DNA of 64,000 bases, taken from assembly GCF_000711985.1 (NCBI RefSeq), contig NZ_JONU01000007.1, positions 372,001 through 436,000 of the forward strand, in the 5' to 3' direction. Shown in pieces: positions 1 through 64,000 of this stretch. A program made the position numbers and the translations under genes. Under the pieces are notes generated by a model. The model made no database searches. It saw nothing but the letters and a program-made list of their open reading frames with translations, and was not told the DNA's origin. Numbering within the stretch: the first letter of the stretch is position 1; every line of letters starts with the position of its first letter. Source of the DNA: Rheinheimera texasensis DSM 17496. Lineage in GTDB: Bacteria; Pseudomonadota; Gammaproteobacteria; Enterobacterales; Alteromonadaceae.

Positions 1-725
1 ATCGCAGTAAACCAGCCGAGCGAACCGACACAGCTAAAAAAACTGGTCAGCATCGTCAACCGCGGCCTGTTCCACAGCGCGACCAGCACTGTTCGGTCGC
101 GCAACAATAAATAGCCCAGTAGTAACAACGTCTGGCAGCTGATAACAAACAACAGCACCCAGGCAGCACCAAAAGGAAACGGCAACCCGAGCGCCAGACT
201 GGCTTCTCTGATCCACAAAGAAGTCAACGCAAAGGCCGCACCACAGGCGGCACCGATGGCGACGGTTTGCAGCGGCAGCTCGCGGACCGTTTTCACACCG
301 CTGAGTAAAAACACTGCCACTGCGCCAACCGCCACGCCAAGCCAGCCAAGCGGACTGAGTGCGCTGGCGAAAAACAACACGCCGAGCACGGCGGCGAAAA
401 TCGCTTCCGATTTTGCCAGACCAACCCCAATCGCGTAGTTTTTTTGCTTAAACAGCACCACCATCAATGCTGTTGCCAGAATTTGCATCAGCGACGCTGC
501 AAGCACATAAGCGGCAAAGCTGAGTGAAAACTGTGGGACTTCTGCCTGCTGGGCGGGTTCGGAGAGTGCATATAAAGCCCATAAATAAAGCGCCGCCAAA
601 GGACTGGCGTAGATAAAGCGCGCCAGCGTTACCCCCATCACCGCGACTTCTTTACTCAGTTCCTTTTGACAGGCATTACGCACCGCCTGCATTGACGCAG
701 CTAACAAGGTAAACAAAACCCACAT
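1..725 (-). CDS. EamA/DMT family transporter (partial)
   Basis: Integral membrane protein of the drug/metabolite transporter superfamily; substrate unknown. Translating the minus strand from the ATG at 725 gives a continuous hydrophobic frame beginning MWVLFTLLAASMQAVRNACQ, with several membrane segments and the typical EamA N-terminus (a short helix followed by polar residues). The frame runs off the start of the window, so about 241 residues are visible and the C-terminus is missing. Family assignment rests on overall pattern only. The neighbour on the other side of the 5' end is a tRNA-Pro gene on the opposite strand, so the gene is transcribed from its own promoter. No clear Shine-Dalgarno was identified. 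Confidence 0.8.
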   Translation of the reverse strand, partial: MWVLFTLLAASMQAVRNACQKELSKEVAVMGVTLARFIYASPLAALYLWALYALSEPAQQAEVPQFSLSFAAYVLAASLMQILATALMVVLFKQKNYAIGVGLAKSEAIFAAVLGVLFFASALSPLGWLGVAVGAVAVFLLSGVKTVRELPLQTVAIGAACGAAFALTSLWIREASLALGLPFPFGAAWVLLFVISCQTLLLLGYLLLRDRTVLVALWNRPRLTMLTSFFSCVGSLGWFTA

Positions 726-875
726 AAATTTTCCGGCCTCCGGCGTGTCGCAGCTGTTTAAACGCAGACATCCGGATGGATGCAAGCTATGACTACCATA
801 ACCGAAATCGTCGCCTGGGTTTGGGCTATTTACCTGATAAACCGGCTAAAAATACCGCAGTCAGGCTCGATGGCA

Positions 876-903
876 TTGCAATCAGACAGAAAGGCAGTAA
901 GAT
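876..903 (+). promoter_or_regulatory. Sigma70-type promoter of tRNA-Pro
   Basis: TTGCAA at 876-881 and TAAGAT at 898-903 are separated by 16 bases, placing a start site near 910, just before the tRNA. Assigned by eye from consensus similarity and position. Confidence 0.55.
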
Positions 904-914
904 AAGGCGCTCGT

Positions 915-991
915 CGGTACGTAGCGCAGCCTGGTAGCGCACTGTCATGGGGTGTCAGGGGTCGTGGGTTCGAATCCCGCCGTACCGACCA
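915..991 (+). tRNA. tRNA-Pro(GGG)
   Basis: A 77-nt sequence folds as a tRNA. The acceptor stem is CGGTACG paired with CGTACCG, followed by A and an encoded CCA. The D arm is GCGCAGCCTGGTAGCGC and the T arm contains GGTTCGAATCC. The anticodon loop ATGGGGT gives anticodon GGG, reading CCC proline codons. The stem carries the U-U mismatch also present in E. coli proL. It stands alone with its own promoter and terminator. No integrase or att-like repeat is seen next to it. Confidence 0.95.
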
Positions 992-1004
992 CTTAATTTC
1001 TCTC

Positions 1005-1033
1005 AAAAAGCCTGCTTTTGCAGGCTTTTTGCT
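1005..1033 (+). terminator. Rho-independent terminator of tRNA-Pro
   Basis: AAAAAGCCTGC, loop TTTT, then GCAGGCTTTTT followed by more T residues; a perfect stem 14 bases after the tRNA CCA end. Confidence 0.9.
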
Positions 1034-1279
1034 TTTTATCGCTCAGCCTCATGTTTTTGAGTTGCAGCATTTTCAGCTCATTAATTCAGGTCTCACTAAA
1101 TTATAAAAATCCAATGACACCGTTGTCTTGTAACAGAATACGGACAGTAGCAGCTGGCAACCAGAAGGAATATGTTTAGCGTCTTGATCTGATGGAAATT
1201 TTCCAGTCAATGCAGATACGGCAACATCAAGACCGATATAAGGACTGAAGAAAACCGACAGCAGGCTGGAGCAGCTTTT

Positions 1280-1432
1280 TTAGTCACAAACCTTTACACT
1301 GACCCAGTTGCGGCCGGAACGGATAACCGTGCTCAGACGAAGGTTCGCCAGATGCAGAAGTTTCTGACTATCTGCCGGTGGATCATCTGACTGCAACACA
1401 TGACTGGCAAATTGCCGGTGTGGCCTGAGATA
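1280..1432 (-). pseudogene. Possible GGDEF-domain C-terminal remnant
   Basis: On the minus strand a short frame ends at a TAA at 1282-1280. Its last part reads ...LLHLANLRL...RSGRNWVSV.... This resembles the end of diguanylate cyclase GGDEF domains, where an AD-x-RLY-x-AK helix is followed by SGRN and a hydrophobic strand. The frame is closed by a stop immediately upstream (before 1432), and no catalytic GGDEF/GGEEF motif or start codon is present. If the resemblance is real this is a dead fragment. The surrounding 1034-1440 stretch holds no other gene I can support. The match is short and could be chance. Confidence 0.3.
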
Positions 1433-1448
1433 TTACAGAGGTGATGTG

Positions 1449-1640
1449 ATGAAAATGGAACAACAGAACAGAACATTTCAGCCGGAGTACTACCCGACTG
1501 CCGGGTTTGGCAGTGTGGCACCGCCTTGGATCAAGGCAGATTTGCTGGTGACCAATGCACCCAAATCTGCCCCGTTAAAAACCGTCCCACCCAGCTGGCA
1601 ATGGCTCAGGCGCCAGCTTGGCTGGCACCTGGGATAAATT
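1449..1640 (+). CDS. Small hypothetical protein (62 aa)
   Basis: An ATG at 1449 is preceded by a good Shine-Dalgarno (AGAGGTG, 1437-1443). The product is about 62 residues, proline- and tryptophan-rich, ending ...SWQWLRRQLGWHLG. It has no membrane segment, signal peptide or recognised domain. It sits between the possible GGDEF remnant and the convergent SbtA-like gene, in a stretch that otherwise looks decayed. The ribosome site is the main argument for it being translated; it may equally be a fragment. Function unknown. Confidence 0.35.
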
Positions 1641-1655
1641 TGCAAAAGGCTGCTG

Positions 1656-2585
1656 TTAATAAAACCAGCTGACCCAATGCTGATACAGCGGTAAGCCAAT
1701 CAGCACGTTGACCGGAAAAGTAATACCCAGTGCCGCTAACATGGCAAGCCCAATGTTAGCCCCCGGTACTGCGGCGCGGATAGCGGCCGGCGCGGCGATG
1801 TAAGACGCGCTGGCTGTTAAACCGGCAAGGACTACAGCGCTGCCTTGTGGCAATTCAAGCCAGAGCGCAGTCGCAATCCCACTCCACGCCAGTGCAAACG
1901 GCATAACTGCGGCAAAGGTTAATAATCTCCATTGCGCCAGCGGCAAAGGTGAGCAGACTTTCGCCGTACATAACCCCATCTCTAACAGAAACAACGCCAG
2001 CATCGTTTTAAAACCGCCAAGCAAAGCCGGTGCAATCGGTTCCAGCCCCACAGGTCCATACACATAACCAATCAACACACCACCGCCGAGCAGCAACACA
2101 CCTCGGCTGGTCAGCGATTCCCGCACGATACCGCCGGCACTGCCCTGACCAGTCAAGCGGCGGTGCAACCATAGCATCACGATAATAGCCGGCAGCTCCA
2201 ACAGCACCAGATAAAGCGTGGTCTGTGGTGCTACCGGTAAACCGGCCCGCTCCGTCATCGCCAGAACCAGCGCAAAAGTTCCGGCACTGACCGAGCCATA
2301 GTGTGCCGCGATACTGGCGGCATCATCTATATTCAGCCGGACGAGCTTGCGTAAAATTGGATAACACAGCAAAGGCAAGATAAAACCCAGCAACGCAACC
2401 GGCAACAATTCCAGTAATAAAGTAGAAGTGACATTGCCATGCAGTGCCAAACCACCTTTTAGCCCCAGCACCAGCATCAACAAAATCGACAAGGTTTCAT
2501 AGATTGAATGCGGTACTTTCAAATCAGATTTCAGCAAACCAGCGATTAAACCAAAGGCAAAAAACGCTATCACAATATCTGGCAT
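1656..2585 (-). CDS. SbtA-like sodium-dependent bicarbonate transporter family permease
   Basis: A 309-residue inner-membrane protein with roughly ten hydrophobic segments. It carries the family signature AAHYGSVSAGTFA (about residues 93-105) and a conserved acidic LLELPAI segment soon after. This matches the SbtA/DUF897 permease family, whose founding cyanobacterial member imports bicarbonate with sodium. Many heterotrophs carry homologues of untested substrate, so bicarbonate is only a family-based guess. The ATG at 2585 has a strong GGAGG site 8 bases upstream. The gene diverges from a LysR regulator 95 bp away, the usual layout for a regulator and its target. Confidence 0.85.
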   Translation of the reverse strand: MPDIVIAFFAFGLIAGLLKSDLKVPHSIYETLSILLMLVLGLKGGLALHGNVTSTLLLELLPVALLGFILPLLCYPILRKLVRLNIDDAASIAAHYGSVSAGTFALVLAMTERAGLPVAPQTTLYLVLLELPAIIVMLWLHRRLTGQGSAGGIVRESLTSRGVLLLGGGVLIGYVYGPVGLEPIAPALLGGFKTMLALFLLEMGLCTAKVCSPLPLAQWRLLTFAAVMPFALAWSGIATALWLELPQGSAVVLAGLTASASYIAAPAAIRAAVPGANIGLAMLAALGITFPVNVLIGLPLYQHWVSWFY

Positions 2586-2651
2586 CTATATTTCCTCCGC
2601 TCTGAGCCGGGCGCTATTGTGCACGTCACTGCAACTGATGAATAATAAATG

Positions 2652-2681
2652 TATCTACTTAACGATATAGATAATTATCTA
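2652..2681 (+). promoter_or_regulatory. Probable LysR operator in the sbtA-like/lysR intergenic region
   Basis: Three half-sites occur in tandem: TATCTA (2652-2657), TAGATA (2668-2673) and TATCTA (2676-2681). The last two form a perfect palindrome TAGATAATTATCTA that ends on the A of the regulator's start codon. This is the T-N11-A style of LysR-family sites, and its position suits autorepression plus control of the divergent permease. Binding is inferred. Confidence 0.5.
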
Positions 2682-3658
2682 TGAACATCCGTCATCTGAG
2701 TTTCCGGCTATTGCAGGTGTATCAGGCCGTGCTGCAGCACGGCAGTATTTCGCAGGCGGCGAGGCAGCTGCATCTGACGCAGCCGACCGTGTCCATCCAG
2801 CTGAAAAAACTCACTGAATGGGCTGGTGAGCCTTTGTTGGAGCAAGAGCATGGTTTACTGGTGCCAACGCCGGTGGGTGCCGAGTTATACCGCGCCAGTC
2901 AGGATGTGCTGGGCCGTTTTGCTGATTTTTCGCAGTTTGTACAAAGTGCCCGCGCTGGCAATAGCGGTAGTTTAAGCCTGGGGATTGTCACCACCGCCAA
3001 GTACATTTTACCGCCGCTGTTAGCAGAGTTTTCCCGTCAGTTTCCACAAATCGAACTGACTTTAAATATTGGCAACCGGGCGCAAATTGTAAGCCGGTTT
3101 GAACAGCAACAGGACGACCTGTTTTTGTTCAGCCATCCCCCGGCCGGTAATCAGGTGTTGGCGCGCCGGTTGCTGAAAAACCCGCTGCAATTGATAGCAC
3201 CACCGGGGCACTGGGCGGCAGGACGCGCTGATTTGACCATGGCGGATTTAAAAGCCGAACGTTTTCTGATCCGTGAACCTGGTTCCGCCACCCGGCTGAT
3301 GCTGGAAACCTGGTTAAGCGGCCAGGGGCTGGCGCTGGAAAAAACCATGCAGATAGAAAGTAACGAGGCTATCCGTCTCAGTGTCGCCTCAGGCCTCGGT
3401 CTTGCGGTGTTATCCGCACATACACTCAAAGCAGGCACTGAACCGGTGCAGATCTTGTCAGTGAAAGGATTGCCGTTGGAAAGTCACTGGTATCTTGTTG
3501 CCCGCCGCGACCGGCGACTGTCGGCGACTGCAACTCAGCTTACGCGTTATTTGCCGCAGGGACTCAGGGATTATCTGGATCCGGCCTGGCTGGTTAATGA
3601 CCTCGACAGTTTGACCCAAGCATTTATGGCCGGGCCGCAAAACCAGCAGCCCTTTTAG
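2681..3658 (+). CDS. LysR family transcriptional regulator
   Basis: 325 residues with an N-terminal winged helix-turn-helix (about residues 5-65, including GSISQAARQLHLTQPTVSIQLKKL) and a LysR substrate-binding domain (about 90-300). The C-terminal domain resembles CbbR/CysB-type regulators. It is divergent from the SbtA-like permease, so regulation of that gene, perhaps in response to inorganic carbon or a metabolite, is likely by position. There is no visible Shine-Dalgarno: a TAGATAATTATCTA palindrome ends on the start codon. Translation may therefore be weak or the message leaderless. Confidence 0.9.
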   Translation: MNIRHLSFRLLQVYQAVLQHGSISQAARQLHLTQPTVSIQLKKLTEWAGEPLLEQEHGLLVPTPVGAELYRASQDVLGRFADFSQFVQSARAGNSGSLSLGIVTTAKYILPPLLAEFSRQFPQIELTLNIGNRAQIVSRFEQQQDDLFLFSHPPAGNQVLARRLLKNPLQLIAPPGHWAAGRADLTMADLKAERFLIREPGSATRLMLETWLSGQGLALEKTMQIESNEAIRLSVASGLGLAVLSAHTLKAGTEPVQILSVKGLPLESHWYLVARRDRRLSATATQLTRYLPQGLRDYLDPAWLVNDLDSLTQAFMAGPQNQQPF

Positions 3659-3764
3659 TCGCAGGCCCAAGGCCTTTGGTCAGAATTCACGGTACTGACT
3701 GCTCCGGTTTACCGCGTTTGGTGTGTTAGAGTACCAGCGTTACAACTATTTGCAGGGATCACTA

Positions 3765-4844
3765 ATGATTGATTTTCGCTCTGACACCGTGACTCAACCG
3801 ACTGCTGCCATGCGTGCAGCGATGGCCGCTGCTCCGCTTGGCGATGACGTATTTGGTGACGATCCTTCCGTCAATGCACTACAACAATATGCCGCAGAAC
3901 TGTTGGGCTTTGAAGCGGCTTTGTTCGCGCCAAGCGGCACTATGACCAACCTGATTGCGTTGATGAGCCATTGCCAGCGCGGCGATGAAGCCATCGTTGG
4001 CCAAAACTGGCACACCTACAAGTGGGAAGGCGGCGGCATGGCGGTGCTGGGTTCCATTCAACCACAACCATTGGCCAATCAGCCAGATGGCAGCCTGTTA
4101 GCGGCTGATGTGCTGGCGGCGATTAAACCGGACGACCCGCATTTTGCCCGCACCCGCTTGCTGGTCATTGAAAATACCACGGGCGGCCAGGTACTAAGTC
4201 TGGACTATATGGCGCAGATGTCTGAATTAGCCAAATCCAACCAGCTGGCCTGCCATATAGACGGCGCACGGATTTTTAATGCTGCAGTAGCTATTGCCAC
4301 TGCCACTCAAGCAGACCCTTATCAGGTTGCCCGGCAGCTGGTCGCCGGTTACGACTCAATTTCAGTGTGTTTGTCCAAAGGACTTGGCGCCCCGGTTGGT
4401 TCGTTATTACTAGGCTCCGCCGAATTTATCGCACGTGCCCGCCGCGTGCGCAAAATGCTCGGTGGCGGCATGCGTCAGGCCGGCGGTTTAGCTGCAGCTG
4501 GTTTGTATGCTTTGCAGCAGCATGTCAGACGGCTGGCCGATGATCATCAACATGCGCAGCAGCTGGCATCAGGCCTCAAGCAGATAGTGTCAGACTGCGG
4601 TTTGGAAACTCAGTTTTCACTGCAAATGCCGCAAACCAATATCATTTTCTGCGATTTAGACGCTGCGCTTGCCAGCCATTTTGTGGCAGAATTAGGCAAA
4701 CATCAGGTCCGGCTGACCAGCAGTGTTTATCAGAGCGCTGGCCAGACCAAATCCCGCTTACGCTTAGTCACTCATCTGGATATCACGTTGCCACAGATTC
4801 AGGCCATGCTGAGCTGTAGCGGGGATATTCTCAGCAATTATTAA
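3765..4844 (+). CDS. ltaE: Low-specificity L-threonine aldolase
   Basis: A PLP-dependent fold-type I enzyme splitting L-threonine or L-allo-threonine into glycine and acetaldehyde in the cytoplasm. The start MIDFRSDTVTQPT is the family N-terminus and follows a GGGA site; an upstream in-frame GTG at 3723 lacks one. Visible features include the cofactor region with the CHIDGARIFNA motif and the Schiff-base lysine in SVCLSKGLGAPVGS (around residue 195). The length of 359 residues is a little above the usual 330-345. It is followed after 38 bp by an ABC exporter on the same strand and may be co-transcribed with it. Confidence 0.93.
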   Translation: MIDFRSDTVTQPTAAMRAAMAAAPLGDDVFGDDPSVNALQQYAAELLGFEAALFAPSGTMTNLIALMSHCQRGDEAIVGQNWHTYKWEGGGMAVLGSIQPQPLANQPDGSLLAADVLAAIKPDDPHFARTRLLVIENTTGGQVLSLDYMAQMSELAKSNQLACHIDGARIFNAAVAIATATQADPYQVARQLVAGYDSISVCLSKGLGAPVGSLLLGSAEFIARARRVRKMLGGGMRQAGGLAAAGLYALQQHVRRLADDHQHAQQLASGLKQIVSDCGLETQFSLQMPQTNIIFCDLDAALASHFVAELGKHQVRLTSSVYQSAGQTKSRLRLVTHLDITLPQIQAMLSCSGDILSNY

Positions 4845-4882
4845 CACCTGCCGCGCAAGTGGCAGGCACACAGAGGTCTGCC

Positions 4883-6715
4883 ATGCTGCAGTTTTTCGAA
4901 AAACTAACCAATCCTTTTCCGGCTGAAGAGCCGACGCAACCGCCCAAGGGGTTGTATGCGTTTTGTCGCCATTACAGCAAAGGCATGGAAATTCCTTTGG
5001 CGGTGATGGCGCTGCTCACTGCATTATTGGCAATGCTCGAAGTATCGTTGTTCGGTTTTATGGGGCAATTAGTCGACTGGCTGGTACAAAAAGACCCGGC
5101 GACTTTATGGCAAACCGAGCAAGACACACTGATCCGCATGGGTTTATTAACCGCTGTCGGTATGCCGCTGTTGGTGCTTATTCACTCTGCCGTGTTACAC
5201 CAGACCTTGTTGGGCAACTATCCGATGTCCATTCGCTGGCAGGCGCACCGGTATTTACTCAAACAAAGCGTCAGTTTTTATCAGAATGATTTTGCCGGCC
5301 GCATCGCCACCAAAGTGATGCAAACGGCCCTTGCCGTGCGGGAAACTGCGACTAAGCTGCTCGATGTCATGGTCTATGTGCTGGTGTATTTCAGTACTAT
5401 GCTGTATCTGGTATTTGATGCCGACTGGCGTTTGGTTCTGCCTCTGTTAGTTTGGCTGGCGGCCTATATCTGTCTGCAAATATATTTTATTCCGCGCCTC
5501 AAAGATGTGGCGAGCCGCCAGGCTGACGCCCGCTCTGATATGACCGGTCGCATCGTCGACAGCTACACCAATATCAATACCATTAAGTTGTTTTCGCACA
5601 CCAGCCGCGAAGCCGATTACGCCAAAGACAGTATGTCGCGTTTTTTAAATCCGGTGTACGAACAAATGCGCCTCGTCACCTGGTTAAGTTTCAGCGTGCA
5701 GGCACTGAATTATCTGCTGGTATTTTCTATTGGCGCGCTGTCGATTTGGTTGTGGATGGCGCAGGCAGTTAGTGTTGGCGCAATCGCGATTGCGGTCAGT
5801 CTGTCGCTGCGCTTAAACGGCATGTCGCAGTGGATCATGTGGGAAGTCAGCAGTTTGTTTGAAAATATCGGTACTGTGGCCGATGGCATCACCACGCTGG
5901 CGCAGCCACAACAAGTACTGGACCAGCCGGACGCTAAGCCACTGCAAGTGCAAGGCGGCGCTATCCATTTTGACCAGGTGAGTTTTCAGTACGCCAGCCA
6001 AGGCCGGCAAGTGCTGCAGCAACTGGATTTACAAATTAAACCGGGCGAAAAAGTTGGCCTGGTTGGCCGCAGCGGCGCCGGTAAATCGACTCTGGTCAAT
6101 CTTCTATTGCGGTTTTATGACCTTGAAACCGGCCAAATCCGTATTGACGGGCAAAATATCCGCGACGTGAAACAAGAAAGCCTGCGCGCCCAAATTGCCA
6201 TGGTGACACAGGATACGTCGCTTTTGCACCGCACTGTCCGGGAAAACATTCTGTACGGCAAACCGGACGCCACTGAAGCTGAACTATTGGCCGCCGTCAA
6301 AGCCGCCGAAGCTGATCAGTTTATCAGTGAACTGAGTGACCCACGCGGCAATCAGGGCTTGGATGCACAGGTCGGCGAGCGTGGCGTGAAGCTATCCGGC
6401 GGTCAGCGTCAGCGCATTGCAATAGCACGCGTGTTGTTGAAAAACGCGCCGATTTTAATTCTGGATGAAGCGACCTCAGCATTGGATTCTGAAGTCGAAG
6501 CAGCGATCCAGCAAAGCCTTAACCGACTGATGGCCGGCAAAACCGTCATTGCCATCGCGCATCGTTTGTCGACTATTGCGGCGATGGACCGGCTCATTGT
6601 GCTGGACCAGGGTGCTATCGTCGAACAAGGCAGCCATCAGGAGCTGATTGCACAAGGTGGCATCTATGCGCAGTTATGGGCACATCAGACCGGTGGTTTT
6701 ATTGGTCTGGATTAA
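4883..6715 (+). CDS. ABC transporter, fused permease and ATPase (exporter type)
   Basis: About 610 residues. An N-terminal six-helix transmembrane domain (residues about 35-325) is fused to an ATPase domain. The ATPase has Walker A GRSGAGKST, signature LSGGQRQR, Walker B LILDEATSALDSE and H-loop AHRLST. This is the half-size exporter architecture of MsbA/MdlB-like proteins, which work as dimers in the inner membrane; the exported substrate cannot be read from sequence. The ATG at 4883 follows an AGAGGT site. An in-frame GTG at 4859 lacks a ribosome site. A strong terminator lies just downstream. Confidence 0.92.
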   Translation: MLQFFEKLTNPFPAEEPTQPPKGLYAFCRHYSKGMEIPLAVMALLTALLAMLEVSLFGFMGQLVDWLVQKDPATLWQTEQDTLIRMGLLTAVGMPLLVLIHSAVLHQTLLGNYPMSIRWQAHRYLLKQSVSFYQNDFAGRIATKVMQTALAVRETATKLLDVMVYVLVYFSTMLYLVFDADWRLVLPLLVWLAAYICLQIYFIPRLKDVASRQADARSDMTGRIVDSYTNINTIKLFSHTSREADYAKDSMSRFLNPVYEQMRLVTWLSFSVQALNYLLVFSIGALSIWLWMAQAVSVGAIAIAVSLSLRLNGMSQWIMWEVSSLFENIGTVADGITTLAQPQQVLDQPDAKPLQVQGGAIHFDQVSFQYASQGRQVLQQLDLQIKPGEKVGLVGRSGAGKSTLVNLLLRFYDLETGQIRIDGQNIRDVKQESLRAQIAMVTQDTSLLHRTVRENILYGKPDATEAELLAAVKAAEADQFISELSDPRGNQGLDAQVGERGVKLSGGQRQRIAIARVLLKNAPILILDEATSALDSEVEAAIQQSLNRLMAGKTVIAIAHRLSTIAAMDRLIVLDQGAIVEQGSHQELIAQGGIYAQLWAHQTGGFIGLD

Positions 6716-6740
6716 ACCAGCATTTGTGCTCCGTTGACAA

Positions 6741-6768
6741 AAATGGCTGCAATTGCAGCCATTTTTTT
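6741..6768 (+). terminator. Rho-independent terminator after the ABC exporter
   Basis: AAATGGCTGC and GCAGCCATTT pair around a short AATT loop, flanked by A and T runs. It can act on both strands and also serves the convergent GST gene. Confidence 0.85.
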
Positions 6769-6777
6769 GCTTAGAAT

Positions 6778-7353
6778 TCAACCCAACCTTGGATCTGTTT
6801 CAGCCACCCCGACTTCATCCTGATGGGCAATTTTAAACTGTAATAAAGCGCCAAATGGCTGCATATCGACCAGCTCACGGAAACAAATCCAGTCGACCAG
6901 ACAATACAGGCTCATCGACAGATAGTCCCATTGCTGGAATTCACCGGCTGAGACTTTGCTATTTAAAATCTTCAGCGTGGCCTGCACCCGTTCGTGTTGC
7001 AGATTAAAAAACAATTTGTTATCCCGGACATCAAAACCTGAGCGTTTACACAGCAGCAACTCAACGAGCGAATCATTGGCTGCATTAATGATGGTCAGCA
7101 AATTCTCCTGCGGCCAGCTTAATGGGCTTAAGGCGAATTTTTGTGTCAGGTAACGGTAGATCACGCCAGAGTCAAACACTACCTGCTCGCCGTCTGAGAG
7201 CATCGGCACTTTGCGTGTCGGATTCAGTGCGATTAGCCGCTCACGGTCGGCCGACTCAAAAATATTCAGACTGATAAACTCATGCGGCCGCTCTGCCAGC
7301 AATAAGCGCAAACGGCGGACAAAAGGCGACGACGTAGACCCATATAACTGCAT
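6778..7353 (-). CDS. Glutathione S-transferase family protein
   Basis: About 191 residues, cytoplasmic. The N-terminus MQLYGSTSSPFVRRLR is the thioredoxin-like glutathione-binding domain, followed by the conserved NPTRKVPML and a DSGVIYRYL segment. The C-terminal half is helical and less conserved. The catalytic or stabilising serine is probably among the S-T-S-S residues at 6-9. The start at 7353 has a TAGGAGA site. The longer frame starting at 7422 would run into the upstream DUF3300 gene and lacks such a site. Substrate is unknown; candidates are a stringent-starvation-like or detoxifying GST. Confidence 0.85.
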   Translation of the reverse strand: MQLYGSTSSPFVRRLRLLLAERPHEFISLNIFESADRERLIALNPTRKVPMLSDGEQVVFDSGVIYRYLTQKFALSPLSWPQENLLTIINAANDSLVELLLCKRSGFDVRDNKLFFNLQHERVQATLKILNSKVSAGEFQQWDYLSMSLYCLVDWICFRELVDMQPFGALLQFKIAHQDEVGVAETDPRLG

Positions 7354-7399
7354 ACTTTCTCCTAAATAACCAGGCAGCACACCGGCTGCCTGACACATT

Positions 7400-9151
7400 T
7401 TACTGAATGCCAGTTTGTTCAATAACTGGCTGGCTCACCGGCTCCGGTTGCTGATACACCGGCTCAGGCTGCTGGTACACCGGTTCTGGTTGCTGGTAAA
7501 CAGGCTCAGGTTGCTGGTACACCGGCTCTGGTTGCTGATACACCGGCTCAGGCTGCTGATACACCGGTTCTGGTTGCTGGTACACCGGCTCTGGTTGCTG
7601 GTAAACAGGCTCAGGCTGCTGATACACCGGTTCTGGTTGCTGGTACACCGGCTCAGGCTGCTGGTACACCGGCTCAGGTTGCTGGTACACCGGCTCAGGC
7701 TGCTGATACACCGGTTCAGGTTGCTGCACGGGCTCCGGTTGTTGGTAAACCGGCAGCTCCGTGATCGGTTGCTCTGTGACCGGTTCCGGCATCGGCTCAA
7801 CGGGCTGTGGTTGTTCAAATACCGGTTGCGGCTCAGGTTGTTGCACTATTTCTGGCGTCGCGATTTCCTCTGGCGAGCCAATCTGGTCAACCGGCGCTGG
7901 CATATCCGTCACAGGCGTTTCATGCACCGGCTGCTCAAACACCGGTTGTTCAATCACACCGTCTTTGTTGTTATCAACAGTTTCAGCGACCGGCTGCACT
8001 GGCGTTGTGGTATCGCCCTGATCTGGCGTCACTGTCACTGGTTCGGTCTGCGGATTTAACTCATTGACCGGCTGCGCGAACACCTGATCGCGTTCCTGTT
8101 GCTGTCGGCGTAGCTGCTCATGGTCCGGATCAGGCTGTGCGATAATTTGTTGATCCCCTGGCATCGCGACATTGTTGTCCTGACGTTTTTCTGCAGCCCA
8201 GCGCCGGCGTTCACCCTGATCTTCATAACGCCAGGTTTCGCCGCGCGTCTCGCGCACAGGTTCATAACCGGCCTGATACACCACACCGTGGCGGTGCTGT
8301 GGGTTATGCCGCCAGTGCCGGCGTTCTTCGTGCTGGTAAATATCGTGACTACGGTAATACTGCCGCGGACGATAATCATGATGATGGATCACGACAATTT
8401 CATTGCGTGGCCAGTAGAACGTAGAGAAATAGAAATTAGGTGCAACCTGCACGCCAGCGCCCCAATAAAATGATGCATGCCGACGATAGCCAGTCGGGTA
8501 CGGCCAGTGTATGGGTGGGTAAGACCGCCACCACCAGTCACCGTAAACCACCCGCGTGTCATACACAGGCACGTAAATCACTTCAGGCCGTGCCGGCTCA
8601 ATGACGATAACTTTTTCTTTGCGCTCAACGCGGATATGTTCCTGATTAGTCAGATTACCCGCTGTGTAGGCTTTTTCGCGCAGTTTCTGCACTGTTGCCA
8701 TCACCTGTTTTTCCTGCACTAAAAAGGCATCACCCAGTTTTTGTGTCCAGTCTAATTCGTTATTCATCTTGGTCAGCAGTGGCGGGAAAGCGACCAGGGC
8801 GCGTACGCTCGGGTCCCAGGTCTCATTTTCGGCTGCTTTTAATGCCTGTTCAGACGTCATGCCGGGTTTGGCAGACAACCAGCGTGTGGCTTTAATAATT
8901 TCCAGCGGATAAGTCGCTGCGATTAAAACGTGGGATAACACTGTGTCTGGATACAGTGCCACCGGCGCCAGCATCTGGTCCAATTCAGCCTGAGAAAATT
9001 GTTTTTTTGCCGGTGCCTGCTGTTTTGCAGCGGCAGGCTGGCTCAGTTGTTGGGTCGCTTTGGCTGCGGCCTGTTTGTCTGCCGCAACAGCTGGAAACTG
9101 AGTGACTAAAGCGAGAGTAATGGCAGATAAAAAAGGCACACGGCACGACAT
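7400..9151 (-). CDS. DUF3300 domain-containing exported protein with long heptapeptide repeat tail
   Basis: About 583 residues. A signal peptide (MSCRVPFLSAITLALVTQFP, cleavage near AVAA) is followed by a DUF3300 domain (about residues 45-290) with the family-like stretches ELDQMLAPVALYPDTVLSHV and VIEPARPEVIYVPVYD. A W/H/R-rich region comes next, then a Q/P-rich region that ends in about 13 tandem QQPEPVY units. DUF3300 proteins are exported and of unknown role. The start at 9151 has a GGAG site 7 bases upstream. The gene is 46 bp from the downstream GST start, so the two may be co-transcribed. The repeat tail looks like an extended proline spacer or cell-wall-spanning rod. Confidence 0.87.
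   Translation of the reverse strand: MSCRVPFLSAITLALVTQFPAVAADKQAAAKATQQLSQPAAAKQQAPAKKQFSQAELDQMLAPVALYPDTVLSHVLIAATYPLEIIKATRWLSAKPGMTSEQALKAAENETWDPSVRALVAFPPLLTKMNNELDWTQKLGDAFLVQEKQVMATVQKLREKAYTAGNLTNQEHIRVERKEKVIVIEPARPEVIYVPVYDTRVVYGDWWWRSYPPIHWPYPTGYRRHASFYWGAGVQVAPNFYFSTFYWPRNEIVVIHHHDYRPRQYYRSHDIYQHEERRHWRHNPQHRHGVVYQAGYEPVRETRGETWRYEDQGERRRWAAEKRQDNNVAMPGDQQIIAQPDPDHEQLRRQQQERDQVFAQPVNELNPQTEPVTVTPDQGDTTTPVQPVAETVDNNKDGVIEQPVFEQPVHETPVTDMPAPVDQIGSPEEIATPEIVQQPEPQPVFEQPQPVEPMPEPVTEQPITELPVYQQPEPVQQPEPVYQQPEPVYQQPEPVYQQPEPVYQQPEPVYQQPEPVYQQPEPVYQQPEPVYQQPEPVYQQPEPVYQQPEPVYQQPEPVYQQPEPVYQQPEPVSQPVIEQTGIQ
7436..7732 (-). repeat. 21-bp coding tandem repeat (QQPEPVY units)
   Basis: About 13 units of 21 bases encode the heptapeptide Q-Q-P-E-P-V-Y. 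Units differ at synonymous sites (ctgatacacc, ctggtacacc, ctggtaaaca variants), and blocks of variants recur in the same order. That indicates duplications larger than a single unit. This is a coding minisatellite, not a CRISPR: there are no unique spacers. Confidence 0.9.
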
Positions 9152-9263
9152 TTTTGGCTCCTTGCTGCGGCGATGCAGCTTGTTTATCACGGGTCACAGT
9201 CAAAACATCTCGAACGATAACTCAGTTATATGCTGTTATTTCTGAATCCCTTCTGAATACAGC

Positions 9264-10160
9264 TCAGCACTTGGACTGTTTTACACCCCACAAGTTCGAC
9301 AGCGTAAATCCGGTTACCAGCGCGGTACCACAAAGCACAGTCACTGCACCGGCCAAAGTGTGCCAGCCAACCGTTTCATTCAAAAACAACGAGCCCCAAC
9401 TGACACCAAACACCGGGATTAAAAAAGTCACCGTCAAAGTCGGCGTGGCGCCAATGTCACGCACCAACGCAAAGTACAGCAGATAAGCAACGCCAGTGCA
9501 CAGCACACCGAGCAACAATAAGGCAATGCCCTGTAGCGGACTTGGTACAGTTACAGGAGGTTGCAACAATGCCAGCGGCAATAACCAACAGAATGCTGCC
9601 CACATACTACCGTGGGCATTGGCAAAAGGTTCCACTGCTGCAGCACGACGAGTGTAATGGGTAGCTAGACCATAACAACAGGCGGCCCCGGCTGCAGCCG
9701 CTATCGCCATAGCCGCATTGGGCTGCAGCACGACAGCATCAAAACCAACCAGTATTGCCACGCCACTTATCCCCAGCAACAGGCCGCTGACCAGTTTCAG
9801 GCTCAAAGGCTGGCGAAAAAACAGCACACCAAGTACAGCCCCCCAGATCGGCGCTGTGGCATTTAACACCGACATCACCGACGCGGTCAGCCAATGCGCA
9901 GCATAGGCGAACAGCAAAAACGGCAAGGCTGAATTGATAAGCCCCAGGATCAAAAAATGCCGGATATTGCCACGCAGCAATAAAGGCTTGTGCCAGCACC
10001 AGGCGATGATTGCCAGAAACAAGGCGGCCAGTCCCACGCGGCCAGCCATCAACGGCGCTGGACCAAAGGCTGGAACTGCAAGGCGGATAAACAAAAACGA
10101 CGCGCCCCAAATCGCAGCGAGCAACAATAACCGAAAAAAATCCCGTGCCTGCACTTGCAC
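9264..10160 (-). CDS. EamA/DMT family transporter
   Basis: A 298-residue inner-membrane protein with ten predicted membrane segments in two EamA repeats (about residues 8-138 and 150-288). The N-terminal repeat contains LLLAAIWGASFLFIRLAV, and the second contains LLLLGVLCTGVAYLLYFALV and FLIPVFGVSWGSLFLNE. Such proteins usually export amino acids or other metabolites; the substrate is not readable. The likely GTG start at 10160 shares one base with the dcd stop codon (TAGTG), which points to translational coupling in an apbC-dcd-EamA operon. A second GTG two codons in is an alternative. Confidence 0.85.
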   Translation of the reverse strand: MQVQARDFFRLLLLAAIWGASFLFIRLAVPAFGPAPLMAGRVGLAALFLAIIAWCWHKPLLLRGNIRHFLILGLINSALPFLLFAYAAHWLTASVMSVLNATAPIWGAVLGVLFFRQPLSLKLVSGLLLGISGVAILVGFDAVVLQPNAAMAIAAAAGAACCYGLATHYTRRAAAVEPFANAHGSMWAAFCWLLPLALLQPPVTVPSPLQGIALLLLGVLCTGVAYLLYFALVRDIGATPTLTVTFLIPVFGVSWGSLFLNETVGWHTLAGAVTVLCGTALVTGFTLSNLWGVKQSKC

Positions 10161-10759
10161 TAGCCTTGCTGACCCGGGTCGTCTTGACCTATCCGGCTGG
10201 CAACCGCACCGCTTTGCTGGCGATACTTGGCATCTTCGCGTTTGTTGTAGGGCCTCGCCGCTTCGCCGGTCATCAATTCAAAATTCAGCGCGCCGATTTT
10301 CATGTTGGGCCGAAGCGCCAGAGGCAATCGGCCACTGTTGTAAAATTCCAGCACTATATTGCCGGACCAGCCCGGGTCAATCCGGTGCGCGGTCACGTGT
10401 ACCATCAGGCCGAGTCGCGCCAGGCTGGAGCGCCCGTCCAGCCAGCCGACGATATCAGCGGGTAATGTAACCGACTCGAGCGTAATGGCCAGAGCCAGTT
10501 CCCCAGGATGCAGGAAAAAAGCCTCGTCATCGGTTAATACAATTTCGTCACTCATCACCGAATCGAGTGCAGCCTGCACTTCTTCGCGCGGTCCGGACAA
10601 ATCGATAAAAGGCGCGGCATAAGCGCGAAAAGTTCGAAATTTGTGGCCGAGCCGGATATCGACACTGACGCCGCTGATCATGTCGGCAGCAGGTCTTGGT
10701 TCAATTTTGATCCTGCCTTCAGCCAGATATTGTTCGATGTCGCGATCACAAAGTCTCAT
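10160..10759 (-). CDS. dcd: dCTP deaminase
   Basis: Converts dCTP to dUTP and ammonia, feeding dTMP synthesis. The protein is 199 residues and begins [12 protein letters not shown], as in E. coli Dcd. It carries the trimer/active-site stretch [23 protein letters not shown] (around residues 108-130), with the catalytic glutamate in the following VLEFYNSG. The start at 10759 matches homologues and lies one base after the apbC stop. An in-frame ATG three codons earlier is possible. It ends overlapping the EamA start. It sits in one transcription unit with apbC upstream, an arrangement common in Gammaproteobacteria near metG. Confidence 0.95.
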
Positions 10760-10760
10760 G

Positions 10761-11837
10761 TTAGTCATCCGTCATTAAAATTTCGACCGCCTGTTGCGGG
10801 CTGAGCCGGGTTTGCCAGTATAAAGTGAAGATCAGCTGCTGTGCTATTTTTCTATAGATTTCAGCTGTTTGATTATCTTTTGCTAATACGATAGGGGTTC
10901 CGGCATCGCCCGCTTCGCGGATTTGCGCCTGCAGCGGCAATTGCCCCAGCACGCTAACCTGATAACGAGCAGCCAGTTCCAGCCCGCCGTTAGTGCCGAA
11001 AATATCGTCCTGATGACCACAAGCCGGACACTGATAAAAACTCATGTTTTCCACGAGGCCCAGCAGCGGAATATTGACCTGACGAAACATCTGAATGGCT
11101 TTTTTTGCATCTGCAAGCGCGACATCCTGCGGCGTGGTAACAATCACAGCACCGGCGACCGGCAGTTTCTGTGACATGGTCAGCTGGATATCGCCGGTTC
11201 CCGGTGGCATGTCGACCACCAGATAATCGAGCTCTGGCCATAAAGTTTCATTTACAAGCTGCATCAAGGCTTGGCTGGCCATCGGGCCGCGCCAGACAGT
11301 TGCATTGTCCGGGTCCACCAAAAAGCCTATCGATTGCATTACAATGCCGTGTTTTTGCAACGGGTTCAGATGTTTTTCATCGGGCGAAGTCGCCCGGCTT
11401 TGCGCTTCACCAAGCATCAAAGGAATCGAAGGGCCATAAATATCCGCGTCGAGCAGCCCCACTTTGGCACCTTGCTGCGAGAGCGCAACTGCAAGATTGA
11501 CTGCTGTGGTGGATTTACCGACGCCGCCTTTGCCGGAAGCAACCAGAATCACCTGCCGCACTTTGGCAAAAACAAAAGGCAGTTCTGAGTGGCAGTCAAC
11601 CTGAATGGTGTAATTCAGCCCGAGGATCTTGCACTGCGTGGTTAACCAATCTTCCAGCCATAAAGCCGGGAATGGCAATGTCAGTTTAAGATTGTGTCGT
11701 TCAAGTCGGATATCAGCGATTTCGCTAAGCGGCATTGGAATGGCGTCATGGCAAGGCGTGTCAAGCAGCTGTCGCAGCGGCTCAGGGAAGCTTTCTGAGG
11801 AAGAGACCTCGCCTTTTTTTTTCCAGAATGAAAACAT
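10761..11837 (-). CDS. apbC: Iron-sulfur cluster carrier protein ApbC (Mrp/NBP35 family)
   Basis: About 358 residues: an N-terminal segment related to MIP18/DUF59, then a P-loop ATPase domain. The deviant Walker A is [15 protein letters not shown] (around residue 104). The later CPACGH motif supplies the cysteine pair that holds a 4Fe-4S cluster at the dimer interface. The family binds and hands over Fe-S clusters in the cytoplasm. The start at 11837 follows AAGGA and gives MFSFWKKKG; the longer upstream frame is unsupported. It is divergent from metG, the conserved gammaproteobacterial arrangement, and is followed by dcd. Confidence 0.93.
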
Positions 11838-11995
11838 AACAAATCCTTGCAAAATACGCGGGCGCAATCGCGTGAGGCTTTTGCGCGGGCCGGACTAAAA
11901 GTCGGCAGATATTGCGCTGCTGTCGCGCTTTATGGCTGGCTATTGTATCATGATGCTTATTGTTTTTATTGCATTCATCGATACAGAGCCGGTTC

Positions 11996-14038
11996 ATGAC
12001 GACACGTAAAATCTTAATCACCAGCGCCTTACCTTATGCCAATGGCCCTATTCATTTAGGCCACCTGCTTGAATACATTCAGACCGACATCTGGTCGCGT
12101 TTCCAGAAGGCTCGCGGCCATCAGTGTTATTACGTCTGTGCCGATGACGCTCACGGCACCCCAATCATGCTCAAAGCGCAGCAGTTAGGTTTAACCCCAG
12201 AGCAAATGATTGCGCAAACTGCCGTCGAGCATCAGGCTGATTTTGCTGAGTTTTTAATTGGTTTTGACAATTACCACAGCACCCACAGCAGCGAAAACCA
12301 GGCCTTTGCCAGTGAAATCTACACCAAGCTCGACGCCGGTGGTTATATCAAACGCCGTTCAATCAGCCAGCTGTTTGACCCGGAGAAACAAATGTTTCTG
12401 CCGGACCGTTTTGTCAAAGGCGATTGCCCGAAATGTGGCGCACTCGATCAAAACGGCGACAGCTGTGATGTCTGCGGTGCAACCTACAGCCCGACTGAAC
12501 TGAAAAATCCGAAATCTGTGGTATCAGGCGCAACACCGGTATTAAAAGATTCCGAACACTATTTCTTCGACCTGCCGGCATTTGAGCAGATGTTACAGGA
12601 CTGGACCCGTGGCGGCGCGCTGCAAAGCGAGATGGCGAACAAACTGCAGGAGTGGTTTAAGGACGGTCTGCAACAGTGGGATATCAGCCGTGATGCGCCT
12701 TATTTTGGTTTTGAAATTCCGGGCGCGCCGGGCAAGTTTTTCTATGTCTGGCTGGACGCACCAATTGGCTATCTCGCCAGTTTCAAAAATTATTGCGACA
12801 AAACCAGCATCGATTTTAACCAGTTCTGGCAATTAGATTCCGACGCCGAGGTTTACCACTTTATCGGTAAAGACATTATCTATTTCCACAGCCTGTTCTG
12901 GCCTGCGATGTTACACGGTGCCGGTTACCGCAAACCGACGAGTGTATTTGCCCACGGTTTTGTCACGGTCAACGGCGCCAAAATGTCAAAATCCCGCGGC
13001 ACTTTTATCAAAGCCCGCACTTATCTGGAACATTTAAATCCGGAATATCTGCGTTATTATTTCGCGTCGAAACTGACCTCAGGTATCGTGGATTTAGATT
13101 TAAACCTGGAAGACTTTGCGCAGAAAGTGAATGCCGATTTAGTCGGTAAAGTGGTCAATATCGCCAGCCGCTGTGCCAGTTTTATCAGCAAAAAATTCAA
13201 TGGGACTTTGTCAGCTAATCTGGCCGAGCCAGAGCTGTTTGCCGAGTTTATTGCCCAGGGTGACAGCATCGCTGCCTCGTTTGAAGAGCGCGAATATGCC
13301 CGCGCTATCCGCGACATTATGGCGTTGGCCGACAAAGCCAACCAATATATCGACGCCAAAGCGCCATGGGTTCTAGCCAAAGATGACAGCAAACAGCAAG
13401 AAACGCATGATGTCTGCACTATGGGTATCAACCTGTTCCGCGTGTTGATGCATTATTTAAAACCTGTATTACCGGCGATGGCGCGTGAAGTGGAAGCGTT
13501 TTTAAACAGCGAACTGCGCTGGGATAATTACCAGCAGCCTCTGCTTAATCATGCCGTCAATCCGTTTAAAGCGCTGATGCAGCGCGTAGATCCGGTCAAA
13601 GTGCAGGCGATGGTCGATGCGTCGAAAGACAATCTGCAGGCTACAGCAGCTCCGGCGGCACAAGCAGCAGCTACTCAAACCGCAGCCGCAGCCGAGCTTG
13701 AACCGATTGCGCCGACTATTAACATTGATGATTTTGCCAAACTCGATTTGCGTATTGCCAAAATAGTCAGCGCTGAGCATGTCGAGGGCGCGGATAAGTT
13801 ATTGCGGCTGCAGCTGGACCTTGGTAACGAACAACGCCAAGTATTCGCCGGCATTAAAGCCGCCTATCAACCGGAACAATTAGTCGGCCGGTTAACGGTG
13901 ATGGTCGCGAATCTGGCGCCTCGCAAAATGAAATTCGGCATGTCCGAAGGCATGGTGATGGCTGCAGGCCCTGGCGGCAGTGAAATTTTCCTGCTGAGCC
14001 CTGATGACGGCGCCACACCGGGTATGCGGGTTAAATAA
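11996..14038 (+). CDS. metG: Methionyl-tRNA synthetase
   Basis: Charges tRNA-Met in the cytoplasm. About 680 residues beginning [17 protein letters not shown]. The class I HIGH-type motif is HLGHL. A zinc knuckle is [18 protein letters not shown] (about residues 145-162), the KMSKS loop is KMSKSRG (about 333), and a C-terminal tRNA-binding EMAP II-like domain covers about residues 575-680. An alanine-rich linker (about residues 545-565) joins it to the anticodon domain. The start at 11996 matches the family; the upstream in-frame ATG at 11960 adds an unconserved extension. A terminator follows closely. Confidence 0.97.
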
Positions 14039-14043
14039 TCCTG

Positions 14044-14075
14044 AAAAAACCGCAGCCTCGCTGCGGTTTTTCTTT
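14044..14075 (+). terminator. Rho-independent terminator after metG
   Basis: AAAAAACCGCAG, short CCTCG loop, CTGCGGTTTTTCTTTT; starts 5 bases after the metG stop. Confidence 0.92.
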
Positions 14076-14096
14076 TAGAACAGACAAGGAACAGGC

Positions 14097-15458
14097 ATGG
14101 CGGCGACTATCCGCTCGTTTTCTTCGTTGTATAGCGCAACCTTGCTGATGGTACTAGCAGCTGGTTTGCTGACCACTTATCTCGGCCTCAAACTCGCTTC
14201 GATGGAAGTGGCCAAGGTTTGGATCGGTGCCATGATGTCGGCTTATTACCTCGGGCTGGTGCTTGGCTCTAAAATCGGTCACAAGCTGATTGCACGCGCC
14301 GGCCATATCCGCGCTTTTGTCGCGAGTGCCGGTGTCGTCACCGCGTCCGCACTGGGGCATGCCATGATTGAGCAACTTGAGGTTTGGTTGTTACTGCGAC
14401 TGATTGTCGGCATGTGCATGATGTGTCAGTACATGGTGCTGGAAAGCTGGCTGAACGAACAGGCCGACAGTAAAAACCGCGGCACTATTTTCGCAAGTTA
14501 TATGATTGTGTCTTATCTCGGGCTGGTGCTTGGGCAAGGCGCAATGAGTTTAAACCCGGAGCTGACCATCAAACCGCTGTTGCTGGTAGCGATGTGTTTT
14601 GCGCTTTGTATCGTGCCGCTTGCGTTGACACGGCGTATTCACCCGCAGCCGCTGAAGCCGGCGCCACTACAAATCAAAGTGTTCTGGCAAAAAGTACCGC
14701 AGTCGCTCACCACTATTGCGATGGCTGGCGTGATTGTTGGCTCTTTTTATGGTCTGGCACCGGCTTACGCAGCCAGCCAAGGCATGAACACCGAACAGGT
14801 TGCCGCCTATATGGCAACCACAGTACTGGCCGGTTTGCTGGCACAGTGGCCAATGGGCAAATTGTCTGACCGGGTACGACGTAGCCGGCTGATTCGCACC
14901 AACAGTGTGATCCTGGGGTTACTCGTGCTGGCGATGGCGTTGCTGCCACTCAGCGGCGTGGTACAGCTTGGTTTTACGTTTATTTTCGGCGTTTTTGCTT
15001 TTACGTTGTACCCACTGGGTGCTGCGCTTGCCAATCAAAATATCGAACAACATGAACGGGTTGCACTCTCTGCCACTATCCTGCTGACTTTTGGTCTTGG
15101 TGCCAGTATCGGCCCCCTGCTAGCCTCGGCGTTTATGCAGATTGGCGGCAGTCAGATGTTGTATGCCTTTATGGCGGCCGTCGCTGCCTTATTATTTGTT
15201 CGCTTGCAGCAGGTCAATTACCAGCAGAAACAGCAGGAAAAAATTGCGCCTAAGGACTATATGATGGCCGCTGGTGACTTAGTGGGCTCCCCGCTTGCCG
15301 CCGCGCTGGACCCACGGGTTGACCAGCAGACAGTCGACAGCCAGATGCGGGCGGAGCGTTATCCAACAAGCGATACGTCGCCAGATCCGGCGCAGTTTGA
15401 ACTGGATTTGACCGGTCAGGCCGAAGCAGTCAACAGCTCAGCGAAAGCTGCCGACTAA
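14097..15458 (+). CDS. MFS transporter, YcaD-like
   Basis: A 453-residue inner-membrane protein with twelve predicted membrane segments up to about residue 370, then a hydrophilic cytoplasmic tail. MFS hallmarks include SAYYLGLVLGSKIGHKLIARAGH between segments 2 and 3, and LESWLNEQADSKNRGTIFASYM as in YcaD/ProP-like members. The transported substrate is unknown. The ATG at 14097 follows AAGGAACAGGC. The 3' end overlaps the convergent oxidoreductase gene by a few bases. Cytosolic tail residues 385-453 are acidic and poorly conserved in type. Confidence 0.87.
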   Translation: MAATIRSFSSLYSATLLMVLAAGLLTTYLGLKLASMEVAKVWIGAMMSAYYLGLVLGSKIGHKLIARAGHIRAFVASAGVVTASALGHAMIEQLEVWLLLRLIVGMCMMCQYMVLESWLNEQADSKNRGTIFASYMIVSYLGLVLGQGAMSLNPELTIKPLLLVAMCFALCIVPLALTRRIHPQPLKPAPLQIKVFWQKVPQSLTTIAMAGVIVGSFYGLAPAYAASQGMNTEQVAAYMATTVLAGLLAQWPMGKLSDRVRRSRLIRTNSVILGLLVLAMALLPLSGVVQLGFTFIFGVFAFTLYPLGAALANQNIEQHERVALSATILLTFGLGASIGPLLASAFMQIGGSQMLYAFMAAVAALLFVRLQQVNYQQKQQEKIAPKDYMMAAGDLVGSPLAAALDPRVDQQTVDSQMRAERYPTSDTSPDPAQFELDLTGQAEAVNSSAKAAD

Positions 15459-16456
15459 CTTACCTTTAACACCACTTTGCCCACCAGTTGATTGCTGGCC
15501 AGTAACTGGTGGGCAACGTCCGCTTCCTGCCAGGGCAGCACTTTGGCAATGACCGGCTTAATGGCACCGGTCTCTAAGCCGCTGCCAAATTGCGCCAAGA
15601 ACCGGCTGACTAAATCTGCTTTGTATTCATCAGTGCGGTTACGCAAAGTAGAACATAACAACTGACCGCGTTTTTTAAACATCTGAGTTAAATCAAACGC
15701 CGGCACTGTTCGGCCACCTAGCATCGCCAAGACCACAATGCGGCCATCCAGACCCAACACCTGTAAGTTCTTTGGCAAGTAGTCACCGGCAACCGGGTCG
15801 ACAATCACTCGAAAGCCTTGGGGTACCGTGTCTTTCAGCACAGCGGTAAAATCAGCGGTTTTGTAATTGACGGCAACATCAGCGCCAAGCTCTAGACAGG
15901 CTCCGGTTTTTTCATCAGAACCTGCGGTCACAGCAACTACGGCCCCGGCAGCTTTTGCCAGTTGAATAGCCGCAGTACCGACACCACTGGCACCGGCATG
16001 AAGCAACACGGCCTGACCAGTACGCAATTCACCCAATACAAACATGGCCTGATAAGCGGTAAGAAAGACCTCGGCGCAACCAGCGGCGGCTTCCACACTC
16101 ATGCCAGCAGGACGACGCAACAAATGCGCGGCCGGCATTTTGACATATTCGGCATAACCACCACCCGGCACCAAACCAAACACATCAGCCCCAAGCCAAG
16201 CGCTACTCACGGCAGCGCCACAGGCTACAACAGTACCGGCCACTTCCAGCCCTAAAATCTCACTCTCCCCTTGCGGTGGCGGATAATAACCGGCGCGCTG
16301 GGCTAAATCAGCCCGATTCACCCCGGCCGCACTGACTTTGATTAATACCTCAGCGTCACCGACCACTGGCAGCGGTACTGTGACAAACTGCAATAGCTTA
16401 GAGCCTGTCACATCAATCGCCTGCATTGAGGCCGGTAAAGCAGTGAAAGTCGGCAT
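15455..16456 (-). CDS. NAD(P)H-quinone oxidoreductase, PIG3/zeta-crystallin family
   Basis: A 333-residue zinc-independent medium-chain dehydrogenase. The N-terminal GroES-like domain includes the family motif GVNRADLAQRAGYYPPP (around residues 49-65). The nucleotide-binding domain contains LLHAGASGVGTAAIQLAKAAGA (around 145). No zinc-binding cysteine set is present, which fits quinone reductases such as PIG3 and QOR. They transfer hydride from NADPH to quinones in the cytoplasm. The start at 16456 follows AAAGGA. It is convergent with the MFS gene and divergent from rlmI. Confidence 0.9.
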   Translation of the reverse strand: MPTFTALPASMQAIDVTGSKLLQFVTVPLPVVGDAEVLIKVSAAGVNRADLAQRAGYYPPPQGESEILGLEVAGTVVACGAAVSSAWLGADVFGLVPGGGYAEYVKMPAAHLLRRPAGMSVEAAAGCAEVFLTAYQAMFVLGELRTGQAVLLHAGASGVGTAAIQLAKAAGAVVAVTAGSDEKTGACLELGADVAVNYKTADFTAVLKDTVPQGFRVIVDPVAGDYLPKNLQVLGLDGRIVVLAMLGGRTVPAFDLTQMFKKRGQLLCSTLRNRTDEYKADLVSRFLAQFGSGLETGAIKPVIAKVLPWQEADVAHQLLASNQLVGKVVLKVS

Positions 16457-16617
16457 TGAATTATCCTTTCAAGTAGTTTTGGCTGCGGCGACAAGCCCAA
16501 CACATAGTTTTACTTTAGCTTTTGCTGCGACCGGACTAAAATGACGCCCTTTTCAGGGCTCTGGCAACGCTTCGCCAGCTCCCAGTCCACAGCAGATTAT
16601 CAGACTCGGAACTTCTT

Positions 16618-17808
16618 ATGGCCGCCAGCATCATTTTACAAGCCGATCGGGAAAAATCATTAAAACGCCGCCATCCCTGGGTGTTTTCCAAAGCAGTAAA
16701 ACAGGTTAAAGGCAAGGCCAACAGCGGTGAAACCGTGGATATTCGCAGCCACGACGGCGTGTTTATCGCCACTGGCGCTTATTCACCAGAGTCGCAAATC
16801 CGCGTACGGGTCTGGTCTTTTGACGAACAGGAAGCCATAGACGCCGCTTTTTTTCAGCGCCGCATCGGCGCGGCCTGGCTAGTGCGCCAGCAATTATTTG
16901 ACCTCAATGACACCAACGGCATCCGCATTGTGGCAGCTGAGTCTGACGGTCTGCCAGGTGTAACTGTTGACCTTTACAACGACATTTTGGTGGTGCAGTT
17001 GTTAAGTGCCGGCGCCGATTATCAACGCGCCAACATAGTGGCAGCGCTGCGCCATGAATTTCCGAATTGCAGTATCTATGAACGCTCAGATGTTGATGTG
17101 CGCAAAAAAGAAGGCCTCTTGCCGGTCACAGGCTGGCTGCACGCGCCACGTGACAGCGGCGAAGTGGTCATTTTAGAGCACGGCATGAAAATTCTGGTGG
17201 ATGTGATTAATGGCCACAAAACCGGCTTTTATCTTGACCAGCGTGACAGCCGTGCGGCCGCAGCACGCTATGCCAAAGACAAAACCGTGCTCAATTGTTT
17301 CAGCTATACCGGCACTTTTGCTGTAGCAGCGGTCGCGGGCGGCGCCAGTCATGTCACCAATGCCGATATGTCAGAACTGGCGTTACAGACGGCGCAGCGC
17401 AACGCTGAACTCAATCAGCTGGACCTTAGCAAATTCGATTTTACCAAGGCCGACGTCTTTAAGCTGCTGCGCCAATATAAAGAGCAAGGCCGCGAGTTTG
17501 ACATGGTGATCCTTGACCCGCCGAAGTTTGCCGAAAGCAAAGCCCAGCTGATGGGCGCCTGCCGCGGCTACAAAGATATCAACCGCGTCGCCATGCAAAT
17601 TGTGAAAAAAGGCGGCTGGCTGCTGACCTTTTCCTGCTCAGGTTTAATGGAAGACAGTCTGTTCCAGAAAATCGTAGCCGACGCCGCGCTGGATGCCGGC
17701 CGTGATTGTTTGTTTATCGAGAAGCTGAGTCAGGCCAAAGACCACCCGATCGCCAGCTTTTACCCGGAAGGCCATTACCTTAAAGGCTGGGTTTGCCTGA
17801 TCCGCTAA
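16618..17808 (+). CDS. rlmI: 23S rRNA (cytosine-1962-C5)-methyltransferase
   Basis: SAM-dependent methylation of C1962 in 23S rRNA, as established for E. coli RlmI. 396 residues: an N-terminal PUA domain (about 1-80, including [15 protein letters not shown]), then an EEHEE-type linker and a Rossmann methyltransferase domain. The SAM motif is [20 protein letters not shown] (around 222-241) and the catalytic motif is ILDPPKFA. The catalytic cysteine is in the downstream TFSCSGLM. The ATG at 16618 is preceded by GGAACTTCTT. A terminator follows. Confidence 0.94.
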
Positions 17809-17825
17809 CACAAATTCACACTATA

Positions 17826-17852
17826 AAGCCCTGTATCCACAGGGCTTTTTTA
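17826..17852 (+). terminator. Rho-independent terminator after rlmI
   Basis: AAAGCCCTG, loop TATCC, then CAGGGCTTTTTT; begins 17 bases after the rlmI stop. Confidence 0.88.
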
Positions 17853-17923
17853 TCCGTAAATGAACTTTACCGGCAAAATTTGCTCCAATTCGGCGAATGC
17901 ACAGCTAGAGGCAGTAAAAACAC

Positions 17924-17952
17924 TTGGACCTGTTTTGCCAGTCAAGTATGCT
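17924..17952 (+). promoter_or_regulatory. Sigma70-type promoter upstream of yceI-like gene
   Basis: TTGGAC (17924-17929) and TATGCT (17947-17952) with a 17-base spacer, 50 bases before the start codon. Good match by eye to consensus. Confidence 0.5.
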
Positions 17953-18001
17953 GCTGGGCGCAAAGCCACATAATTCCCCTTGTTTTTAAACGGAGTTTGT
18001 C

Positions 18002-18568
18002 ATGAAGAAATTAATGCTCGCCCTGGCGCTTGCCGCCGGTTCTGCTCAGGCCGCCTGGCAGCTGGACGCACAGCAGTCGTCACTGCATTTTGTCACTGTA
18101 AAAAATGATGTAGTGGCCGAGACGCACAGTTTTAAACAACTGCAGGGTCAATGGGCCGATAATGGCCAGTTTAGTGTGGAGATCCCGGTGCAAAGCCTGG
18201 ATACGCTAATCCCAATCCGCAACGAACGCATGCTGGAGCACCTATTCAACGCCAAACAATTCCCGGCAATTAAAGCCACAGGCGCTTTGGATGCAGCAAA
18301 GATCACAGCACTGAAAACCGGCGCTGTGCACCAGGAAAAAGTCGAACTGAGCCTGACCTTATTAGATCAGACGCAAAAAGTCACAGTGGACTTAAGCGTG
18401 GTGAAACTTGCTGACAACAGAGTTTTGGCTTATACAAAAGCACCGGTACTGGTCAAAGCCACCGACTTTAAACTGGATGGCGGCGTGAAAAAACTGCAGG
18501 AAATCGCCAAGTTAAACCGGATTGAGTTAGTGGTGCCGGTTAGCTTTGATGTTCAGTTCAGCCGTTAA
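18002..18568 (+). CDS. YceI family periplasmic protein
   Basis: 188 residues with a clear signal peptide (MKKLMLALALAAGSAQA, cleavage after AQA at residue 17), so about 19 kDa in the periplasm. The mature part is a YceI-type lipocalin-like barrel: it starts WQLDAQQSSLHFVTVKN and contains the conserved VEIPVQSLDTLIPIRNERMLEHLF. Family members bind isoprenoid or other lipophilic ligands; the ligand here is unknown. GGAG lies 7 bases before the ATG. It forms a single-gene unit with its own promoter and terminator. Confidence 0.9.
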   Translation: MKKLMLALALAAGSAQAAWQLDAQQSSLHFVTVKNDVVAETHSFKQLQGQWADNGQFSVEIPVQSLDTLIPIRNERMLEHLFNAKQFPAIKATGALDAAKITALKTGAVHQEKVELSLTLLDQTQKVTVDLSVVKLADNRVLAYTKAPVLVKATDFKLDGGVKKLQEIAKLNRIELVVPVSFDVQFSR

Positions 18569-18579
18569 ATCCGGCAAGG

Positions 18580-18609
18580 AAAAAAGGGAGCGACAGCTCC
18601 CTTTTTTTC
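18580..18609 (+). terminator. Rho-independent terminator after yceI-like gene
   Basis: AAAAAAGGGAGC, loop GACA, GCTCCCTTTTTTT. The symmetrical A/T flanks let it also serve the convergent YjiH-like gene. Confidence 0.9.
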
Positions 18610-18621
18610 AAATGCAATAGC

Positions 18622-19980
18622 TTAAAACAACAAGTGCGCCATACCGGCAATCACCGGCAAGGTGATTAAGGTCCGCAGGATAAAGAGTAGAAACAAATCC
18701 AATAGAGTGACCGGAATTTTACTGCCAAGCAATAAAGCCCCGACTTCCGACATATAAATCAGTTGGGTCACTGAAAGCGCTGCAATGACAAACCGTGTCA
18801 TTTCACTGGGCACTTCGCTGACGAGGATTGACGGCACAAACATATCGGCAAAACCAACCATCACTGACTTTGACGCCTGCTCTGCAAATGGGATTTGCAG
18901 CAGTTCCAGCAGAGGTACAAAAGGCGCACCAAGAATACTGAACAGCGGAGTATATTCGGCAATGATCAGCGCCGTGGTGCCAACCGCCATAATCACCGGC
19001 AATACACCAAACAGCATATCAATGACTGCCTCAACGCCTTCGCGCAGTGTGGCTTTGACGCCTGTGGCCTGACTGGCCCGATGCAGACCGTGTGCTAAGG
19101 CCCGGCCAAACACCGATTTTTGCGAAAACTGCCCGCCTTCGGCGCGCATATGATCATAACCGTCAATATAAGTGTCTGGTTTATTCCGCAGCGGCGGCAG
19201 AAATGGCAACACAATAGCTGCAACCAGGCCCGCAGCACAGATAGTGGCGTAAAACGGCAGAAACAGATGTTCTAATCTCACCTGCCCGAGTACAACAATA
19301 CAAAAAGTGATAGAAACTGCAGAGAAAGTTGTGCCAATCACGGCAGCTTCCCGCGCAGTATAAAATCCGGCTTCGTACTGCTTGCTGGTCAACAAAATGC
19401 CAACGCTGCCATCGCCAATCCAGGAGGCGATACAATCCACCGCAGAGCGACCGGGTAACCGGAAAATCGGCCGCATCACTTTGGTCATCAGAGTGCCAAT
19501 CATTTCCAGCAGGCCAAAATTTAACAACAGCGGCAGTAACAAACCGGCAAACACAAACACCGACAGCAGCACCGGCAGCAAATCATTCAGTACCAATGCG
19601 CCGGTGGCTTTGCTGGTCACAAACTCCGGGCCGGTGCCAGTCAGCACCAATAACAAAAACACTGCACCCAACAAACGCACCAGCACCCAGCCCCAGCCGG
19701 GGCTAAACAGCTTGCCGGCATAACTGCCAGGCGCAATCACTTGTGGTTTGAGTACTTTGACGCCGAGTGTAATTAACGCCGATACCGAGACAATCAACGC
19801 CAGCAGATACGGCATCCAAGTGCCAACAACCGTTTTTAATGCATTCGCCATCACAGCGACCGGAATGGTCAGGCCTTTTTCTGCCGGGATCGGCGTCATA
19901 AATAAAAAAACGCCCAGTAATGACGGCACTAACAGCGTCAGCCAGTTACGCAACGTCGAGTAATTTTCAGATGCAGGCAT
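18622..19980 (-). CDS. YjiH family membrane protein (nucleoside recognition/Gate domain)
   Basis: A 452-residue inner-membrane protein with about eleven hydrophobic segments. The middle part (about residues 140-240) holds a Gate-domain-like stretch including RPIFRLPGRSAVDCIASWIGDGSVGIL and EAAVIGTTFSAVSITFC, as in E. coli YjiH. The C-terminal half repeats a related fold (GFADMFVPSILVSEVPSEMTRFVIAALSVTQLIYMSE). The function of YjiH is not established; the domain name suggests nucleoside-related transport. The ATG at 19980 lacks a strong ribosome site. No neighbouring nucleoside gene supports a pathway. Confidence 0.82.
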   Translation of the reverse strand: MPASENYSTLRNWLTLLVPSLLGVFLFMTPIPAEKGLTIPVAVMANALKTVVGTWMPYLLALIVSVSALITLGVKVLKPQVIAPGSYAGKLFSPGWGWVLVRLLGAVFLLLVLTGTGPEFVTSKATGALVLNDLLPVLLSVFVFAGLLLPLLLNFGLLEMIGTLMTKVMRPIFRLPGRSAVDCIASWIGDGSVGILLTSKQYEAGFYTAREAAVIGTTFSAVSITFCIVVLGQVRLEHLFLPFYATICAAGLVAAIVLPFLPPLRNKPDTYIDGYDHMRAEGGQFSQKSVFGRALAHGLHRASQATGVKATLREGVEAVIDMLFGVLPVIMAVGTTALIIAEYTPLFSILGAPFVPLLELLQIPFAEQASKSVMVGFADMFVPSILVSEVPSEMTRFVIAALSVTQLIYMSEVGALLLGSKIPVTLLDLFLLFILRTLITLPVIAGMAHLLF

Positions 19981-20116
19981 GATGAGATATCGGTAGTTAA
20001 TATTAAACGGCGGACAGCCTAATCAAAAGCGGCGTCACTGTCACGGTACAATCCACACTTAGTGTCAGACCGGTGAAAAATCCAGCAGCGTGGACACTAC
20101 GCCACGGACCACAGGC

Positions 20117-20416
20117 TTAATTCAGTTCGATAAAAGTCAAGCCAAGTTGATACAGATCTTCAGCTTCCTGGCTGCAGCGGACAACTTTAGCATGCGCATC
20201 CAGTGGCACTACGGAGCTATTGGTGGACTCGAGTCGCAGATGGATTAGGGTCCCCATCTCCAGCGGTTCGTCGACTTCGACCGCCATGCCAGTCGCACTG
20301 AGGTCACGACAGATGCCACTGAAAACCCGGCCTGATTCAGGGTCGTTAATCATCATCTGAACTTCGGCGTTCACCATCATCCGGAAGTAATTACGTTTAT
20401 CGTTTCTGTTCAGCAT
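20117..20416 (-). CDS. PilZ domain protein
   Basis: A 99-residue single-domain protein. It shows both parts of the cyclic-di-GMP binding signature: an N-terminal R-x3-R stretch (RNDKRNYFR) and DLSATGMAVE, matching D/N-x-S-x-x-G. It should therefore bind c-di-GMP and relay it to an unknown partner in the cytoplasm. The start at 20416 (MLNRNDKR) has a GAGAG site; the longer frame would need a TTG. It lies 80 bp downstream of a stand-alone receiver domain on the same strand, and the pair may form a small signalling unit. Confidence 0.9.
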   Translation of the reverse strand: MLNRNDKRNYFRMMVNAEVQMMINDPESGRVFSGICRDLSATGMAVEVDEPLEMGTLIHLRLESTNSSVVPLDAHAKVVRCSQEAEDLYQLGLTFIELN

Positions 20417-20497
20417 GGCAACTCTCAAATAACCTGAAGCAAATTGTTATAAAGCTTTCTACCTGACCTGTAAAGTCTGGCCTGTAAAGTCACGGCG

Positions 20498-20893
20498 TCA
20501 GCACCAGCCGGCGAGCTGTTCAATCTGCCAACGGATTTCCCGTGCCGAAAAAGGCTTGGCAATAAGCCCAAGCGCTCCTGCAGCCGTGGCAGCTCTGACA
20601 TCCGCCGGCGAGTCCAGCCCGGACAACATAATCACCGGAATATCTGCAGTCAGCGGATTGTGTTTCAGCAAAATACAAAGGTCGATGCCACTGAGCCCTG
20701 GCATCAGAATATCCAATAGGATTAGGTCTGGTTTTTCATCGTGGATCTGCGTCAGCGCCGCCTGACCAAGTGCGACATACTTGAGCTGATACTGCGGCGC
20801 TGGCAGTGCTAACTGCAATAAATCGAAGTTAAAAGCCTCATCGTCAACTAACAACACTTTTTTCGTAATTGCGCCCACTACTGCCTGCTCCAT
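20498..20893 (-). CDS. Single-domain response regulator
   Basis: 131 residues, a stand-alone REC domain. The acidic pair is D17/D18, the phosphoacceptor is D61 in LLDILMPG, the switch serine is S91 in MLSGLD and the lysine is K113 in AKPFS. There is no output domain, so it acts like CheY or a phosphorelay intermediate. The start has AAAGGA at good spacing. It is followed by a PilZ protein on the same strand, suggesting c-di-GMP/phosphorelay cross-talk, for example in motility or adhesion. No histidine kinase is nearby. Confidence 0.9.
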   Translation of the reverse strand: MEQAVVGAITKKVLLVDDEAFNFDLLQLALPAPQYQLKYVALGQAALTQIHDEKPDLILLDILMPGLSGIDLCILLKHNPLTADIPVIMLSGLDSPADVRAATAAGALGLIAKPFSAREIRWQIEQLAGWC

Positions 20894-20961
20894 TGCAACT
20901 TCCTTTATTGCGCTGCTGAAAAAGTTGTAGCTGAAATTAGTTACGCCGACAAGCGGTCGCT

Positions 20962-23900
20962 TTACTTCAGCTCCTGCACGGCCAGCAGCACCCGCTTGGC
21001 GGAAATGGGATATGGCGTCCCCAGCTGCTGGGCAAATAACGATACTTTCAACTCTTCCAGCATCCAGCGGATCTCGCGAACCGGCTCCGGCAGCACTTTA
21101 CCGGCAAACTTGCCAAGCAGCTGCTGATAGGCGTCAGCGGCTTTTTGATACTCGTGCATTTGCAGCCGGTCACGCTGCGGATCTACGGGCAGTTTTTCCA
21201 ATCGTTTCTGCAATGCCAGCAAATACCGTTTGATGTCATCGAGACGGCCAGCGCCAAATTCGCTGACAAAACCTTTAAACAACAATGCATCCAGCTGCTG
21301 CTTGATGTCTGCATTGGCATAAGTCAGCGCTAAATCCATCCGGCCACGCAATTTTTTGCTGATCTCATGTCCAACTGTCAGAATTTGCTCCACCTGCAGC
21401 GCTACAGCAAGCACAGTATCGCCAAGCTCAGCGCGGACCGAGTCCCGCAGCTGCAAAAACTCCAGCTGATTATGCGGCCAGGACTGTTGGCTAATCAGAT
21501 GGTCAATGCCCGCTGCGATGCAGTCATCGATCAGCTCCAGCACTTTGCCAAAGGGATTAAAATACAGCCCCAGCTTCGCTTTGTTCGGCAGATGGTCCTG
21601 CAAGTATTTAACCGGTGAAGGCAGGTTCAGCAGCATTAAACGCCGTAAACCCAAACGAGACTGCGCTGCCGCCTGCTCCGGGCTGTCCAGCAACTGAATA
21701 GAGACACTGTTTTTTTGGTCAACCAAAGCCGGAAAAGCTTTAATTTCATAACCTGACTGAATACGGATATATTCACGTGGTAATTCACCAAAACTCCAGT
21801 CGGTCAGCTCCTGTTGTTCAATGCCCTTTTCGGCGACCTGACTTAAAGTTTCCTGTACCTGCCCTTGCAGCTTTTGTTTCAAAAGCGCCAGCGAACGATG
21901 CTGCGCTATCACGGCCCCTTTGTCGTCGGTGACTTTAAAATTCATCTTTAAATGCGCCGGCAGCTCGGTCAGCTCCCAGGCGTCATCCGGAATAGTTACA
22001 CCACTCATCCGCTTCAGGCGCTGGGTTACTACCGATAACAATGGACCGTCGTCCGGCTGAATGGATTGCAACAAGGCATCAGCATAATTAGGCGCCGGCA
22101 CAAAATTGCGTCGGTACACTTTCGGTAGACATTTTATCAGCGACACTAACAATTCATGGCGCAGGCCAGGAATAAGCCAGTCAAAGCCTTGTTCTTCGAC
22201 CTGATTCAGCAGCGCCAGCGGAATACACAGGCTAACACCGTCGTCCGGCGCACCAGGCGAAAAATGGTATTCCAGCGGCAGACGCAAATTGCCCTGACGC
22301 CAGAATTCCGGGTAGCTATCGTCGGTGATATGCCCGGCTTCGTGACGCTTCAGCATGTCCGGGTCAAAGTTCAGATAACTGGCGTCCTGTTGCTTCTGCT
22401 TTTTCCACCAGGTCTGAAAATCAATGCGGTTATTGGCGTGCAGCGGCACTTTTTCAGCATAAAACGCCACCAGCGTTTCTTCGTCGACCAGAATGTCACG
22501 CCGGCGTGATTTGTCTTCTAAATCAGTGACCGCATCAATCAACCGTGCGTTATGCGCGAGGAACGGCTCATTTGAGCCAAGTTCCTGATTGACCAGCGCT
22601 TCGCGGATAAAAATTTTATGGCACAGTTCCGGTTCAATTTTGCTGTATTGCACGGCTCTTTTACCAACAATGATCAGGCCGTACAAAGTAACCTGTTCGA
22701 AGGCAATCACTGCACCGCGTTTCTTCTCCCAGTGGGGTTCGCTGTAGCTGCGGCTGACCAGATGCTGTGCCAGCGGTTCGACCCATTCAGGTTCAATTTT
22801 CGCCACAGTACGTGCATACAATTTACTGGTTTCGACCAGCTCGGCGGTCATCACCCACTTGGGTTTGCGCTTAAACAAATGACTGCCGGGAAATACATAA
22901 AAGCGGCTTTGCCGCGCGCCGAGATAATCCGCTTCGCTGTCTTTGCTGCCAATTTGACCGAGTAAACCGGTCAGAATGGCCGTATGGACTGACTGATAAT
23001 CTGCTGCAGTGGTGTTTTTAACAAGGCCTAATTCTTCGGCGACCTGGGAGAGTTGCGCATACAAATCCTGCCATTCCCGCACGCGCAGATAATTCAGCAG
23101 CTCTTGCTTACACAAACGGCGGAACTGATTATTGCTTTGACTCTCTTGTTGTTCCTGCAAATATCGCCACAGTTTCAGCCAGCTGGCAAAATCGGAATCG
23201 GGGTCGGCAAACCGGCCATGAAGCTCATCGGCTTTTTGCTTTTTGTCCAGAGGCCGTTCACGTGGGTCCTGAATGGATAAAGCGGCGGTGATCACCAGTA
23301 ATTCATCTAAAGCGTTGCGCTCGGCTGCTGCCAGTACCATGCGGGCGAGACGCGGGTCAATCGGCAAGCGACTCAGTTGGCGGCCCAAAGGCGTCAGCTG
23401 CAAACCTGCTTTACGCTCGGTTTTCAGCGCCCCCAGTTCGTCCAGCAACCGCACGCCGTCGTTGATAAACCGGCTGTCCGGTTTTTGTAAAAACGGGAAT
23501 TGCTGGATATCACCAAGACCCAGCGCCAGCATTTGCAAAATGACCGAGGCTAAATTGGTACGCAAAATCTCCGGATCAGTAAAAGCGTCGCGGTTATTAA
23601 AATCATCTTCGCTGTACAGACGAATACAAATACCGGCGGCAACCCGGCCACAACGACCTTTCCGTTGATTGGCACTGGCCTGGCTGATGGCTTCAATCGG
23701 TAATTGCTGCACTTTAGAGCGGTAGCTGTAGCGCGAAATGCGCGCTGTACCGGGGTCTATCACATACCGGATACCCGGCACTGTTAAGGATGTTTCCGCC
23801 ACGTTGGTCGACAACACAATGCGCCGGCCCGGATGGCTCTGAAAAATGCGGTTTTGCTCTGCCGCACTTAAGCGTGCGTACAACGGCAGGATTTCGGTAT

Positions 23901-24846
23901 GCGGTAATTTCAGTTTTTCCAGCGCATCGGCCGTGTCGCGAATTTCGCGCTCTCCGTTTAAGAAAATCAGAATGTCGCCCGGCGGTTCGCGGTAGAGTTC
24001 TTCCACCGCATCAAAAATCGCTTGTAACTGATCAGCATCTTTATCTTCGTTTTCACTGGCGGGCCGGTAGCGCACTTCAACCGGATAAGTACGGCCTGAT
24101 ACTTCGAGCATTGGCGCGTTGGAGAAATGCCGGGAGAATCTTTCCGGATCTATGGTCGCTGACGTGATAATCAGTTTCAGATCCGGTCGTTTGGGCAGAA
24201 TTTGCTTAAAATAACCAAGTAAAAAGTCGATGTTGAGGCTACGCTCGTGTGCCTCATCGATGATGATGGTGTCATATTGATTAAGAAACTTATCCTGCTG
24301 AATTTCGGCGAGCAGAATACCGTCGGTCATCAGTTTCACCAGCGTATTGGCGCCGGTATGGTCGCCAAAGCGCACTTTGTAACCCACTTGCTGACCTAGT
24401 GGCACTGACAGCTCATCGGCAAGACGCTGACCCACGCTACGCGCCGCCAGCCGCCGTGGCTGGGTATGGCCAACCAGGCCAGCGACACCGCGGCCCAGTT
24501 CTAAACAAATTTTCGGAATTTGAGTGGTTTTGCCTGAACCGGTTTCACCGGCGATAATGACCACCTGGTGCGCCGCGATGGCAGCTTTGATGTCGTCTTT
24601 ACGGCCCACCACCGGCAGCTCACCCGGGTAAGTGATGCGCGGCATCGCCTCAGCGCGTTTTTGCCTGATGGACTGCGATGCCAGAATGTCAGCCTGCAAT
24701 AGCTGTTGTTTTTTCAGATCAGGTTTAGCCTGCAGGTCGCGGCAAAGCCGGCGCAAGCGGAATTGATCTTTAAGCAGACAATACGACACCGCATCTTGCA
24801 AAGCACGCAGTGGTAACAATTCAACAGCAGACGATAAATCAGACAA
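20962..24846 (-). CDS. hrpA: ATP-dependent RNA helicase HrpA
   Basis: 1294 residues, the full length of the bacterial DEAH-box HrpA. Walker A is GETGSGKTTQIPK (about residue 98), the DEAH box is IIDEAHERS, motif III is ITSATID, and motif VI is QRKGRCGRVAAG. They are followed by the HA2/OB domains and the long DUF3418 C-terminal region. HrpA unwinds structured mRNA and in E. coli helps rescue stalled ribosomes. The likely start is TTG at 24846 with a GGGGG-rich upstream site. It is a solitary gene and is probably transcribed separately from its neighbours. Confidence 0.95.
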   Translation of the reverse strand: MSDLSSAVELLPLRALQDAVSYCLLKDQFRLRRLCRDLQAKPDLKKQQLLQADILASQSIRQKRAEAMPRITYPGELPVVGRKDDIKAAIAAHQVVIIAGETGSGKTTQIPKICLELGRGVAGLVGHTQPRRLAARSVGQRLADELSVPLGQQVGYKVRFGDHTGANTLVKLMTDGILLAEIQQDKFLNQYDTIIIDEAHERSLNIDFLLGYFKQILPKRPDLKLIITSATIDPERFSRHFSNAPMLEVSGRTYPVEVRYRPASENEDKDADQLQAIFDAVEELYREPPGDILIFLNGEREIRDTADALEKLKLPHTEILPLYARLSAAEQNRIFQSHPGRRIVLSTNVAETSLTVPGIRYVIDPGTARISRYSYRSKVQQLPIEAISQASANQRKGRCGRVAAGICIRLYSEDDFNNRDAFTDPEILRTNLASVILQMLALGLGDIQQFPFLQKPDSRFINDGVRLLDELGALKTERKAGLQLTPLGRQLSRLPIDPRLARMVLAAAERNALDELLVITAALSIQDPRERPLDKKQKADELHGRFADPDSDFASWLKLWRYLQEQQESQSNNQFRRLCKQELLNYLRVREWQDLYAQLSQVAEELGLVKNTTAADYQSVHTAILTGLLGQIGSKDSEADYLGARQSRFYVFPGSHLFKRKPKWVMTAELVETSKLYARTVAKIEPEWVEPLAQHLVSRSYSEPHWEKKRGAVIAFEQVTLYGLIIVGKRAVQYSKIEPELCHKIFIREALVNQELGSNEPFLAHNARLIDAVTDLEDKSRRRDILVDEETLVAFYAEKVPLHANNRIDFQTWWKKQKQQDASYLNFDPDMLKRHEAGHITDDSYPEFWRQGNLRLPLEYHFSPGAPDDGVSLCIPLALLNQVEEQGFDWLIPGLRHELLVSLIKCLPKVYRRNFVPAPNYADALLQSIQPDDGPLLSVVTQRLKRMSGVTIPDDAWELTELPAHLKMNFKVTDDKGAVIAQHRSLALLKQKLQGQVQETLSQVAEKGIEQQELTDWSFGELPREYIRIQSGYEIKAFPALVDQKNSVSIQLLDSPEQAAAQSRLGLRRLMLLNLPSPVKYLQDHLPNKAKLGLYFNPFGKVLELIDDCIAAGIDHLISQQSWPHNQLEFLQLRDSVRAELGDTVLAVALQVEQILTVGHEISKKLRGRMDLALTYANADIKQQLDALLFKGFVSEFGAGRLDDIKRYLLALQKRLEKLPVDPQRDRLQMHEYQKAADAYQQLLGKFAGKVLPEPVREIRWMLEELKVSLFAQQLGTPYPISAKRVLLAVQELK

Positions 24847-24932
24847 AACACAGCCCCCTCAACAACGAGGCGGCTATGCTAGCACAAAGAACATTGAGCC
24901 GGCAGCGCCGGCACTGAGGTAAATCGCAGGTG

Positions 24933-25352
24933 TCAGCTGACTTTGCGATAGTGTGAATGCAATTCCTGATCAATAGCACGCAGCACGTCAGTCCGGCTTA
25001 TCACCCCCTGCAACACACCATTGTCATCGACCACCGGATAAATTTTCGGTTTGGCACCAAGCATCAGCTGAGCCAGTTCAATGATGCCGCTGTGCATGTG
25101 CACTGTCAGCACGTCTTTACGCATCAGGTCACGCACATAGGCGAGGCCTTCATCATGGTAGGAGCTTAGTAACATCCGGGCCAGACAATCCTGCTCAGAT
25201 AAAAAACCCACCACTTTGCGGTTAGCATCGACAACGGGCCCACCTAACTGTGCCACATCAGTCAAACGATCTACCGCAGCTTCCAGTGTCATATCCTGAT
25301 TAAAAGTCACCGGATGGTGGTTCATATGATCAGACACTTTTAATAAGTTCAT
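24933..25352 (-). CDS. CBS domain protein
   Basis: 139 residues made of two CBS motifs (about 8-62 and 72-130), forming one Bateman module. Typical stretches are VTFNQDMTLEAAVDRL, GFLSEQDCL, VLTVHMHSGIIELAQLM and GVISRTDVLRAI. Such modules bind adenosyl nucleotides and sense energy state. There is no attached catalytic domain, so the partner is unknown. Start choice is strong: GGAGG lies 6 bases before the ATG at 25352. A GC-rich inverted repeat (GGAGCC...GGCTCC) lies upstream at 25387-25402, without a U-tract. Confidence 0.9.
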   Translation of the reverse strand: MNLLKVSDHMNHHPVTFNQDMTLEAAVDRLTDVAQLGGPVVDANRKVVGFLSEQDCLARMLLSSYHDEGLAYVRDLMRKDVLTVHMHSGIIELAQLMLGAKPKIYPVVDDNGVLQGVISRTDVLRAIDQELHSHYRKVS

Positions 25353-25447
25353 GCATTTCCTCCAGATTTCACACCCTGAAATAGCGGGAGCCCAGAGGCT
25401 CCTTCACCCAAGCTTAGTGCAAAATCGGCGGCTTGCCTTGCTGTCGA

Positions 25448-26464
25448 TCAATCTTTGAAAATGGCAACTTCGGCTGCTTTACCTTGCTGACGTTTCGCTC
25501 GGTACATGCCTTCTGAATTTAAGTGCCAGCTCAGGCCACCCTTGTTGTCAACCACAATAACACCGCCAAGACCACCGACGGTTTTCAGCTCCTGCATCAC
25601 TTCATCCGCTGCAACTGACGCCGATTTGCCTTGATAACGTACGCGGGCGCAGATATCACCGGCGACCTGATAGCGGATAAAAAACTCACCGTGGCCGGTC
25701 GCCGACACCGCGCAGCTTTGGTTGTCAGCAAAAGTACCGGCACCAATCAATGGCGCGTCGCCAATCCGGCCGTAACGTTTCGCCGTCATACCACCGGTTG
25801 AAGTTGCTGCCGCCAATAATCCTTGCTGGTCAATAGCAACTGCACCGACAGTGCCGACATTCCATTCCAGTGGAAACGCCGGGCTCAGGCGCAGCTGCGC
25901 CTGATGTGGACATTTTGTTAAGGCCTTCAGCGCTTTTTGCAGCGCCTGGTAACGAAACTCGGTATCAAAATAGTTGTTTTTAACCAGGTCCAATTGCTGT
26001 TCTTTGGCAAACAGCTCAGCGCCCTGACCTGCCAATAATACGTGCTCAGAATGCTCCATCACAGCACGGGCCAGCTTAATCGGGTTTTTCACTGTGGTAA
26101 CCCCAGCCACAGCGCCGGCGGCTCTGTTATCGCCACGCATAATGGCCGCATCGAGTTCATGTTTGCCGTCATAAGTGTACACAGCACCTTTGCCGGCATT
26201 AAACAATGGCGAATCTTCCAGGATCACCACGGCAGCGCTGACCGCATCCAGACTGGTGCCGCCACTGGCCAATACCTGATAGCCCGTATCAACCGCGTGT
26301 TTAAGCGTCGTTTCATAAGCTTGTTGTTGTACCGGCGACATACTGTCACGCGAAATGGTGCCGGCACCGCCGTGGATCACAATGCCAAAAGGTACATGAG
26401 CGGCATGCGCCAGTGGCAGAGCTAGAAGATTAAGTGCGACTATTACTGCGGATTGCAATTTCAT
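25448..26464 (-). CDS. iaaA: Isoaspartyl peptidase/L-asparaginase, exported
   Basis: 338 residues, an N-terminal nucleophile (plant-type asparaginase) precursor. A signal peptide (residues about 1-21, ending ...LPLAHAA) precedes the conserved IVIHGGAGTI. The autocleavage site is at WNVGTVGAVA, where the threonine after VG becomes the catalytic residue of the beta chain. The substrate-binding GGMTAKRYGRIGDAPLIGAGTFAD follows. It hydrolyses isoaspartyl dipeptides and L-asparagine; export suggests a periplasmic scavenging role. GGAG lies about 9 bases upstream of the ATG. Confidence 0.92.
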   Translation of the reverse strand: MKLQSAVIVALNLLALPLAHAAHVPFGIVIHGGAGTISRDSMSPVQQQAYETTLKHAVDTGYQVLASGGTSLDAVSAAVVILEDSPLFNAGKGAVYTYDGKHELDAAIMRGDNRAAGAVAGVTTVKNPIKLARAVMEHSEHVLLAGQGAELFAKEQQLDLVKNNYFDTEFRYQALQKALKALTKCPHQAQLRLSPAFPLEWNVGTVGAVAIDQQGLLAAATSTGGMTAKRYGRIGDAPLIGAGTFADNQSCAVSATGHGEFFIRYQVAGDICARVRYQGKSASVAADEVMQELKTVGGLGGVIVVDNKGGLSWHLNSEGMYRAKRQQGKAAEVAIFKD

Positions 26465-26549
26465 GGATCTGAACTCCGTTGAGAATTGAAACGACCATAC
26501 GCTAGCGTGACGCTGCTGTGACCTGCGTGTGGGACCAAATCACCACAGC

Positions 26550-26591
26550 TTGCGCCAGATCAAGCGTTTATTCCAAGCTGACGTTTATGAT
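26550..26591 (+). promoter_or_regulatory. Candidate FNR-type site and -10 element upstream of ydcH-like gene
   Basis: TTGCG-CCAG-ATCAA (26550-26563) resembles the FNR consensus TTGAT-N4-ATCAA at 8 of 10 positions. A TATGAT -10 element is at 26586-26591. A start near 26598 would put the dyad centre at about -41.5, the class II activator position. This is a sequence resemblance only. Confidence 0.3.
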
Positions 26592-26625
26592 TTGGACTGT
26601 TACTTAGCTAAAGAAGGAACATAAC

Positions 26626-26865
26626 ATGAGCCTGGAAAAACATGATTTAGTCCACGAATTCCCAGAGTACCGCGAGAAAATACATCAGTTGAAAACTAGC
26701 GACCATCATTTTGCGAAGCTCTTTGCACAGTATCATGACGTAGACCACGAAGTGTACCGGCTGGAACAAGGTGCGGAAACCGCTGCAGCGGACTACCTGG
26801 AAGAGCGTAAGAAACTACGTCTGCAGCTAAAAGACCAACTGTATCAAAGCCTGTTACAAGCTTAA
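26626..26865 (+). CDS. YdcH family protein (DUF465)
   Basis: A 79-residue, highly charged, helical protein beginning MSLEKHDLVHEFPEYREKIHQLK. It carries the family segment HHFAKLFAQYHDVDHEVYRLE and the C-terminal LEERKKLRLQLKDQLYQSL. DUF465/YdcH proteins are small coiled-coil proteins of unknown role. AAGGAAC precedes the ATG. The upstream region contains a candidate FNR-type dyad and a -10 box. A hairpin overlapping the 3' end of the convergent nuclease gene terminates it. Confidence 0.9.
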   Translation: MSLEKHDLVHEFPEYREKIHQLKTSDHHFAKLFAQYHDVDHEVYRLEQGAETAAADYLEERKKLRLQLKDQLYQSLLQA

Positions 26866-26881
26866 GCTTTGGCTTCTTCTG

Positions 26882-26911
26882 ACACAGCAGCCATCAGTGT
26901 TGCTGTGTTTT
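26882..26911 (+). terminator. Hairpin terminator after ydcH-like gene
   Basis: ACACAGCA (26882-26889) pairs with TGCTGTGT (26901-26908), followed by TTTTAC-type sequence. It overlaps the final codons of the convergent endonuclease I gene. Confidence 0.6.
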
Positions 26912-27841
26912 ACAATTTCCGGCCAATTGAAATCCTGCCGCTTCAGCCTCTGCAGCAGTGCCAAACTCGACCTGATTTGATGCTTTGATCAATACATAAC
27001 CACTGCAATGGCTGAAATGATATTTTTTACTATTTTTGTTGCCGCGCACTATGGACCGGTTTTGGTTAGCGCTTGGTGTTGATTGAAACAACTGCCGAAC
27101 TGTTGCACCGCTGTTAAGTTCAGCCTGATGCGACAGATAACCCGGATACCAGCGTTTAATGCCGCTGACAAATTCATTCTGATGGCCCATGTGTTGTGCG
27201 GTCCTGCGCATCAGAACCAGTTCGCGCTCGTCCACAGGGTCTTGCTGATGCCAGCGTAAAAACAACTGCTGTTCAGCATCTGACAGTTTCAGCTGATAGC
27301 GGTCAGCCATGTAAAAATAAATACGCGCAATGTCACCGCGGATCTCTGCACGCGGCTGAGCTAACTGCCGTCTAAAATCGATGCGAACCGGACAGGCTCC
27401 GTGTTGTGCTGGTGTTTCCGGCAATTCAGAGAAGCGAAAATGCGCCCTGTCGCCATTTACCTCACCCAATGCTGGTTTTAAATTAAATAAATTAGCCTCC
27501 ATCCGCCGAAATGTCTGATCCGTATCGCCGCATTGCTCGCGCCCCCCCTGTTGCCAGCAAGCCCTGCCCACTCCAAACTGCTGAGCCGGCACCACATGTT
27601 CCCATTCAATACGCTGCGCTCTGGGACCGTTTTTACGCACCTGATAACCACAGCTGCGCAAATCCGGCTGACCTTTGCCACCGACCCAACGGATTTGGCA
27701 ATTACAATAAAAGTCCGTCTGCTCATCACTGTAAATTTTCTGTGCAATACGCTTGGCTGCTTCAAAATCGGCCGGAACGGCCTGAATAATAAAAGGAAAT
27801 ACCATCAGCAAAAACATACAGAAACGTCGGACAAACAGCAC
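26894..27841 (-). CDS. endA: Endonuclease I (EndA/Dns family) with extra C-terminal Ada-like domain
   Basis: Secreted or periplasmic DNase of about 315 residues. After a hydrophobic signal segment (FCMFLLMVFPFIIQAVPA) comes the endonuclease I core: cysteines in FYCNCQI, the catalytic RIEWEHVVPAQQFG with its His-Val, and the EANLFNLKPALGEVNGDR segment. E. coli EndA is about 235 residues. The excess here is a C-terminal domain (last 50 or so residues) with the pattern GNKNSKKYHFSHCSGY...F.T..EA.AAGF..AGNC. This resembles the zinc-binding Ada N-domain-like module appended to other nucleases. The start is uncertain: GTG at 27841 has GAGG 6 bases upstream, GTG at 27853 is possible, and ATG 27817 is internal. 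Confidence 0.88.
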   Translation of the reverse strand: MLFVRRFCMFLLMVFPFIIQAVPADFEAAKRIAQKIYSDEQTDFYCNCQIRWVGGKGQPDLRSCGYQVRKNGPRAQRIEWEHVVPAQQFGVGRACWQQGGREQCGDTDQTFRRMEANLFNLKPALGEVNGDRAHFRFSELPETPAQHGACPVRIDFRRQLAQPRAEIRGDIARIYFYMADRYQLKLSDAEQQLFLRWHQQDPVDERELVLMRRTAQHMGHQNEFVSGIKRWYPGYLSHQAELNSGATVRQLFQSTPSANQNRSIVRGNKNSKKYHFSHCSGYVLIKASNQVEFGTAAEAEAAGFQLAGNCKTQQH

Positions 27842-27978
27842 AAACAACCTCACAACTTATGTTTGTAGCCCAAAGCGGCGAAACGACAGCATAACAGAAA
27901 GTTCTCGCTTTTTAAGCCTGTGGCTTTGACTTATACTTCGCCCTTTTGTGACCCGCCACATGGCAAAAGGAAGCTGGA

Positions 27979-29412
27979 TTGAGCACTGCATCTTTTTATT
28001 TTTATGACCTTGAAACCTGGGGCGCAGACCCAAAAAAAGACCGCATTGCGCAATTTGCCGGTGTCAGAACCGATCTGAATTTAACAGCCGTAGCGCCCGC
28101 AGATATGGCTTACTGTCAGTTAGCGCCGGACTACCTGCCGGCGCCTGAAGCTGTCCTTATTACCGGCATTACCCCGCAAAAATGCCAGCAGCATGGTCTG
28201 CGCGAAGTCGATTTTATCCGGCAATTGCACCAAAAACTGGCTGAGCCCGGCACTTGTGTCATCGGCTACAACAACATCCGCTTCGACGACGAAATGGTGC
28301 GCCACACCTTATTCCGCAATTATATCGACCCCTATGCACGCGAGTGGCAAAACGGCAACAGCCGCTGGGATTTGATTGATGTCGTTAGAGCCTGCTATGC
28401 ACTGCGTCCTGAAGGCATCAACTGGCCACTGTGGGAAGATGGCACCCCGAGTTTCCGGCTGGAAGATTTATCCAAAGCCAATCAGATAGAACACCTGCAT
28501 GCTCACGATGCCAGCAGCGATGTCTATGCCACTATTGCGCTCGCTGCGCTGATCCAAAAAGCACAGCCGCGGTTGTTTGACTACCTGTTTCAGCACCGGC
28601 AAAAAAATCAACTCAGTGCGCTGATCGATGTGGCCGGACTCACCCCATTAACTCATGTCTCATCACGTTTTCCGGCGATACAAGGCTGCTGCAGCTGGAT
28701 AGTGCCTATTGCCTATCATCCGACCAATAAAAACGCGGTGATTTGTTTTAATTTGCAGCAGGACCCAAGTTTGCTGTTGTCTCTCGATGCAACGGAGCTA
28801 TGCCGCAGGCTTTATGCTAAAGCCGGCGATTTAGCGGAAGACGAGGTACGGCCAGCTATTAAACTGGTGCATCTGAATAAATGCCCGGTGCTGGCGCCAG
28901 CCAAAACTCTCTCTGCTGAACGCGCTTCAGAGCTCGGTATAAACCGAGCCGACTGTCTGCGTCATCTGGATATTCTGCGTAGCAATCAAGCTGCAATCAG
29001 CTCACTGCTGCTGGAAATATACCAGCAGTCAGAATTGGCTCAGACCACACACAACCCGGATTTCAGCCTGTATCAGGGATTTATCTCTGACCACGACCGT
29101 CGGTTATTGCCACAAGTCCATCAGTTATCACCACAACAACTGACTGTTGCGCCACCGGTATTTCAGGACGACAGATTAAATCAGCTGATGTTCCGGTTCA
29201 GGGCCCGCAATTATCCTGAATCGCTGAGTCACACCGAACTGATACAATGGCAACGCTATTGTAAAGACCAACTGCAATTTGGCACCGAGCAACCCGCCCG
29301 AACATTGGACGATTTTGTTTTACAGCTGGAATCCTGTGCAGAGTTAAAACAAGACGATGCCAAAGCAATGGGATTACTCAAACAATTATTTAGCTATATC
29401 AGTAACATTTGA
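27979..29412 (+). CDS. sbcB: Exodeoxyribonuclease I
   Basis: A 3'-5' single-strand DNA exonuclease of 477 residues (E. coli ExoI has 475), active in repair and recombination. The DEDDh exonuclease domain begins FYFYDLETWGADPKKDRIAQFAG, with the catalytic Asp and Glu in DLET. It also has GYNNIRFDDEMVRH and HDASSDVYATIALA, with the later His/Asp residues. The SH3-like and helical C-terminal domains follow (KAGDLAEDEVRPAIKLVHLNKCPVL). The start is TTG at 27979 with AAGGA 7 bases upstream. No ATG in this frame precedes the conserved N-terminus. It is divergent from endA. Confidence 0.95.
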   Translation: MSTASFYFYDLETWGADPKKDRIAQFAGVRTDLNLTAVAPADMAYCQLAPDYLPAPEAVLITGITPQKCQQHGLREVDFIRQLHQKLAEPGTCVIGYNNIRFDDEMVRHTLFRNYIDPYAREWQNGNSRWDLIDVVRACYALRPEGINWPLWEDGTPSFRLEDLSKANQIEHLHAHDASSDVYATIALAALIQKAQPRLFDYLFQHRQKNQLSALIDVAGLTPLTHVSSRFPAIQGCCSWIVPIAYHPTNKNAVICFNLQQDPSLLLSLDATELCRRLYAKAGDLAEDEVRPAIKLVHLNKCPVLAPAKTLSAERASELGINRADCLRHLDILRSNQAAISSLLLEIYQQSELAQTTHNPDFSLYQGFISDHDRRLLPQVHQLSPQQLTVAPPVFQDDRLNQLMFRFRARNYPESLSHTELIQWQRYCKDQLQFGTEQPARTLDDFVLQLESCAELKQDDAKAMGLLKQLFSYISNI

Positions 29413-29414
29413 TA

Positions 29415-29438
29415 CTGTTGATTGTTCTCAATCAACAG
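29415..29438 (+). terminator. Perfect 10-bp hairpin after sbcB
   Basis: CTGTTGATTG, loop TTCT, CAATCAACAG, starting 3 bases after the sbcB stop. No U-run follows directly, but ATTTTTT occurs 12 bases on. Probably a weak or protective 3' hairpin. Confidence 0.5.
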
Positions 29439-29624
29439 TGGTCAGGCAATTTTTTGCCGTGTAGAATACACCCCAGTTCGGATGTAAAAAAAAGCGTGTC
29501 AGCATTTTTTACGGTTGCAAAACCCGCCTTTCTGACGCCGCAGTTTATTTTATTAAAAACAACAATTTGCAATTGTGGCAGGCTTTTTGCTAATCACAAG
29601 TGAATCGGACTTCGAGGTATTACG

Positions 29625-30488
29625 ATGAATCAGCAGAACGAAGCTCAACAAGCTCAAATGGATCAGCAGCCTGAGCGCAGTGCACAAAAAGCATTATCGC
29701 GCCGCAAGTTTTTGTTACAAGCCAGCGCGGTGTCAGTACCTGCAGTGCTTTCACTGCAAAGCGGTAAGGCATGGGGTTGTGTCGAATTAAACTGCACGCC
29801 AGGTGAGACAAGCCTGAGTAATTCAGGGTCTGCTGTTGCATCAGCAACGTCAGAAGACAAAAAGAATGCCTATGAGCGCCCGCAATGGTCGAGCCTCGAC
29901 GAAATTAAAAAAGCATTTTACGACGATTACGACTATTGGTTGCTGGATACTTTTAATACTGCATTGTGTACTTATGAAGAGAAAGGCAGCGGTAGAAATA
30001 AAAGGTACAAATACACAGCGCTCAAGTTTTCGAAGACGAAGTACAATGTTTGGTATAAGACCGTTGTGCAGCAAGCCTACGGTCCAGTTTGCGTGAACAA
30101 ACCGACAAATGATTTTGTCAGAGAAGCACCTGTTGCACCATCTGTGCGTATTCCCGGGTTTTATGAGAATGCGATTGAAGGTGTAAGCATAGTTCTTGAT
30201 AAAACGTCTGACGCCAGTAAAATCGTCCCTGAATTTTCTGGCAAAGTTGGTTCGATTATATATGGCCCAGAGACACCGCAGCAGTACGCACTTGCGGCTA
30301 TTATTGGTTCATTGTGGGAACGCCATCCTGAATACAGAAAACGGTTCTCAGCGAATCCTATTTGCTTCCCGGAACCAGATGTATTGATTAAAGCAGTCAG
30401 TAAGGCATGTAACGAGGTTGATCACAACGGTCGTAGCAAAATCCATGATATTGGTAGCCTCTTCAAACTGTATATGTCTCCACTCTGA
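29625..30488 (+). CDS. Tat-exported protein of unknown function
   Basis: 287 residues, not recognised. The N-terminus is Q-rich and hydrophilic, followed by a Tat signal: SRRKFLLQASAVSVPAVLSL, with the arginine pair at residues 26-27 and an h-region ending near GKAWG. The mature part begins with a two-cysteine stretch (GCVELNCTPGETS), then a mixed, tyrosine-rich domain (YERPQWSSLDEIKKAFYDDYDYW; GPVCVNKPTNDFV) with further cysteines near the end (NPICFPEP, SKACNEVD). Folding before export suggests a cofactor or a rapidly folding disulphide protein. GAGG is 7 bases upstream of the ATG. It precedes the HprK-like/nucleotidyltransferase operon but is separated from it by a strong hairpin. Base composition is more AT-rich than the flanks. 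Confidence 0.8.
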   Translation: MNQQNEAQQAQMDQQPERSAQKALSRRKFLLQASAVSVPAVLSLQSGKAWGCVELNCTPGETSLSNSGSAVASATSEDKKNAYERPQWSSLDEIKKAFYDDYDYWLLDTFNTALCTYEEKGSGRNKRYKYTALKFSKTKYNVWYKTVVQQAYGPVCVNKPTNDFVREAPVAPSVRIPGFYENAIEGVSIVLDKTSDASKIVPEFSGKVGSIIYGPETPQQYALAAIIGSLWERHPEYRKRFSANPICFPEPDVLIKAVSKACNEVDHNGRSKIHDIGSLFKLYMSPL

Positions 30489-30510
30489 TTTTGAAATCAG
30501 TACCGCAATA

Positions 30511-30563
30511 TGTAAAAGCACTACTCGGATTCGAGCTTGGATCCGATAGTGCTTTTGTTGTTT
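30511..30563 (+). terminator. Long hairpin terminator between the Tat protein and the HprK-like operon
   Basis: AAAAGCACTACTCGGAT (30511-30527) pairs with ATCCGATAGTGCTTTT (about 30540-30556), a 16-bp stem with one bulged base, then GTTGTTTTT. It separates the 29.6 kb gene from the downstream trio. Confidence 0.8.
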
Positions 30564-30572
30564 TTGATTGTC

Positions 30573-30601
30573 TGGACAACGCTGATAAAATCATTTTTAA
30601 T
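30573..30601 (+). promoter_or_regulatory. Candidate sigma70 promoter of the HprK-like operon
   Basis: TGGACA (30573-30578), 17-base spacer, TTTAAT (30596-30601), immediately after the upstream terminator and about 70 bases before the first gene. Confidence 0.45.
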
Positions 30602-30675
30602 CGCTGGACGCATACCACGGATGTAAAGACAGCCACCGAGGCTATTCCGTCAGGAGAGACAGAGTCAACCTTGAT

Positions 30676-31539
30676 ATGACCAGACCATTTGCGCTCGAAC
30701 TTGCTCCATTTAAATTTCTCATCAACACCAGCTCTAGCCACTTATATCACCAGCTCAGCGACCTCTATCCCTCTGAGATCCTGATTGCTGAGGAACTGAA
30801 CTCTATCTACGATTTTAAGGTCAGCTATAAAAGCCGCTTTTGGCAACCTGGTGGCAGTATGGCGTTTCAACTTGGTCACCAACACTTTAGGTATGCAGAC
30901 CCGTCACAGGCAGTGCCAATGTTCGAATGGGGTCTGAATTGGTGTGTGGCGACTTACCAAAGCCGTTTTTTGTGTATTCACGCAGCGGTGTTAGAGAAAA
31001 ACGGTGTTGCAGTGATCCTGCCCGCTCCACCCGGCTCCGGTAAAAGTACGCTTTGTGCGATGATGATGCTGCAAGGCTGGCGTTTATTGTCAGACGAACA
31101 TTGTATGGTTGATCCAGTGAGCGGTAACATTGTGCCGTGCGTACGCCCACTAAGCCTGAAAAACAATTCATTAGCTGTAATCAGTCGATTGTTTCCAGAT
31201 GTCAAATTATTTCAAAAAACGGAGAAAACGCACAAAGGCACCATGGCTTATCTTCAACCGACGGCAACTAGCTGGCAAAAACGTGAAGTGACAGCACGTC
31301 CGCGTTTGGTGATTTTCCCTAAATTTAATGCTGCAGCTCAGGACTTGTCAGGTTATGCGTTAACACAGTCGCAGCTGTTTATGCAGCTGGCCGTGAACAG
31401 CTTTAACTACAGCGTCATGGGTCAAACAGGATTTGATGCCCTTTGCCGGCTGAGTAGCTCCGTTGAGGGTTATTGCTTTGAATACAATGACGGCCAACTG
31501 GCAATAAATGAGATTGAGGCACTGTTAAATGAAGAGTGA
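30676..31539 (+). CDS. HPr kinase-related protein (HprK-related kinase A type)
   Basis: 287 residues resembling the C-terminal P-loop domain of HPr kinase/phosphorylase. After FLCIHAAVLEKNGVAVIL comes Walker A PAPPGSGKSTLCAMMM (residues 116-130), then GWRLLSDEHCMVD with the acidic residue expected to activate the substrate hydroxyl. The N-terminal half (1-95) is unlike classical HprK. No HPr or PTS gene is nearby. Such HprK relatives are known next to NTP_transf_5 nucleotidyltransferases in peptide- or polysaccharide-modification cassettes. Its substrate is therefore more likely a small molecule or peptide than HPr. The start is tentative: AGGAG at 30653 is far from the ATG at 30676, and a TTG at 30670 is possible. 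It overlaps the next gene by 11 bases. Confidence 0.8.
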   Translation: MTRPFALELAPFKFLINTSSSHLYHQLSDLYPSEILIAEELNSIYDFKVSYKSRFWQPGGSMAFQLGHQHFRYADPSQAVPMFEWGLNWCVATYQSRFLCIHAAVLEKNGVAVILPAPPGSGKSTLCAMMMLQGWRLLSDEHCMVDPVSGNIVPCVRPLSLKNNSLAVISRLFPDVKLFQKTEKTHKGTMAYLQPTATSWQKREVTARPRLVIFPKFNAAAQDLSGYALTQSQLFMQLAVNSFNYSVMGQTGFDALCRLSSSVEGYCFEYNDGQLAINEIEALLNEE

Positions 31540-32635
31540 ATGTATTGCCTTTGTCCGTGGCCCCGAGCTGTATTGTCAAAACGCCTCGATACAACAGTGG
31601 ACAGCTTTTATCGATGAAGCCAGGCAATATGCTCTGTTGGGGAGTTGTTATTTTCTTGCTCAGGATCACGATGTCTGGGCGAAGATCCCTACTGCCGTGC
31701 AGAATCACCTAGTCTCTGGTTATCATTACGCAGAAAAGCAAAAAATCACGCTACTAAACGAATTAATTGAGCTGGAAAAAATCTTTACAGACTCAGCTAT
31801 TCCTGCGTTATTAGTAAAAGGTGTTGCTTATCGGGTCGACGGTTATTCCCTCGCGCGCGGCCGGGTATTCTCAGATATCGATTTGTTAGTACCAGATAGT
31901 CATTTTGCGCAGGCGCTCGAAAAACTAAAAAACGCAGGTTACCTAGAGTTCAGCATGTCGGCGTATGACCGGCGCTACTACTTACGCTGGACGCACCAAC
32001 ATCCGCCACTGACCCACTTCCTCAGAGGTGCCAATATCGATTTACACCACCATATCTTTCCGGTGTCATCCCGTGAAAACATTAGGGTAGAGCCTATCGT
32101 CGAACAAGCGATCCCGCTGACGGATAGTGCGTTTTCGGTGCCAAGCCCCGCTCATCTGTTTATGCATGCCGCCGTGCATCTGTTCTATCAGGATGAAACC
32201 CATAAACTGGTGAAAGATCTGGTCGACTTATACCTGTTGTATCAAGAGGTGATAACGCGGCAACCTTTCAGTGACCTTGTCGCTGCCGCACAACAATCTA
32301 ACGCTCAGGCTGCAGTATTTTATGCACTGTCAACCTTACAACAAGTTTTTGCGATCCAACTTCCTGCTGAAGCCGGGCAGCTCGCACCTGCTGCAAGCCG
32401 ATACCGGACCTGGCAAATGCAATTTTTATTAACACATTTATTGGACCATACCAGCACCTGGCATCGTCCAGCACATTTTTTTTGGTTTGTGCGTGGCCAT
32501 CTGCTCAAAATGGGACCTTTGACCCTGTTATATCATTCTATTGCCAAATCGATTGAGCAATTCAAAGAGCGCCGTGAGCTTAGTAAAAAACAACAGCAGG
32601 CGGATGCCCATACCAGGCCTGGAGACGCACATTGA
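31529..32635 (+). CDS. Nucleotidyltransferase family protein (NTP_transf_5-like)
   Basis: 368 residues. The central part contains the nucleotidyltransferase fold signature: LLVKGVAYR, then RGRVFSDIDLLVPDS with the metal-binding DID at 116-118, and later a third acidic strand in ANIDLHHHIFP (around 169-180). C-terminal segments are helical (SPAHLFMHAAVHLFYQDETHKLVKDLVDLYLLY). This matches the PF14907 group of uncharacterised nucleotidyltransferases, which sit beside HprK-like kinases and glycosyltransferases. The target is unknown. Its start overlaps the upstream kinase gene and its stop overlaps the next start (TTGA), so all three genes are translationally coupled. Confidence 0.8.
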   Translation: MKSECIAFVRGPELYCQNASIQQWTAFIDEARQYALLGSCYFLAQDHDVWAKIPTAVQNHLVSGYHYAEKQKITLLNELIELEKIFTDSAIPALLVKGVAYRVDGYSLARGRVFSDIDLLVPDSHFAQALEKLKNAGYLEFSMSAYDRRYYLRWTHQHPPLTHFLRGANIDLHHHIFPVSSRENIRVEPIVEQAIPLTDSAFSVPSPAHLFMHAAVHLFYQDETHKLVKDLVDLYLLYQEVITRQPFSDLVAAAQQSNAQAAVFYALSTLQQVFAIQLPAEAGQLAPAASRYRTWQMQFLLTHLLDHTSTWHRPAHFFWFVRGHLLKMGPLTLLYHSIAKSIEQFKERRELSKKQQQADAHTRPGDAH

Positions 32636-33981
32636 ACAGAAACACCACCCTCCCTGCGATTTTAGTGGTTTGCAGTGCCCTGTTTCTGACACAGTGTGTT
32701 GCTCCAGCCATGTTGTTGGCTCCACAAAGCCAGTTGGTGTGGGCGTTACTCAAACCTATGGTTGGTCTTGATCCAAAAGAGGCCAATTTATTTAGACAAC
32801 CACTCATCCAATCCCGTCTGGAGCCTCTACTTGGCAGCCATTATGCCGGCGCAGTCCAGTTACTGGAAACCGCTGATAAAATCCAGCAGGAAGGCCCGCT
32901 GTTTTATGTTGTCTCCAAATATACTCCAGTACCAGAACTGGCTGAAAAAGCAGGTTTTGTCTGGAACTCCGAAACCAACCAAATGGCTGTTTTAATGGTA
33001 AGCGGCGGTGCTCCACAAATTTTTGCCGAAAAAATTAATAGCGAAATCGCTGAGCAAGTACCGACGTGGCCGGCCGAACTCAGTGATTACACAGATCCGG
33101 CAAAGTTAAAACAACAGGCTCTAGACCGAGCAAAACAACAAATCACTGACAAAGTGCCGGTGCCAGCAGCTATAGCGCCGGTTGCAGACAAAGTAGAGCA
33201 GCTAAAAAACCTGAAACAGCAAACCGAAACCCAGATTCAACAAACACAACAGACAGTTGCGGCGCAAGTATTGTCCCCGGTACATCAGGTAAAAGACCAA
33301 CTAGAGCAACAAGTCGGGCAAGTAAAAGAACAAGCCAAAGCGACTGTGGCACAACCGGTAAAAGCTGCACAGCAACAAGTGCAGCAATTACAACAAGAAA
33401 ACGAGACCACGCTGCAACAACCCATCAAACAGCTGCAGCAGCAAAGCGAACAACAACTGCAACAGACCAAAGATCAAGTGAAGCAGCTGCTCCCATCTGC
33501 GAAACCAGCTGCTGTTAGCACCGAGATTAAAAACGCTGTGCTGCCGGTCACGACAGACCAGGTAACGGGCCAAACAACAGCCCATGAAGCAGCAAAGGCT
33601 GCATTGACTTCACAAGTTTCTGCCAGTAATAGCGGTGCTGACGCTGTTGCCACAGACTTAAAAGAAGTGACAACGGCCGCGCAACAGCAAAAGCAAAGTG
33701 CCGCCGCAAAACTGTCGGAAAACACCTCGTTAACGGAAGCCGCAGCCCCAACACAAACAACGAACGACAGCGCTCCGGATGACGACTTAGCTGCAGAACT
33801 GGCAGCCGAACAACAAAGCCTTACAAGCAGTCCTGGCCTGAAAGTTCTGCAACTCCAACAAGATATTGCAGCAACCAGCCTTAAGTTGAGCCAAACCGAT
33901 AATGCTGCTGAAGCGTTGGCGCTGAAACACAAACTACAACAGCTACAGAACGAGCTTAAGCGGTTAACATCAGGCAAGTAA
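32632..33981 (+). CDS. Glutamine-rich exported (possibly lipo-) protein of unknown function
   Basis: About 449 residues. The N-terminus is signal-like (TTLPAILVVCSALFLTQC); the cysteine at about residue 22 could be lipidated, but LTQC is a poor lipobox. A globular part (residues about 25-165) follows. Then comes a long Gln/Lys/Ala-rich region predicted as coiled coil (about 185-290, with QQ-rich heptads such as QQQVQQLQQENETTLQQPIKQLQQQ-type stretches), a low-complexity Ala/Thr stretch and a final coiled coil. Start is TTG at 32632 overlapping the upstream TGA, with GGAG 7 bases before. No family is recognised. By position it is the envelope component of the kinase/nucleotidyltransferase system. 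Confidence 0.75.
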   Translation: MNRNTTLPAILVVCSALFLTQCVAPAMLLAPQSQLVWALLKPMVGLDPKEANLFRQPLIQSRLEPLLGSHYAGAVQLLETADKIQQEGPLFYVVSKYTPVPELAEKAGFVWNSETNQMAVLMVSGGAPQIFAEKINSEIAEQVPTWPAELSDYTDPAKLKQQALDRAKQQITDKVPVPAAIAPVADKVEQLKNLKQQTETQIQQTQQTVAAQVLSPVHQVKDQLEQQVGQVKEQAKATVAQPVKAAQQQVQQLQQENETTLQQPIKQLQQQSEQQLQQTKDQVKQLLPSAKPAAVSTEIKNAVLPVTTDQVTGQTTAHEAAKAALTSQVSASNSGADAVATDLKEVTTAAQQQKQSAAAKLSENTSLTEAAAPTQTTNDSAPDDDLAAELAAEQQSLTSSPGLKVLQLQQDIAATSLKLSQTDNAAEALALKHKLQQLQNELKRLTSGK

Positions 33982-34076
33982 GAAAAAGCAGGCAAATCGC
34001 AAGCATCTTTCTTACCCGGGTCTATCAAGCGCCTGAGTCCCAAGTAACTAAAGTCAGTCGACACCCCTCAAGCTCT

Positions 34077-34403
34077 GGCGGCTCAGGCCGCCTCGGCTAA
34101 CTCAGCAACAGGTTCTGCGTCATCTGTACTCTGTTCCGGCTCAGTGGCCTGCTCCTCTTTCGACTTTTTTACCGCTTTCGTCTTGCCCTGTAACGCCAGC
34201 AACAATTCATCTTTTTGCTGTGCCAAATATAACGATAAGGCTTCGGTTTGCGCTTCGCCGAGTAAGTCACTGCGGCCGATAATCTCTTGCATCATTTCCG
34301 CAAGGTCGAGCATTTTGTCATAAGCATCCGCTTGCTGTTTGCTGGCAAAAGTCATTTTGGCTTCTCCATCACGTTCTACTACGTATTGAATGACAACTGG
34401 CAT
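34077..34403 (-). CDS. yebG: YebG family SOS-inducible protein
   Basis: About 106 residues; in E. coli YebG is a LexA-controlled DNA-damage-inducible protein of unclear function. The N-terminal core MPVVIQYVVERDGEAKMTFASKQQADAYDKMLDLAEMM matches the family, followed by an acidic, Lys/Glu-rich low-complexity tail. The start at 34403 has AGGAG in the right place. The coding frame stops at 34083. A GGCGGC-tcag-GCCGCC inverted repeat (34077-34092) spans the stop codon. Two LexA-like boxes lie 33-74 bp upstream of the start, consistent with SOS control. It is divergent from a dGTPase gene. Confidence 0.9.
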
Positions 34404-34435
34404 GATTAGCTCCTGAAGGTGAATCATTTCTTATC

Positions 34436-34455
34436 TACTGTTATTTTATACAGCA
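34436..34455. promoter_or_regulatory. LexA (SOS) box 1
   Basis: TACTGTTATTTTATACAGCA matches the CTGT-N8-ACAG core perfectly, with favourable TA flanks. It lies between yebG (minus) and the dGTPase gene (plus). Confidence 0.88.
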
Positions 34456-34457
34456 TA

Positions 34458-34477
34458 TACTGTATGTATGTCCAGCC
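34458..34477. promoter_or_regulatory. LexA-like (SOS) box 2, degenerate
   Basis: TACTGTATGTATGTCCAGCC has a perfect left half and CCAG in place of ACAG on the right. It is spaced two helical turns (22 bp) from box 1, allowing cooperative LexA binding. Confidence 0.6.
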
Positions 34478-34552
34478 ATTTTTGCTGATAGAGCAATGTC
34501 GCAGTTATTCAACAATTTCAGTAAGATAGAGGAATCAGCACAGGAGATGTAT

Positions 34553-35803
34553 ATGGACATCTGGACCGCACGACATTTATCCAGTCAGGGCGAAAGACCG
34601 GGCGACCATCGTTCACCCTATCAACGGGATAAAGCCCGCATTCTGCATAGCGCTGCCTTTCGGCGCCTGCAGGCAAAAACGCAGATTATGAGCATCGGTC
34701 AGAACGATTTTTACCGCACCCGCCTGACACACTCGCTGGAAGCAGCCCAAATCGGTACAGCTTTAGTGGCTCAGTTGCGCACAAAAGTCTTGCCGCCTAC
34801 CGTATCTGCTGATTTGTTACCTGACGACGCGCTAATGGAATCGCTGTGCCTGGCCCACGATTTAGGACATCCGCCTTATGGCCACGGCGGCGAAACGGCG
34901 CTGAATGATAAAATGCGCGCTTTTGGTGGTTTTGAAGGCAATGGCCAGACGTTTCGTATCGTTGGGAAATTGGAACCTTATACCGAAAGCGGTGGTATGG
35001 ATTTATGCCGGCGTACCCTACTTGGTCTGCTGAAGTACCCGGTGTTGCAGCCGGAAGTGATACCAGACGGACTCACCAAGCCAGTTAAAGCCATTTATCG
35101 AGAAGACGCAGCATTACTGGACTGGGTGCTGGCGCCATTGGCTAACACCGACCGCGACACTTTTCAGCGTCAGATAAACACCGGCAATGTGCCACGGTCC
35201 TGCTACAAGTCACTGGATGCCTCCATTATGGAGCTGGCAGACGACATCGCCTACGGTGTGCACGACCTGGAAGATGCCGTAGTCACAGGTACCGTCAGTG
35301 CCGAGCAATGGCAGCAAACACTGCAGGATGCGGCCCTCGATAACACAGATTCGACTTTCCTGCGGCTTATCGGCGCCCAACTGTTTCGCAGCGAACACCA
35401 TATCCGCAAAACGGCCATTGGTAGCCTGGTGAACCGGCTAATCACCTCGATACAACTTGCCGATGTGCTGCCTGAAGTGACAGAGCCACTGCTGCGCTAC
35501 AACGCAGTATTGCCGCAAGCCGAACATCACATGCTGCAACTGTTAAAAAACTTTATTTATCAGTATGTGATCCGACATCCGGAATTGCAGCAAAACGAAT
35601 TTCGCGGTCAGCGCACAGTGCAGGCATTGTTTGACGCTTTCGCGGCAGAGCCAGAACGGCTGTTGCCGGCAAACACACGTCAGCGTTGGCAGTTATTAGC
35701 GGCACAACAACGTGGCGAACGTGTGGTCTGCGATTATATCGCCGGCATGACTGACGAATATGCCAGTCGGATGATGCAGCGGTTATACGGAGGTCTCAGT
35801 TGA
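34553..35803 (+). CDS. dgt: Deoxyguanosinetriphosphate triphosphohydrolase-like protein (anti-phage dGTPase group)
   Basis: About 416 residues, HD-domain dNTP triphosphohydrolase. Visible are WTARHLSSQGERPGDHRSPYQRDKARILHSAAFRRLQAKTQ, the metal-binding histidine in TRLTHSLE, and the HD pair in CLAHDLGHPPYGHGGE. Further conserved residues are in DIAYGVHDLEDAV. The family hydrolyses dGTP or other dNTPs to nucleoside and triphosphate; some members deplete dNTPs during phage infection. AGGAG (34542-34546) is correctly spaced for the ATG at 34553; ATGs at 34547 and 34496 are worse placed. LexA boxes lie about 100 bp upstream. The stop overlaps the patatin gene start. Confidence 0.9.
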   Translation: MDIWTARHLSSQGERPGDHRSPYQRDKARILHSAAFRRLQAKTQIMSIGQNDFYRTRLTHSLEAAQIGTALVAQLRTKVLPPTVSADLLPDDALMESLCLAHDLGHPPYGHGGETALNDKMRAFGGFEGNGQTFRIVGKLEPYTESGGMDLCRRTLLGLLKYPVLQPEVIPDGLTKPVKAIYREDAALLDWVLAPLANTDRDTFQRQINTGNVPRSCYKSLDASIMELADDIAYGVHDLEDAVVTGTVSAEQWQQTLQDAALDNTDSTFLRLIGAQLFRSEHHIRKTAIGSLVNRLITSIQLADVLPEVTEPLLRYNAVLPQAEHHMLQLLKNFIYQYVIRHPELQQNEFRGQRTVQALFDAFAAEPERLLPANTRQRWQLLAAQQRGERVVCDYIAGMTDEYASRMMQRLYGGLS

Positions 35804-36852
35804 AGCACCCTCGCTTGCAATTATTAGCCGGCGCCAACGCTTATGCCCACATCAGCCGCGATGGTTTACGTGCACAGGACATCGACATGCTGGTTGGTGC
35901 CAGCGGTGGTCCCAAGTGGTTTAGTCTGTTTGGCCTGGACCAATACCTGCTCAGTACATTTTTCAAAGACCGCCAACAGCCGTTAGAATTATTAGGCAGT
36001 TCAGCCGGCGCCTGGCGTTTTGCCTGTTATGCGCAACATGATGGCGCTGCCGCTTCCCGGCGTTTTTGTGATGCTTACCGCACCTTGTGTTATCCGGCGA
36101 AAGCGCCAACCAGCGAAGTAACCGCTATTTCCAAAACAGTGCTTGATGCCGTATTCCCAAATGCAGCACATGTAACACAAGTGGTCAGTAATACGACCTT
36201 CCGGTTGAATTTTATCGTGGCGCAGAAAAAAGGCCGGCCTTTGGCGCAAAGCCGGTTTGGTCAGCTTGGACAAATCACCGGCACAGCGGCGCTGAATCTG
36301 TTACATCGTCCCTGGCTTGGCCGGTTTTACCAGCGGGTGCTGTTTGCACAAAAAGACAGTAATGTAACGGCACCGGCCGATCTACCTACGGAACGTCAGG
36401 CCCTCACCACCGCTAATCTGCAGCCTGCGCTGCTGGCCTCGGGTTCTATACCCTTAGTGCTGGATCCTGTCACCGAGATTGCCGGCATGCAACCTGGCCA
36501 ATTTATCGATGGCGGCCTGACCGACTACCACTTCGCCTGGCCATTTCAGACTTCAGGACTGGTGTTGTTCCCGCACTTTTATCCACACGCAAGTCCGGGC
36601 TGGTTCGATAAATCACTGCCATGGCGCCGGGCAAAAGCCAAAGATTTTCAGCAGGTCGCGATGCTGTGCCCGACACCTGAATGGGTGGCCAGCCTGCCGT
36701 TTGGCAAAATTCCGGACCGGACCGACTTTAACAAACTCCCCGACCCGGTCCGTATCGCTTATTGGCAGGAAGTCACCGAGCGTTCGTTTGAACTGGCCGA
36801 GGACCTGGCCCAAGGCAACTTTTTGCTGCGGCCATTTGCCAAAAAAAACTAA
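35800..36852 (+). CDS. Patatin-like phospholipase family protein
   Basis: 350 residues. It contains the patatin elements in order. The oxyanion-type loop is GASGGPKW (about residues 33-40), the nucleophile elbow is GSSAGAW (G-x-S-x-G, serine about residue 67), and the catalytic Asp motif is DGG in FIDGGLTDYHF (about 229). It therefore probably acts as a Ser/Asp dyad lipase or phospholipase in the cytoplasm. The start is TTG at 35800, overlapping the dgt stop (TTGA), with GGAGG 6-7 bases upstream. It is translationally coupled to the dGTPase. No signal peptide is evident. Confidence 0.87.
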   Translation: MKHPRLQLLAGANAYAHISRDGLRAQDIDMLVGASGGPKWFSLFGLDQYLLSTFFKDRQQPLELLGSSAGAWRFACYAQHDGAAASRRFCDAYRTLCYPAKAPTSEVTAISKTVLDAVFPNAAHVTQVVSNTTFRLNFIVAQKKGRPLAQSRFGQLGQITGTAALNLLHRPWLGRFYQRVLFAQKDSNVTAPADLPTERQALTTANLQPALLASGSIPLVLDPVTEIAGMQPGQFIDGGLTDYHFAWPFQTSGLVLFPHFYPHASPGWFDKSLPWRRAKAKDFQQVAMLCPTPEWVASLPFGKIPDRTDFNKLPDPVRIAYWQEVTERSFELAEDLAQGNFLLRPFAKKN

Positions 36853-36964
36853 CATTGTCGTAATTCCGTCACAACGAAGTCGCAGTTTTGTCACTGTGAC
36901 TTCACACCAACGTCATTGAAGCTGCAGAGAATATCCGCGATTTTATAACAATACGGAGAATATC

Positions 36965-39283
36965 GTGCAGTTTCGCAAATCACTGATCAGTCTGGCTTTG
37001 ACCAGCACCTTTTTAACCACGTGTCCTAGTTTTGCCGCAGCAGAAACCAGCGCCGCAGCAGATGCCAGCGCTGAAGCCGCTATCGAAAAAATCGCCGTCA
37101 CTGGCCAACGCATTGCTTACGCCAATAACAGTACTGATGAAGCTATGCTGGATACGGTATCACCAGCCGGCAACGTGCTGGACGCCATTAAATATCTGCC
37201 AGGCGTCAGTGTTGGCCAGGGCGATGCTTTTGGTGCAGATGACTGGTCCACCACCATCTCCATGCGCGGTTTCAACATTAATCTGAACGAACAGCAGCTT
37301 GGTATCACTATTGATGGCCTGCCAAACGGCGGGTCGGCTTATGGTGGCGGCAGCAAAGCCAACCGCTATTTAGATACTGAAAACACTGCGGCGGTTGAAG
37401 TGGCACAAGGTACTGCGGACATCGCGTCAGCGTCTTTAGATGCGCTTGGCGGCACATTGAACTTTGTCTCAGCAACACCGGAAGCAGAAGCCGGAGTCCG
37501 GGCCGGCATTACCGGCGGTGACCACAACGCTCGTAAGTATTTCACCCGTTATGATACGGGCCAGCTATTTGGCAACACCACCGCCTATTTCAGCTTGTCG
37601 GACGGCTTTAACAACCGCTGGATTGGCACTGGCAGCAATGGTTTTGCCGAGCGCACGCATTTTGAAGCCAAGTCTGTGACTGAACTGGAGCACAGCAAAA
37701 TCACAGCGCGTTTTTCTTATGACGACACTGCAGAAGACAACTACAACACCGTTTCGCTGGCCGATTTTGAGCAAAATCCGACCTGGGACCGCCTGACCAG
37801 CCAATGGACCGGCGATCCGGAGATTGACCAGAACTTCGCCGAAACCTGGTCGACGCTGCGCGAAAACAGTTTCAGCTACGTGAAATGGGAGCAGGAGCTG
37901 GCCGATGAGACTGATTTAATCGTCACGCCTTACCTGCATTTACAAAGTGGTCGTGGCGACTGGCTGCCACCTTATCAGGTGTATGTCACGGACAAAGACG
38001 GCAAACGCGTGAACCGCGGTACCGGCAATGGCCAGTTACAACGTTATACCCATGTGGATGCGCAGGGCCGGCCTATTCTCGACCCGAAAGCAGATGTATC
38101 CAAAGCCACCCGTGTCGCGTCATACCGTCATACCCACTACGAAAAAGACCGTCTGGGCCTCACGTCAGAGCTGAAAATGCAACTGGATAATCATCAGCTG
38201 CGCGCCGGGATCTGGTACGAACAGCAGGACCGCAACGAGACGCGCGACTGGCATCAGGTATTGGATACCAAAATCTATCATTACTTCAATGAAACACCGT
38301 ATTGGGTTCACTATGACCGTGATTACAGCACAGACACGCTGAAACTGTTTGCGCAGGATACGATTGAGCTGGGTGATTTGACCCTGACCGCCGGTGTGAA
38401 ACAGTTTTATGTCGACGTGGAACGTCAGGATAATATCGTCACCAGCAATGCCGGTGATTTATCCAGTGATTCAGATCCATTATGGTCCTTAGGTGCTGTC
38501 TACCGCGTGACCGATGAGCTGGAAGCCTTTGCTGGTTTTAGCCAGAACTTCAAAGCCATCGGCGATGCAATTCTGGAAACCAGTCAGGACTTCAGCAAAC
38601 TTGAAGCAGAAACGGCTGACAATATTGACTTTGGTCTGCGCTATAACGCTGACAATCTGTCATTAAACCTGACGCTATACAGCACCACCTTTGACAACCG
38701 CATCACCTTCCTGCAGCCAGGTGCCAATCAGGGCGCGCCGGATTATCTGAACGAGCTTGATGGCACCTATATCAACGTTGGTGGTATTGATGCCAAAGGT
38801 GTTGAAACCAGCCTGAACTTGCAGCTGAACGACGTCTGGTCGTTATATGGCGCTCTGACATTAAACGACGCGGTGTATAACCAAACCATTAATGGTTCCA
38901 TCAAAGAAGGCAATCAGACGGTGAAGAATCCACGTGGCATCTTTAAGGATGACCAGGTGGCCGGCGCACCGGAAACTATAGTGACCCTGTCCGCGCGCTT
39001 TACTACGGACAAATACCATGGCGCTCTGACTGCCCGTCACACTGCGGAATATTACGGCGCGGCAATGGGTGGTAACAAAGATGAGCTGCCAGCCTCTACA
39101 GTGCTGGATTTATCTTTGGGCTATCAGAAAACGCTGAGTCAGGATGCGATGTTCCAGTATGTCGATTTATCGCTGCTGGTGAACAATCTGACTGACGAGG
39201 AGTATCTGTCCGGCGGCCAGGAAGGCGCTTATTACATCGGCGCTGGCCGTACAGCCAGTTTTACTGTGAGTCTGGGTTTCTAA
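36965..39283 (+). CDS. TonB-dependent receptor
   Basis: A 772-residue outer-membrane receptor. A signal peptide (residues 1-26, ending SFAAAE) is followed by a short Ala-rich linker, then a plug domain (about 45-165: EKIAVTGQRIAY; DAIKYLPGVSV; ISMRGFNIN; QLGITIDGLPNGGSAYGGG; AVEVAQGTADI), and a 22-strand barrel ending in the aromatic SFTVSLGF. The substrate is not evident. No siderophore, vitamin or glycan genes adjoin it. The start is GTG at 36965 with GGAG 7 bases upstream. It is a single-gene unit closed by a GC-rich hairpin. Confidence 0.9.
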   Translation: MQFRKSLISLALTSTFLTTCPSFAAAETSAAADASAEAAIEKIAVTGQRIAYANNSTDEAMLDTVSPAGNVLDAIKYLPGVSVGQGDAFGADDWSTTISMRGFNINLNEQQLGITIDGLPNGGSAYGGGSKANRYLDTENTAAVEVAQGTADIASASLDALGGTLNFVSATPEAEAGVRAGITGGDHNARKYFTRYDTGQLFGNTTAYFSLSDGFNNRWIGTGSNGFAERTHFEAKSVTELEHSKITARFSYDDTAEDNYNTVSLADFEQNPTWDRLTSQWTGDPEIDQNFAETWSTLRENSFSYVKWEQELADETDLIVTPYLHLQSGRGDWLPPYQVYVTDKDGKRVNRGTGNGQLQRYTHVDAQGRPILDPKADVSKATRVASYRHTHYEKDRLGLTSELKMQLDNHQLRAGIWYEQQDRNETRDWHQVLDTKIYHYFNETPYWVHYDRDYSTDTLKLFAQDTIELGDLTLTAGVKQFYVDVERQDNIVTSNAGDLSSDSDPLWSLGAVYRVTDELEAFAGFSQNFKAIGDAILETSQDFSKLEAETADNIDFGLRYNADNLSLNLTLYSTTFDNRITFLQPGANQGAPDYLNELDGTYINVGGIDAKGVETSLNLQLNDVWSLYGALTLNDAVYNQTINGSIKEGNQTVKNPRGIFKDDQVAGAPETIVTLSARFTTDKYHGALTARHTAEYYGAAMGGNKDELPASTVLDLSLGYQKTLSQDAMFQYVDLSLLVNNLTDEEYLSGGQEGAYYIGAGRTASFTVSLGF

Positions 39284-39305
39284 CTCAATACTTCCGACAA
39301 ACGGC

Positions 39306-39333
39306 AAGGGCGCCATGTGGCGCCCTTGTTATT
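39306..39333 (+). terminator. Hairpin terminator after the TonB receptor gene
   Basis: AAGGGCGCC, loop ATGT, GGCGCCCTT, then GTTATTT. The U-tract is weak but the stem is strong. It lies between convergent genes. Confidence 0.7.
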
Positions 39334-39346
39334 TCAGCTCTTACAT

Positions 39347-42300
39347 TTAGGAAGCTGGTGTTTCCACTGTTGTATGGGTTGCAGTGGCTTTTTTACCTTT
39401 AAAACGCGCTTTGATGCGGCGCTTCAGCGTTTCCAGACTGTCGTAGAAGGTTGGGACTACTAACAACGTCAGGATAGTTGACGTGATAGTCCCGCCAATG
39501 ACCGCAATACCCAACGGCCGGTAGAAACCAGAACCTTCCCCGACACCGATTGCAACCGGCAACATACCGGCGACCAGCGCAAAAGTGGTCATCAGAATTG
39601 GACGCAGCCGTTCCCGGCCTGCGGCGATCAGCGACTCTTCCAGCGATAAACCGTCGATTTGCTCTTTTTTACGCGCGCAATCGACCAGCAGAATGGCGTT
39701 TTTCGCCACAATACCCATCAGCATGACTACACCAATCAGGCTCATCAGGTTCAGCGTTGAGTTACCGATTAAAAGCGCCAACACCACACCAATCAACGAC
39801 AGCGGCAAAGACATCATAATCGCCACCGGTGCCATAAAGCTGTGGAACTGCACAACTAAAATCAAATACATCAGCACCACAGCCAGACCGAGGGCGCCAA
39901 AGATTTTACCAAATACTTCCTGCTGGTCACGGCCTTCGCCGCCAACGACCAAATCATATCCCGGCGGAAAATCGATTTGCTTGGCGAGCTTCATCGCATC
40001 GGCAAAGACTTCACCGAAACTGCGGCCCTGCACGTTGGCTGTTACGGCCATCATAGTTTCACGGTCTAAATGCTCAATCAGCGCCGGGCCTTTCCCAAGG
40101 GTCACTGTCGCGACCTGCTCGAGCGGCACTAAAGCACCGGTTTTACTGGATAACAGCGGTAATTGCTCAAGATCAGCCACTGTCGCCCGCTCCTCTGGCC
40201 GCACCCGGACAAAGACGTTGCGGGTTTCACCGGTCGGGTCGACCCAGTCACCAATTTCCGCACCGGCAAAGGCCAGTCGCATCGCATTGGCAGCATCGCT
40301 CATCGACAAACCGACACTGGCAGCGAGGCCACGGTCGAATTCAACTTGTAATTCAGGTTTAGGATCCTGTGCTGAAAGACCAACATCCACTGCACCCGGT
40401 ACTTTTTTCAGCTTCTCGACAAAATCCATCACAATGCCTTCCAGCACGCGGGTTTCCGGGCCACGGAACTGAATTTGCAACGGTTTACCATCCCCGCCAC
40501 CGCCGCCGTTTAAGTCCGCCGACACGGTAAATTCAGCACCAACCAGCGCTTTGATTTTACCGCGCACTTCTTCGGCCACTTGTTTGGCACTGCGATTGCG
40601 GTCTTTTTCCGGTACTAAGCGCACAAACACCTGAGCCCGGGTAATATTACCCTGCACGCCAATAGTGGTCTGGGTATAACGATGCTCCGGCAGCACTTGG
40701 GTGATCTCAGCCACCTGCGCTGCTTTGGCTTTGGTGTATTCGATACTGGCCTCGCTCGGTGCACGAATCGACACGATAAAGGCGCCGTTATCGGTATCCG
40801 GCATAAAACCCGAACCACCAAACTTGCTTTGCAAAAACAAAGCACCAAAGAAACTTAAAAATGCCAGGAACCACATCGACTTACGGTGTTTCAGCGCCCA
40901 GCCAATCAGCCGAGAATAACGCTCTGCCTGATGGTCAAACCAAATGTTGAACTTCTGGAATACTTTACCCAGGCCCCTGCGTTGTTTGTTTTTGTCGTGA
41001 TCCGGGTCATGCCAATAAGCCGACATCATCGGGTCGATAGTAAAAGAGATAAACAACGACACTAAGACCGAACATGCCACCGTCAGGCCAAACGGCTTAA
41101 ACCATTGACCGGTAATGCCATCCAGGAAGGCGATTGGAATAAATACAGCCACAATCGACATGGTCGTAGCGATCACCGCCATACCAATCTCGCGGGTACC
41201 GTCACGGGCGGCGGTCATATTGTCTTTGCCCATTTCCATATGGCGCACGATGTTTTCCCGCACCACAATCGCATCGTCAATTAACACACCGATCGCCAGT
41301 GATAAACCCAGTAACGACATAAAGTTCAGCGTAAAACCACAAGCCCAGACGGCGATAAAAGAAGCTAATACGGACGTTGGCAGCGCTAACGAGGTAATCA
41401 GCGTCGAACGCCAGGAGTTCAGGAACACAAACACCACAACGATGGTAAGCAACGCACCTAAGCCCAGTGCTTCAGTCACGTTGCGCATGCTGGCCGCAAC
41501 GTCTTCGCCCTGGTCGGACACAATCACCAGCTCAGCTTCTTTCGGCAGGGTTTTCTGAATTTCTTCCAGTTTGGCTTTGATATCATCAGTGACAGAAATG
41601 GTTGATGCTTCGCGGGCTTTGGTAATATCGATACCCAAAGCTTTTTTGCCGTTGAAATAAGATAATCGGCGTTGCTCAGCACCACCGTCAACAATATCTG
41701 CGACCTGTCCTAAGCGGATTGCCTGGTCGCCATTTTGCTTGACCACCATCTGCTCAAATTCAGTGACATCTTTTAGCCGGCCCTGTAAGCGGATGCTTTG
41801 TTCTTCCAGCCCATTGACCACACGACCCACGGGTGCAGCCAGGTTTTGTGCACGCAATGCTGCGACCACTTCCTGCGCCGACACTTTGGCTTCCCGCATC
41901 GCCTGGCTGTTAAGGAACACCGTCATTTCGCGTTCCAGTTCACCTTCCAGTTCAACCAGTGCAACGCCCGGAACCGAGCGTAACTGCCGGCCAATCTGAA
42001 TTTCTGCCAGACGGGATAGCTCCAGAGGGGTTAATACGTCAGATGACAATGCCAGCGACATCACCGGTTGTGCGTTCGGATCAGCCCGGTTGATAAAAGG
42101 CTCTTTCATTTCCGTTGGCAGTTTGTCACGTACTGTGGAAATACTGTCGCGCAGCTCCTGTGCAGCAGCGGTTAAGTCTTTATCAAAGTCAAAGAACACC
42201 ACGATAGTCGCACTCGACTCCCGCGCGTAAGACCGGATATCACGGATGCCCTGGATGGTCGACATCGAGTCTTCAACCCGGTTTAAAATTTCCCGCTCAA

Positions 42301-42475
42301 CTGTTTCCGGCGACGCGCCTGGATAAGGCACATTGACCACCAGCACCGGCGGTTGCACGTCCGGGAACTGGTTGGTTTTCAGGTTGGTCAGGGCAAAATA
42401 GCCAAATAACATCAATGCGATGGTCACGACCACCACGACCAGTGGCCTTTTAATACTAAAATCGGACAGGATCAT
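39347..42475 (-). CDS. Efflux RND transporter permease subunit (HAE1 family)
   Basis: 1042 residues, the inner-membrane proton antiporter of a tripartite efflux pump. It has twelve membrane helices in the RND pattern: one at the N-terminus (SIKRPLVVVVVTIALMLFGY), a large periplasmic loop (about 35-330), then five helices, a second loop and the C-terminal helices. The proton-relay acidic residues are in SLAIGVLIDDAIVVREN (DD around residue 405). It is 2 bp downstream of its membrane-fusion protein gene. Substrate unknown. No outer-membrane factor gene is adjacent, so TolC-like supply from elsewhere is implied. Confidence 0.93.
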   Translation of the reverse strand: MILSDFSIKRPLVVVVVTIALMLFGYFALTNLKTNQFPDVQPPVLVVNVPYPGASPETVEREILNRVEDSMSTIQGIRDIRSYARESSATIVVFFDFDKDLTAAAQELRDSISTVRDKLPTEMKEPFINRADPNAQPVMSLALSSDVLTPLELSRLAEIQIGRQLRSVPGVALVELEGELEREMTVFLNSQAMREAKVSAQEVVAALRAQNLAAPVGRVVNGLEEQSIRLQGRLKDVTEFEQMVVKQNGDQAIRLGQVADIVDGGAEQRRLSYFNGKKALGIDITKAREASTISVTDDIKAKLEEIQKTLPKEAELVIVSDQGEDVAASMRNVTEALGLGALLTIVVVFVFLNSWRSTLITSLALPTSVLASFIAVWACGFTLNFMSLLGLSLAIGVLIDDAIVVRENIVRHMEMGKDNMTAARDGTREIGMAVIATTMSIVAVFIPIAFLDGITGQWFKPFGLTVACSVLVSLFISFTIDPMMSAYWHDPDHDKNKQRRGLGKVFQKFNIWFDHQAERYSRLIGWALKHRKSMWFLAFLSFFGALFLQSKFGGSGFMPDTDNGAFIVSIRAPSEASIEYTKAKAAQVAEITQVLPEHRYTQTTIGVQGNITRAQVFVRLVPEKDRNRSAKQVAEEVRGKIKALVGAEFTVSADLNGGGGGDGKPLQIQFRGPETRVLEGIVMDFVEKLKKVPGAVDVGLSAQDPKPELQVEFDRGLAASVGLSMSDAANAMRLAFAGAEIGDWVDPTGETRNVFVRVRPEERATVADLEQLPLLSSKTGALVPLEQVATVTLGKGPALIEHLDRETMMAVTANVQGRSFGEVFADAMKLAKQIDFPPGYDLVVGGEGRDQQEVFGKIFGALGLAVVLMYLILVVQFHSFMAPVAIMMSLPLSLIGVVLALLIGNSTLNLMSLIGVVMLMGIVAKNAILLVDCARKKEQIDGLSLEESLIAAGRERLRPILMTTFALVAGMLPVAIGVGEGSGFYRPLGIAVIGGTITSTILTLLVVPTFYDSLETLKRRIKARFKGKKATATHTTVETPAS

Positions 42476-42477
42476 AA

Positions 42478-43623
42478 TTATTTCCCACTGACAGACTGAG
42501 TTTTGTCAGCCGCTTTGCTGGCAACTGTCGGCTCTGAACCAATAGTCACACTGATGCCATCTTTCAGTGCGCCTTGCGGATGACGCAGGATCTGCTGACC
42601 AACCGTCAGACCACTGACCACCTGCACTGTGCCAAAACGTGGGTCTTTCGCGCCGGTTTCCACCTGGGTCTTCACCAGCTTATTGTCCTTTAACAACCAG
42701 ACAAACTGCAGATCGCCTTCGTTGATCAGACTTGCCGGCGATAACATCACACTTTGTTGTTGTTCGACGGAGATAAAACCTTCGGCATAAAGACCAGCAA
42801 CAAAACTGGCCTGTTCACGCAACTTCACAAACACCTGCACCTGACGGGTTTGTTCATTAGCCTGTGGGTTAATGCGTTCAATTTCACCGTCAAAACGACG
42901 CCCCGGATAGCCATTGACTCTAAAACTGACAGCGGAGCCCACCTTGACGCTGCCTACCTGATCTGCGGCGATATAACCTTCAAACCGCATGCTTTCCGGG
43001 TTGATGATCACCATCAGCGATTTACCGATCTGCGCGGTATCACCTGAAGAAACTTTGCGTACCGCCACTACACCATCAAATGGCGCTTTGACCTCGGTAC
43101 GTTCCAGTTGTTGACGGGCTTCGACGGTGCGGGCTTTGGCGGACGCTAAGTCGGATTGGGTTTGATTGGCTTTGATTTCAGCCGTTTCTAAGACTTCAGC
43201 AGTCACCAGATTTTGCCGGTTTAACTGCTGCATACGTTTTAATTGTTTGGCGGCCTGATCTGAGGCGACATGCGCTGAGCGTTCAGCTTCCTGTGCCGAC
43301 AGTAATTTATCGCGAAAAGTAGTCTGGTCAATCTGTACCAGCACTTCGCCGGCTTTGACCAAATCACCGTTGTCTTTTAACACGCGGGTGACGATACCGC
43401 CCACTTCGGCGTTTAATTCTGCTTTGATCACCGGCTGTAACGTACCGGAAATCATCGGTCCTTTTGACAGCTCGCTGGTTGCTATAGTCAGAATATCCTG
43501 CGACACCAGCGCCAGACTGGAAACAGCATCAGTCTCAGTTTCCGGTTGCGCCGGCTTGGAACAGGCGCTTAGCGTCAGCGCCATCACCAGGGCTAACAAA
43601 GTAAGTTGTGGGCGAGCTTTCAT
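42478..43623 (-). CDS. RND efflux periplasmic adaptor (membrane fusion lipoprotein)
   Basis: 381 residues. A lipoprotein signal ends in LSAC (cysteine at residue 21), so the mature protein is anchored to the inner membrane. A lipoyl-like segment (KAELNAEVGGIVTRVLKDNGDLVKAGEVLVQID), an alpha-helical hairpin (about 105-165), a second lipoyl half (VKAPFDGVVAVRKVSSGDTAQIG) and a beta-barrel domain follow. It bridges the RND permease and an outer-membrane channel. The two genes form an operon. Its promoter region carries a perfect 9-bp inverted repeat, although no regulator gene is next to it. Confidence 0.93.
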   Translation of the reverse strand: MKARPQLTLLALVMALTLSACSKPAQPETETDAVSSLALVSQDILTIATSELSKGPMISGTLQPVIKAELNAEVGGIVTRVLKDNGDLVKAGEVLVQIDQTTFRDKLLSAQEAERSAHVASDQAAKQLKRMQQLNRQNLVTAEVLETAEIKANQTQSDLASAKARTVEARQQLERTEVKAPFDGVVAVRKVSSGDTAQIGKSLMVIINPESMRFEGYIAADQVGSVKVGSAVSFRVNGYPGRRFDGEIERINPQANEQTRQVQVFVKLREQASFVAGLYAEGFISVEQQQSVMLSPASLINEGDLQFVWLLKDNKLVKTQVETGAKDPRFGTVQVVSGLTVGQQILRHPQGALKDGISVTIGSEPTVASKAADKTQSVSGK

Positions 43624-43663
43624 AAACGACTTCCAGGTAATTGAAAAAATAATTCCAAATCCT

Positions 43664-43711
43664 AGTCTATCGAAAGCCTGAGTAAAACCAACTTGTTAAC
43701 AGTAACAAGTT
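43664..43711 (-). promoter_or_regulatory. Promoter and operator-like inverted repeat of the RND operon
   Basis: On the minus strand TTGGTT (43691-43686) and TAGACT (43669-43664) are 16 bases apart. A perfect inverted repeat AACTTGTTA-N4-TAACAAGTT covers 43690-43711 and overlaps the -35 edge. It resembles a repressor operator of the TetR/MarR type in geometry. Confidence 0.5.
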
Positions 43712-43741
43712 ATGTCAGGTATCTGTGCAATCCGGCGACTT

Positions 43742-44875
43742 TTATAAAACGCAGGTCTGAGCCCTGCTCTGCACCGCAATGGCAGTGAAATCAGTAAAAA
43801 CCCCATCGATGCCCTGCTGAAAAACCTGCCGCAATTCTGTGTTTAGATCCGTCACGCCTGAGGGCAGAAAAGTTTTTTCCGCGCGAAAGGTGTAAGGATG
43901 TACTTTGAGTGGGCTTTTCGATTGTAGAAATAACAATCGCTGAGGCTGGTTCGGGCTGAACCATTGTTCTTTCCAGGGGCCAATACCATCGGCATAACTT
44001 TGCAGGAACTGCTGCCCCTCAGAGGTAAGCAGCTTACCGTAATGAAAGGCTGGCAGTTGCAGCACAGGGTTGATCTTGCGTGCTTCTGCAGCCGTCTGAC
44101 CCACCAGATCCCAAGGCTCTGCGAAATTAGACGCCGGATATAAGCTGTTGCCGCTTATATCGCCCAGCAATTGAATCAGTGCTGCACTGACCCGATACTG
44201 CTTCAAGCCCTGCTGACGAATCCACCACAGATTACTGATTTCAAACGACTGAATATAGACCGGGTAATCCGCCTGCCGTTGCCACTGTGCCAGCTGCTGC
44301 AACAACATCACCGAGGTATCCTGGTTGATCAGCTTACCATCCTGATGACGGCCCTCCACACGGAAATAGGTTGGATGTTTTGTTTCCAGGTACAGACCAA
44401 CCCGCCGGCCACTTTGTTGTTCAAAACGCTCAACCAGCTCGATAATTTCCGCCAAAGTGACGAGCGGATAATGGTCATTATGGGCAGCACTGTCAGGTCT
44501 TAATTCTGGTTTCGATTCACGCGCTCTGAGCATACGGATCTCCGCCAAAGTAAAATCCTCGGCGAACCAACCTTCGACTGCGAGGCCATCGACTACTTTC
44601 TTGCTTTTACGGTTGGCGAACTGACTAATCGTTGCCACATTAGTACTTTGGCTCAGCTCATTTTCATGTCGGCTTATCAACACACCATCTTTAGTTGGCA
44701 CTAAATCGGCTTCAATAAAATCAGCGCCTTGCTGCATCGCCTGCCAATAAGCTATTGCCGTATGTTCCGGATAATCGCCACTGGCGCCCCGATGTGCAAT
44801 CACCAGCGGCCAGACTGGACAAGCCGCACTGACGTCATTGACAACCAACAACAAGACACCAAACAAACGCCACAT
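43742..44875 (-). CDS. glpQ: Glycerophosphodiester phosphodiesterase, exported
   Basis: About 377 residues. Signal peptide (MWRLFGVLLLVVNDVSA), then a GDPD TIM barrel. The catalytic motif is VIAHRGASGDYPEHT with the His-Arg pair, then GADFIEADLVPTKDGVLISRHE with metal-binding Glu/Asp and the second catalytic His. Later barrel stretches are LYLETKHPTYF and VYIQSFE. It hydrolyses glycerophosphodiesters to glycerol-3-phosphate and an alcohol in the periplasm, so it is GlpQ-like rather than cytosolic UgpQ. The start at 44875 is better placed after GAGG than the ATG at 44884. Confidence 0.92.
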   Translation of the reverse strand: MWRLFGVLLLVVNDVSAACPVWPLVIAHRGASGDYPEHTAIAYWQAMQQGADFIEADLVPTKDGVLISRHENELSQSTNVATISQFANRKSKKVVDGLAVEGWFAEDFTLAEIRMLRARESKPELRPDSAAHNDHYPLVTLAEIIELVERFEQQSGRRVGLYLETKHPTYFRVEGRHQDGKLINQDTSVMLLQQLAQWQRQADYPVYIQSFEISNLWWIRQQGLKQYRVSAALIQLLGDISGNSLYPASNFAEPWDLVGQTAAEARKINPVLQLPAFHYGKLLTSEGQQFLQSYADGIGPWKEQWFSPNQPQRLLFLQSKSPLKVHPYTFRAEKTFLPSGVTDLNTELRQVFQQGIDGVFTDFTAIAVQSRAQTCVL

Positions 44876-44940
44876 CAACGCCATCCTCAGCTAATAAAAA
44901 TCAGCAGTCTGGCTTGGATTAATGACCGGAAGATGACAGT

Positions 44941-45438
44941 TCAGACGGATCTGGTAAGGTACAGCGCCTGACGACCATAAGTGGCAAGCGCGGCCCGTGC
45001 TTGCTCCCCAAGATCCGTATCGCTGATAAACTGTTGCTGTTGCCAGAACGAGGCGGAATTTTGCACTGCAACTAATGCCAGATGACCCAGACCTAAAGTG
45101 CCGGCATAGGCGAGCGCACTTTGTAGCAACGCACTGGCAACACCCTGGCCACGCGCATCCGGGCTCACGGCCATGTCGTGCAAATACAAACAATTGGCCT
45201 GCTCATACTGGCCAAATTCGGCACCTAACGGATTGATCTGCGATAACTTTGAAGGGTAAGTAAACAAATAACCCCAGATTTTATCCTGATACACCGCCAC
45301 CCAGCAGGACTGCGGATACAGCATCAGACGTTGAGAGACAACCTGAGGGGATTCATAAAACTCGTCGGCATAACAGTGGTCCTGTAACCGGACCACTTTG
45401 CCGAGATCTGCGACTTGCATTAAACGGATTTGAAACAT
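44941..45438 (-). CDS. GNAT family N-acetyltransferase
   Basis: 165 residues, one GNAT domain. The acetyl-CoA binding motif A is in LHDMAVSPDARGQGVASALLQSAL (about residues 93-116, R/Q-x-x-G-x-G/A). A preceding strand (WGYLFTYPSKL) and a C-terminal ALVAVQNSASFWQQQQF segment complete the fold. The acceptor, amine or protein, cannot be inferred. It may be co-oriented with the downstream glpQ, but 60 bp and no shared function separate them. The Shine-Dalgarno is weak. Confidence 0.88.
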   Translation of the reverse strand: MFQIRLMQVADLGKVVRLQDHCYADEFYESPQVVSQRLMLYPQSCWVAVYQDKIWGYLFTYPSKLSQINPLGAEFGQYEQANCLYLHDMAVSPDARGQGVASALLQSALAYAGTLGLGHLALVAVQNSASFWQQQQFISDTDLGEQARAALATYGRQALYLTRSV

Positions 45439-45483
45439 AACTTTACAGACTGCGATGGACCCTGCCGTTGCGGCTTACAAAAC

Positions 45484-45867
45484 TCACTCAATCGCTTTGA
45501 GCAGCGTCTTGTCCAAACCATCTGCCGTCAATAACTTAATCACGGCATGACAATGGTCAACAGTAAAATCGCCTTCTTTGATTTGTGCATTCAACGCATC
45601 ACGACGCTTTTGCACCACGGCATTTAACATACCGGAATCGATACTGCCTTTAGTCTTGGCATCCAGCTTATCCAGCCACGGATACAAACTGCTTTCTGCC
45701 GCGTAGGCTTCTTTGCGCACCGACGGATGGAAATCCTGGCAGGCATTTAAATTCAACAGATAAAAGTTCAGATAACCCGCGACCGTGACTAACTTATAAT
45801 CCTGATCTGCCGCCTGAACTGGCAACAGGCTACTTAACAATAATCCAGCTAAACACCATTTTTTCAT
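45484..45867 (-). CDS. Small exported protein of unknown function
   Basis: About 127 residues starting MKKWCLAGLLLSSLLPVQAA, a signal peptide cleaved near residue 20. The mature chain is helical and has two cysteines (NACQDFHP and VDHCHAVI) that could form a disulphide. No domain is recognised. The start at 45867 is chosen because it gives a clean signal peptide; the longer frame to 45930 adds a basic unconserved stretch. It lies between the GNAT gene and the propionate operon without an obvious link to either. Confidence 0.7.
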   Translation of the reverse strand: MKKWCLAGLLLSSLLPVQAADQDYKLVTVAGYLNFYLLNLNACQDFHPSVRKEAYAAESSLYPWLDKLDAKTKGSIDSGMLNAVVQKRRDALNAQIKEGDFTVDHCHAVIKLLTADGLDKTLLKAIE

Positions 45868-45995
45868 CGGAAGCATCCCGCTTAAGTTGCGACATCTAAT
45901 CAATCTAATCAGAAAAATCTTAATTTGCAATCAACTGCAGAAAAATCAATATCGAAGGGCGCTGTTGCCAGACGCCTCTTCGCTCAGCTGTAAGG

Positions 45996-47204
45996 CTATT
46001 CCAGCTCCAGCATTTCCAGCGTACCTGCCGGCACCCGCACCATACCTTCCATCAACACGCGGGCGCTGCGGCTCATAATCGCTTTCGTCACCTGCCACTG
46101 CCCATCCTGCAACACTGCAGCAGCACCAACCCGTAAAGTACCACTCGGATGGCCAAAACGCACCGCGGTGCGCTCGCCGCCACCGGCCGCCAGATTAACG
46201 ATAGTCCCCGGGATAGCGGCAGCGGTGCCAATGGCAACAGCACAAGTGCCCATCATAGCGTGATGCAACTTACCCATCGATAAGGCCCGCACTAACAGAT
46301 CCACGTCTGCGGCGCCAACCGTTTTGCCACTGGACGCGACATAACTTTTTGGTGCACTGACAAAAGCGATTTTAGGCGTGTGCTGACGCGCAGCCGCTTC
46401 GCTTAAATCCTTGATCAGGCCCATTTTCAGTGCGCCGTAGGCGCGGATGGTTTCAAACCGCTCGAGCGCTTTGGCATCGCCGTTAATCGCTTCCTGTAAT
46501 TCGGTGCCCTGATAGCCCAATTCCGCTGCATCCAGAAAAATAGTCGGAATGCCGGCATTGATAAAAGTCGCCTGAAAACTGCCAATACCAGGCACTTCTA
46601 AAGTTTCAAGTAGCTGACCGGTTGGAAACATCGCACCACCGCCCTCGCCCTCATCGGCGGCTGGGTCAATAAATTCCAGCTGTACTTCTGCGGCCGGGAA
46701 AGTGACGCCATCGAGCTCAAAATCACCGTCTTCCTGCACCTGGCCGTGAGACATCGGGATATGAGCGATGATGGTTTTTTGAATATTGGCCTGCCAGATT
46801 TTGACTGTGGCAAGGCCATTTGCCGGTAATGTCGACGCATCAATCAAACCGGACTGGATGGCAAAAGACCCAACCGCAGCCGATAAATTGCCGCAGTTAC
46901 CGCTCCAGTCGACAAAAGCTTTGTCGATGGCGACCTGGCCAAACAGATAATCCACATCGTGACCAGCACGGCTACTTTTACTGACAATCACCGTTTTACT
47001 GGTGCTGGATGTCGCGCCACCCATGCCGTCAATTTGTTTAGCATAAGGGTCCGGGCTGCCGATCACCCGCAGTAGCAGCGTATCGCGCGCAGCGCCTGAT
47101 TGTTGTGCTGCTTGCGGTAAATCCTCTAAACGGAAAAACACGCCTTTACTGGTGCCACCCCGCATGTAAGTGGCCGGAATTCTTAACTGAGGTGCATAAC
47201 TCAT
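45996..47204 (-). CDS. prpF: 2-methylaconitate cis-trans isomerase
   Basis: 402 residues, the PrpF fold (diaminopimelate-epimerase-like). The N-terminus has IPATYMRGGTSKGVFF with the active-site region. Later come GGATSSTSKTVIVS and FVDWSGNCGNLSAAVGSFAI, with the cysteine of the catalytic pocket. PrpF isomerises the trans-2-methylaconitate formed by AcnD to the cis form, completing the AcnD/PrpF branch of the 2-methylcitrate cycle. The start at 47204 follows AAAGG and lies just after a hairpin that ends the acnD message. It is the last gene of the prp cluster. Confidence 0.93.
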   Translation of the reverse strand: MSYAPQLRIPATYMRGGTSKGVFFRLEDLPQAAQQSGAARDTLLLRVIGSPDPYAKQIDGMGGATSSTSKTVIVSKSSRAGHDVDYLFGQVAIDKAFVDWSGNCGNLSAAVGSFAIQSGLIDASTLPANGLATVKIWQANIQKTIIAHIPMSHGQVQEDGDFELDGVTFPAAEVQLEFIDPAADEGEGGGAMFPTGQLLETLEVPGIGSFQATFINAGIPTIFLDAAELGYQGTELQEAINGDAKALERFETIRAYGALKMGLIKDLSEAAARQHTPKIAFVSAPKSYVASSGKTVGAADVDLLVRALSMGKLHHAMMGTCAVAIGTAAAIPGTIVNLAAGGGERTAVRFGHPSGTLRVGAAAVLQDGQWQVTKAIMSRSARVLMEGMVRVPAGTLEMLELE

Positions 47205-47227
47205 CAGATAGCCTTTATTCTTCATTG

Positions 47228-47254
47228 AAAAAGCCGGCAACAAGGCCGGCTTTA
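47228..47254 (-). terminator. Hairpin between acnD and prpF
   Basis: On the minus strand AAAGCCGGC, six-base loop, GCCGGCTTTTT. It starts a few bases after the acnD stop and ends 23 bases before the prpF start. It probably attenuates prpF expression. Confidence 0.7.
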
Positions 47255-47259
47255 GTCTG

Positions 47260-49848
47260 TTACAGATTGCCGCCTAAGAAATCTTTGGCGAACCGTTGCA
47301 ACACGCCGCCAGCGTCATAAATCGACACTTCTTCAGCAGTATCCAGCCGGCAAGTGACCGGCACCTGCAGCGTTTCACCGTTGCGGCGATGCACCACCAA
47401 GGTCAGCGTGGCACGGGGCAGGCGCTCTCCAATCACGTCAAAGCTCTCAGTACCATCAAGCCCTAACGTCAGCCGGTTAGTACCGGTTTTAAATTCCAGT
47501 GGTAACACGCCCATACCAACCAGGTTCGTGCGGTGAATGCGTTCAAAACCTTCGGCCACAATGGCTTCAACGCCGGCTAAACGCACACCTTTAGCCGCCC
47601 AGTCGCGACTCGAACCCTGACCATAATCAGCACCGGCGATGATAATCAGTGGTTGTTTACGCTGCATGTAGGTCTCAATGGTTTCCCACATCCGCATGAC
47701 TTTGCCTTCCGGCTCCAGTCGGGCCAGCGAGCCTTGCTTCACTTTGCCATCCACAACCACCATTTCATTGATAAGTTTCGGGTTGGCAAAAGTGGCCCGT
47801 TGCGCCGTCAGATGGTCGCCGCGGTGGGTGGCATAAGAGTTAAAATCCTCTTCCGGCAAGCCCATTTTGTGCAGGTATTCACCAGCCGCACTGTCCAACA
47901 TAATGGCGTTAGACGGTGACAAATGGTCCGTGGTGATGTTGTCGCCTAAAAGCGCCAGCGGCAACATGCCTTTAAGCGTGCGTTCACCGGCTAAAGCGCC
48001 TTCCCAGTAAGGCGGACGGCGAATATAGGTACTTTGTGGCCGCCAGTCATACAGCGGGCTGATTTTCTCACCGTAATCGACATCAACGGCAAACATTGGC
48101 TCATAGACTTTGCGGTACTGCTCAGGTTTGACGCTGGCAGCCACCACCGCATCAATCTCAGCATCGCTTGGCCATAAATCTTTAAGGCGAATTTCCGCGC
48201 CGCTTGCAGCATAACCCAGCACATCTTTTTCGATATCAAAGCGGATTGTGCCGGCAATCGCATAAGCCACCACTAAGGCCGGTGATGCCAGGAATGCTTG
48301 CTTGGCATAAGGATGAATGCGGCCGTCAAAGTTGCGGTTGCCCGACAACACGGCGGTGGCGTACAAATCACGTTCTATCACTTCCTGTTGAATGACAGGG
48401 TCGAGCGCCCCGCTCATGCCGTTACAGGTAGTACAGGCAAAAGCGACGATACCAAATCCCAGTGCTTCCAAGTCCTCCAATAAACCGGCTTCCTGCAAAT
48501 ACAGTTCAACTGCTTTGGAGCCCGGCGCCAGTGAGGTTTTGACCCAGGGTTTACGCACCAGGCCAAGTTTACGGGCATTGCGCGCCAGAATACCGGCCGC
48601 GATGACATTACGTGGGTTACTGGTGTTGGTACAGCTGGTGATAGCGGCGATAATCACAGCGCCATCCGGCATCAGGCCAGGTTCATTTTCAACCACACCA
48701 CTGATGCCTTTGGCAGCTAAATCTGTAGTCGCAACGCGGGCATGCGGATTCGACGGGCCGGCGATGTTGCGCACCACAGTCGACAGATCAAACCGCAGCA
48801 CCCGCGGATAGACAGCTGTAGTCAGGCTATCCGCCCAAAGGCCAGCCGTTTTGGCGTAAGTTTCAACAAGTTTTACCTGAGCGGCATCACGACCGGTCAA
48901 CGTCAGATAATCCAGTGTCTGCTGATCGATGTAAAACATCGCAGCCGTGGCGCCGTATTCCGGTGTCATGTTGGAAATGGTGGCGCGGTCGCCAAGGCTC
49001 AGACTATTGGCGCCCTCGCCGAAAAATTCCAGATAAGCTGACACCACTTTTTGCTTGCGCAGGAATTCAGTCAGCGCTAATACAATGTCAGTTGCCTGAA
49101 TGCCCGGCTGCGCTTTGCCGGTCAGCTCAACGCCAATGATATCCGGCAGCCGCATCCAGGATGCGCGGCCTAACATCACACTTTCGGCTTCTAAGCCACC
49201 AACACCAATGGCAATAACGCCGAGCGCATCGACATGCGGCGTATGACTGTCAGTGCCAACCAGCGTATCCGGATAAGCCACGCCGTCTTTGGCGTGAATA
49301 ACCGGCGACATCCGCTCCAGGTTAATTTGATGCATGATGCCGTTACCAGGCGGGATCACATCGACGTTTTTAAAGGCTTTTTTCGTCCAGTTAATAAAAT
49401 GGAAACGGTCGTCGTTGCGACGATCTTCAATAGCGCGGTTTTTGGCAAAAGCATCTTTTTCAAAACCGCCATGCTCGACGGCCAATGAGTGGTCAACGAT
49501 GAGCTGCGTCGGCACCACCGGATTGACTTTGGCCGGGTCACCGCCTTGTGCTGCAATCGCATCACGCAAGCCTGCCAGATCCACTAATGCGGTCTGGCCA
49601 AGAATGTCATGACAGACCACGCGCGCCGGGAACCAAGGGAAGTCCAGTTCTTGTTTGCGTTCAATCAGTTGCATCAAATAGGCATTGAGCTGTGCCGGGT
49701 CTGCCCGTCTCACCAGGTTTTCCGCATGCACACGCGAGGTATAAGGCAGTGTTGCCCAAGCGCCCGGCTGCAAGCTGTCGACCGCAGCAGCCGCATCAAA
49801 ATAATCAAGGCCAGTATCGGCCAGGGGTTTACGGAATAAAGTGTTCAT
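47260..49848 (-). CDS. acnD: Fe/S-dependent 2-methylisocitrate dehydratase
   Basis: About 862 residues, an aconitase-superfamily dehydratase. The start MNTLFRKPLADTGLDYFDAAAAV is the AcnD-type N-terminus. Cluster-binding cysteines lie in AAITSCTNTSNP (around residue 400) and FACTTCNG (around 470). The swivel domain contains IIAGADYGQGSSRDWAAKG. With PrpF it replaces PrpD in the 2-methylcitrate cycle. The ATG at 49848 is preceded by GAAGAGATGGCG; the extra upstream frame overlaps prpC. It sits 67 bp downstream of prpC. Confidence 0.94.
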   Translation of the reverse strand: MNTLFRKPLADTGLDYFDAAAAVDSLQPGAWATLPYTSRVHAENLVRRADPAQLNAYLMQLIERKQELDFPWFPARVVCHDILGQTALVDLAGLRDAIAAQGGDPAKVNPVVPTQLIVDHSLAVEHGGFEKDAFAKNRAIEDRRNDDRFHFINWTKKAFKNVDVIPPGNGIMHQINLERMSPVIHAKDGVAYPDTLVGTDSHTPHVDALGVIAIGVGGLEAESVMLGRASWMRLPDIIGVELTGKAQPGIQATDIVLALTEFLRKQKVVSAYLEFFGEGANSLSLGDRATISNMTPEYGATAAMFYIDQQTLDYLTLTGRDAAQVKLVETYAKTAGLWADSLTTAVYPRVLRFDLSTVVRNIAGPSNPHARVATTDLAAKGISGVVENEPGLMPDGAVIIAAITSCTNTSNPRNVIAAGILARNARKLGLVRKPWVKTSLAPGSKAVELYLQEAGLLEDLEALGFGIVAFACTTCNGMSGALDPVIQQEVIERDLYATAVLSGNRNFDGRIHPYAKQAFLASPALVVAYAIAGTIRFDIEKDVLGYAASGAEIRLKDLWPSDAEIDAVVAASVKPEQYRKVYEPMFAVDVDYGEKISPLYDWRPQSTYIRRPPYWEGALAGERTLKGMLPLALLGDNITTDHLSPSNAIMLDSAAGEYLHKMGLPEEDFNSYATHRGDHLTAQRATFANPKLINEMVVVDGKVKQGSLARLEPEGKVMRMWETIETYMQRKQPLIIIAGADYGQGSSRDWAAKGVRLAGVEAIVAEGFERIHRTNLVGMGVLPLEFKTGTNRLTLGLDGTESFDVIGERLPRATLTLVVHRRNGETLQVPVTCRLDTAEEVSIYDAGGVLQRFAKDFLGGNL

Positions 49849-49915
49849 CGCCATCTCTTCTTCAGACTTTTCATAGACTTGATGCGCCGGCATCACCCCG
49901 CCGGCGCCAGCGACA

Positions 49916-51046
49916 TTAACCACGTGCGGCGATAGGCTGCACTTCACGCGGTTCTACACCAACATAGTCCGCACTAGGCCGGATGATGCGGTTATCAGCC
50001 CGTTGTTCCATCACATGAGCGGCCCAGCCGGTTAAGCGTGAACAAACGAAAATCGGCGTGAACAACTTAGTGGCGATGCCCATGTAGTTATAAGCCGAGG
50101 CATGGAAAAAGTCGGCGTTACAGAACAGTTTTTTCTCACGCCACATCACGGCTTCACAGCGCACAGACACATCGTACAAACGCGTATCGCCGTTAGCTTT
50201 GGCCAGTTGCTCAGACCAGGCTTTGATCACGGCATTACGTGGGTCGGATTCAGAATAAATCGCATGGCCAAAGCCCATGATTTTATCTTTACGCGCCAGC
50301 ATGCCGAGTAAGGTCTCTTCAGCGTGCTCAGGGTCACGCATATTTTCAATCAGTTCCATCGCAGCTTCGTTAGCGCCGCCGTGCAGTGGGCCGCGCAGCG
50401 AACCAATAGCGCCGGTGATACAGGAATGCATGTCAGACAATGTCGAAGCACAGACGCGCGCGGTAAAAGTCGAGGCGTTAAATTCATGCTCGGCGTATAA
50501 AATCAGTGATGCGTGCATCACAGTCACATGCAGTGGTTCTGGTTTTTTGTCATGCAAAGTCCAGAGGAATTGCTCAGCAATCGAATCCGCGGCCGTTTCA
50601 ACGTTGATACGCTTGCCATGATGGCTGTAGTTGTACCAGTAGTTAATCATGCCAGGGAAAATCGCCAGCATGCGGTCAGTGACATCTTGCTGTTCATTGA
50701 AACTGTGCTCAGTTTCCAGGTTGCCAAGCATAGAACAACCGGTGCGCATCACGTCCATCGGATGGGCGCTCGCCGGAATGCGTTCCAGCACTTCTTTTAA
50801 TGCCTGTGGCAGGCTGCGTAAACTTTTCAGTTTTGCTTTATAAGCGGCAAGTTCAGCTTCGGTTGGTAACTCACCTTTTAAAATCAGGTGGGCAACTTCT
50901 TCAAATTCACATTTCGCCGCTAAATCTTTGACATCATAACCGCGGTAAGTCAGGCCTGAGCCGGTTTTTCCGACCGTAGATAAAGCGGTTTTTCCAGCAA
51001 TTTGACCGCGTAAACCGGCACCGGTCAGTTGTTTAGTTGTCGACAT
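49916..51046 (-). CDS. prpC: 2-methylcitrate synthase
   Basis: 376 residues, citrate-synthase fold. It condenses propionyl-CoA with oxaloacetate. Active-site regions visible are TYRGYDVKDLA near the N-terminus, NVETAADSIA-type and GPLHGGANEAAMELI (catalytic His) in the middle, and GFGHAIYSESDPR (second His). The short N-terminal form and operon context favour PrpC over GltA. The start at 51046 follows GGAGA. Codons 1-4 (ATGTCGACA) create a GTCGAC-centred element resembling the operon's operators. prpB lies 40 bp upstream. Confidence 0.94.
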   Translation of the reverse strand: MSTTKQLTGAGLRGQIAGKTALSTVGKTGSGLTYRGYDVKDLAAKCEFEEVAHLILKGELPTEAELAAYKAKLKSLRSLPQALKEVLERIPASAHPMDVMRTGCSMLGNLETEHSFNEQQDVTDRMLAIFPGMINYWYNYSHHGKRINVETAADSIAEQFLWTLHDKKPEPLHVTVMHASLILYAEHEFNASTFTARVCASTLSDMHSCITGAIGSLRGPLHGGANEAAMELIENMRDPEHAEETLLGMLARKDKIMGFGHAIYSESDPRNAVIKAWSEQLAKANGDTRLYDVSVRCEAVMWREKKLFCNADFFHASAYNYMGIATKLFTPIFVCSRLTGWAAHVMEQRADNRIIRPSADYVGVEPREVQPIAARG

Positions 51047-51086
51047 ATTCGGTTCTCCAGAGGCAGATAAGTAAAAGTTACTGTGA

Positions 51087-51971
51087 TTATTTGTTTTTGC
51101 CTTGAGCAAATAACGAGTCCAGTTTTTCTTCGTAACTGTGATAATTCAGGAAATCGTAAAGTTCAGCGCGGGTCTGCATGCTGTCGACCACCGCTTTCTG
51201 GTCGCCGTTGGTCAGAATGGACTGATATACATTCAGCGCAGCTTTGTTCATCGCGCGGAACGCAGATAACGGATACAGCACCATCTTGACGCCAACGCCG
51301 GCAAGTTCGGCGGTATTAAACAGTGGCGTCTGCCCAAATTCAGTGATATTGGCGAGCACCGGTACCGACAGCGCCTGAGTAAAGGCATGATATTGTTCCA
51401 GCGTATACACGGCTTCGGCAAAAATGGCATCGGCACCAGCTTCAACACACGCCTGTGCCCGTTCAATCGCCGCGGCTAAGCCTTGTTGCTGTAATGCATC
51501 AGTGCGCGCCATGATAAAAAAGCTGGCGTCAGTGCGGGCATCGACTGCAGCTTTGACGCGGTCGACCATCTCGTCCTGCGACACAATTTCTTTGTTCGGT
51601 CTGTGACCACAACGTTTTTGCATCACCTGATCTTCAATGTGAAAACCAGCAGCGCCAGCCCGCGTCATCTCACGCACGGTGCGGGCGATGTTAAAAGCCC
51701 CGCCCCAGCCGGTGTCGGCATCAACTAACAGCGGCAGTTCAGTGGCACCGGTAATACGGCGGATGTCTTCACAGACGTCATTAAGCGAAGTCATGCCCAG
51801 ATCCGGTAAACCAAAAGAGGCATTGGCTACGCCAGCGCCGGATAAATACAGCGCTTTGTGACCAACACGTTCGGCCATCATGGCGGTGTAGGCGTTGATA
51901 GTACCGACCAGCTGTAATGGCTGGTTAGCCTCAATGGCCTGACGGAGTTTAAAACCTGCAGTTGCTGTCAT
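51087..51971 (-). CDS. prpB: Methylisocitrate lyase
   Basis: 294 residues, PEP mutase/isocitrate lyase superfamily. It cleaves 2-methylisocitrate to pyruvate and succinate. Diagnostic features are [20 protein letters not shown] near the N-terminus, the metal-binding DADTGWGG, and the catalytic KRCGH (residues 119-123). It starts 1 bp after the gntR stop, so it is translationally linked to the regulator. Third step of the methylcitrate cycle after AcnD/AcnB. Confidence 0.96.
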
Positions 51972-51972
51972 T

Positions 51973-52635
51973 TCAATTCCCCTGTTGTAAATGTAATTCG
52001 ATATTGCGGCGCGACGCGCTGATATGGCGGCGCATCAGAAGTTCGGCCAGTTCGCCATCACGATTGGCAATGGCGTTCAGTATGGCTTTATGTTCGTCAA
52101 AAGCGCGCGACACCCGTGGGCCAGCCATGCCCATCTGCACCCGGTACATCCGCACAAGATAATAAAGCTCGTCACATAAGATGTTGATGAGATAAGGATT
52201 TTTGCTGGCCTGGATAATTCGGTAGTGGAAATCGACGTCGCCGGCTTCCTGATAATAACTTTCGCCTTCACGCACGCGCTGCGTCGCCAGGTGTTGGTCC
52301 AGCAGGCTTTGCATTTGTTTGATGTCTGCATCGGACATCTGCTCTGCCGCCAGCCTGCAAGCCATACCTTCGAGATTTTCACGAATTTGATACAGCGAAA
52401 TCAGACCTTGCGGGGTCAATTTCACTACCCTGGCTCCGGCATTCGGGATCCGTTCAATCAGATGACAGCGTTCCAGTCGCGCAAGCGCTTCACGCAGAGG
52501 CGCGCGGCTTAAATCAAACTGCTTCGCCAATTCAGGTTCGGAAATTTTGCTGCCAGGGGCTATTTCGCCGGCGACTATGGCGCGCTGGATCTCTAGCAGC
52601 ACTCTGTCTGCGGCAGTAATTGGGTCTTTTTGCAT
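51973..52635 (-). CDS. GntR/FCD family regulator of the propionate operon
   Basis: 220 residues. N-terminal winged helix (about 8-75: [44 protein letters not shown]) and C-terminal FCD effector domain (about 85-210) with conserved metal/ligand residues in [14 protein letters not shown] and [10 protein letters not shown]. As first gene of gntR-prpB-prpC-acnD-prpF it most likely represses the operon and is released by a methylcitrate-cycle intermediate. This GntR type replaces the sigma54-dependent PrpR of enterics. Two palindromes flank its promoter. Confidence 0.92.
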
Positions 52636-52647
52636 CAGAAAACCGCA

Positions 52648-52661
52648 TTATGTCGACATAA
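52648..52661. promoter_or_regulatory. Operator-like palindrome (downstream site) for the prp operon
   Basis: TTATGTCGACATAA, a perfect 14-bp palindrome, 13 bp before the gntR start and just downstream of the predicted transcription start. It shares the TGTCGACA core with the upstream site. Confidence 0.65.
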
Positions 52662-52676
52662 ATATGCCATGGCGCA

Positions 52677-52705
52677 GTTTTAGAGTCTTTTTAATGCTAA
52701 GTCAA
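52677..52705 (-). promoter_or_regulatory. Sigma70 promoter of the prp operon
   Basis: TTGACT (52705-52700) and TAAAAC (52682-52677) with a 17-base spacer on the minus strand. Start site is about 52670, between the two palindromes. Confidence 0.6.
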
Positions 52706-52721
52706 GCCAGACAAAAGTAGT

Positions 52722-52733
52722 ATTGTCGACAAT
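52722..52733. promoter_or_regulatory. Operator-like palindrome (upstream site) for the prp operon
   Basis: ATTGTCGACAAT, a perfect palindrome, 17 bp upstream of the -35 box. The same motif form is reported for GntR-type propionate regulators. It is about 73 bp from the downstream site, centre to centre. Confidence 0.65.
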
Positions 52734-53084
52734 TCATATGCAAAACACCGTGACTTTGGCAAGTTGCATGCACAGGGGCTTGTAACAAATTTCTTCCAAC
52801 TCAACTGGAACTCAACAGTAAGAATTTTTTATTAGAATATTTGGTGATTAAAAATCAGGTGCATAAGAGTTAATTAATATGTCAATGATAAGTAGCAGAT
52901 TTAGGGAAACCTAAAGCAAAGCCTTAGCTAATGCTTTATTGACTGGATAAAGCTGGGGATAACTTCTGCATAAGCTGGGTGCAAGCTGTGCTTTAATTAC
53001 GTATTGTTTACCAATTCAACATTTTATTGCTCACCGCTCGCTGCGCAAAATATGTGCACTTGGCTACACTGGTTTTATCTGTTT

Positions 53085-53187
53085 GGTGCAGATGGTCTGC
53101 ACCTCCCCCTCTAGCGCACGGCTCATCCTTGAGCCATTCCCCTAAGCCCGGAACAATGCGGATTGGTTCTGGGCTTCTTTTCTTTTG
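53085..53187 (+). ncRNA. Candidate structured small RNA (three hairpins and U-tract)
   Basis: In a 600-bp gene-free interval three perfect or near-perfect hairpins follow each other. They are GGTGCAGA-tgg-TCTGCACC (53085-53103), GGCTCA-tcct-TGAGCC (53120-53135) and AAGCCC.GAAC...GTTC.GGGCTT (53144-53176), with CTTTTCTTTTG after the last. The single-stranded link between the first two is C-rich (CTCCCCCTC), complementary to Shine-Dalgarno sequences as in several base-pairing regulators. No coding gene on this strand would need this terminator. The promoter is not clear (TACACT at 53065-53070 is a weak -10). The rest of 52740-53084 shows nothing I can support. Confidence 0.4.
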
Positions 53188-53238
53188 TCGACAATGTTTG
53201 CCGCGGGCTGGCCCTGAACCAATAGTGCTTTGTCTGAC

Positions 53239-54015
53239 TCAGGCGCTGGCAAGCGGAAATAAACGACGAAAATTCTGACTGGTTTGCTCAGCTAATAATT
53301 CAATATCGATCTGGCGCTCACGGGCAATTGCCGTCGCGACAGCTGCGACATAAGCAGGCTGATTAGTTTTACCGCGATATGGCACCGGCGCCAGATATGG
53401 CGAGTCCGTTTCAATTAACAGGCGATCTGATGGCACCAACCTGACAACTTCCCGCAAAGCGTCGGCATTACGAAAGGTCATAATGCCGGAAAAGGAAATA
53501 TAAAAGCCTAAATCCAGCGCTGCTTTGGCCGTATCCCAGTCTTCGGTAAAACAGTGCAGCACACCGCCACAATCCTGCGCCTGCTCGCCACGCAACAAGG
53601 CTAATGTATCACCTCTTGCATCCCGGGTATGCACAATCAGCGGTTTGTTCAGCTGACGGGCCACACCGATATGAGCGGCAAAAGCCGATTGTTGGGTCGT
53701 TTTGTTATCCGGACTATAAAAATAATCTAGGCCGGTTTCACCGACAGCCACTACTGAGTTGCTTTGGCACAAGCGCAGTAAATCGTCCTGACTAAATCCC
53801 AGTTTTTGATGCAGCGGGTGTTCGCCGCAGGAAACGGATATTTGCGGATAGTCTTTGACCAGCGCAGCCATCGCCGGAAATTCCTGCAAACTGACACTGA
53901 CACACAGCATATGATTAACCTGCGCTGTCGCAGCTGCAGCTAGAACTGCAGGTAAATCCATCCCGAGCTTGTCGAGTTCAAGACGGTCAAGGTGGCAATG
54001 GGAATCAATAAACAA
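53239..54015 (-). CDS. TatD family metal-dependent hydrolase (YcfH-like)
   Basis: 258 residues, TIM-barrel metallohydrolase. The N-terminal metal site is FIDSHCHLDRL. Further metal ligands are GETGLDYFY (Glu), PLIVHTRDARGD (His), VLHCFTEDW (His) and LIETDSPYLAP (Asp). TatD enzymes act as DNases or D-aminoacyl-tRNA deacylase-like hydrolases; the YcfH branch is uncharacterised. Position next to pilZ/holB/tmk is conserved in Gammaproteobacteria. It is the last gene of the block, 156 bp after pilZ, an interval in which I see no gene. Confidence 0.93.
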   Translation of the reverse strand: MFIDSHCHLDRLELDKLGMDLPAVLAAAATAQVNHMLCVSVSLQEFPAMAALVKDYPQISVSCGEHPLHQKLGFSQDDLLRLCQSNSVVAVGETGLDYFYSPDNKTTQQSAFAAHIGVARQLNKPLIVHTRDARGDTLALLRGEQAQDCGGVLHCFTEDWDTAKAALDLGFYISFSGIMTFRNADALREVVRLVPSDRLLIETDSPYLAPVPYRGKTNQPAYVAAVATAIARERQIDIELLAEQTSQNFRRLFPLASA

Positions 54016-54171
54016 AAGCAGCTCCAGACTTGAATGGCGATAGGAAAAACGGCGGCAGTGTACCTGAAGCAGGCTGGATCGTGAAGATTTGGATTGTGAA
54101 GCTGTGCGACATCAAACTGCTTGGTGAAGCTGCCTGCCGTAAAAATCTGTTCCGGACTCAGCCTGCAAGCA

Positions 54172-54498
54172 CTACAACGTAAAAGTCAGTTCCGCCGACT
54201 CCTGCGTGCCGCTTAATAACTTTTCGATTTTGTCACGCAGATTCATTTTGTCATCAATAAAGGCCACACCAATACCGGCCGGACTGGTATTTTGCGCGCC
54301 TTGCGGCGTTAACCACGCCACTTTCCCTGACACCGGAATAGCTTCCAGTGCATCCGGCAAGGTGACCTGTAATGCCAGCGACTGCCCCATTTTATAATGC
54401 CGGCTGGTGCGCACAAAGAGCCCGCCTTGTTTAAAAAACGGCATGTAAGAACGGTACAGCTCTTTTAAATCGGCGAAATCTAATGTCAGTTCTTCCAT
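54172..54498 (-). CDS. pilZ: Type IV pilus assembly PilZ-like protein
   Basis: 108 residues. It resembles the Pseudomonas/Xanthomonas PilZ that lies beside hol[32 protein letters not shown], then VSGKVAWLTPQGA and GIGVAFIDD. The N-terminal R-x3-R and D-x-S-x-x-G of c-di-GMP-binding PilZ domains are not evident. Like the founding protein it may not bind c-di-GMP, but act with FimX/PilB in type IV pilus biogenesis. Its start overlaps the holB 3' end by 13 bases. Confidence 0.88.
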   Translation of the reverse strand: MEELTLDFADLKELYRSYMPFFKQGGLFVRTSRHYKMGQSLALQVTLPDALEAIPVSGKVAWLTPQGAQNTSPAGIGVAFIDDKMNLRDKIEKLLSGTQESAELTFTL

Positions 54499-55394
54499 GG
54501 CGTACCTCTCAACATCTGGTGCAGGTCTAACAACAAAGTTGTCAGTGCTAAAGATTTATTCTGCCCCAAAATCCGTTGTTCGTCACGGCACCATTGAGCC
54601 ACTCTTTGAAAAAGCTGCACCGGCGGCAACGCCTGCTGTACCGACCAGTGCCTAAGCGTATAGTAAAGTAAAGCCGGCAGTTCCGTTTGTGTCTCCAGCT
54701 GCTTTTGCAGTGCACCAAGCCCATTGCCGCTTTGCAGAAATTGTTGCAGTTGCTGCAACTGTGCCGCCAATGTCAGCGCCTCACCACTTTGCAGCAATTC
54801 CAACGCCTTTAACGGAGCACCGCCGCAGAGCTCCAGCAAAAACTCCGGTAATGGGTCCGGGCTGTGTTGCTGCAGCCACTGCGCCGTTTGGGCACTGTAC
54901 TGCGCCGGTAAGTCCCAGCGCTGACAACGCGACAAAATAGTCGGCATCAGCTGATCGGCATAAGCGGTTTGTAAAAGCAGATAACTGCTGTGGCCGGGTT
55001 CTTCCAGCGTTTTCAGCAGGGCATTGGCCGCGGATTCGGTCATTTTTTCCGCCTGTGGGATCACCACTACCCGGGCACCGCCCTGCTGCGGCGCATTTTG
55101 CAGCAAATAACTGATGTCCCGAATCTGGTCCACTGAAATACTGCTGCCAACTTCCAGCGTCAACAGATCCGGATGATGGCCGGCGGCCCCGAGCAAACAG
55201 CTTTTACATCGACCACAAGCGCCTTCCGCTAAAGGATTCTGGCACAGCAACAGATGGGCCAGTTGTTTGGCGAGGATATGTTTGCCGATGCCCTCCGGGC
55301 CAGTCAGTAAAATGGCATGATGCAACTGTTGGTTGACGGCGAGAGTAAAAAGACGCAGTTCAGTGTGCTGCAACCAGGGTAATGACGTAGTCAC
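54486..55394 (-). CDS. holB: DNA polymerase III subunit delta prime
   Basis: 302 residues, a clamp-loader AAA+ subunit. It has [24 protein letters not shown] at the P-loop, then a zinc knuckle ([18 protein letters not shown]) and the sensor region [16 protein letters not shown] with ILSRCQRW. It works with delta and tau/gamma to load the beta clamp. The start is GTG at 55394 overlapping the tmk stop (GTGA), so coupled translation is likely. Confidence 0.94.
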
Positions 55395-56011
55395 GCGAAA
55401 TGTTGCTCCAGCGCTTGTCGTAATTGCTGCTGCACATCCGCCAGCGGCTTTGCAGCATCAATCACCACGATATTGGGTTCGCTCGAGGCTATGGCCAGAT
55501 ACTTCGCGCGTGCGCGTTGGAAGAACCCCAGCTGCTCTTGTTCAATCCGGTCCAGCTCGCCGCGGGCTCTGGCGCGTTCCAGGCCAATCACCGGGTCAAT
55601 ATCCAGATACAGCGTCAGATCCGGCCGCAAATCTGCCAATACCAGCTGACGGATCGGGTCCAGTACCTCGTCCGGAATCTGCCGGCCACCGCCCTGATAA
55701 GCGCGGGAAGAGAGGTCGTGCCGGTCGGCTAACACCCAGTCGCCGCGTTCCAGTGCCGGCCGGATCACGTTATCCAACAGCTGGGCGCGTGCTGCGTACA
55801 TCAGCAGCAGCTCGGTGACTGGTGATACTCTTTCCTGTTGTACCGATTTCACCAGCGTGCGGATCTGTTCGGCCAATGGCGTGCCGCCTGGTTCTCGCGT
55901 TTGCACCAATGGATGCCCTTGCTCTTGCAGCCACTGCTGCACTGTCTGGATGGCTGTCGTTTTACCGGCGCCTTCCAGCCCCTCAATTACAACAAAACGG
56001 CCCTGTTTCAT
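55391..56011 (-). CDS. tmk: Thymidylate kinase
   Basis: 206 residues. It phosphorylates dTMP to dTDP. P-loop [14 protein letters not shown] at residues 6-19, the [14 protein letters not shown] segment, the DR(H/Y) motif in [17 protein letters not shown] and a LID region with arginines ([12 protein letters not shown]). The start overlaps the mltG stop (ATGA), and its stop overlaps the holB start. Confidence 0.96.
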
Positions 56012-57018
56012 GATTTTTTCCCAAAAATATACTGCTGTACCGCTTTATTATGTTCGGCCAGACTTTGTGAAAACTGGTGAGTCCCATCGCCCTTTGCAAC
56101 AAAATACAATTTGTCAGACTGAGCCGGCTGCGCCGCGGCCTGTAAGGAGCCCAAGCTGACCAATGCAATTGGCCCTGGCGGCAGCCCGGCATACACATAA
56201 GTATTGTACGGATGCGGGTCTTTCAAATGCTCGCGTTTAATATCACCCTGATACCGGTCACCCAATCCGTAAATAACCGTTGGATCGGTCTGCAGCTTCA
56301 TTTTGCTCTGCAACCTGTTGATAAAAACCGCCGCGATCAACGGCTTTTCGGGTAAATGACCAGTTTCTTTTTCCACAATAGAAGCCAGCGTCAGCAGCTC
56401 ATAACGATTTTGCAGCGGTAAGCCGCCTTGTTTGCTCTGCCAGGCGGCGTCGAGCTTATTCAGCAACACCTGATTGGCTCTTTGCAGCACCACAGACAAT
56501 TTGGTGTGAGCGGTATAAAAATAGGTATCAGGGAACACTAGTGCTTCGGCTGACACCGGCTTTGTGCCCCAATCAGCTGGCCATTGCAGCAGCTGCCGGG
56601 CTTTGTCGGTGTCGGCGACATCAGCGTCCAGATAAGGCAACTGTTGCAGCTGTTGCAGGTTCTGGGCAAAAGTCTGGCCTTCCCGGATGGTCAGGCTGAA
56701 CTGAGCAACTTTCCCACTGCGCAATAGCTGTAGAAGTTGCTGTAAACGCATTGGTTGCACAGCGTAAACCCCGGCCTGTAGCTGCCTTAATTGCGGATTC
56801 AGCAGCGACTGCAGTTTTAGCTGCTGACATTGCCAAGCAGTTAATAATTGCTGTTGTTGCCATTGCCGGCATAAAGACGACAAATTCGAGCCGGGTCTTA
56901 GCTCTAAATAAGTATCAGGCAACTTCATCTGCACCAGGAGGACTTGCTGCAGTTCATTGCGAACACCAAAAGCCGCAACGGCCAGCACAATCAGCCCCTG
57001 CAACAAAAACTTTTTCAT
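56008..57018 (-). CDS. mltG: Endolytic murein transglycosylase
   Basis: 336 residues. An N-terminal membrane anchor ([15 protein letters not shown]) is followed by a LysM-like region and the YceG catalytic domain. The domain shows [28 protein letters not shown] (catalytic Glu in the EKETG motif), [15 protein letters not shown] and NPYNTY-type [15 protein letters not shown]. MltG cleaves nascent glycan strands and sets their length. It lies directly behind pabC and in front of tmk, the conserved order. Confidence 0.95.
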
Positions 57019-57792
57019 TCAGACTTCCTGTAATAATTCATCGACCTGACGCTGCAATGTCACGGCAGGCCCGGTAACCAGCGAACGGCCAGCAAAAGTA
57101 GCAACCGGCACTATCCCCATCAGCGCATTACACAGTGCCAGTGTGGAGACTTCACTGAGCAGGCTCACCGGCAACGGTTGAACTGACACCAGCTGCTGCT
57201 GCAATAATAGTTGACGCATCACCCCCGCTACACCTGCTTGTTGCAGGTCCGGCGTCCACCACTGTTGCTGATGCCAGACCAGCAGATTAGCGGCACTGGC
57301 TTCGATTAAAAAACCTTGCTGGTCACCAACAAGCAAATCGTCATATTGGCTCAGCTCAGCTTCGCGTTTTAATAACACGGTTTCGAGGCGACTGCAGTGT
57401 TTGATACCGGCCAGCAAAGGTTGTTGCGAGAGCTGCATACTGGCCAGGCCCAGTGAGACTCCTTGCTGGCGCGTGAGGCTATAGTCCGGCATTGGCGCCG
57501 TCCAGCAGTAGATATCCGCCTCGCTTATCCCAAGAGTGCCGTAACCTCTCGCGCCTTGCCCGCGACTAATTAATACCTTGAGCACTTGATTGGGTGCACT
57601 GATTGCAGCATGGACCTGAGATAACACCACTTCTTCACCCGGGGCATTAAAGCCAAGCCGGTGCATAGAATCTGTTAGCCGCTGCCAGTGCAAAGACCAG
57701 AGTTGCGGTTCGCCACGGCAAATCCGGATGGTCGAAAAAATACCATCGCCGTATTGAAAGCTGCGGTCTGAAAACGGGATTTGCATCGACAT
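57019..57792 (-). CDS. pabC: Aminodeoxychorismate lyase
   Basis: About 257 residues, fold-type IV PLP enzyme making 4-aminobenzoate for folate. Visible features are the N-terminal SDRSFQYGDGIFSTIR and the PLP lysine in GIKHCSRLETVLLKREA (Lys around residue 138). The substrate region is DDLLVGDQQGFLIEASAANLLVWHQQQWWTPDL. The start is uncertain: ATG at 57792 or 57786, both with weak ribosome sites. The longer frame to 57840 begins inside the leader. It is separated from fabF by a terminator and may have its own promoter. Confidence 0.92.
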   Translation of the reverse strand: MSMQIPFSDRSFQYGDGIFSTIRICRGEPQLWSLHWQRLTDSMHRLGFNAPGEEVVLSQVHAAISAPNQVLKVLISRGQGARGYGTLGISEADIYCWTAPMPDYSLTRQQGVSLGLASMQLSQQPLLAGIKHCSRLETVLLKREAELSQYDDLLVGDQQGFLIEASAANLLVWHQQQWWTPDLQQAGVAGVMRQLLLQQQLVSVQPLPVSLLSEVSTLALCNALMGIVPVATFAGRSLVTGPAVTLQRQVDELLQEV

Positions 57793-57869
57793 TGTGAAAT
57801 AAAAAGAGAATTGAACGGCAGTATGCCTGAAAAAAGCCACAGGTTAAATCTGCCAGAACAGCAGCTTGC

Positions 57870-57899
57870 AAAAAACAAAAGGCTGCATCGCAGCCTTTT
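57870..57899 (-). terminator. Rho-independent terminator after fabF
   Basis: On the minus strand AAAAGGCTGC, loop GAT, GCAGCCTTTT followed by GTTTTTTG. Confidence 0.9.
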
Positions 57900-57918
57900 G
57901 CTCCACAAAAACGGCAAA

Positions 57919-59157
57919 CTAGATTTTCTTAAATAAAATCGAACCGTTAGTGCCACCGAAACCAAAAGAGTTGCACAGAGCGTACTCCATTTTCGCTTGA
58001 CGCGAATGATGTGGCACGTAATCAAGGTCACAACCTTCATCCGGATTATCCAGGTTAATAGTCGGTGTAACGATTTGATCTTGTAGTGACAACACGGTAA
58101 TGATCGACTCGACAGAACCGGCAGCACCTAATAAGTGACCTAACATCGACTTACTGGAGCTGACCATCAGACCTTCAGGTTTGGCGCCGAACACTGACTT
58201 AATCGCCATAGTTTCGGCAATATCACCAGCAGGTGTCGAAGTGCCGTGGGCATTGATGTATTGCACTTGCGACGGATTTACGCCGGCATCCCGCAGCGCA
58301 TTGACCATCGCTGAAGCGGCACCACGGCCATTTTCCGGCGGGGACGTCATATGATAGGCATCGCCACTCATGCCAAAACCAACCAGTTCCGCATAAATTT
58401 TCGCGCCACGCGCCTTGGCGTGTTCGTATTCTTCCAGCATCACGACACCAGCGCCATCGCCGAGCACAAAACCATCACGGTCTTTATCCCATGGGCGGCT
58501 GGCTTGTTGTGGCGCATCGTTACGGGTTGATAAAGCACGGGCTGCACCAAAACCGCCCATGCCTAACGTCGTCGAAGCTTTTTCCGCGCCACCGGCTAAC
58601 ATGGCATCGGCATCGCCATAAGCAATCATCCGCGCGGCATGACCAATATTGTGCACGCCGGTGGTACAGGCGGTGACGATACTGATATTTGGCCCCTGTA
58701 AACCCAGCATGATCGACAAATGACCTGAAATCATATTGATAATGGTTGAAGGCACAAAAAACGGCGACAGCTTACGCGGGCCGCTGGCCAACAACTTTTC
58801 ATGATTCTCTTCAATGAGGCCTAAACCACCGATACCAGAACCGATAGCAGCACCGATCCGGCCGGCATTTTGTTCAGTGATTTCAATACCTGAATCACGA
58901 AATGCCTGAATGCCTGCAGCGACGCCGTATTGAATGAACAGGTCCATTTTCCGCGCTTCTTTGCCGGAGAAAAAAGGTTCGACTTCAAAATTTTTAACCA
59001 AGCCGGCGAATTTAGTACTGTAGGCTTCAGCATCAAAATGGGTAATAAAATCAATGCCGCTTTTGCCTTGTTGTAATGCCTGCCAGGTGGATGCCACATC
59101 ATTGCCCAACGGCGTTAACATCCCCATTCCGGTAACAACGACCCGACGTTTCGTCAC
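57919..59157 (-). CDS. fabF: 3-oxoacyl-[acyl-carrier-protein] synthase II
   Basis: About 412 residues, elongating ketosynthase. Start GTG at 59157 gives [18 protein letters not shown] and has GGAGG 5 bases upstream; the extended frame does not. The active-site cysteine is in ITACTTG-like [14 protein letters not shown]. The two catalytic histidines are in [13 protein letters not shown] and [12 protein letters not shown]. It extends acyl-ACP, notably C16:1 to C18:1. Placed directly after acpP with an intergenic terminator. Confidence 0.96.
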
Positions 59158-59211
59158 TTTATCCTCCACAACAACCTGAAGTTGTTTGCAATCCTGCGGA
59201 TTTTCACCGCT

Positions 59212-59243
59212 ACAAATAAAAACGGGTAGCCTGCGCTACCCGT
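59212..59243 (-). terminator. Terminator/attenuator between acpP and fabF
   Basis: On the minus strand ACGGGTAGC, loop GCAG, GCTACCCGT then TTTTATTT. It would let acpP be made in excess over fabF by partial termination. Confidence 0.85.
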
Positions 59244-59273
59244 CTGCATCGCGCCTGGCGATGACCTCACGCC

Positions 59274-59510
59274 TTATTCAGCGTGGGCTTTGATGTAATC
59301 GATAGCAGATTGTACTGTCGTGATTTTTTCTGCTTCTTCATCAGGAATTTCGGTATCGAATTCTTCTTCCAGCGCCATGACCAGTTCAACTGTGTCTAAT
59401 GAATCAGCGCCCAGATCGTCAACAAAAGAAGCTTCGTGTTTTACGTCTTCTTCTTTAACGCCTAACTGTTCGATGATAATTTTCTTAACGCGTTCTTCGA
59501 TGTTGCTCAT
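59274..59510 (-). CDS. acpP: Acyl carrier protein
   Basis: 78 residues, nearly the E. coli sequence: [21 protein letters not shown] followed by [21 protein letters not shown]. The phosphopantetheine attachment serine is S37 in DSL. Highly acidic, four-helix. AAGGAAG precedes the ATG. It has its own promoter upstream (59569-59597) and a terminator downstream, fitting its high expression. Confidence 0.98.
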
Positions 59511-59568
59511 CTTTTCTTCCTTTTTCTCATATAAATCGCAACAATTCGTGCAATTTTGTGTGGCGGCT

Positions 59569-59597
59569 AGTTTAGTGGTTCACTCAGATCGATGCAA
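59569..59597 (-). promoter_or_regulatory. Sigma70 promoter of acpP
   Basis: TTGCAT (59597-59592) and TAAACT (59574-59569), 17-base spacer, about 60 bases before the acpP start in the fabG-acpP gap. Confidence 0.6.
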
Positions 59598-59636
59598 GCC
59601 ATGCGTTTGGCATTTCCTGCTGGTCAAACCTGATAT

Positions 59637-60380
59637 TTAAACCATATACATGCCGCCGTTAACGTGAATCGTTTCACCGGTAATATACGCGGCCTGGTTC
59701 GATGCCAGGAACGCGACAGTGGCCGCAATTTCTTCAGGTTGTCCCAGACGATTCGCCGGTACCTGACCAAAGATCGCTTGTTTTTGTTCTTCTGTCAGCT
59801 CCTTAGTCATATCGGTATCGATAAAACCAGGGGCAACAGCGTTGACAGTTATACCACGAGACGCCACTTCTTTCGCAAGAGATTTTGTAAATCCAAGCAC
59901 ACCGGCTTTGGCTGCTGCGTAGTTGGTTTGACCGGCATTGCCCATAGAACCCACCACTGAACCAATAGTGATAATACGGCCAAAGCGCTTCTTCATCATG
60001 GTGCGCATGACGGCTTTACTCATGCGGAACACGGACGTCAGATTGGTCTGAATGATATCAAACCATTCTTCATCTTTCATCCGCATTAACAGATTATCAC
60101 GGGTGATGCCGGCATTATTGACGAGGATATCGATATCACCAAAATTGGTTTTGATGGTTTCTAGGCATTGTTCAATCGATTCTGCGCTGGCGACATCAAG
60201 CACCAGGCCCTGGCCTGCGCCTAAATAATCGCTGATAGCCTGGGCACCTTTTTCACTGGTAGCAGTACCAATCACTTTGGCGCCAAGTGCGGCCAGCTGT
60301 TCTGCGATGGCCCGGCCAATACCACGGCTCGCACCGGTCACCAACGCGACTTTGCCTTCCAGAGAGATAAAAGCAGTCAT
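59637..60380 (-). CDS. fabG: 3-oxoacyl-[acyl-carrier-protein] reductase
   Basis: 247 residues, short-chain dehydrogenase. Cofactor motif ALVTGASRGIGRAIAEQLA, NNAGITRDNLLMRMKDEEW, and the catalytic Ser-Tyr-Lys set in SVVGSMGNAGQTNYAAAKAG. NADPH-dependent first reduction of fatty-acid elongation. AAGGA precedes the start. It is 8 bp from fabD. Confidence 0.97.
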   Translation of the reverse strand: MTAFISLEGKVALVTGASRGIGRAIAEQLAALGAKVIGTATSEKGAQAISDYLGAGQGLVLDVASAESIEQCLETIKTNFGDIDILVNNAGITRDNLLMRMKDEEWFDIIQTNLTSVFRMSKAVMRTMMKKRFGRIITIGSVVGSMGNAGQTNYAAAKAGVLGFTKSLAKEVASRGITVNAVAPGFIDTDMTKELTEEQKQAIFGQVPANRLGQPEEIAATVAFLASNQAAYITGETIHVNGGMYMV

Positions 60381-60388
60381 AAAAATCC

Positions 60389-61327
60389 TTATTCCTTCGC
60401 TGCCAGCGCAGCTTGTAACGACGCAACATCGTTGACCGACGTTGTCACTAATTCTCTATTTATACGTTTGATTAAACCGCTCAGCACTTTGCCGGCACCC
60501 AGTTCAATCACTTCGGTGACACCCTGAGCGGCCAGATATTCAATGGTTTCAGTCCAGCGCACCGGGCTGAATAATTGCCGGACCAAAGCGTCCTGAATGG
60601 CTGCTGCATCAGTAGAGACAGTGACATCGACATTATTCACTACCGAAATGACAGGCACATTAAAATCAAGCGTTTGTAAATCTTTGGCAAGCTGTTCGGC
60701 GGCCGGGCGCATCAGCGCGCAGTGGCTTGGCACACTGACTGGCAACGGCAAAGCACGTTTGGCGCCTGCAGCTTTACAAAGCTCATTGGCGCGTTCAACG
60801 GCGGCTTTGTGACCGGCGATCACCACCTGGCCCGGCGAGTTGTAGTTCACCGGCGACACCACTTCACCCTGGCCAGCTTCTTCACAAGCTTTGGCAATCA
60901 AAGCGTCGTCGAGACCAATAATGGCGGACATAGCACCAGTGCCGGTTGGTACTGCGCTTTGCATATACTGACCGCGTTTTTCCACCAGTTTAACTGCATC
61001 AACCAGGGTCAGTACACCGGCACAAACCAGCGCCGAATATTCACCTAAAGAATGACCTGCCAGATAAGCTGGCGTCGCACCACCCTGTTGTTGCCATAAA
61101 CGCCATACGGCCACTGACGCAGTTAACAGCGCAGGTTGGGTACGGTGCGTTTCATTTAAATCAGCTTCCGGGCCATTCGCGATTAACGCCCAAAGATCAT
61201 AACCCAGTGCCGCAGATGCTTCGGCAAAAGTGTCACGGACCAGCGGAAATTCCGCATAAAGATCTGCCATCATGCCCACAGTTTGTGAGCCCTGACCAGG
61301 GAATACCAATGCAAGTTTTTGATTCAT
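60389..61327 (-). CDS. fabD: Malonyl-CoA-ACP transacylase
   Basis: 312 residues starting MNQKLALVFPGQGSQTVGMM. The nucleophile serine is in GHSLGEYSALVCAG (around residue 92), with Arg and His partners in VEKRGQYMQ and PVSVPSHCALM. It loads malonyl groups onto ACP. The start at 61327 matches homologues; the frame upstream would use TTG and has no ribosome site. Ten codons separate it from fabH. Confidence 0.96.
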   Translation of the reverse strand: MNQKLALVFPGQGSQTVGMMADLYAEFPLVRDTFAEASAALGYDLWALIANGPEADLNETHRTQPALLTASVAVWRLWQQQGGATPAYLAGHSLGEYSALVCAGVLTLVDAVKLVEKRGQYMQSAVPTGTGAMSAIIGLDDALIAKACEEAGQGEVVSPVNYNSPGQVVIAGHKAAVERANELCKAAGAKRALPLPVSVPSHCALMRPAAEQLAKDLQTLDFNVPVISVVNNVDVTVSTDAAAIQDALVRQLFSPVRWTETIEYLAAQGVTEVIELGAGKVLSGLIKRINRELVTTSVNDVASLQAALAAKE

Positions 61328-61351
61328 TGTTCTGCTCTGCAATGTATGAGA

Positions 61352-62311
61352 TTAATAACGCACTAAGGCTGATGCCCAGGCAAATCCACCACCAAAGGCT
61401 TCCAGCAATAAAGTCTGACCGCGCTTAATGCGACCATCCCGTACCGCTTCATCAAGCGCAGTTGGCACTGTCGCCGCAGACGTATTGCCATAACGATCCA
61501 GGTTAATCACCACCTGATCCATCGACATATCAAGTTTACGTGCGACCGCAGAGATGATCCGCAGGTTGGCCTGATGCGGCACCAGCCAGTCAATTTGCGA
61601 TTTATCGAGATTATTGGCCGCAAGTGTTTGCTCAACAACTTCCGATAATTTAGTGACGGCAACTTTAAATACGTCATTGCCTTTCATTGAGCCCCAGCTT
61701 TCGTGGACTGAAGCCTCAACGCCACGACGTGGATTGTCGACATACAGTAATTCGGAGTACTTGCCGTCGGCATGAATATGGGTGGATAAAATGCCTGGTT
61801 GTTCAGAGGCTTCCAGCACCACTGCACCAGCTGCATCACCAAACAAAATGACCATAGAACGGTCTTCCGGGCTTACCAGTTGTGATAGGCAATCGGCACC
61901 AATCACCAGTACGCGCTTTGCCATGCCACCTTTAATGTACTGATCAGCAATACTCAGGGCATAACAAAACCCGGCACAGGCTGCGGCGATATCAAAAGCA
62001 GGAATACCAGGAATATCCAGCTCACGCTGCACTTCACAGGCAGCACTGGGTAAAGCGCGCGACGCACTGGTAGTTGCCAGTACAATCATATCAATGGAGT
62101 TTTTATCGATGCCGGCAGCCTCGATGGCTTTGCGTGCGGCTTGTGTGCTCATGGTGGCAACAGTTTCATCTTCACCAATGATACGACGTTCGCGGATCCC
62201 TGTGCGTTCGATAATCCATTCGTCGGTGGTTTCCACCATATCTTCCAGATCCGCATTGGTGCGGATTTGCGCCGGGAAATAACTGCCGGTGCCTATAATG
62301 CGAGAATACAT
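61352..62311 (-). CDS. fabH: Beta-ketoacyl-ACP synthase III
   Basis: 319 residues. Condenses acetyl-CoA with malonyl-ACP to start fatty-acid synthesis. Cys-His-Asn triad: cysteine in [15 protein letters not shown] (around residue 112), histidine in [11 protein letters not shown] and asparagine in [16 protein letters not shown] lies upstream of the ATG at 62311. It follows plsX by 6 bp, the conserved order. Confidence 0.97.
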
Positions 62312-62317
62312 GCAGAC

Positions 62318-63358
62318 CTACGCTTTATCGATTAATAGGTGTTCCAACCGGTCTTTTATTTTTGCGGGCACCTGGCGTTCAACCTCGCGCACCGCCTGCC
62401 GGATGGCACTGAGAAATGCTTCTTTTGTCGCATTTCCATGACTTTTCACTACAATTCCGCGCAATCCTATCAGACTTGCACCGTTATAGTGGTCGGGGTT
62501 CACACCTGTTCCGATGCTTTTTAGCAGAGGTTTGATCATCCAGCCGAATAAATGCGCAGACATACTGTTTTTCAACGCAAATTCAAAGCGTTTAATGATG
62601 AGTTTGGCGACACCTTCGCAGGTTTTTAATGCCACATTGCCAACAAAACCATCACAGACGATGACATCAGCTTTGCCGGAAAAGATATCGTTGCCTTCGA
62701 TATAGCCGATGTAATTGATATCAGCGCATTCAGACAACAATAAAGAGGTGCGTTTAATCTGGTCCGAGCCTTTGATTTCCTCTTCGCCCATATTAAGCAA
62801 AGCGACTTTCGGCTGCTGAATAGACTCCACTTCTTCCGCCATCACCGCGCCCATCACAGCAAACTGAAACAGCGTGTCGGAATCACAGTTGACGGTCGCA
62901 CCGAGGTCCAGCATAAATACCGGGCTACCCGCTGTAGTCGGCAAGGCACTGATTAATGCTGGTCTTTCGATACCATTGAGCATCTTCAGCACATAATGCG
63001 CCATGGCTATCAAAGCCCCGGTGTTACCGGCACTGACACAAGCCTGGACTTTTTGCTGGTCAACCAAATCCAGCGCCACGCGCATCGAAGAATCACGTTT
63101 GGTGCGAAGCGCAACAGAAGGCTTGTCAGTCATCAGCACTTGCTGACTGGCGTGTTGAATTTGTAATTGTGGGTGTTCGGCATAACCGGCATCGGTTAAC
63201 GCTTGTCGGATTGCTACCGCGTCGCCAACGAGAATGAGGTCTAGCAGGGGATTTTCAGACACAGCGTCGATGGCTGCAGGAATAGTAGATAGGGGGCCAT
63301 GATCGCCCCCCATCATATCTAACGCAATTTTAAGTCTGGCTGGTTGCACTTGGTGCAC
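62318..63358 (-). CDS. plsX: Phosphate acyltransferase PlsX
   Basis: 346 residues. It converts acyl-ACP to acyl-phosphate for phospholipid synthesis. The N-terminal IALDMMGGDHGP motif, VSAGNTGALIAMAHYVL, DLGATVNCDS, and GFVGNVALKTCEG are typical. The start is probably GTG at 63358; a second GTG three codons later is possible, and neither has a strong ribosome site. It lies just behind rpmF, whose translation may supply coupling. Confidence 0.95.
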   Translation of the reverse strand: MHQVQPARLKIALDMMGGDHGPLSTIPAAIDAVSENPLLDLILVGDAVAIRQALTDAGYAEHPQLQIQHASQQVLMTDKPSVALRTKRDSSMRVALDLVDQQKVQACVSAGNTGALIAMAHYVLKMLNGIERPALISALPTTAGSPVFMLDLGATVNCDSDTLFQFAVMGAVMAEEVESIQQPKVALLNMGEEEIKGSDQIKRTSLLLSECADINYIGYIEGNDIFSGKADVIVCDGFVGNVALKTCEGVAKLIIKRFEFALKNSMSAHLFGWMIKPLLKSIGTGVNPDHYNGASLIGLRGIVVKSHGNATKEAFLSAIRQAVREVERQVPAKIKDRLEHLLIDKA

Positions 63359-63364
63359 CGGGAC

Positions 63365-63529
63365 TTATTTTACTTTGCGGCCTTTGTAGAAACCGTCAGC
63401 AGTAATGTGGTGACGACGATGCGTTTCACCGGTAGTTGCGTCAACTGACAGCGTTGGGCCAGTCAGCGCGTCGTGTGAACGACGCATGTCGCGGCGGGCG
63501 CGAGATTTTTTGTTCTGTTGTACAGCCAT
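63365..63529 (-). CDS. rpmF: 50S ribosomal protein L32
   Basis: 54 residues read directly from the minus strand: start [20 protein letters not shown], end [11 protein letters not shown]. It is highly basic and has no zinc-binding cysteines, so it is the zinc-independent form. GGAGAAAG precedes the ATG at 63529. It is between yceD and plsX, as in E. coli. Confidence 0.97.
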
Positions 63530-63547
63530 GGTCTTTCTCCTAAAAAA

Positions 63548-64000
63548 TCACTTTTTCTTCAATTCTTGCAGAATTGCAAATGGATTCGGTTTCTCTGGTT
63601 CCGGCTCTATTTCGCCCCAGCTCATCTGCACTTTGTTGGAGTCGCATTGACCTTCATCGTGCATTGGAAACAGTGGCAAAGCCAGAATTAATTCGTCCTC
63701 AACCAATTGCCGCAGGTTCACTTCGCCGTGTTCGTCAGTTTCGACCACGTCGTAGCGTTGTGGAATCTCTTCTTGAGCCGAATCATCCCCTTTAATCGGG
63801 GTATATGCAAAACTGCTGTCTATGTGCATTGTCATATCATCGCCACAACGTTCGCAACGGACCTGGACAGTACAGTGGGCTTCACCCTCTATATAGACCA
63901 GACCTTGCTCGTCATTGCCGCAATGAATAACGACAGCAACATCACCATCTGTCATCACAAGCTGCTCTGACAAACGCGTCAGATTTTGCAGCGGCAGGAC
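63548..64000 (-). CDS. yceD: YceD family protein (DUF177), 23S rRNA accumulation protein, partial
   Basis: The C-terminal 150 or so residues are visible; the frame stays open to the window end (VLPLQNLTRLSEQLVM...), so the N-terminus lies outside. The conserved HCTVQVRCERCGDDMTMHI with its cysteine pair, and the ending EPEKPNPFAILQELKKK, match YceD, which is usually about 174 residues. It is linked to 23S rRNA synthesis or stability and always sits before rpmF. It is followed by rpmF after 18 bp. Confidence 0.93.
   Translation of the reverse strand, partial: VLPLQNLTRLSEQLVMTDGDVAVVIHCGNDEQGLVYIEGEAHCTVQVRCERCGDDMTMHIDSSFAYTPIKGDDSAQEEIPQRYDVVETDEHGEVNLRQLVEDELILALPLFPMHDEGQCDSNKVQMSWGEIEPEPEKPNPFAILQELKKK

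What the first reader, a model, noticed from the sequence alone, without database searches (positions are those of the whole stretch)
29625..33981. Uncharacterised kinase/nucleotidyltransferase/envelope-protein cassette with a Tat-exported neighbour
Three genes overlap end to start: an HprK-related P-loop kinase without HPr, a NTP_transf_5-like nucleotidyltransferase with a DID metal motif, and a Q-rich coiled-coil, possibly lipidated protein. A Tat-signal protein with several cysteines and no recognised family precedes them. Kinase plus nucleotidyltransferase pairs of this type are known in peptide- or glycan-modification cassettes, but the Q-rich envelope protein and the Tat protein look new as partners. 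A working idea is modification of a small molecule or exported peptide, with the Tat protein as product carrier or target. The region is more AT-rich than its flanks, which suggests acquisition.
Basis: partly seen in the sequence, partly recalled or inferred. Interest (0 to 1): 0.75.

Follow-up and report, generated by a model that had tools for sequence, protein, structure and literature searches.

The report
Tat-exported protein with dedicated modification cassette
This is a four-gene bacterial cassette that most likely attaches phosphate, and then a sugar or nucleotide, to a protein before that protein is exported folded, and it appears to be an undescribed branch of the PEP-CTERM/exopolysaccharide surface system.

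Summary
The cassette is a Tat-signal protein (29625-30488), an overlooked 62-aa gene (30491-30679) where relatives carry a PqqD-type protein, an HprK-related kinase (30676-31539, TIGR04352 above cut-off) and an NTP_transf_5 nucleotidyltransferase (31529-32635). The Q-rich lipoprotein is a flanking gene, present in genus genomes without the cassette. Around related kinases, 103 of 110 loci have a Tat-family gene next to the enzymes; six misses are short contigs, the seventh has a 69-aa Tat peptide. None of 60 such proteins matches Pfam. Their constant part is signal plus a serine motif beside the cleavage site (two Ser in 59 of 60). The Tat gene carries the two-part activator/sigma-54 promoter described for PEP-CTERM genes. 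Exosortase is present in 20 of 20 kinase genomes of the order sample (38 of 177 others); in the genus PrsK is present in 10 of 10 against 0 of 12. Best reading: a leader-guided kinase and nucleotidyltransferase decorate serine(s) of the Tat protein before export, as in phosphoglycosylated lasso peptides, for the XrtA/exopolysaccharide surface. Linkage, promoter and motif are shown; the chemistry is inferred.

The parts
29497..29513 (+). Motif 1 of the PEP-CTERM promoter (TGTCAGCATTTTTTACG), predicted activator (PrsR) site
   Evidence: 10 of 11 scored positions; 62 nt upstream of the sigma-54 site; the only such pair on both strands of the window at the thresholds used; consensus seen in related loci; description in PMC1569441 section 7
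29576..29591 (+). Sigma-54 (-24/-12) promoter TGGCAGGCTTTTTGCT of the Tat gene
   Evidence: 11 of 12 scored positions; >=9 in 70 of 98 loci (window included) against 3.3 expected by shuffling and 4 of 98 on the reverse strand
29625..30488 (+). Tat-signal protein, 287 aa; proposed substrate
   Evidence: RRKF plus hydrophobic core plus AWG; family beside the kinase in 103 of 110 loci; profile match of the window-type leader to the wide family 96.2%
29793..29849 (+). Cys/Ser motif at the mature N-terminus (Tat residues 57-75, CTPGETSLSNSGSAVASAT); proposed acceptor serines
   Evidence: residues 52-75: 17 of 24 invariant in 5 genus proteins against 18 of 148 for residues 76-223; two serines 59 of 60 in the wide family; low-confidence, probably flexible, in the model of a relative. 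Which window serine corresponds is uncertain
30491..30679 (+). 62-aa gene (TTG start, ATGA overlap with the kinase) at the PqqD position; proposed shrunken leader-binding protein
   Evidence: codon-position changes 10/5/22, dN/dS 0.26 in frame against 1.13 and 1.71 in the other two frames; ORFs of 61-103 aa at the same place in relatives; sequence homology to PqqD not significant alone
30676..31539 (+). HprK-related kinase A
   Evidence: TIGR04352 270.6 bits; H102, G120, G122, K123, S124, T125, D140, E141 in 108 of 108 aligned
31033..31050 (+). P-loop of the kinase (G120-T125)
31529..32635 (+). NTP_transf_5 nucleotidyltransferase
   Evidence: PF14907 137 bits; K97, G98, G111, R112, D116, D118, D233 in 107 of 107 aligned
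31874..31882 (+). D116-x-D118 metal motif of the nucleotidyltransferase
32632..33981 (.). Q-rich lipoprotein gene (+ strand): flanking gene, NOT part of the cassette
   Evidence: strong homologue in 21 of 22 genus genomes; directly after sbcB in 11 of 12 kinase-negative genomes

Best explanation
The cassette is a dedicated modification-and-export pathway for one surface protein, and it belongs to the PEP-CTERM/exosortase regulon. Steps: (1) PrsK/PrsR with sigma-54 switch on the Tat gene and, through closely spaced and overlapping genes, the enzymes (promoter sequence shown; activation inferred). (2) The Tat signal peptide doubles as a RiPP-like leader that a small PqqD-type protein binds (PqqD-type genes shown in relatives; in the window only a 62-aa gene at the same place; binding inferred). 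(3) The HprK-related kinase phosphorylates one or more serines of the flexible Cys/Ser-rich tail just behind the signal (motif shown; reaction inferred). (4) The NTP_transf_5 enzyme adds a sugar or nucleotide to that phosphate, as reported for PsmN after PsmK in pseudomycoidin (inferred by precedent). (5) The Tat system exports the folded, already modified protein and signal peptidase leaves the decorated tail at the new N-terminus (inferred). (6) The product acts at the cell surface together with the XrtA exopolysaccharide/PEP-CTERM system (association shown; role inferred).
For: Linkage: Tat-family gene beside the enzymes in 103 of 110 loci, three of them in another arrangement (opposite strand, downstream); NTase within 5 kb in 109 of 110; PqqD-type gene by profile in 71 of 110, plus small ORFs at the same place in 25 of the other 39 by my reading. 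Phylogenetic profile in the order sample: leader-bearing Tat matches in 18 of 20 kinase genomes (the other two, window and G098, show the gene on direct reading) and in none of the 177 others, two of which match only the mature-domain part. Motif: Ser61 and Ser65 in 59 of 60, as constant as the twin arginines (58, 59), in a low-pLDDT segment before a confident domain. The window-type and wide Tat families share by profile only signal and first Cys (96.2%, window 18-57), as expected if the leader is what the machinery reads. One below-cut-off relative of the kinase (L024), beside a 114-aa Tat ORF, carries a PqqD domain above the Pfam cut-off; in another (L126) the PqqD match is weak, E 0.028. 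Catalytic residues intact. Precedent: lasso peptides use PqqD-type B1, an HprK-type kinase and a nucleotidyltransferase to phosphorylate and hexosylate a Ser (passages read). Regulon: two-part promoter upstream of the Tat gene here and in relatives and of 4 of 4 over-cut-off PEP-CTERM genes of this genome. Co-occurrence: exosortase in 20 of 20 kinase genomes against 38 of 177 others; PrsK in 10 of 10 against 0 of 12 in the genus.
Against: No modification, binding or export has been measured. The 62-aa gene does not match PqqD on its own (hhalign 4% to PqqD; 38.6% to the intermediate group, which itself reaches only 30%), so step 2 may be lost or done otherwise in this genome. In 10 of 110 loci with some room (L028, L044, L087, L089, L092, L110, L114, L117, L121, L140) one search showed no convincing PqqD-type ORF; in some the kinase start may have been called too far upstream. 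Exosortase was not detected in 2 of 10 cassette genomes of the genus (G206, G209; both have PrsK). Strong exosortases (>=200 bits, my threshold) occur without the cassette in 7 of 27 order genomes, so the cassette is an accessory. PrsR itself was not searched for. The co-occurrence tests ignore relatedness of genomes. The window's Tat signal did not reach the curated TIGR01409 model, nor did 59 of 60 relatives at E 0.01. Fold comparison could not be run.
Confidence: 0.62

Rival explanations
1. Cofactor-loading rival: kinase and nucleotidyltransferase make or attach a nucleotide-like cofactor (phosphodiester-linked to Ser/Thr, as flavinylation does), and the Tat protein is exported folded because it carries that cofactor and works as a periplasmic enzyme.
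For: Tat is the usual route for cofactor-bearing proteins (general knowledge). An invariant serine motif and a confident compact domain in the model also fit.
Against: No profile similarity between the mature domains of the window type and the wide family; the proposed acceptor motif lies in a low-confidence tail outside the folded domain. No Pfam family, redox or other, matched the 60 relatives.
Confidence: 0.15
2. Small-molecule rival: the two enzymes build an activated phospho-sugar used by the XrtA exopolysaccharide locus, and the Tat protein is a periplasmic binding or transfer protein for it, not their substrate.
For: Association with XrtA-type genes; PF14907 is an uncharacterised nucleotidyltransferase.
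Against: PqqD-type proteins are leader-peptide chaperones in RiPP systems, and a kinase relative carries a PqqD domain (L024). Relatives pair kinase and NTase with 61-69 aa Tat peptides, which seem too small for such a role. The conserved part of the Tat protein is leader and tail, not a binding domain.
Confidence: 0.12
3. Regulatory rival: an HPr-kinase-like switch that senses metabolic state and controls PEP-CTERM or exopolysaccharide output.
For: HprK ancestry of the fold (TIGR00679 weak match; 1ko7 E 0.39) and a sigma-54 regulon promoter.
Against: Below the HPr kinase family cut-offs (14.1 against 240; Pfam 12.7 against 33.3). The constant partner is a Tat-signal protein.
Confidence: 0.06
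4. One reading: kinase, nucleotidyltransferase and Q-rich lipoprotein act together as an envelope cassette.
For: Overlapping reading frames in the window.
Against: Strong Q-rich homologues in 11 of 12 kinase-negative genus genomes, directly after sbcB in those 11; about 7 kb apart from the NTase in five cassette genomes (L187-L191).
Confidence: 0.03

Closest known systems
HPr-rel-A system of NCBIfam (TIGR04352 kinase, TIGR04353 PqqD family peptide chaperone)
   Same: The window kinase is a member above cut-off; relatives carry TIGR04353 proteins beside it.
   Different: The model names that I saw record only kinase and chaperone. The Tat substrate family, the short window partner, the PEP-CTERM promoter and the exosortase tie come from this work; 'HprK-related kinase', 'HPr-rel-A system' and 'TIGR04352' each gave 0 papers in the held library.
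Phosphorylated and phosphoglycosylated lasso peptides (paeninodin, pseudomycoidin)
   Same: HprK-type kinase, nucleotidyltransferase and PqqD-type leader-binding protein acting on a Ser of a ribosomal precursor (reviews PMC9266682 and PMC8498205, passages read).
   Different: No B2 peptidase or lasso cyclase among the neighbours scanned; the precursor is a ~200-300 aa Tat protein; the proposed site lies at the mature N-terminus, not at the C-terminus; export by Tat instead of a dedicated transporter. Whether lasso NTases belong to PF14907 was not tested.
PEP-CTERM/exosortase A (XrtA) system
   Same: Same kind of two-part promoter, same genomes, often the same neighbourhood.
   Different: The Tat protein has no PEP-CTERM tail and uses a Tat signal; the cassette is an accessory and in this genome lies about 230 kb from the xrtA locus.
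SynChlorMet cassette (ScmC HprK-like, ScmD PqqD-like)
   Same: HprK-like and PqqD-like proteins (weak cross-matches).
   Different: A radical-SAM system without nucleotidyltransferase or Tat protein (all recalled, not tested).
HPr kinase/phosphorylase (HprK)
   Same: P-loop and catalytic region related.
   Different: Far below family cut-offs; partner is a Tat-signal protein.

Membership tests
HPr-rel-A system | kinase above TIGR04352 cut-off | tested here: met
   270.6 against 200 bits
HPr-rel-A system | TIGR04353 PqqD family chaperone beside the kinase | tested here: inconclusive
   Window 62-aa gene: no match; position and coding signal fit; of ten small proteins scanned L034, L062, L071 exceed the cut-off
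NTP_transf_5 (PF14907) | Pfam gathering score and DxD motif | tested here: met
   137 against 31.2 bits; D116, D118 in 107 of 107
Tat substrates | twin-arginine signal | tested here: met
   SRRKF, hydrophobic core, AWG in the window by sequence. The curated TIGR01409 model was not reached. In the alignment of 99 relatives a basic pair was required by the script, so its presence there is no independent test
Tat substrates | export by TatABC | not testable with these tools
   needs experiment
Lasso peptide clusters | B2 transglutaminase-like peptidase and C cyclase next to the precursor | tested here: not met
   Eight proteins scanned: the four reported genes, exonuclease I, endonuclease I, YebG, a patatin-like protein; genes further away in the window were not scanned
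RiPP with leader-guided modification | leader binding and modification of the precursor | not testable with these tools
   supported indirectly by leader conservation and a PqqD domain on a kinase relative
PEP-CTERM proteins | C-terminal PEP-CTERM signal | tested here: not met
   Tat protein ends ...LFKLYMSPL; no PF07589 match in the Pfam scan
PEP-CTERM regulon | motif 1 plus sigma-54 site at the described spacing upstream of the gene | tested here: met
   10/11 and 11/12 with spacer 62; such a pair at 4 of 4 over-cut-off PEP-CTERM genes of the genome
HPr kinase/phosphorylase | TIGR00679 or PF07475 cut-off | tested here: not met
   14.1 against 240; 12.7 against 33.3

The most novel reading that the evidence does not exclude
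A new class of post-translationally modified, Tat-exported proteins and peptides, in which the twin-arginine signal is also the leader read by a PqqD-type protein and a serine beside the cleavage site receives phosphate plus sugar or nucleotide in the cytoplasm. The decorated N-terminus of the exported protein then ties it to the XrtA exopolysaccharide, or even takes part in the still unknown acceptor chemistry of PEP-CTERM proteins in those species that have it. Relatives with 61-69 aa Tat peptides and longer, PqqD-like-extended kinases would be true Tat-exported RiPPs.
Probability: 0.3. Interest if true: 0.86.

Novelty: new variant of a known kind. Interest (0 to 1): 0.72.

Why it matters
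If right, a sorting signal (Tat) doubles as a biosynthetic leader, and a folded protein is chemically decorated before export; my searches of the held library found no paper on this. It gives the HPr-rel-A kinase a concrete, testable substrate, and adds a regulated accessory arm to the PEP-CTERM/exosortase system, whose periplasmic acceptor was called unknown in the founding paper (PMC1569441, figure legend shown). The test is simple: one operon, one protein, one mass spectrum.

Tried and rejected
Rejected: Q-rich lipoprotein as a cassette member; genes between NTase and Q-rich gene in five genus genomes as part of the system (about 7 kb; read in full in L188 and L190 and by their first residues in L189 and L191, not read in L187; I recognised thiamine biosynthesis by eye, no family scan); HPr regulation; a lasso cluster beside the cassette. 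A first filter for Tat signals by a 14-residue hydrophobic run was too strict (45 of 110) and was replaced by a profile (E below 0.01). That profile was trained on cluster members from these loci, so most of its 100 hits are by construction; its value lies in the proteins outside the training set and in the position of the genes. The hit in L083 is a 40-residue end fragment at a contig edge. In the motif alignment (99 of 110 loci) L040 and L069 were cut at a wrong basic pair and count against the motif. L027 and L142 are the same contig; L033 and L034 are near copies. Fisher tests ignore relatedness. Sequence search of solved structures gave nothing for Tat family and NTase. Homology of the 62-aa gene to PqqD could not be shown by profile alone.

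Not finished: the fold comparison of the Tat model and a model of the window's own Tat protein (tools busy or switched off).

Full report
WHAT IS THERE. The ORFs exist as described. The kinase belongs to TIGR04352, HprK-related kinase A (270.6 bits, cut-off 200). The next gene is PF14907, NTP_transf_5 (137 bits, cut-off 31.2). The Tat protein has no Pfam match at E 1, the Q-rich protein none above cut-off. Between Tat gene and kinase lies a 62-aa ORF (30491-30679) whose stop overlaps the kinase start as ATGA. Compared with relative L027 (kinase 78% identical) it shows changes by codon position of 10/5/22 and dN/dS 0.26 in frame, against 1.13 and 1.71 in the other frames (only 43.5 synonymous sites, so a modest test). 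I take it as a gene.

THE Q-RICH GENE IS A NEIGHBOUR. In the genus, 10 of 22 genomes have the kinase, but 22 of 22 have a Q-rich match (21 strong, E 3e-44 or better; G210 only E 4e-5). In 11 of the 12 kinase-negative genomes it lies directly after sbcB; in the fetched stretch of the twelfth (G210) none of the tested neighbours was found. The cassette therefore sits between sbcB and the Q-rich gene. In five genus genomes (L187-L191) about 7 kb of other genes also lie in between; those read in L188 and L190 look like thiamine biosynthesis by eye.

THE CASSETTE IS EXCHANGED AS A UNIT. Against relative G206 (L139) the window is 86.3% identical in DNA up to 29468 and resumes at 32695 (80.5%), then 87.3% from 34069. 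In between only a 131-bp stretch in the kinase matches (69%). Proteins outside are 74-100% identical, inside 38% (kinase) and 29% (NTase), with no Tat match at E 1e-5. Another version occupies the same site.

THE CONSTANT PARTNER IS A TAT PROTEIN. I collected 110 loci around the kinase: the window, 80 of the 110 relatives that one search confirmed (its output cap), 20 from the order and 9 from the genus. By plain BLAST clustering 87 of the first 101 share one Tat-protein group. By profile a Tat-family protein lies on the same strand upstream in 100 of 110 (profile partly trained on these loci; in 96 its end is within 500 nt of the kinase start, in L042, L045, L061 and L088 at 553-690 nt). In three Sedimenticola-type loci (L039, L062, L073) it lies downstream on the opposite strand. 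The other seven: L032, L046, L053 and L099 have no room on the contig; L027 and L142 are one short contig that holds the end of a window-type Tat gene; L126, below the kinase cut-off, has a 69-aa Tat peptide. The NTase is found in 109 of 110 (miss L072). A PqqD-type gene is found by profile in 71 of 110. Of the other 39, by my reading, 25 have an ORF of 61-103 aa at the same place, 10 show none that convinces, three have no room, and L126 has the Tat peptide there. Of ten small proteins scanned, three exceed the TIGR04353 cut-off, one is just below (L108, 29.6 against 35), and the window's does not match. A group of eight diverged full-length ones matches the PqqD profile at 97.3%, an intermediate group at 30%, the window group at 4%: homology of the window gene rests on position and a remaining hairpin-like segment. 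A profile of 60 Tat proteins matches 20 of 197 order genomes; 18 are kinase genomes, and the other two (G016, G173) match only profile positions 75-173, in other proteins. The two kinase genomes missed by the profile (window, G098) have the Tat gene next to the kinase.

ANATOMY OF THE TAT PROTEIN. In the 60-protein alignment Ser61 and Ser65 are present in 59, the twin arginines in 58 and 59, Cys58 in 57. The motif reads C-x-x-S-x-x-x-S-G-N-x-S just behind the signal, followed by a C-x-G-x-S-P-G-Y-W-K domain. The AlphaFold model of relative L106 is unsure (pLDDT block means 44-66) for residues 1-80 and confident (86-97) for 81-190: probably a flexible tail before a compact, mainly helical domain. 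A similar SPGYWK-type domain occurs in two large surface-protein-like ORFs (L222, L207). Window-type Tat proteins share with this family, by profile, only signal and first Cys (96.2% probability, window 18-57). Among five window-type proteins, residues 52-75 are 17 of 24 invariant and 76-223 are 18 of 148. A constant leader and tail with an exchangeable domain is what a leader-reading modification system would leave. No Pfam family matched any of the 60 at E 0.01; two NCBIfam models matched one member each, one of them the general Tat signal model.

ENZYMES. Both look active: in 108 aligned kinases H102, G120, G122, K123, S124, T125, D140 and E141 are invariant, and in 107 aligned NTases K97, G98, Y101, G111, R112, D116, D118 and D233. 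In lasso peptides an HprK-type kinase phosphorylates a Ser of the precursor, a nucleotidyltransferase is needed for hexoses on that phosphate, and a PqqD-type B1 binds the leader (reviews PMC9266682 and PMC8498205, passages read; the review notes that a host glycosyltransferase after nucleotidylation is not excluded; the primary papers were not held). Of the five below-cut-off kinases of the order, three (L021/L126, L025, L024) have a short Tat ORF of 61-114 aa directly upstream. L126 and L025 are longer kinases (391, 394 aa) followed by a PF14907 NTase; their extra N-terminal part looks PqqD-like to me, but TIGR04353 gives only E 0.028 in L126 and nothing in L025. L024 carries a C-terminal PqqD domain above cut-off (35.3 against 23.4). 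L022 and L023 show no Tat ORF within 1.5 kb.

REGULON. Upstream of the Tat gene there is a sigma-54 site (29576-29591) and, 62 nt before it, a 17-nt motif ending TTTACG (29497-29513). A 2006 paper described such a pair, a 17-nt motif ending TTTACA, a spacer of 62.8 nt on average and a -24/-12 site, upstream of proteobacterial PEP-CTERM genes, and tied it to PrsK/PrsR (PMC1569441: section 7 read whole; passages). In 98 loci with enough upstream DNA (window included) the sigma-54 site scores >=9 of 12 in 70 (3.3 expected by shuffling; 4 of 98 on the reverse strand). TTTACA lies 32-95 nt upstream in 46 of those 70 (1.8 expected), at spacers clustered near 62, 72-75, 82-86 and 94-95. Thirteen loci have no -24/-12 match at all. 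The pair occurs once in the 64-kb window at the thresholds used. Of eight PEP-CTERM candidates in this genome, the four above cut-off all carry the pair (spacers 82, 63, 62, 54; looser thresholds, best of several possible starts for two of them); one weak candidate (L230) carries a weaker pair; L229 and L232 have none, and L231 gives only a poor one for one of two ORFs. Background at loose thresholds: 5 of 364 tiles of the window, the Tat site not removed.

TIE TO THE EXOSORTASE SYSTEM. Of ten representatives of recurring neighbour groups, seven match XrtA/PEP-CTERM exopolysaccharide families (one just below its cut-off). In the order sample, 20 of 20 kinase genomes have an exosortase (PF09721) above cut-off against 38 of 177 others; for strong ones (>=200 bits, my threshold) 20 of 20 against 7 of 177. 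In the genus, exosortase is found in 8 of 10 cassette genomes and 0 of 12 others, and PrsK above cut-off in 10 of 10 and 0 of 12 (in G213 a partial match). Relatedness is not corrected for; PrsR was not searched. The window's genome has an XrtA locus about 230 kb away: 9 of 10 proteins scanned exceed XrtA/PEP-CTERM cut-offs, exosortase A at 314.9 against 208 bits.

READING. The Tat protein is most likely the substrate: constant neighbour, constant leader, constant serines, enzymes with precedent. The order of reactions and the nature of the second group are inferred from pseudomycoidin. The surface role is inferred from promoter and co-occurrence. Because exosortases occur without the cassette, the cassette is an optional arm.

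LITERATURE. Searches for 'HprK-related kinase', 'HPr-rel-A system' and 'TIGR04352' returned no paper. PqqD/HprK/nucleotidyltransferase/twin-arginine (three of four) returned one paper that looked unrelated from its listing, exosortase/PqqD/kinase/Tat signal (three of four) likewise one. HPr kinase with PEP-CTERM and nucleotidyltransferase gave none, RiPP recognition element with twin-arginine and kinase none. Of 47 papers on PEP-CTERM/EpsH (20 listed) I looked into two: PMC1569441 and PMC9850573 (term search), which mentions PrsK but not PqqD, HPr, nucleotidyltransferase or twin-arginine. The library lacks most subscription papers.

Noticed in passing
26894-27853 (- strand): Endonuclease I-like protein with a C-terminal sunset domain (NF051437, 29.2 bits against 27).
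   Followed up: no
L126:7407-9942; L025:728-3341; L024:851-2463: Short Tat ORFs (61-114 aa) directly before HprK-like kinases; L024 kinase has a C-terminal PqqD domain above cut-off, L126 and L025 kinases have an N-terminal part that looks PqqD-like (weak or no match) and are followed by a PF14907 NTase: candidate Tat-exported RiPPs.
   Followed up: partly
L139 against window 29469-32694: Replacement of the whole cassette between genomes that are 86-87% identical in DNA on both sides.
   Followed up: partly
L222, L207: The SPGYWK-type domain of the Tat family also occurs in large surface-protein-like ORFs.
   Followed up: partly
neighbours of 34 of 101 loci, median 2.6 kb upstream of the kinase: A secreted-protease-like group (cluster 8; weak MarP/HtrA matches below cut-off) recurs near the cassette; possible processing enzyme.
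   Followed up: no
L223:17114-19000: The XrtA amidotransferase (TIGR03108, 948.7 bits) also scores 274 bits, below cut-off, to a lasso cyclase model.
   Followed up: no
L089: Two Tat-family genes upstream of one kinase.
   Followed up: no
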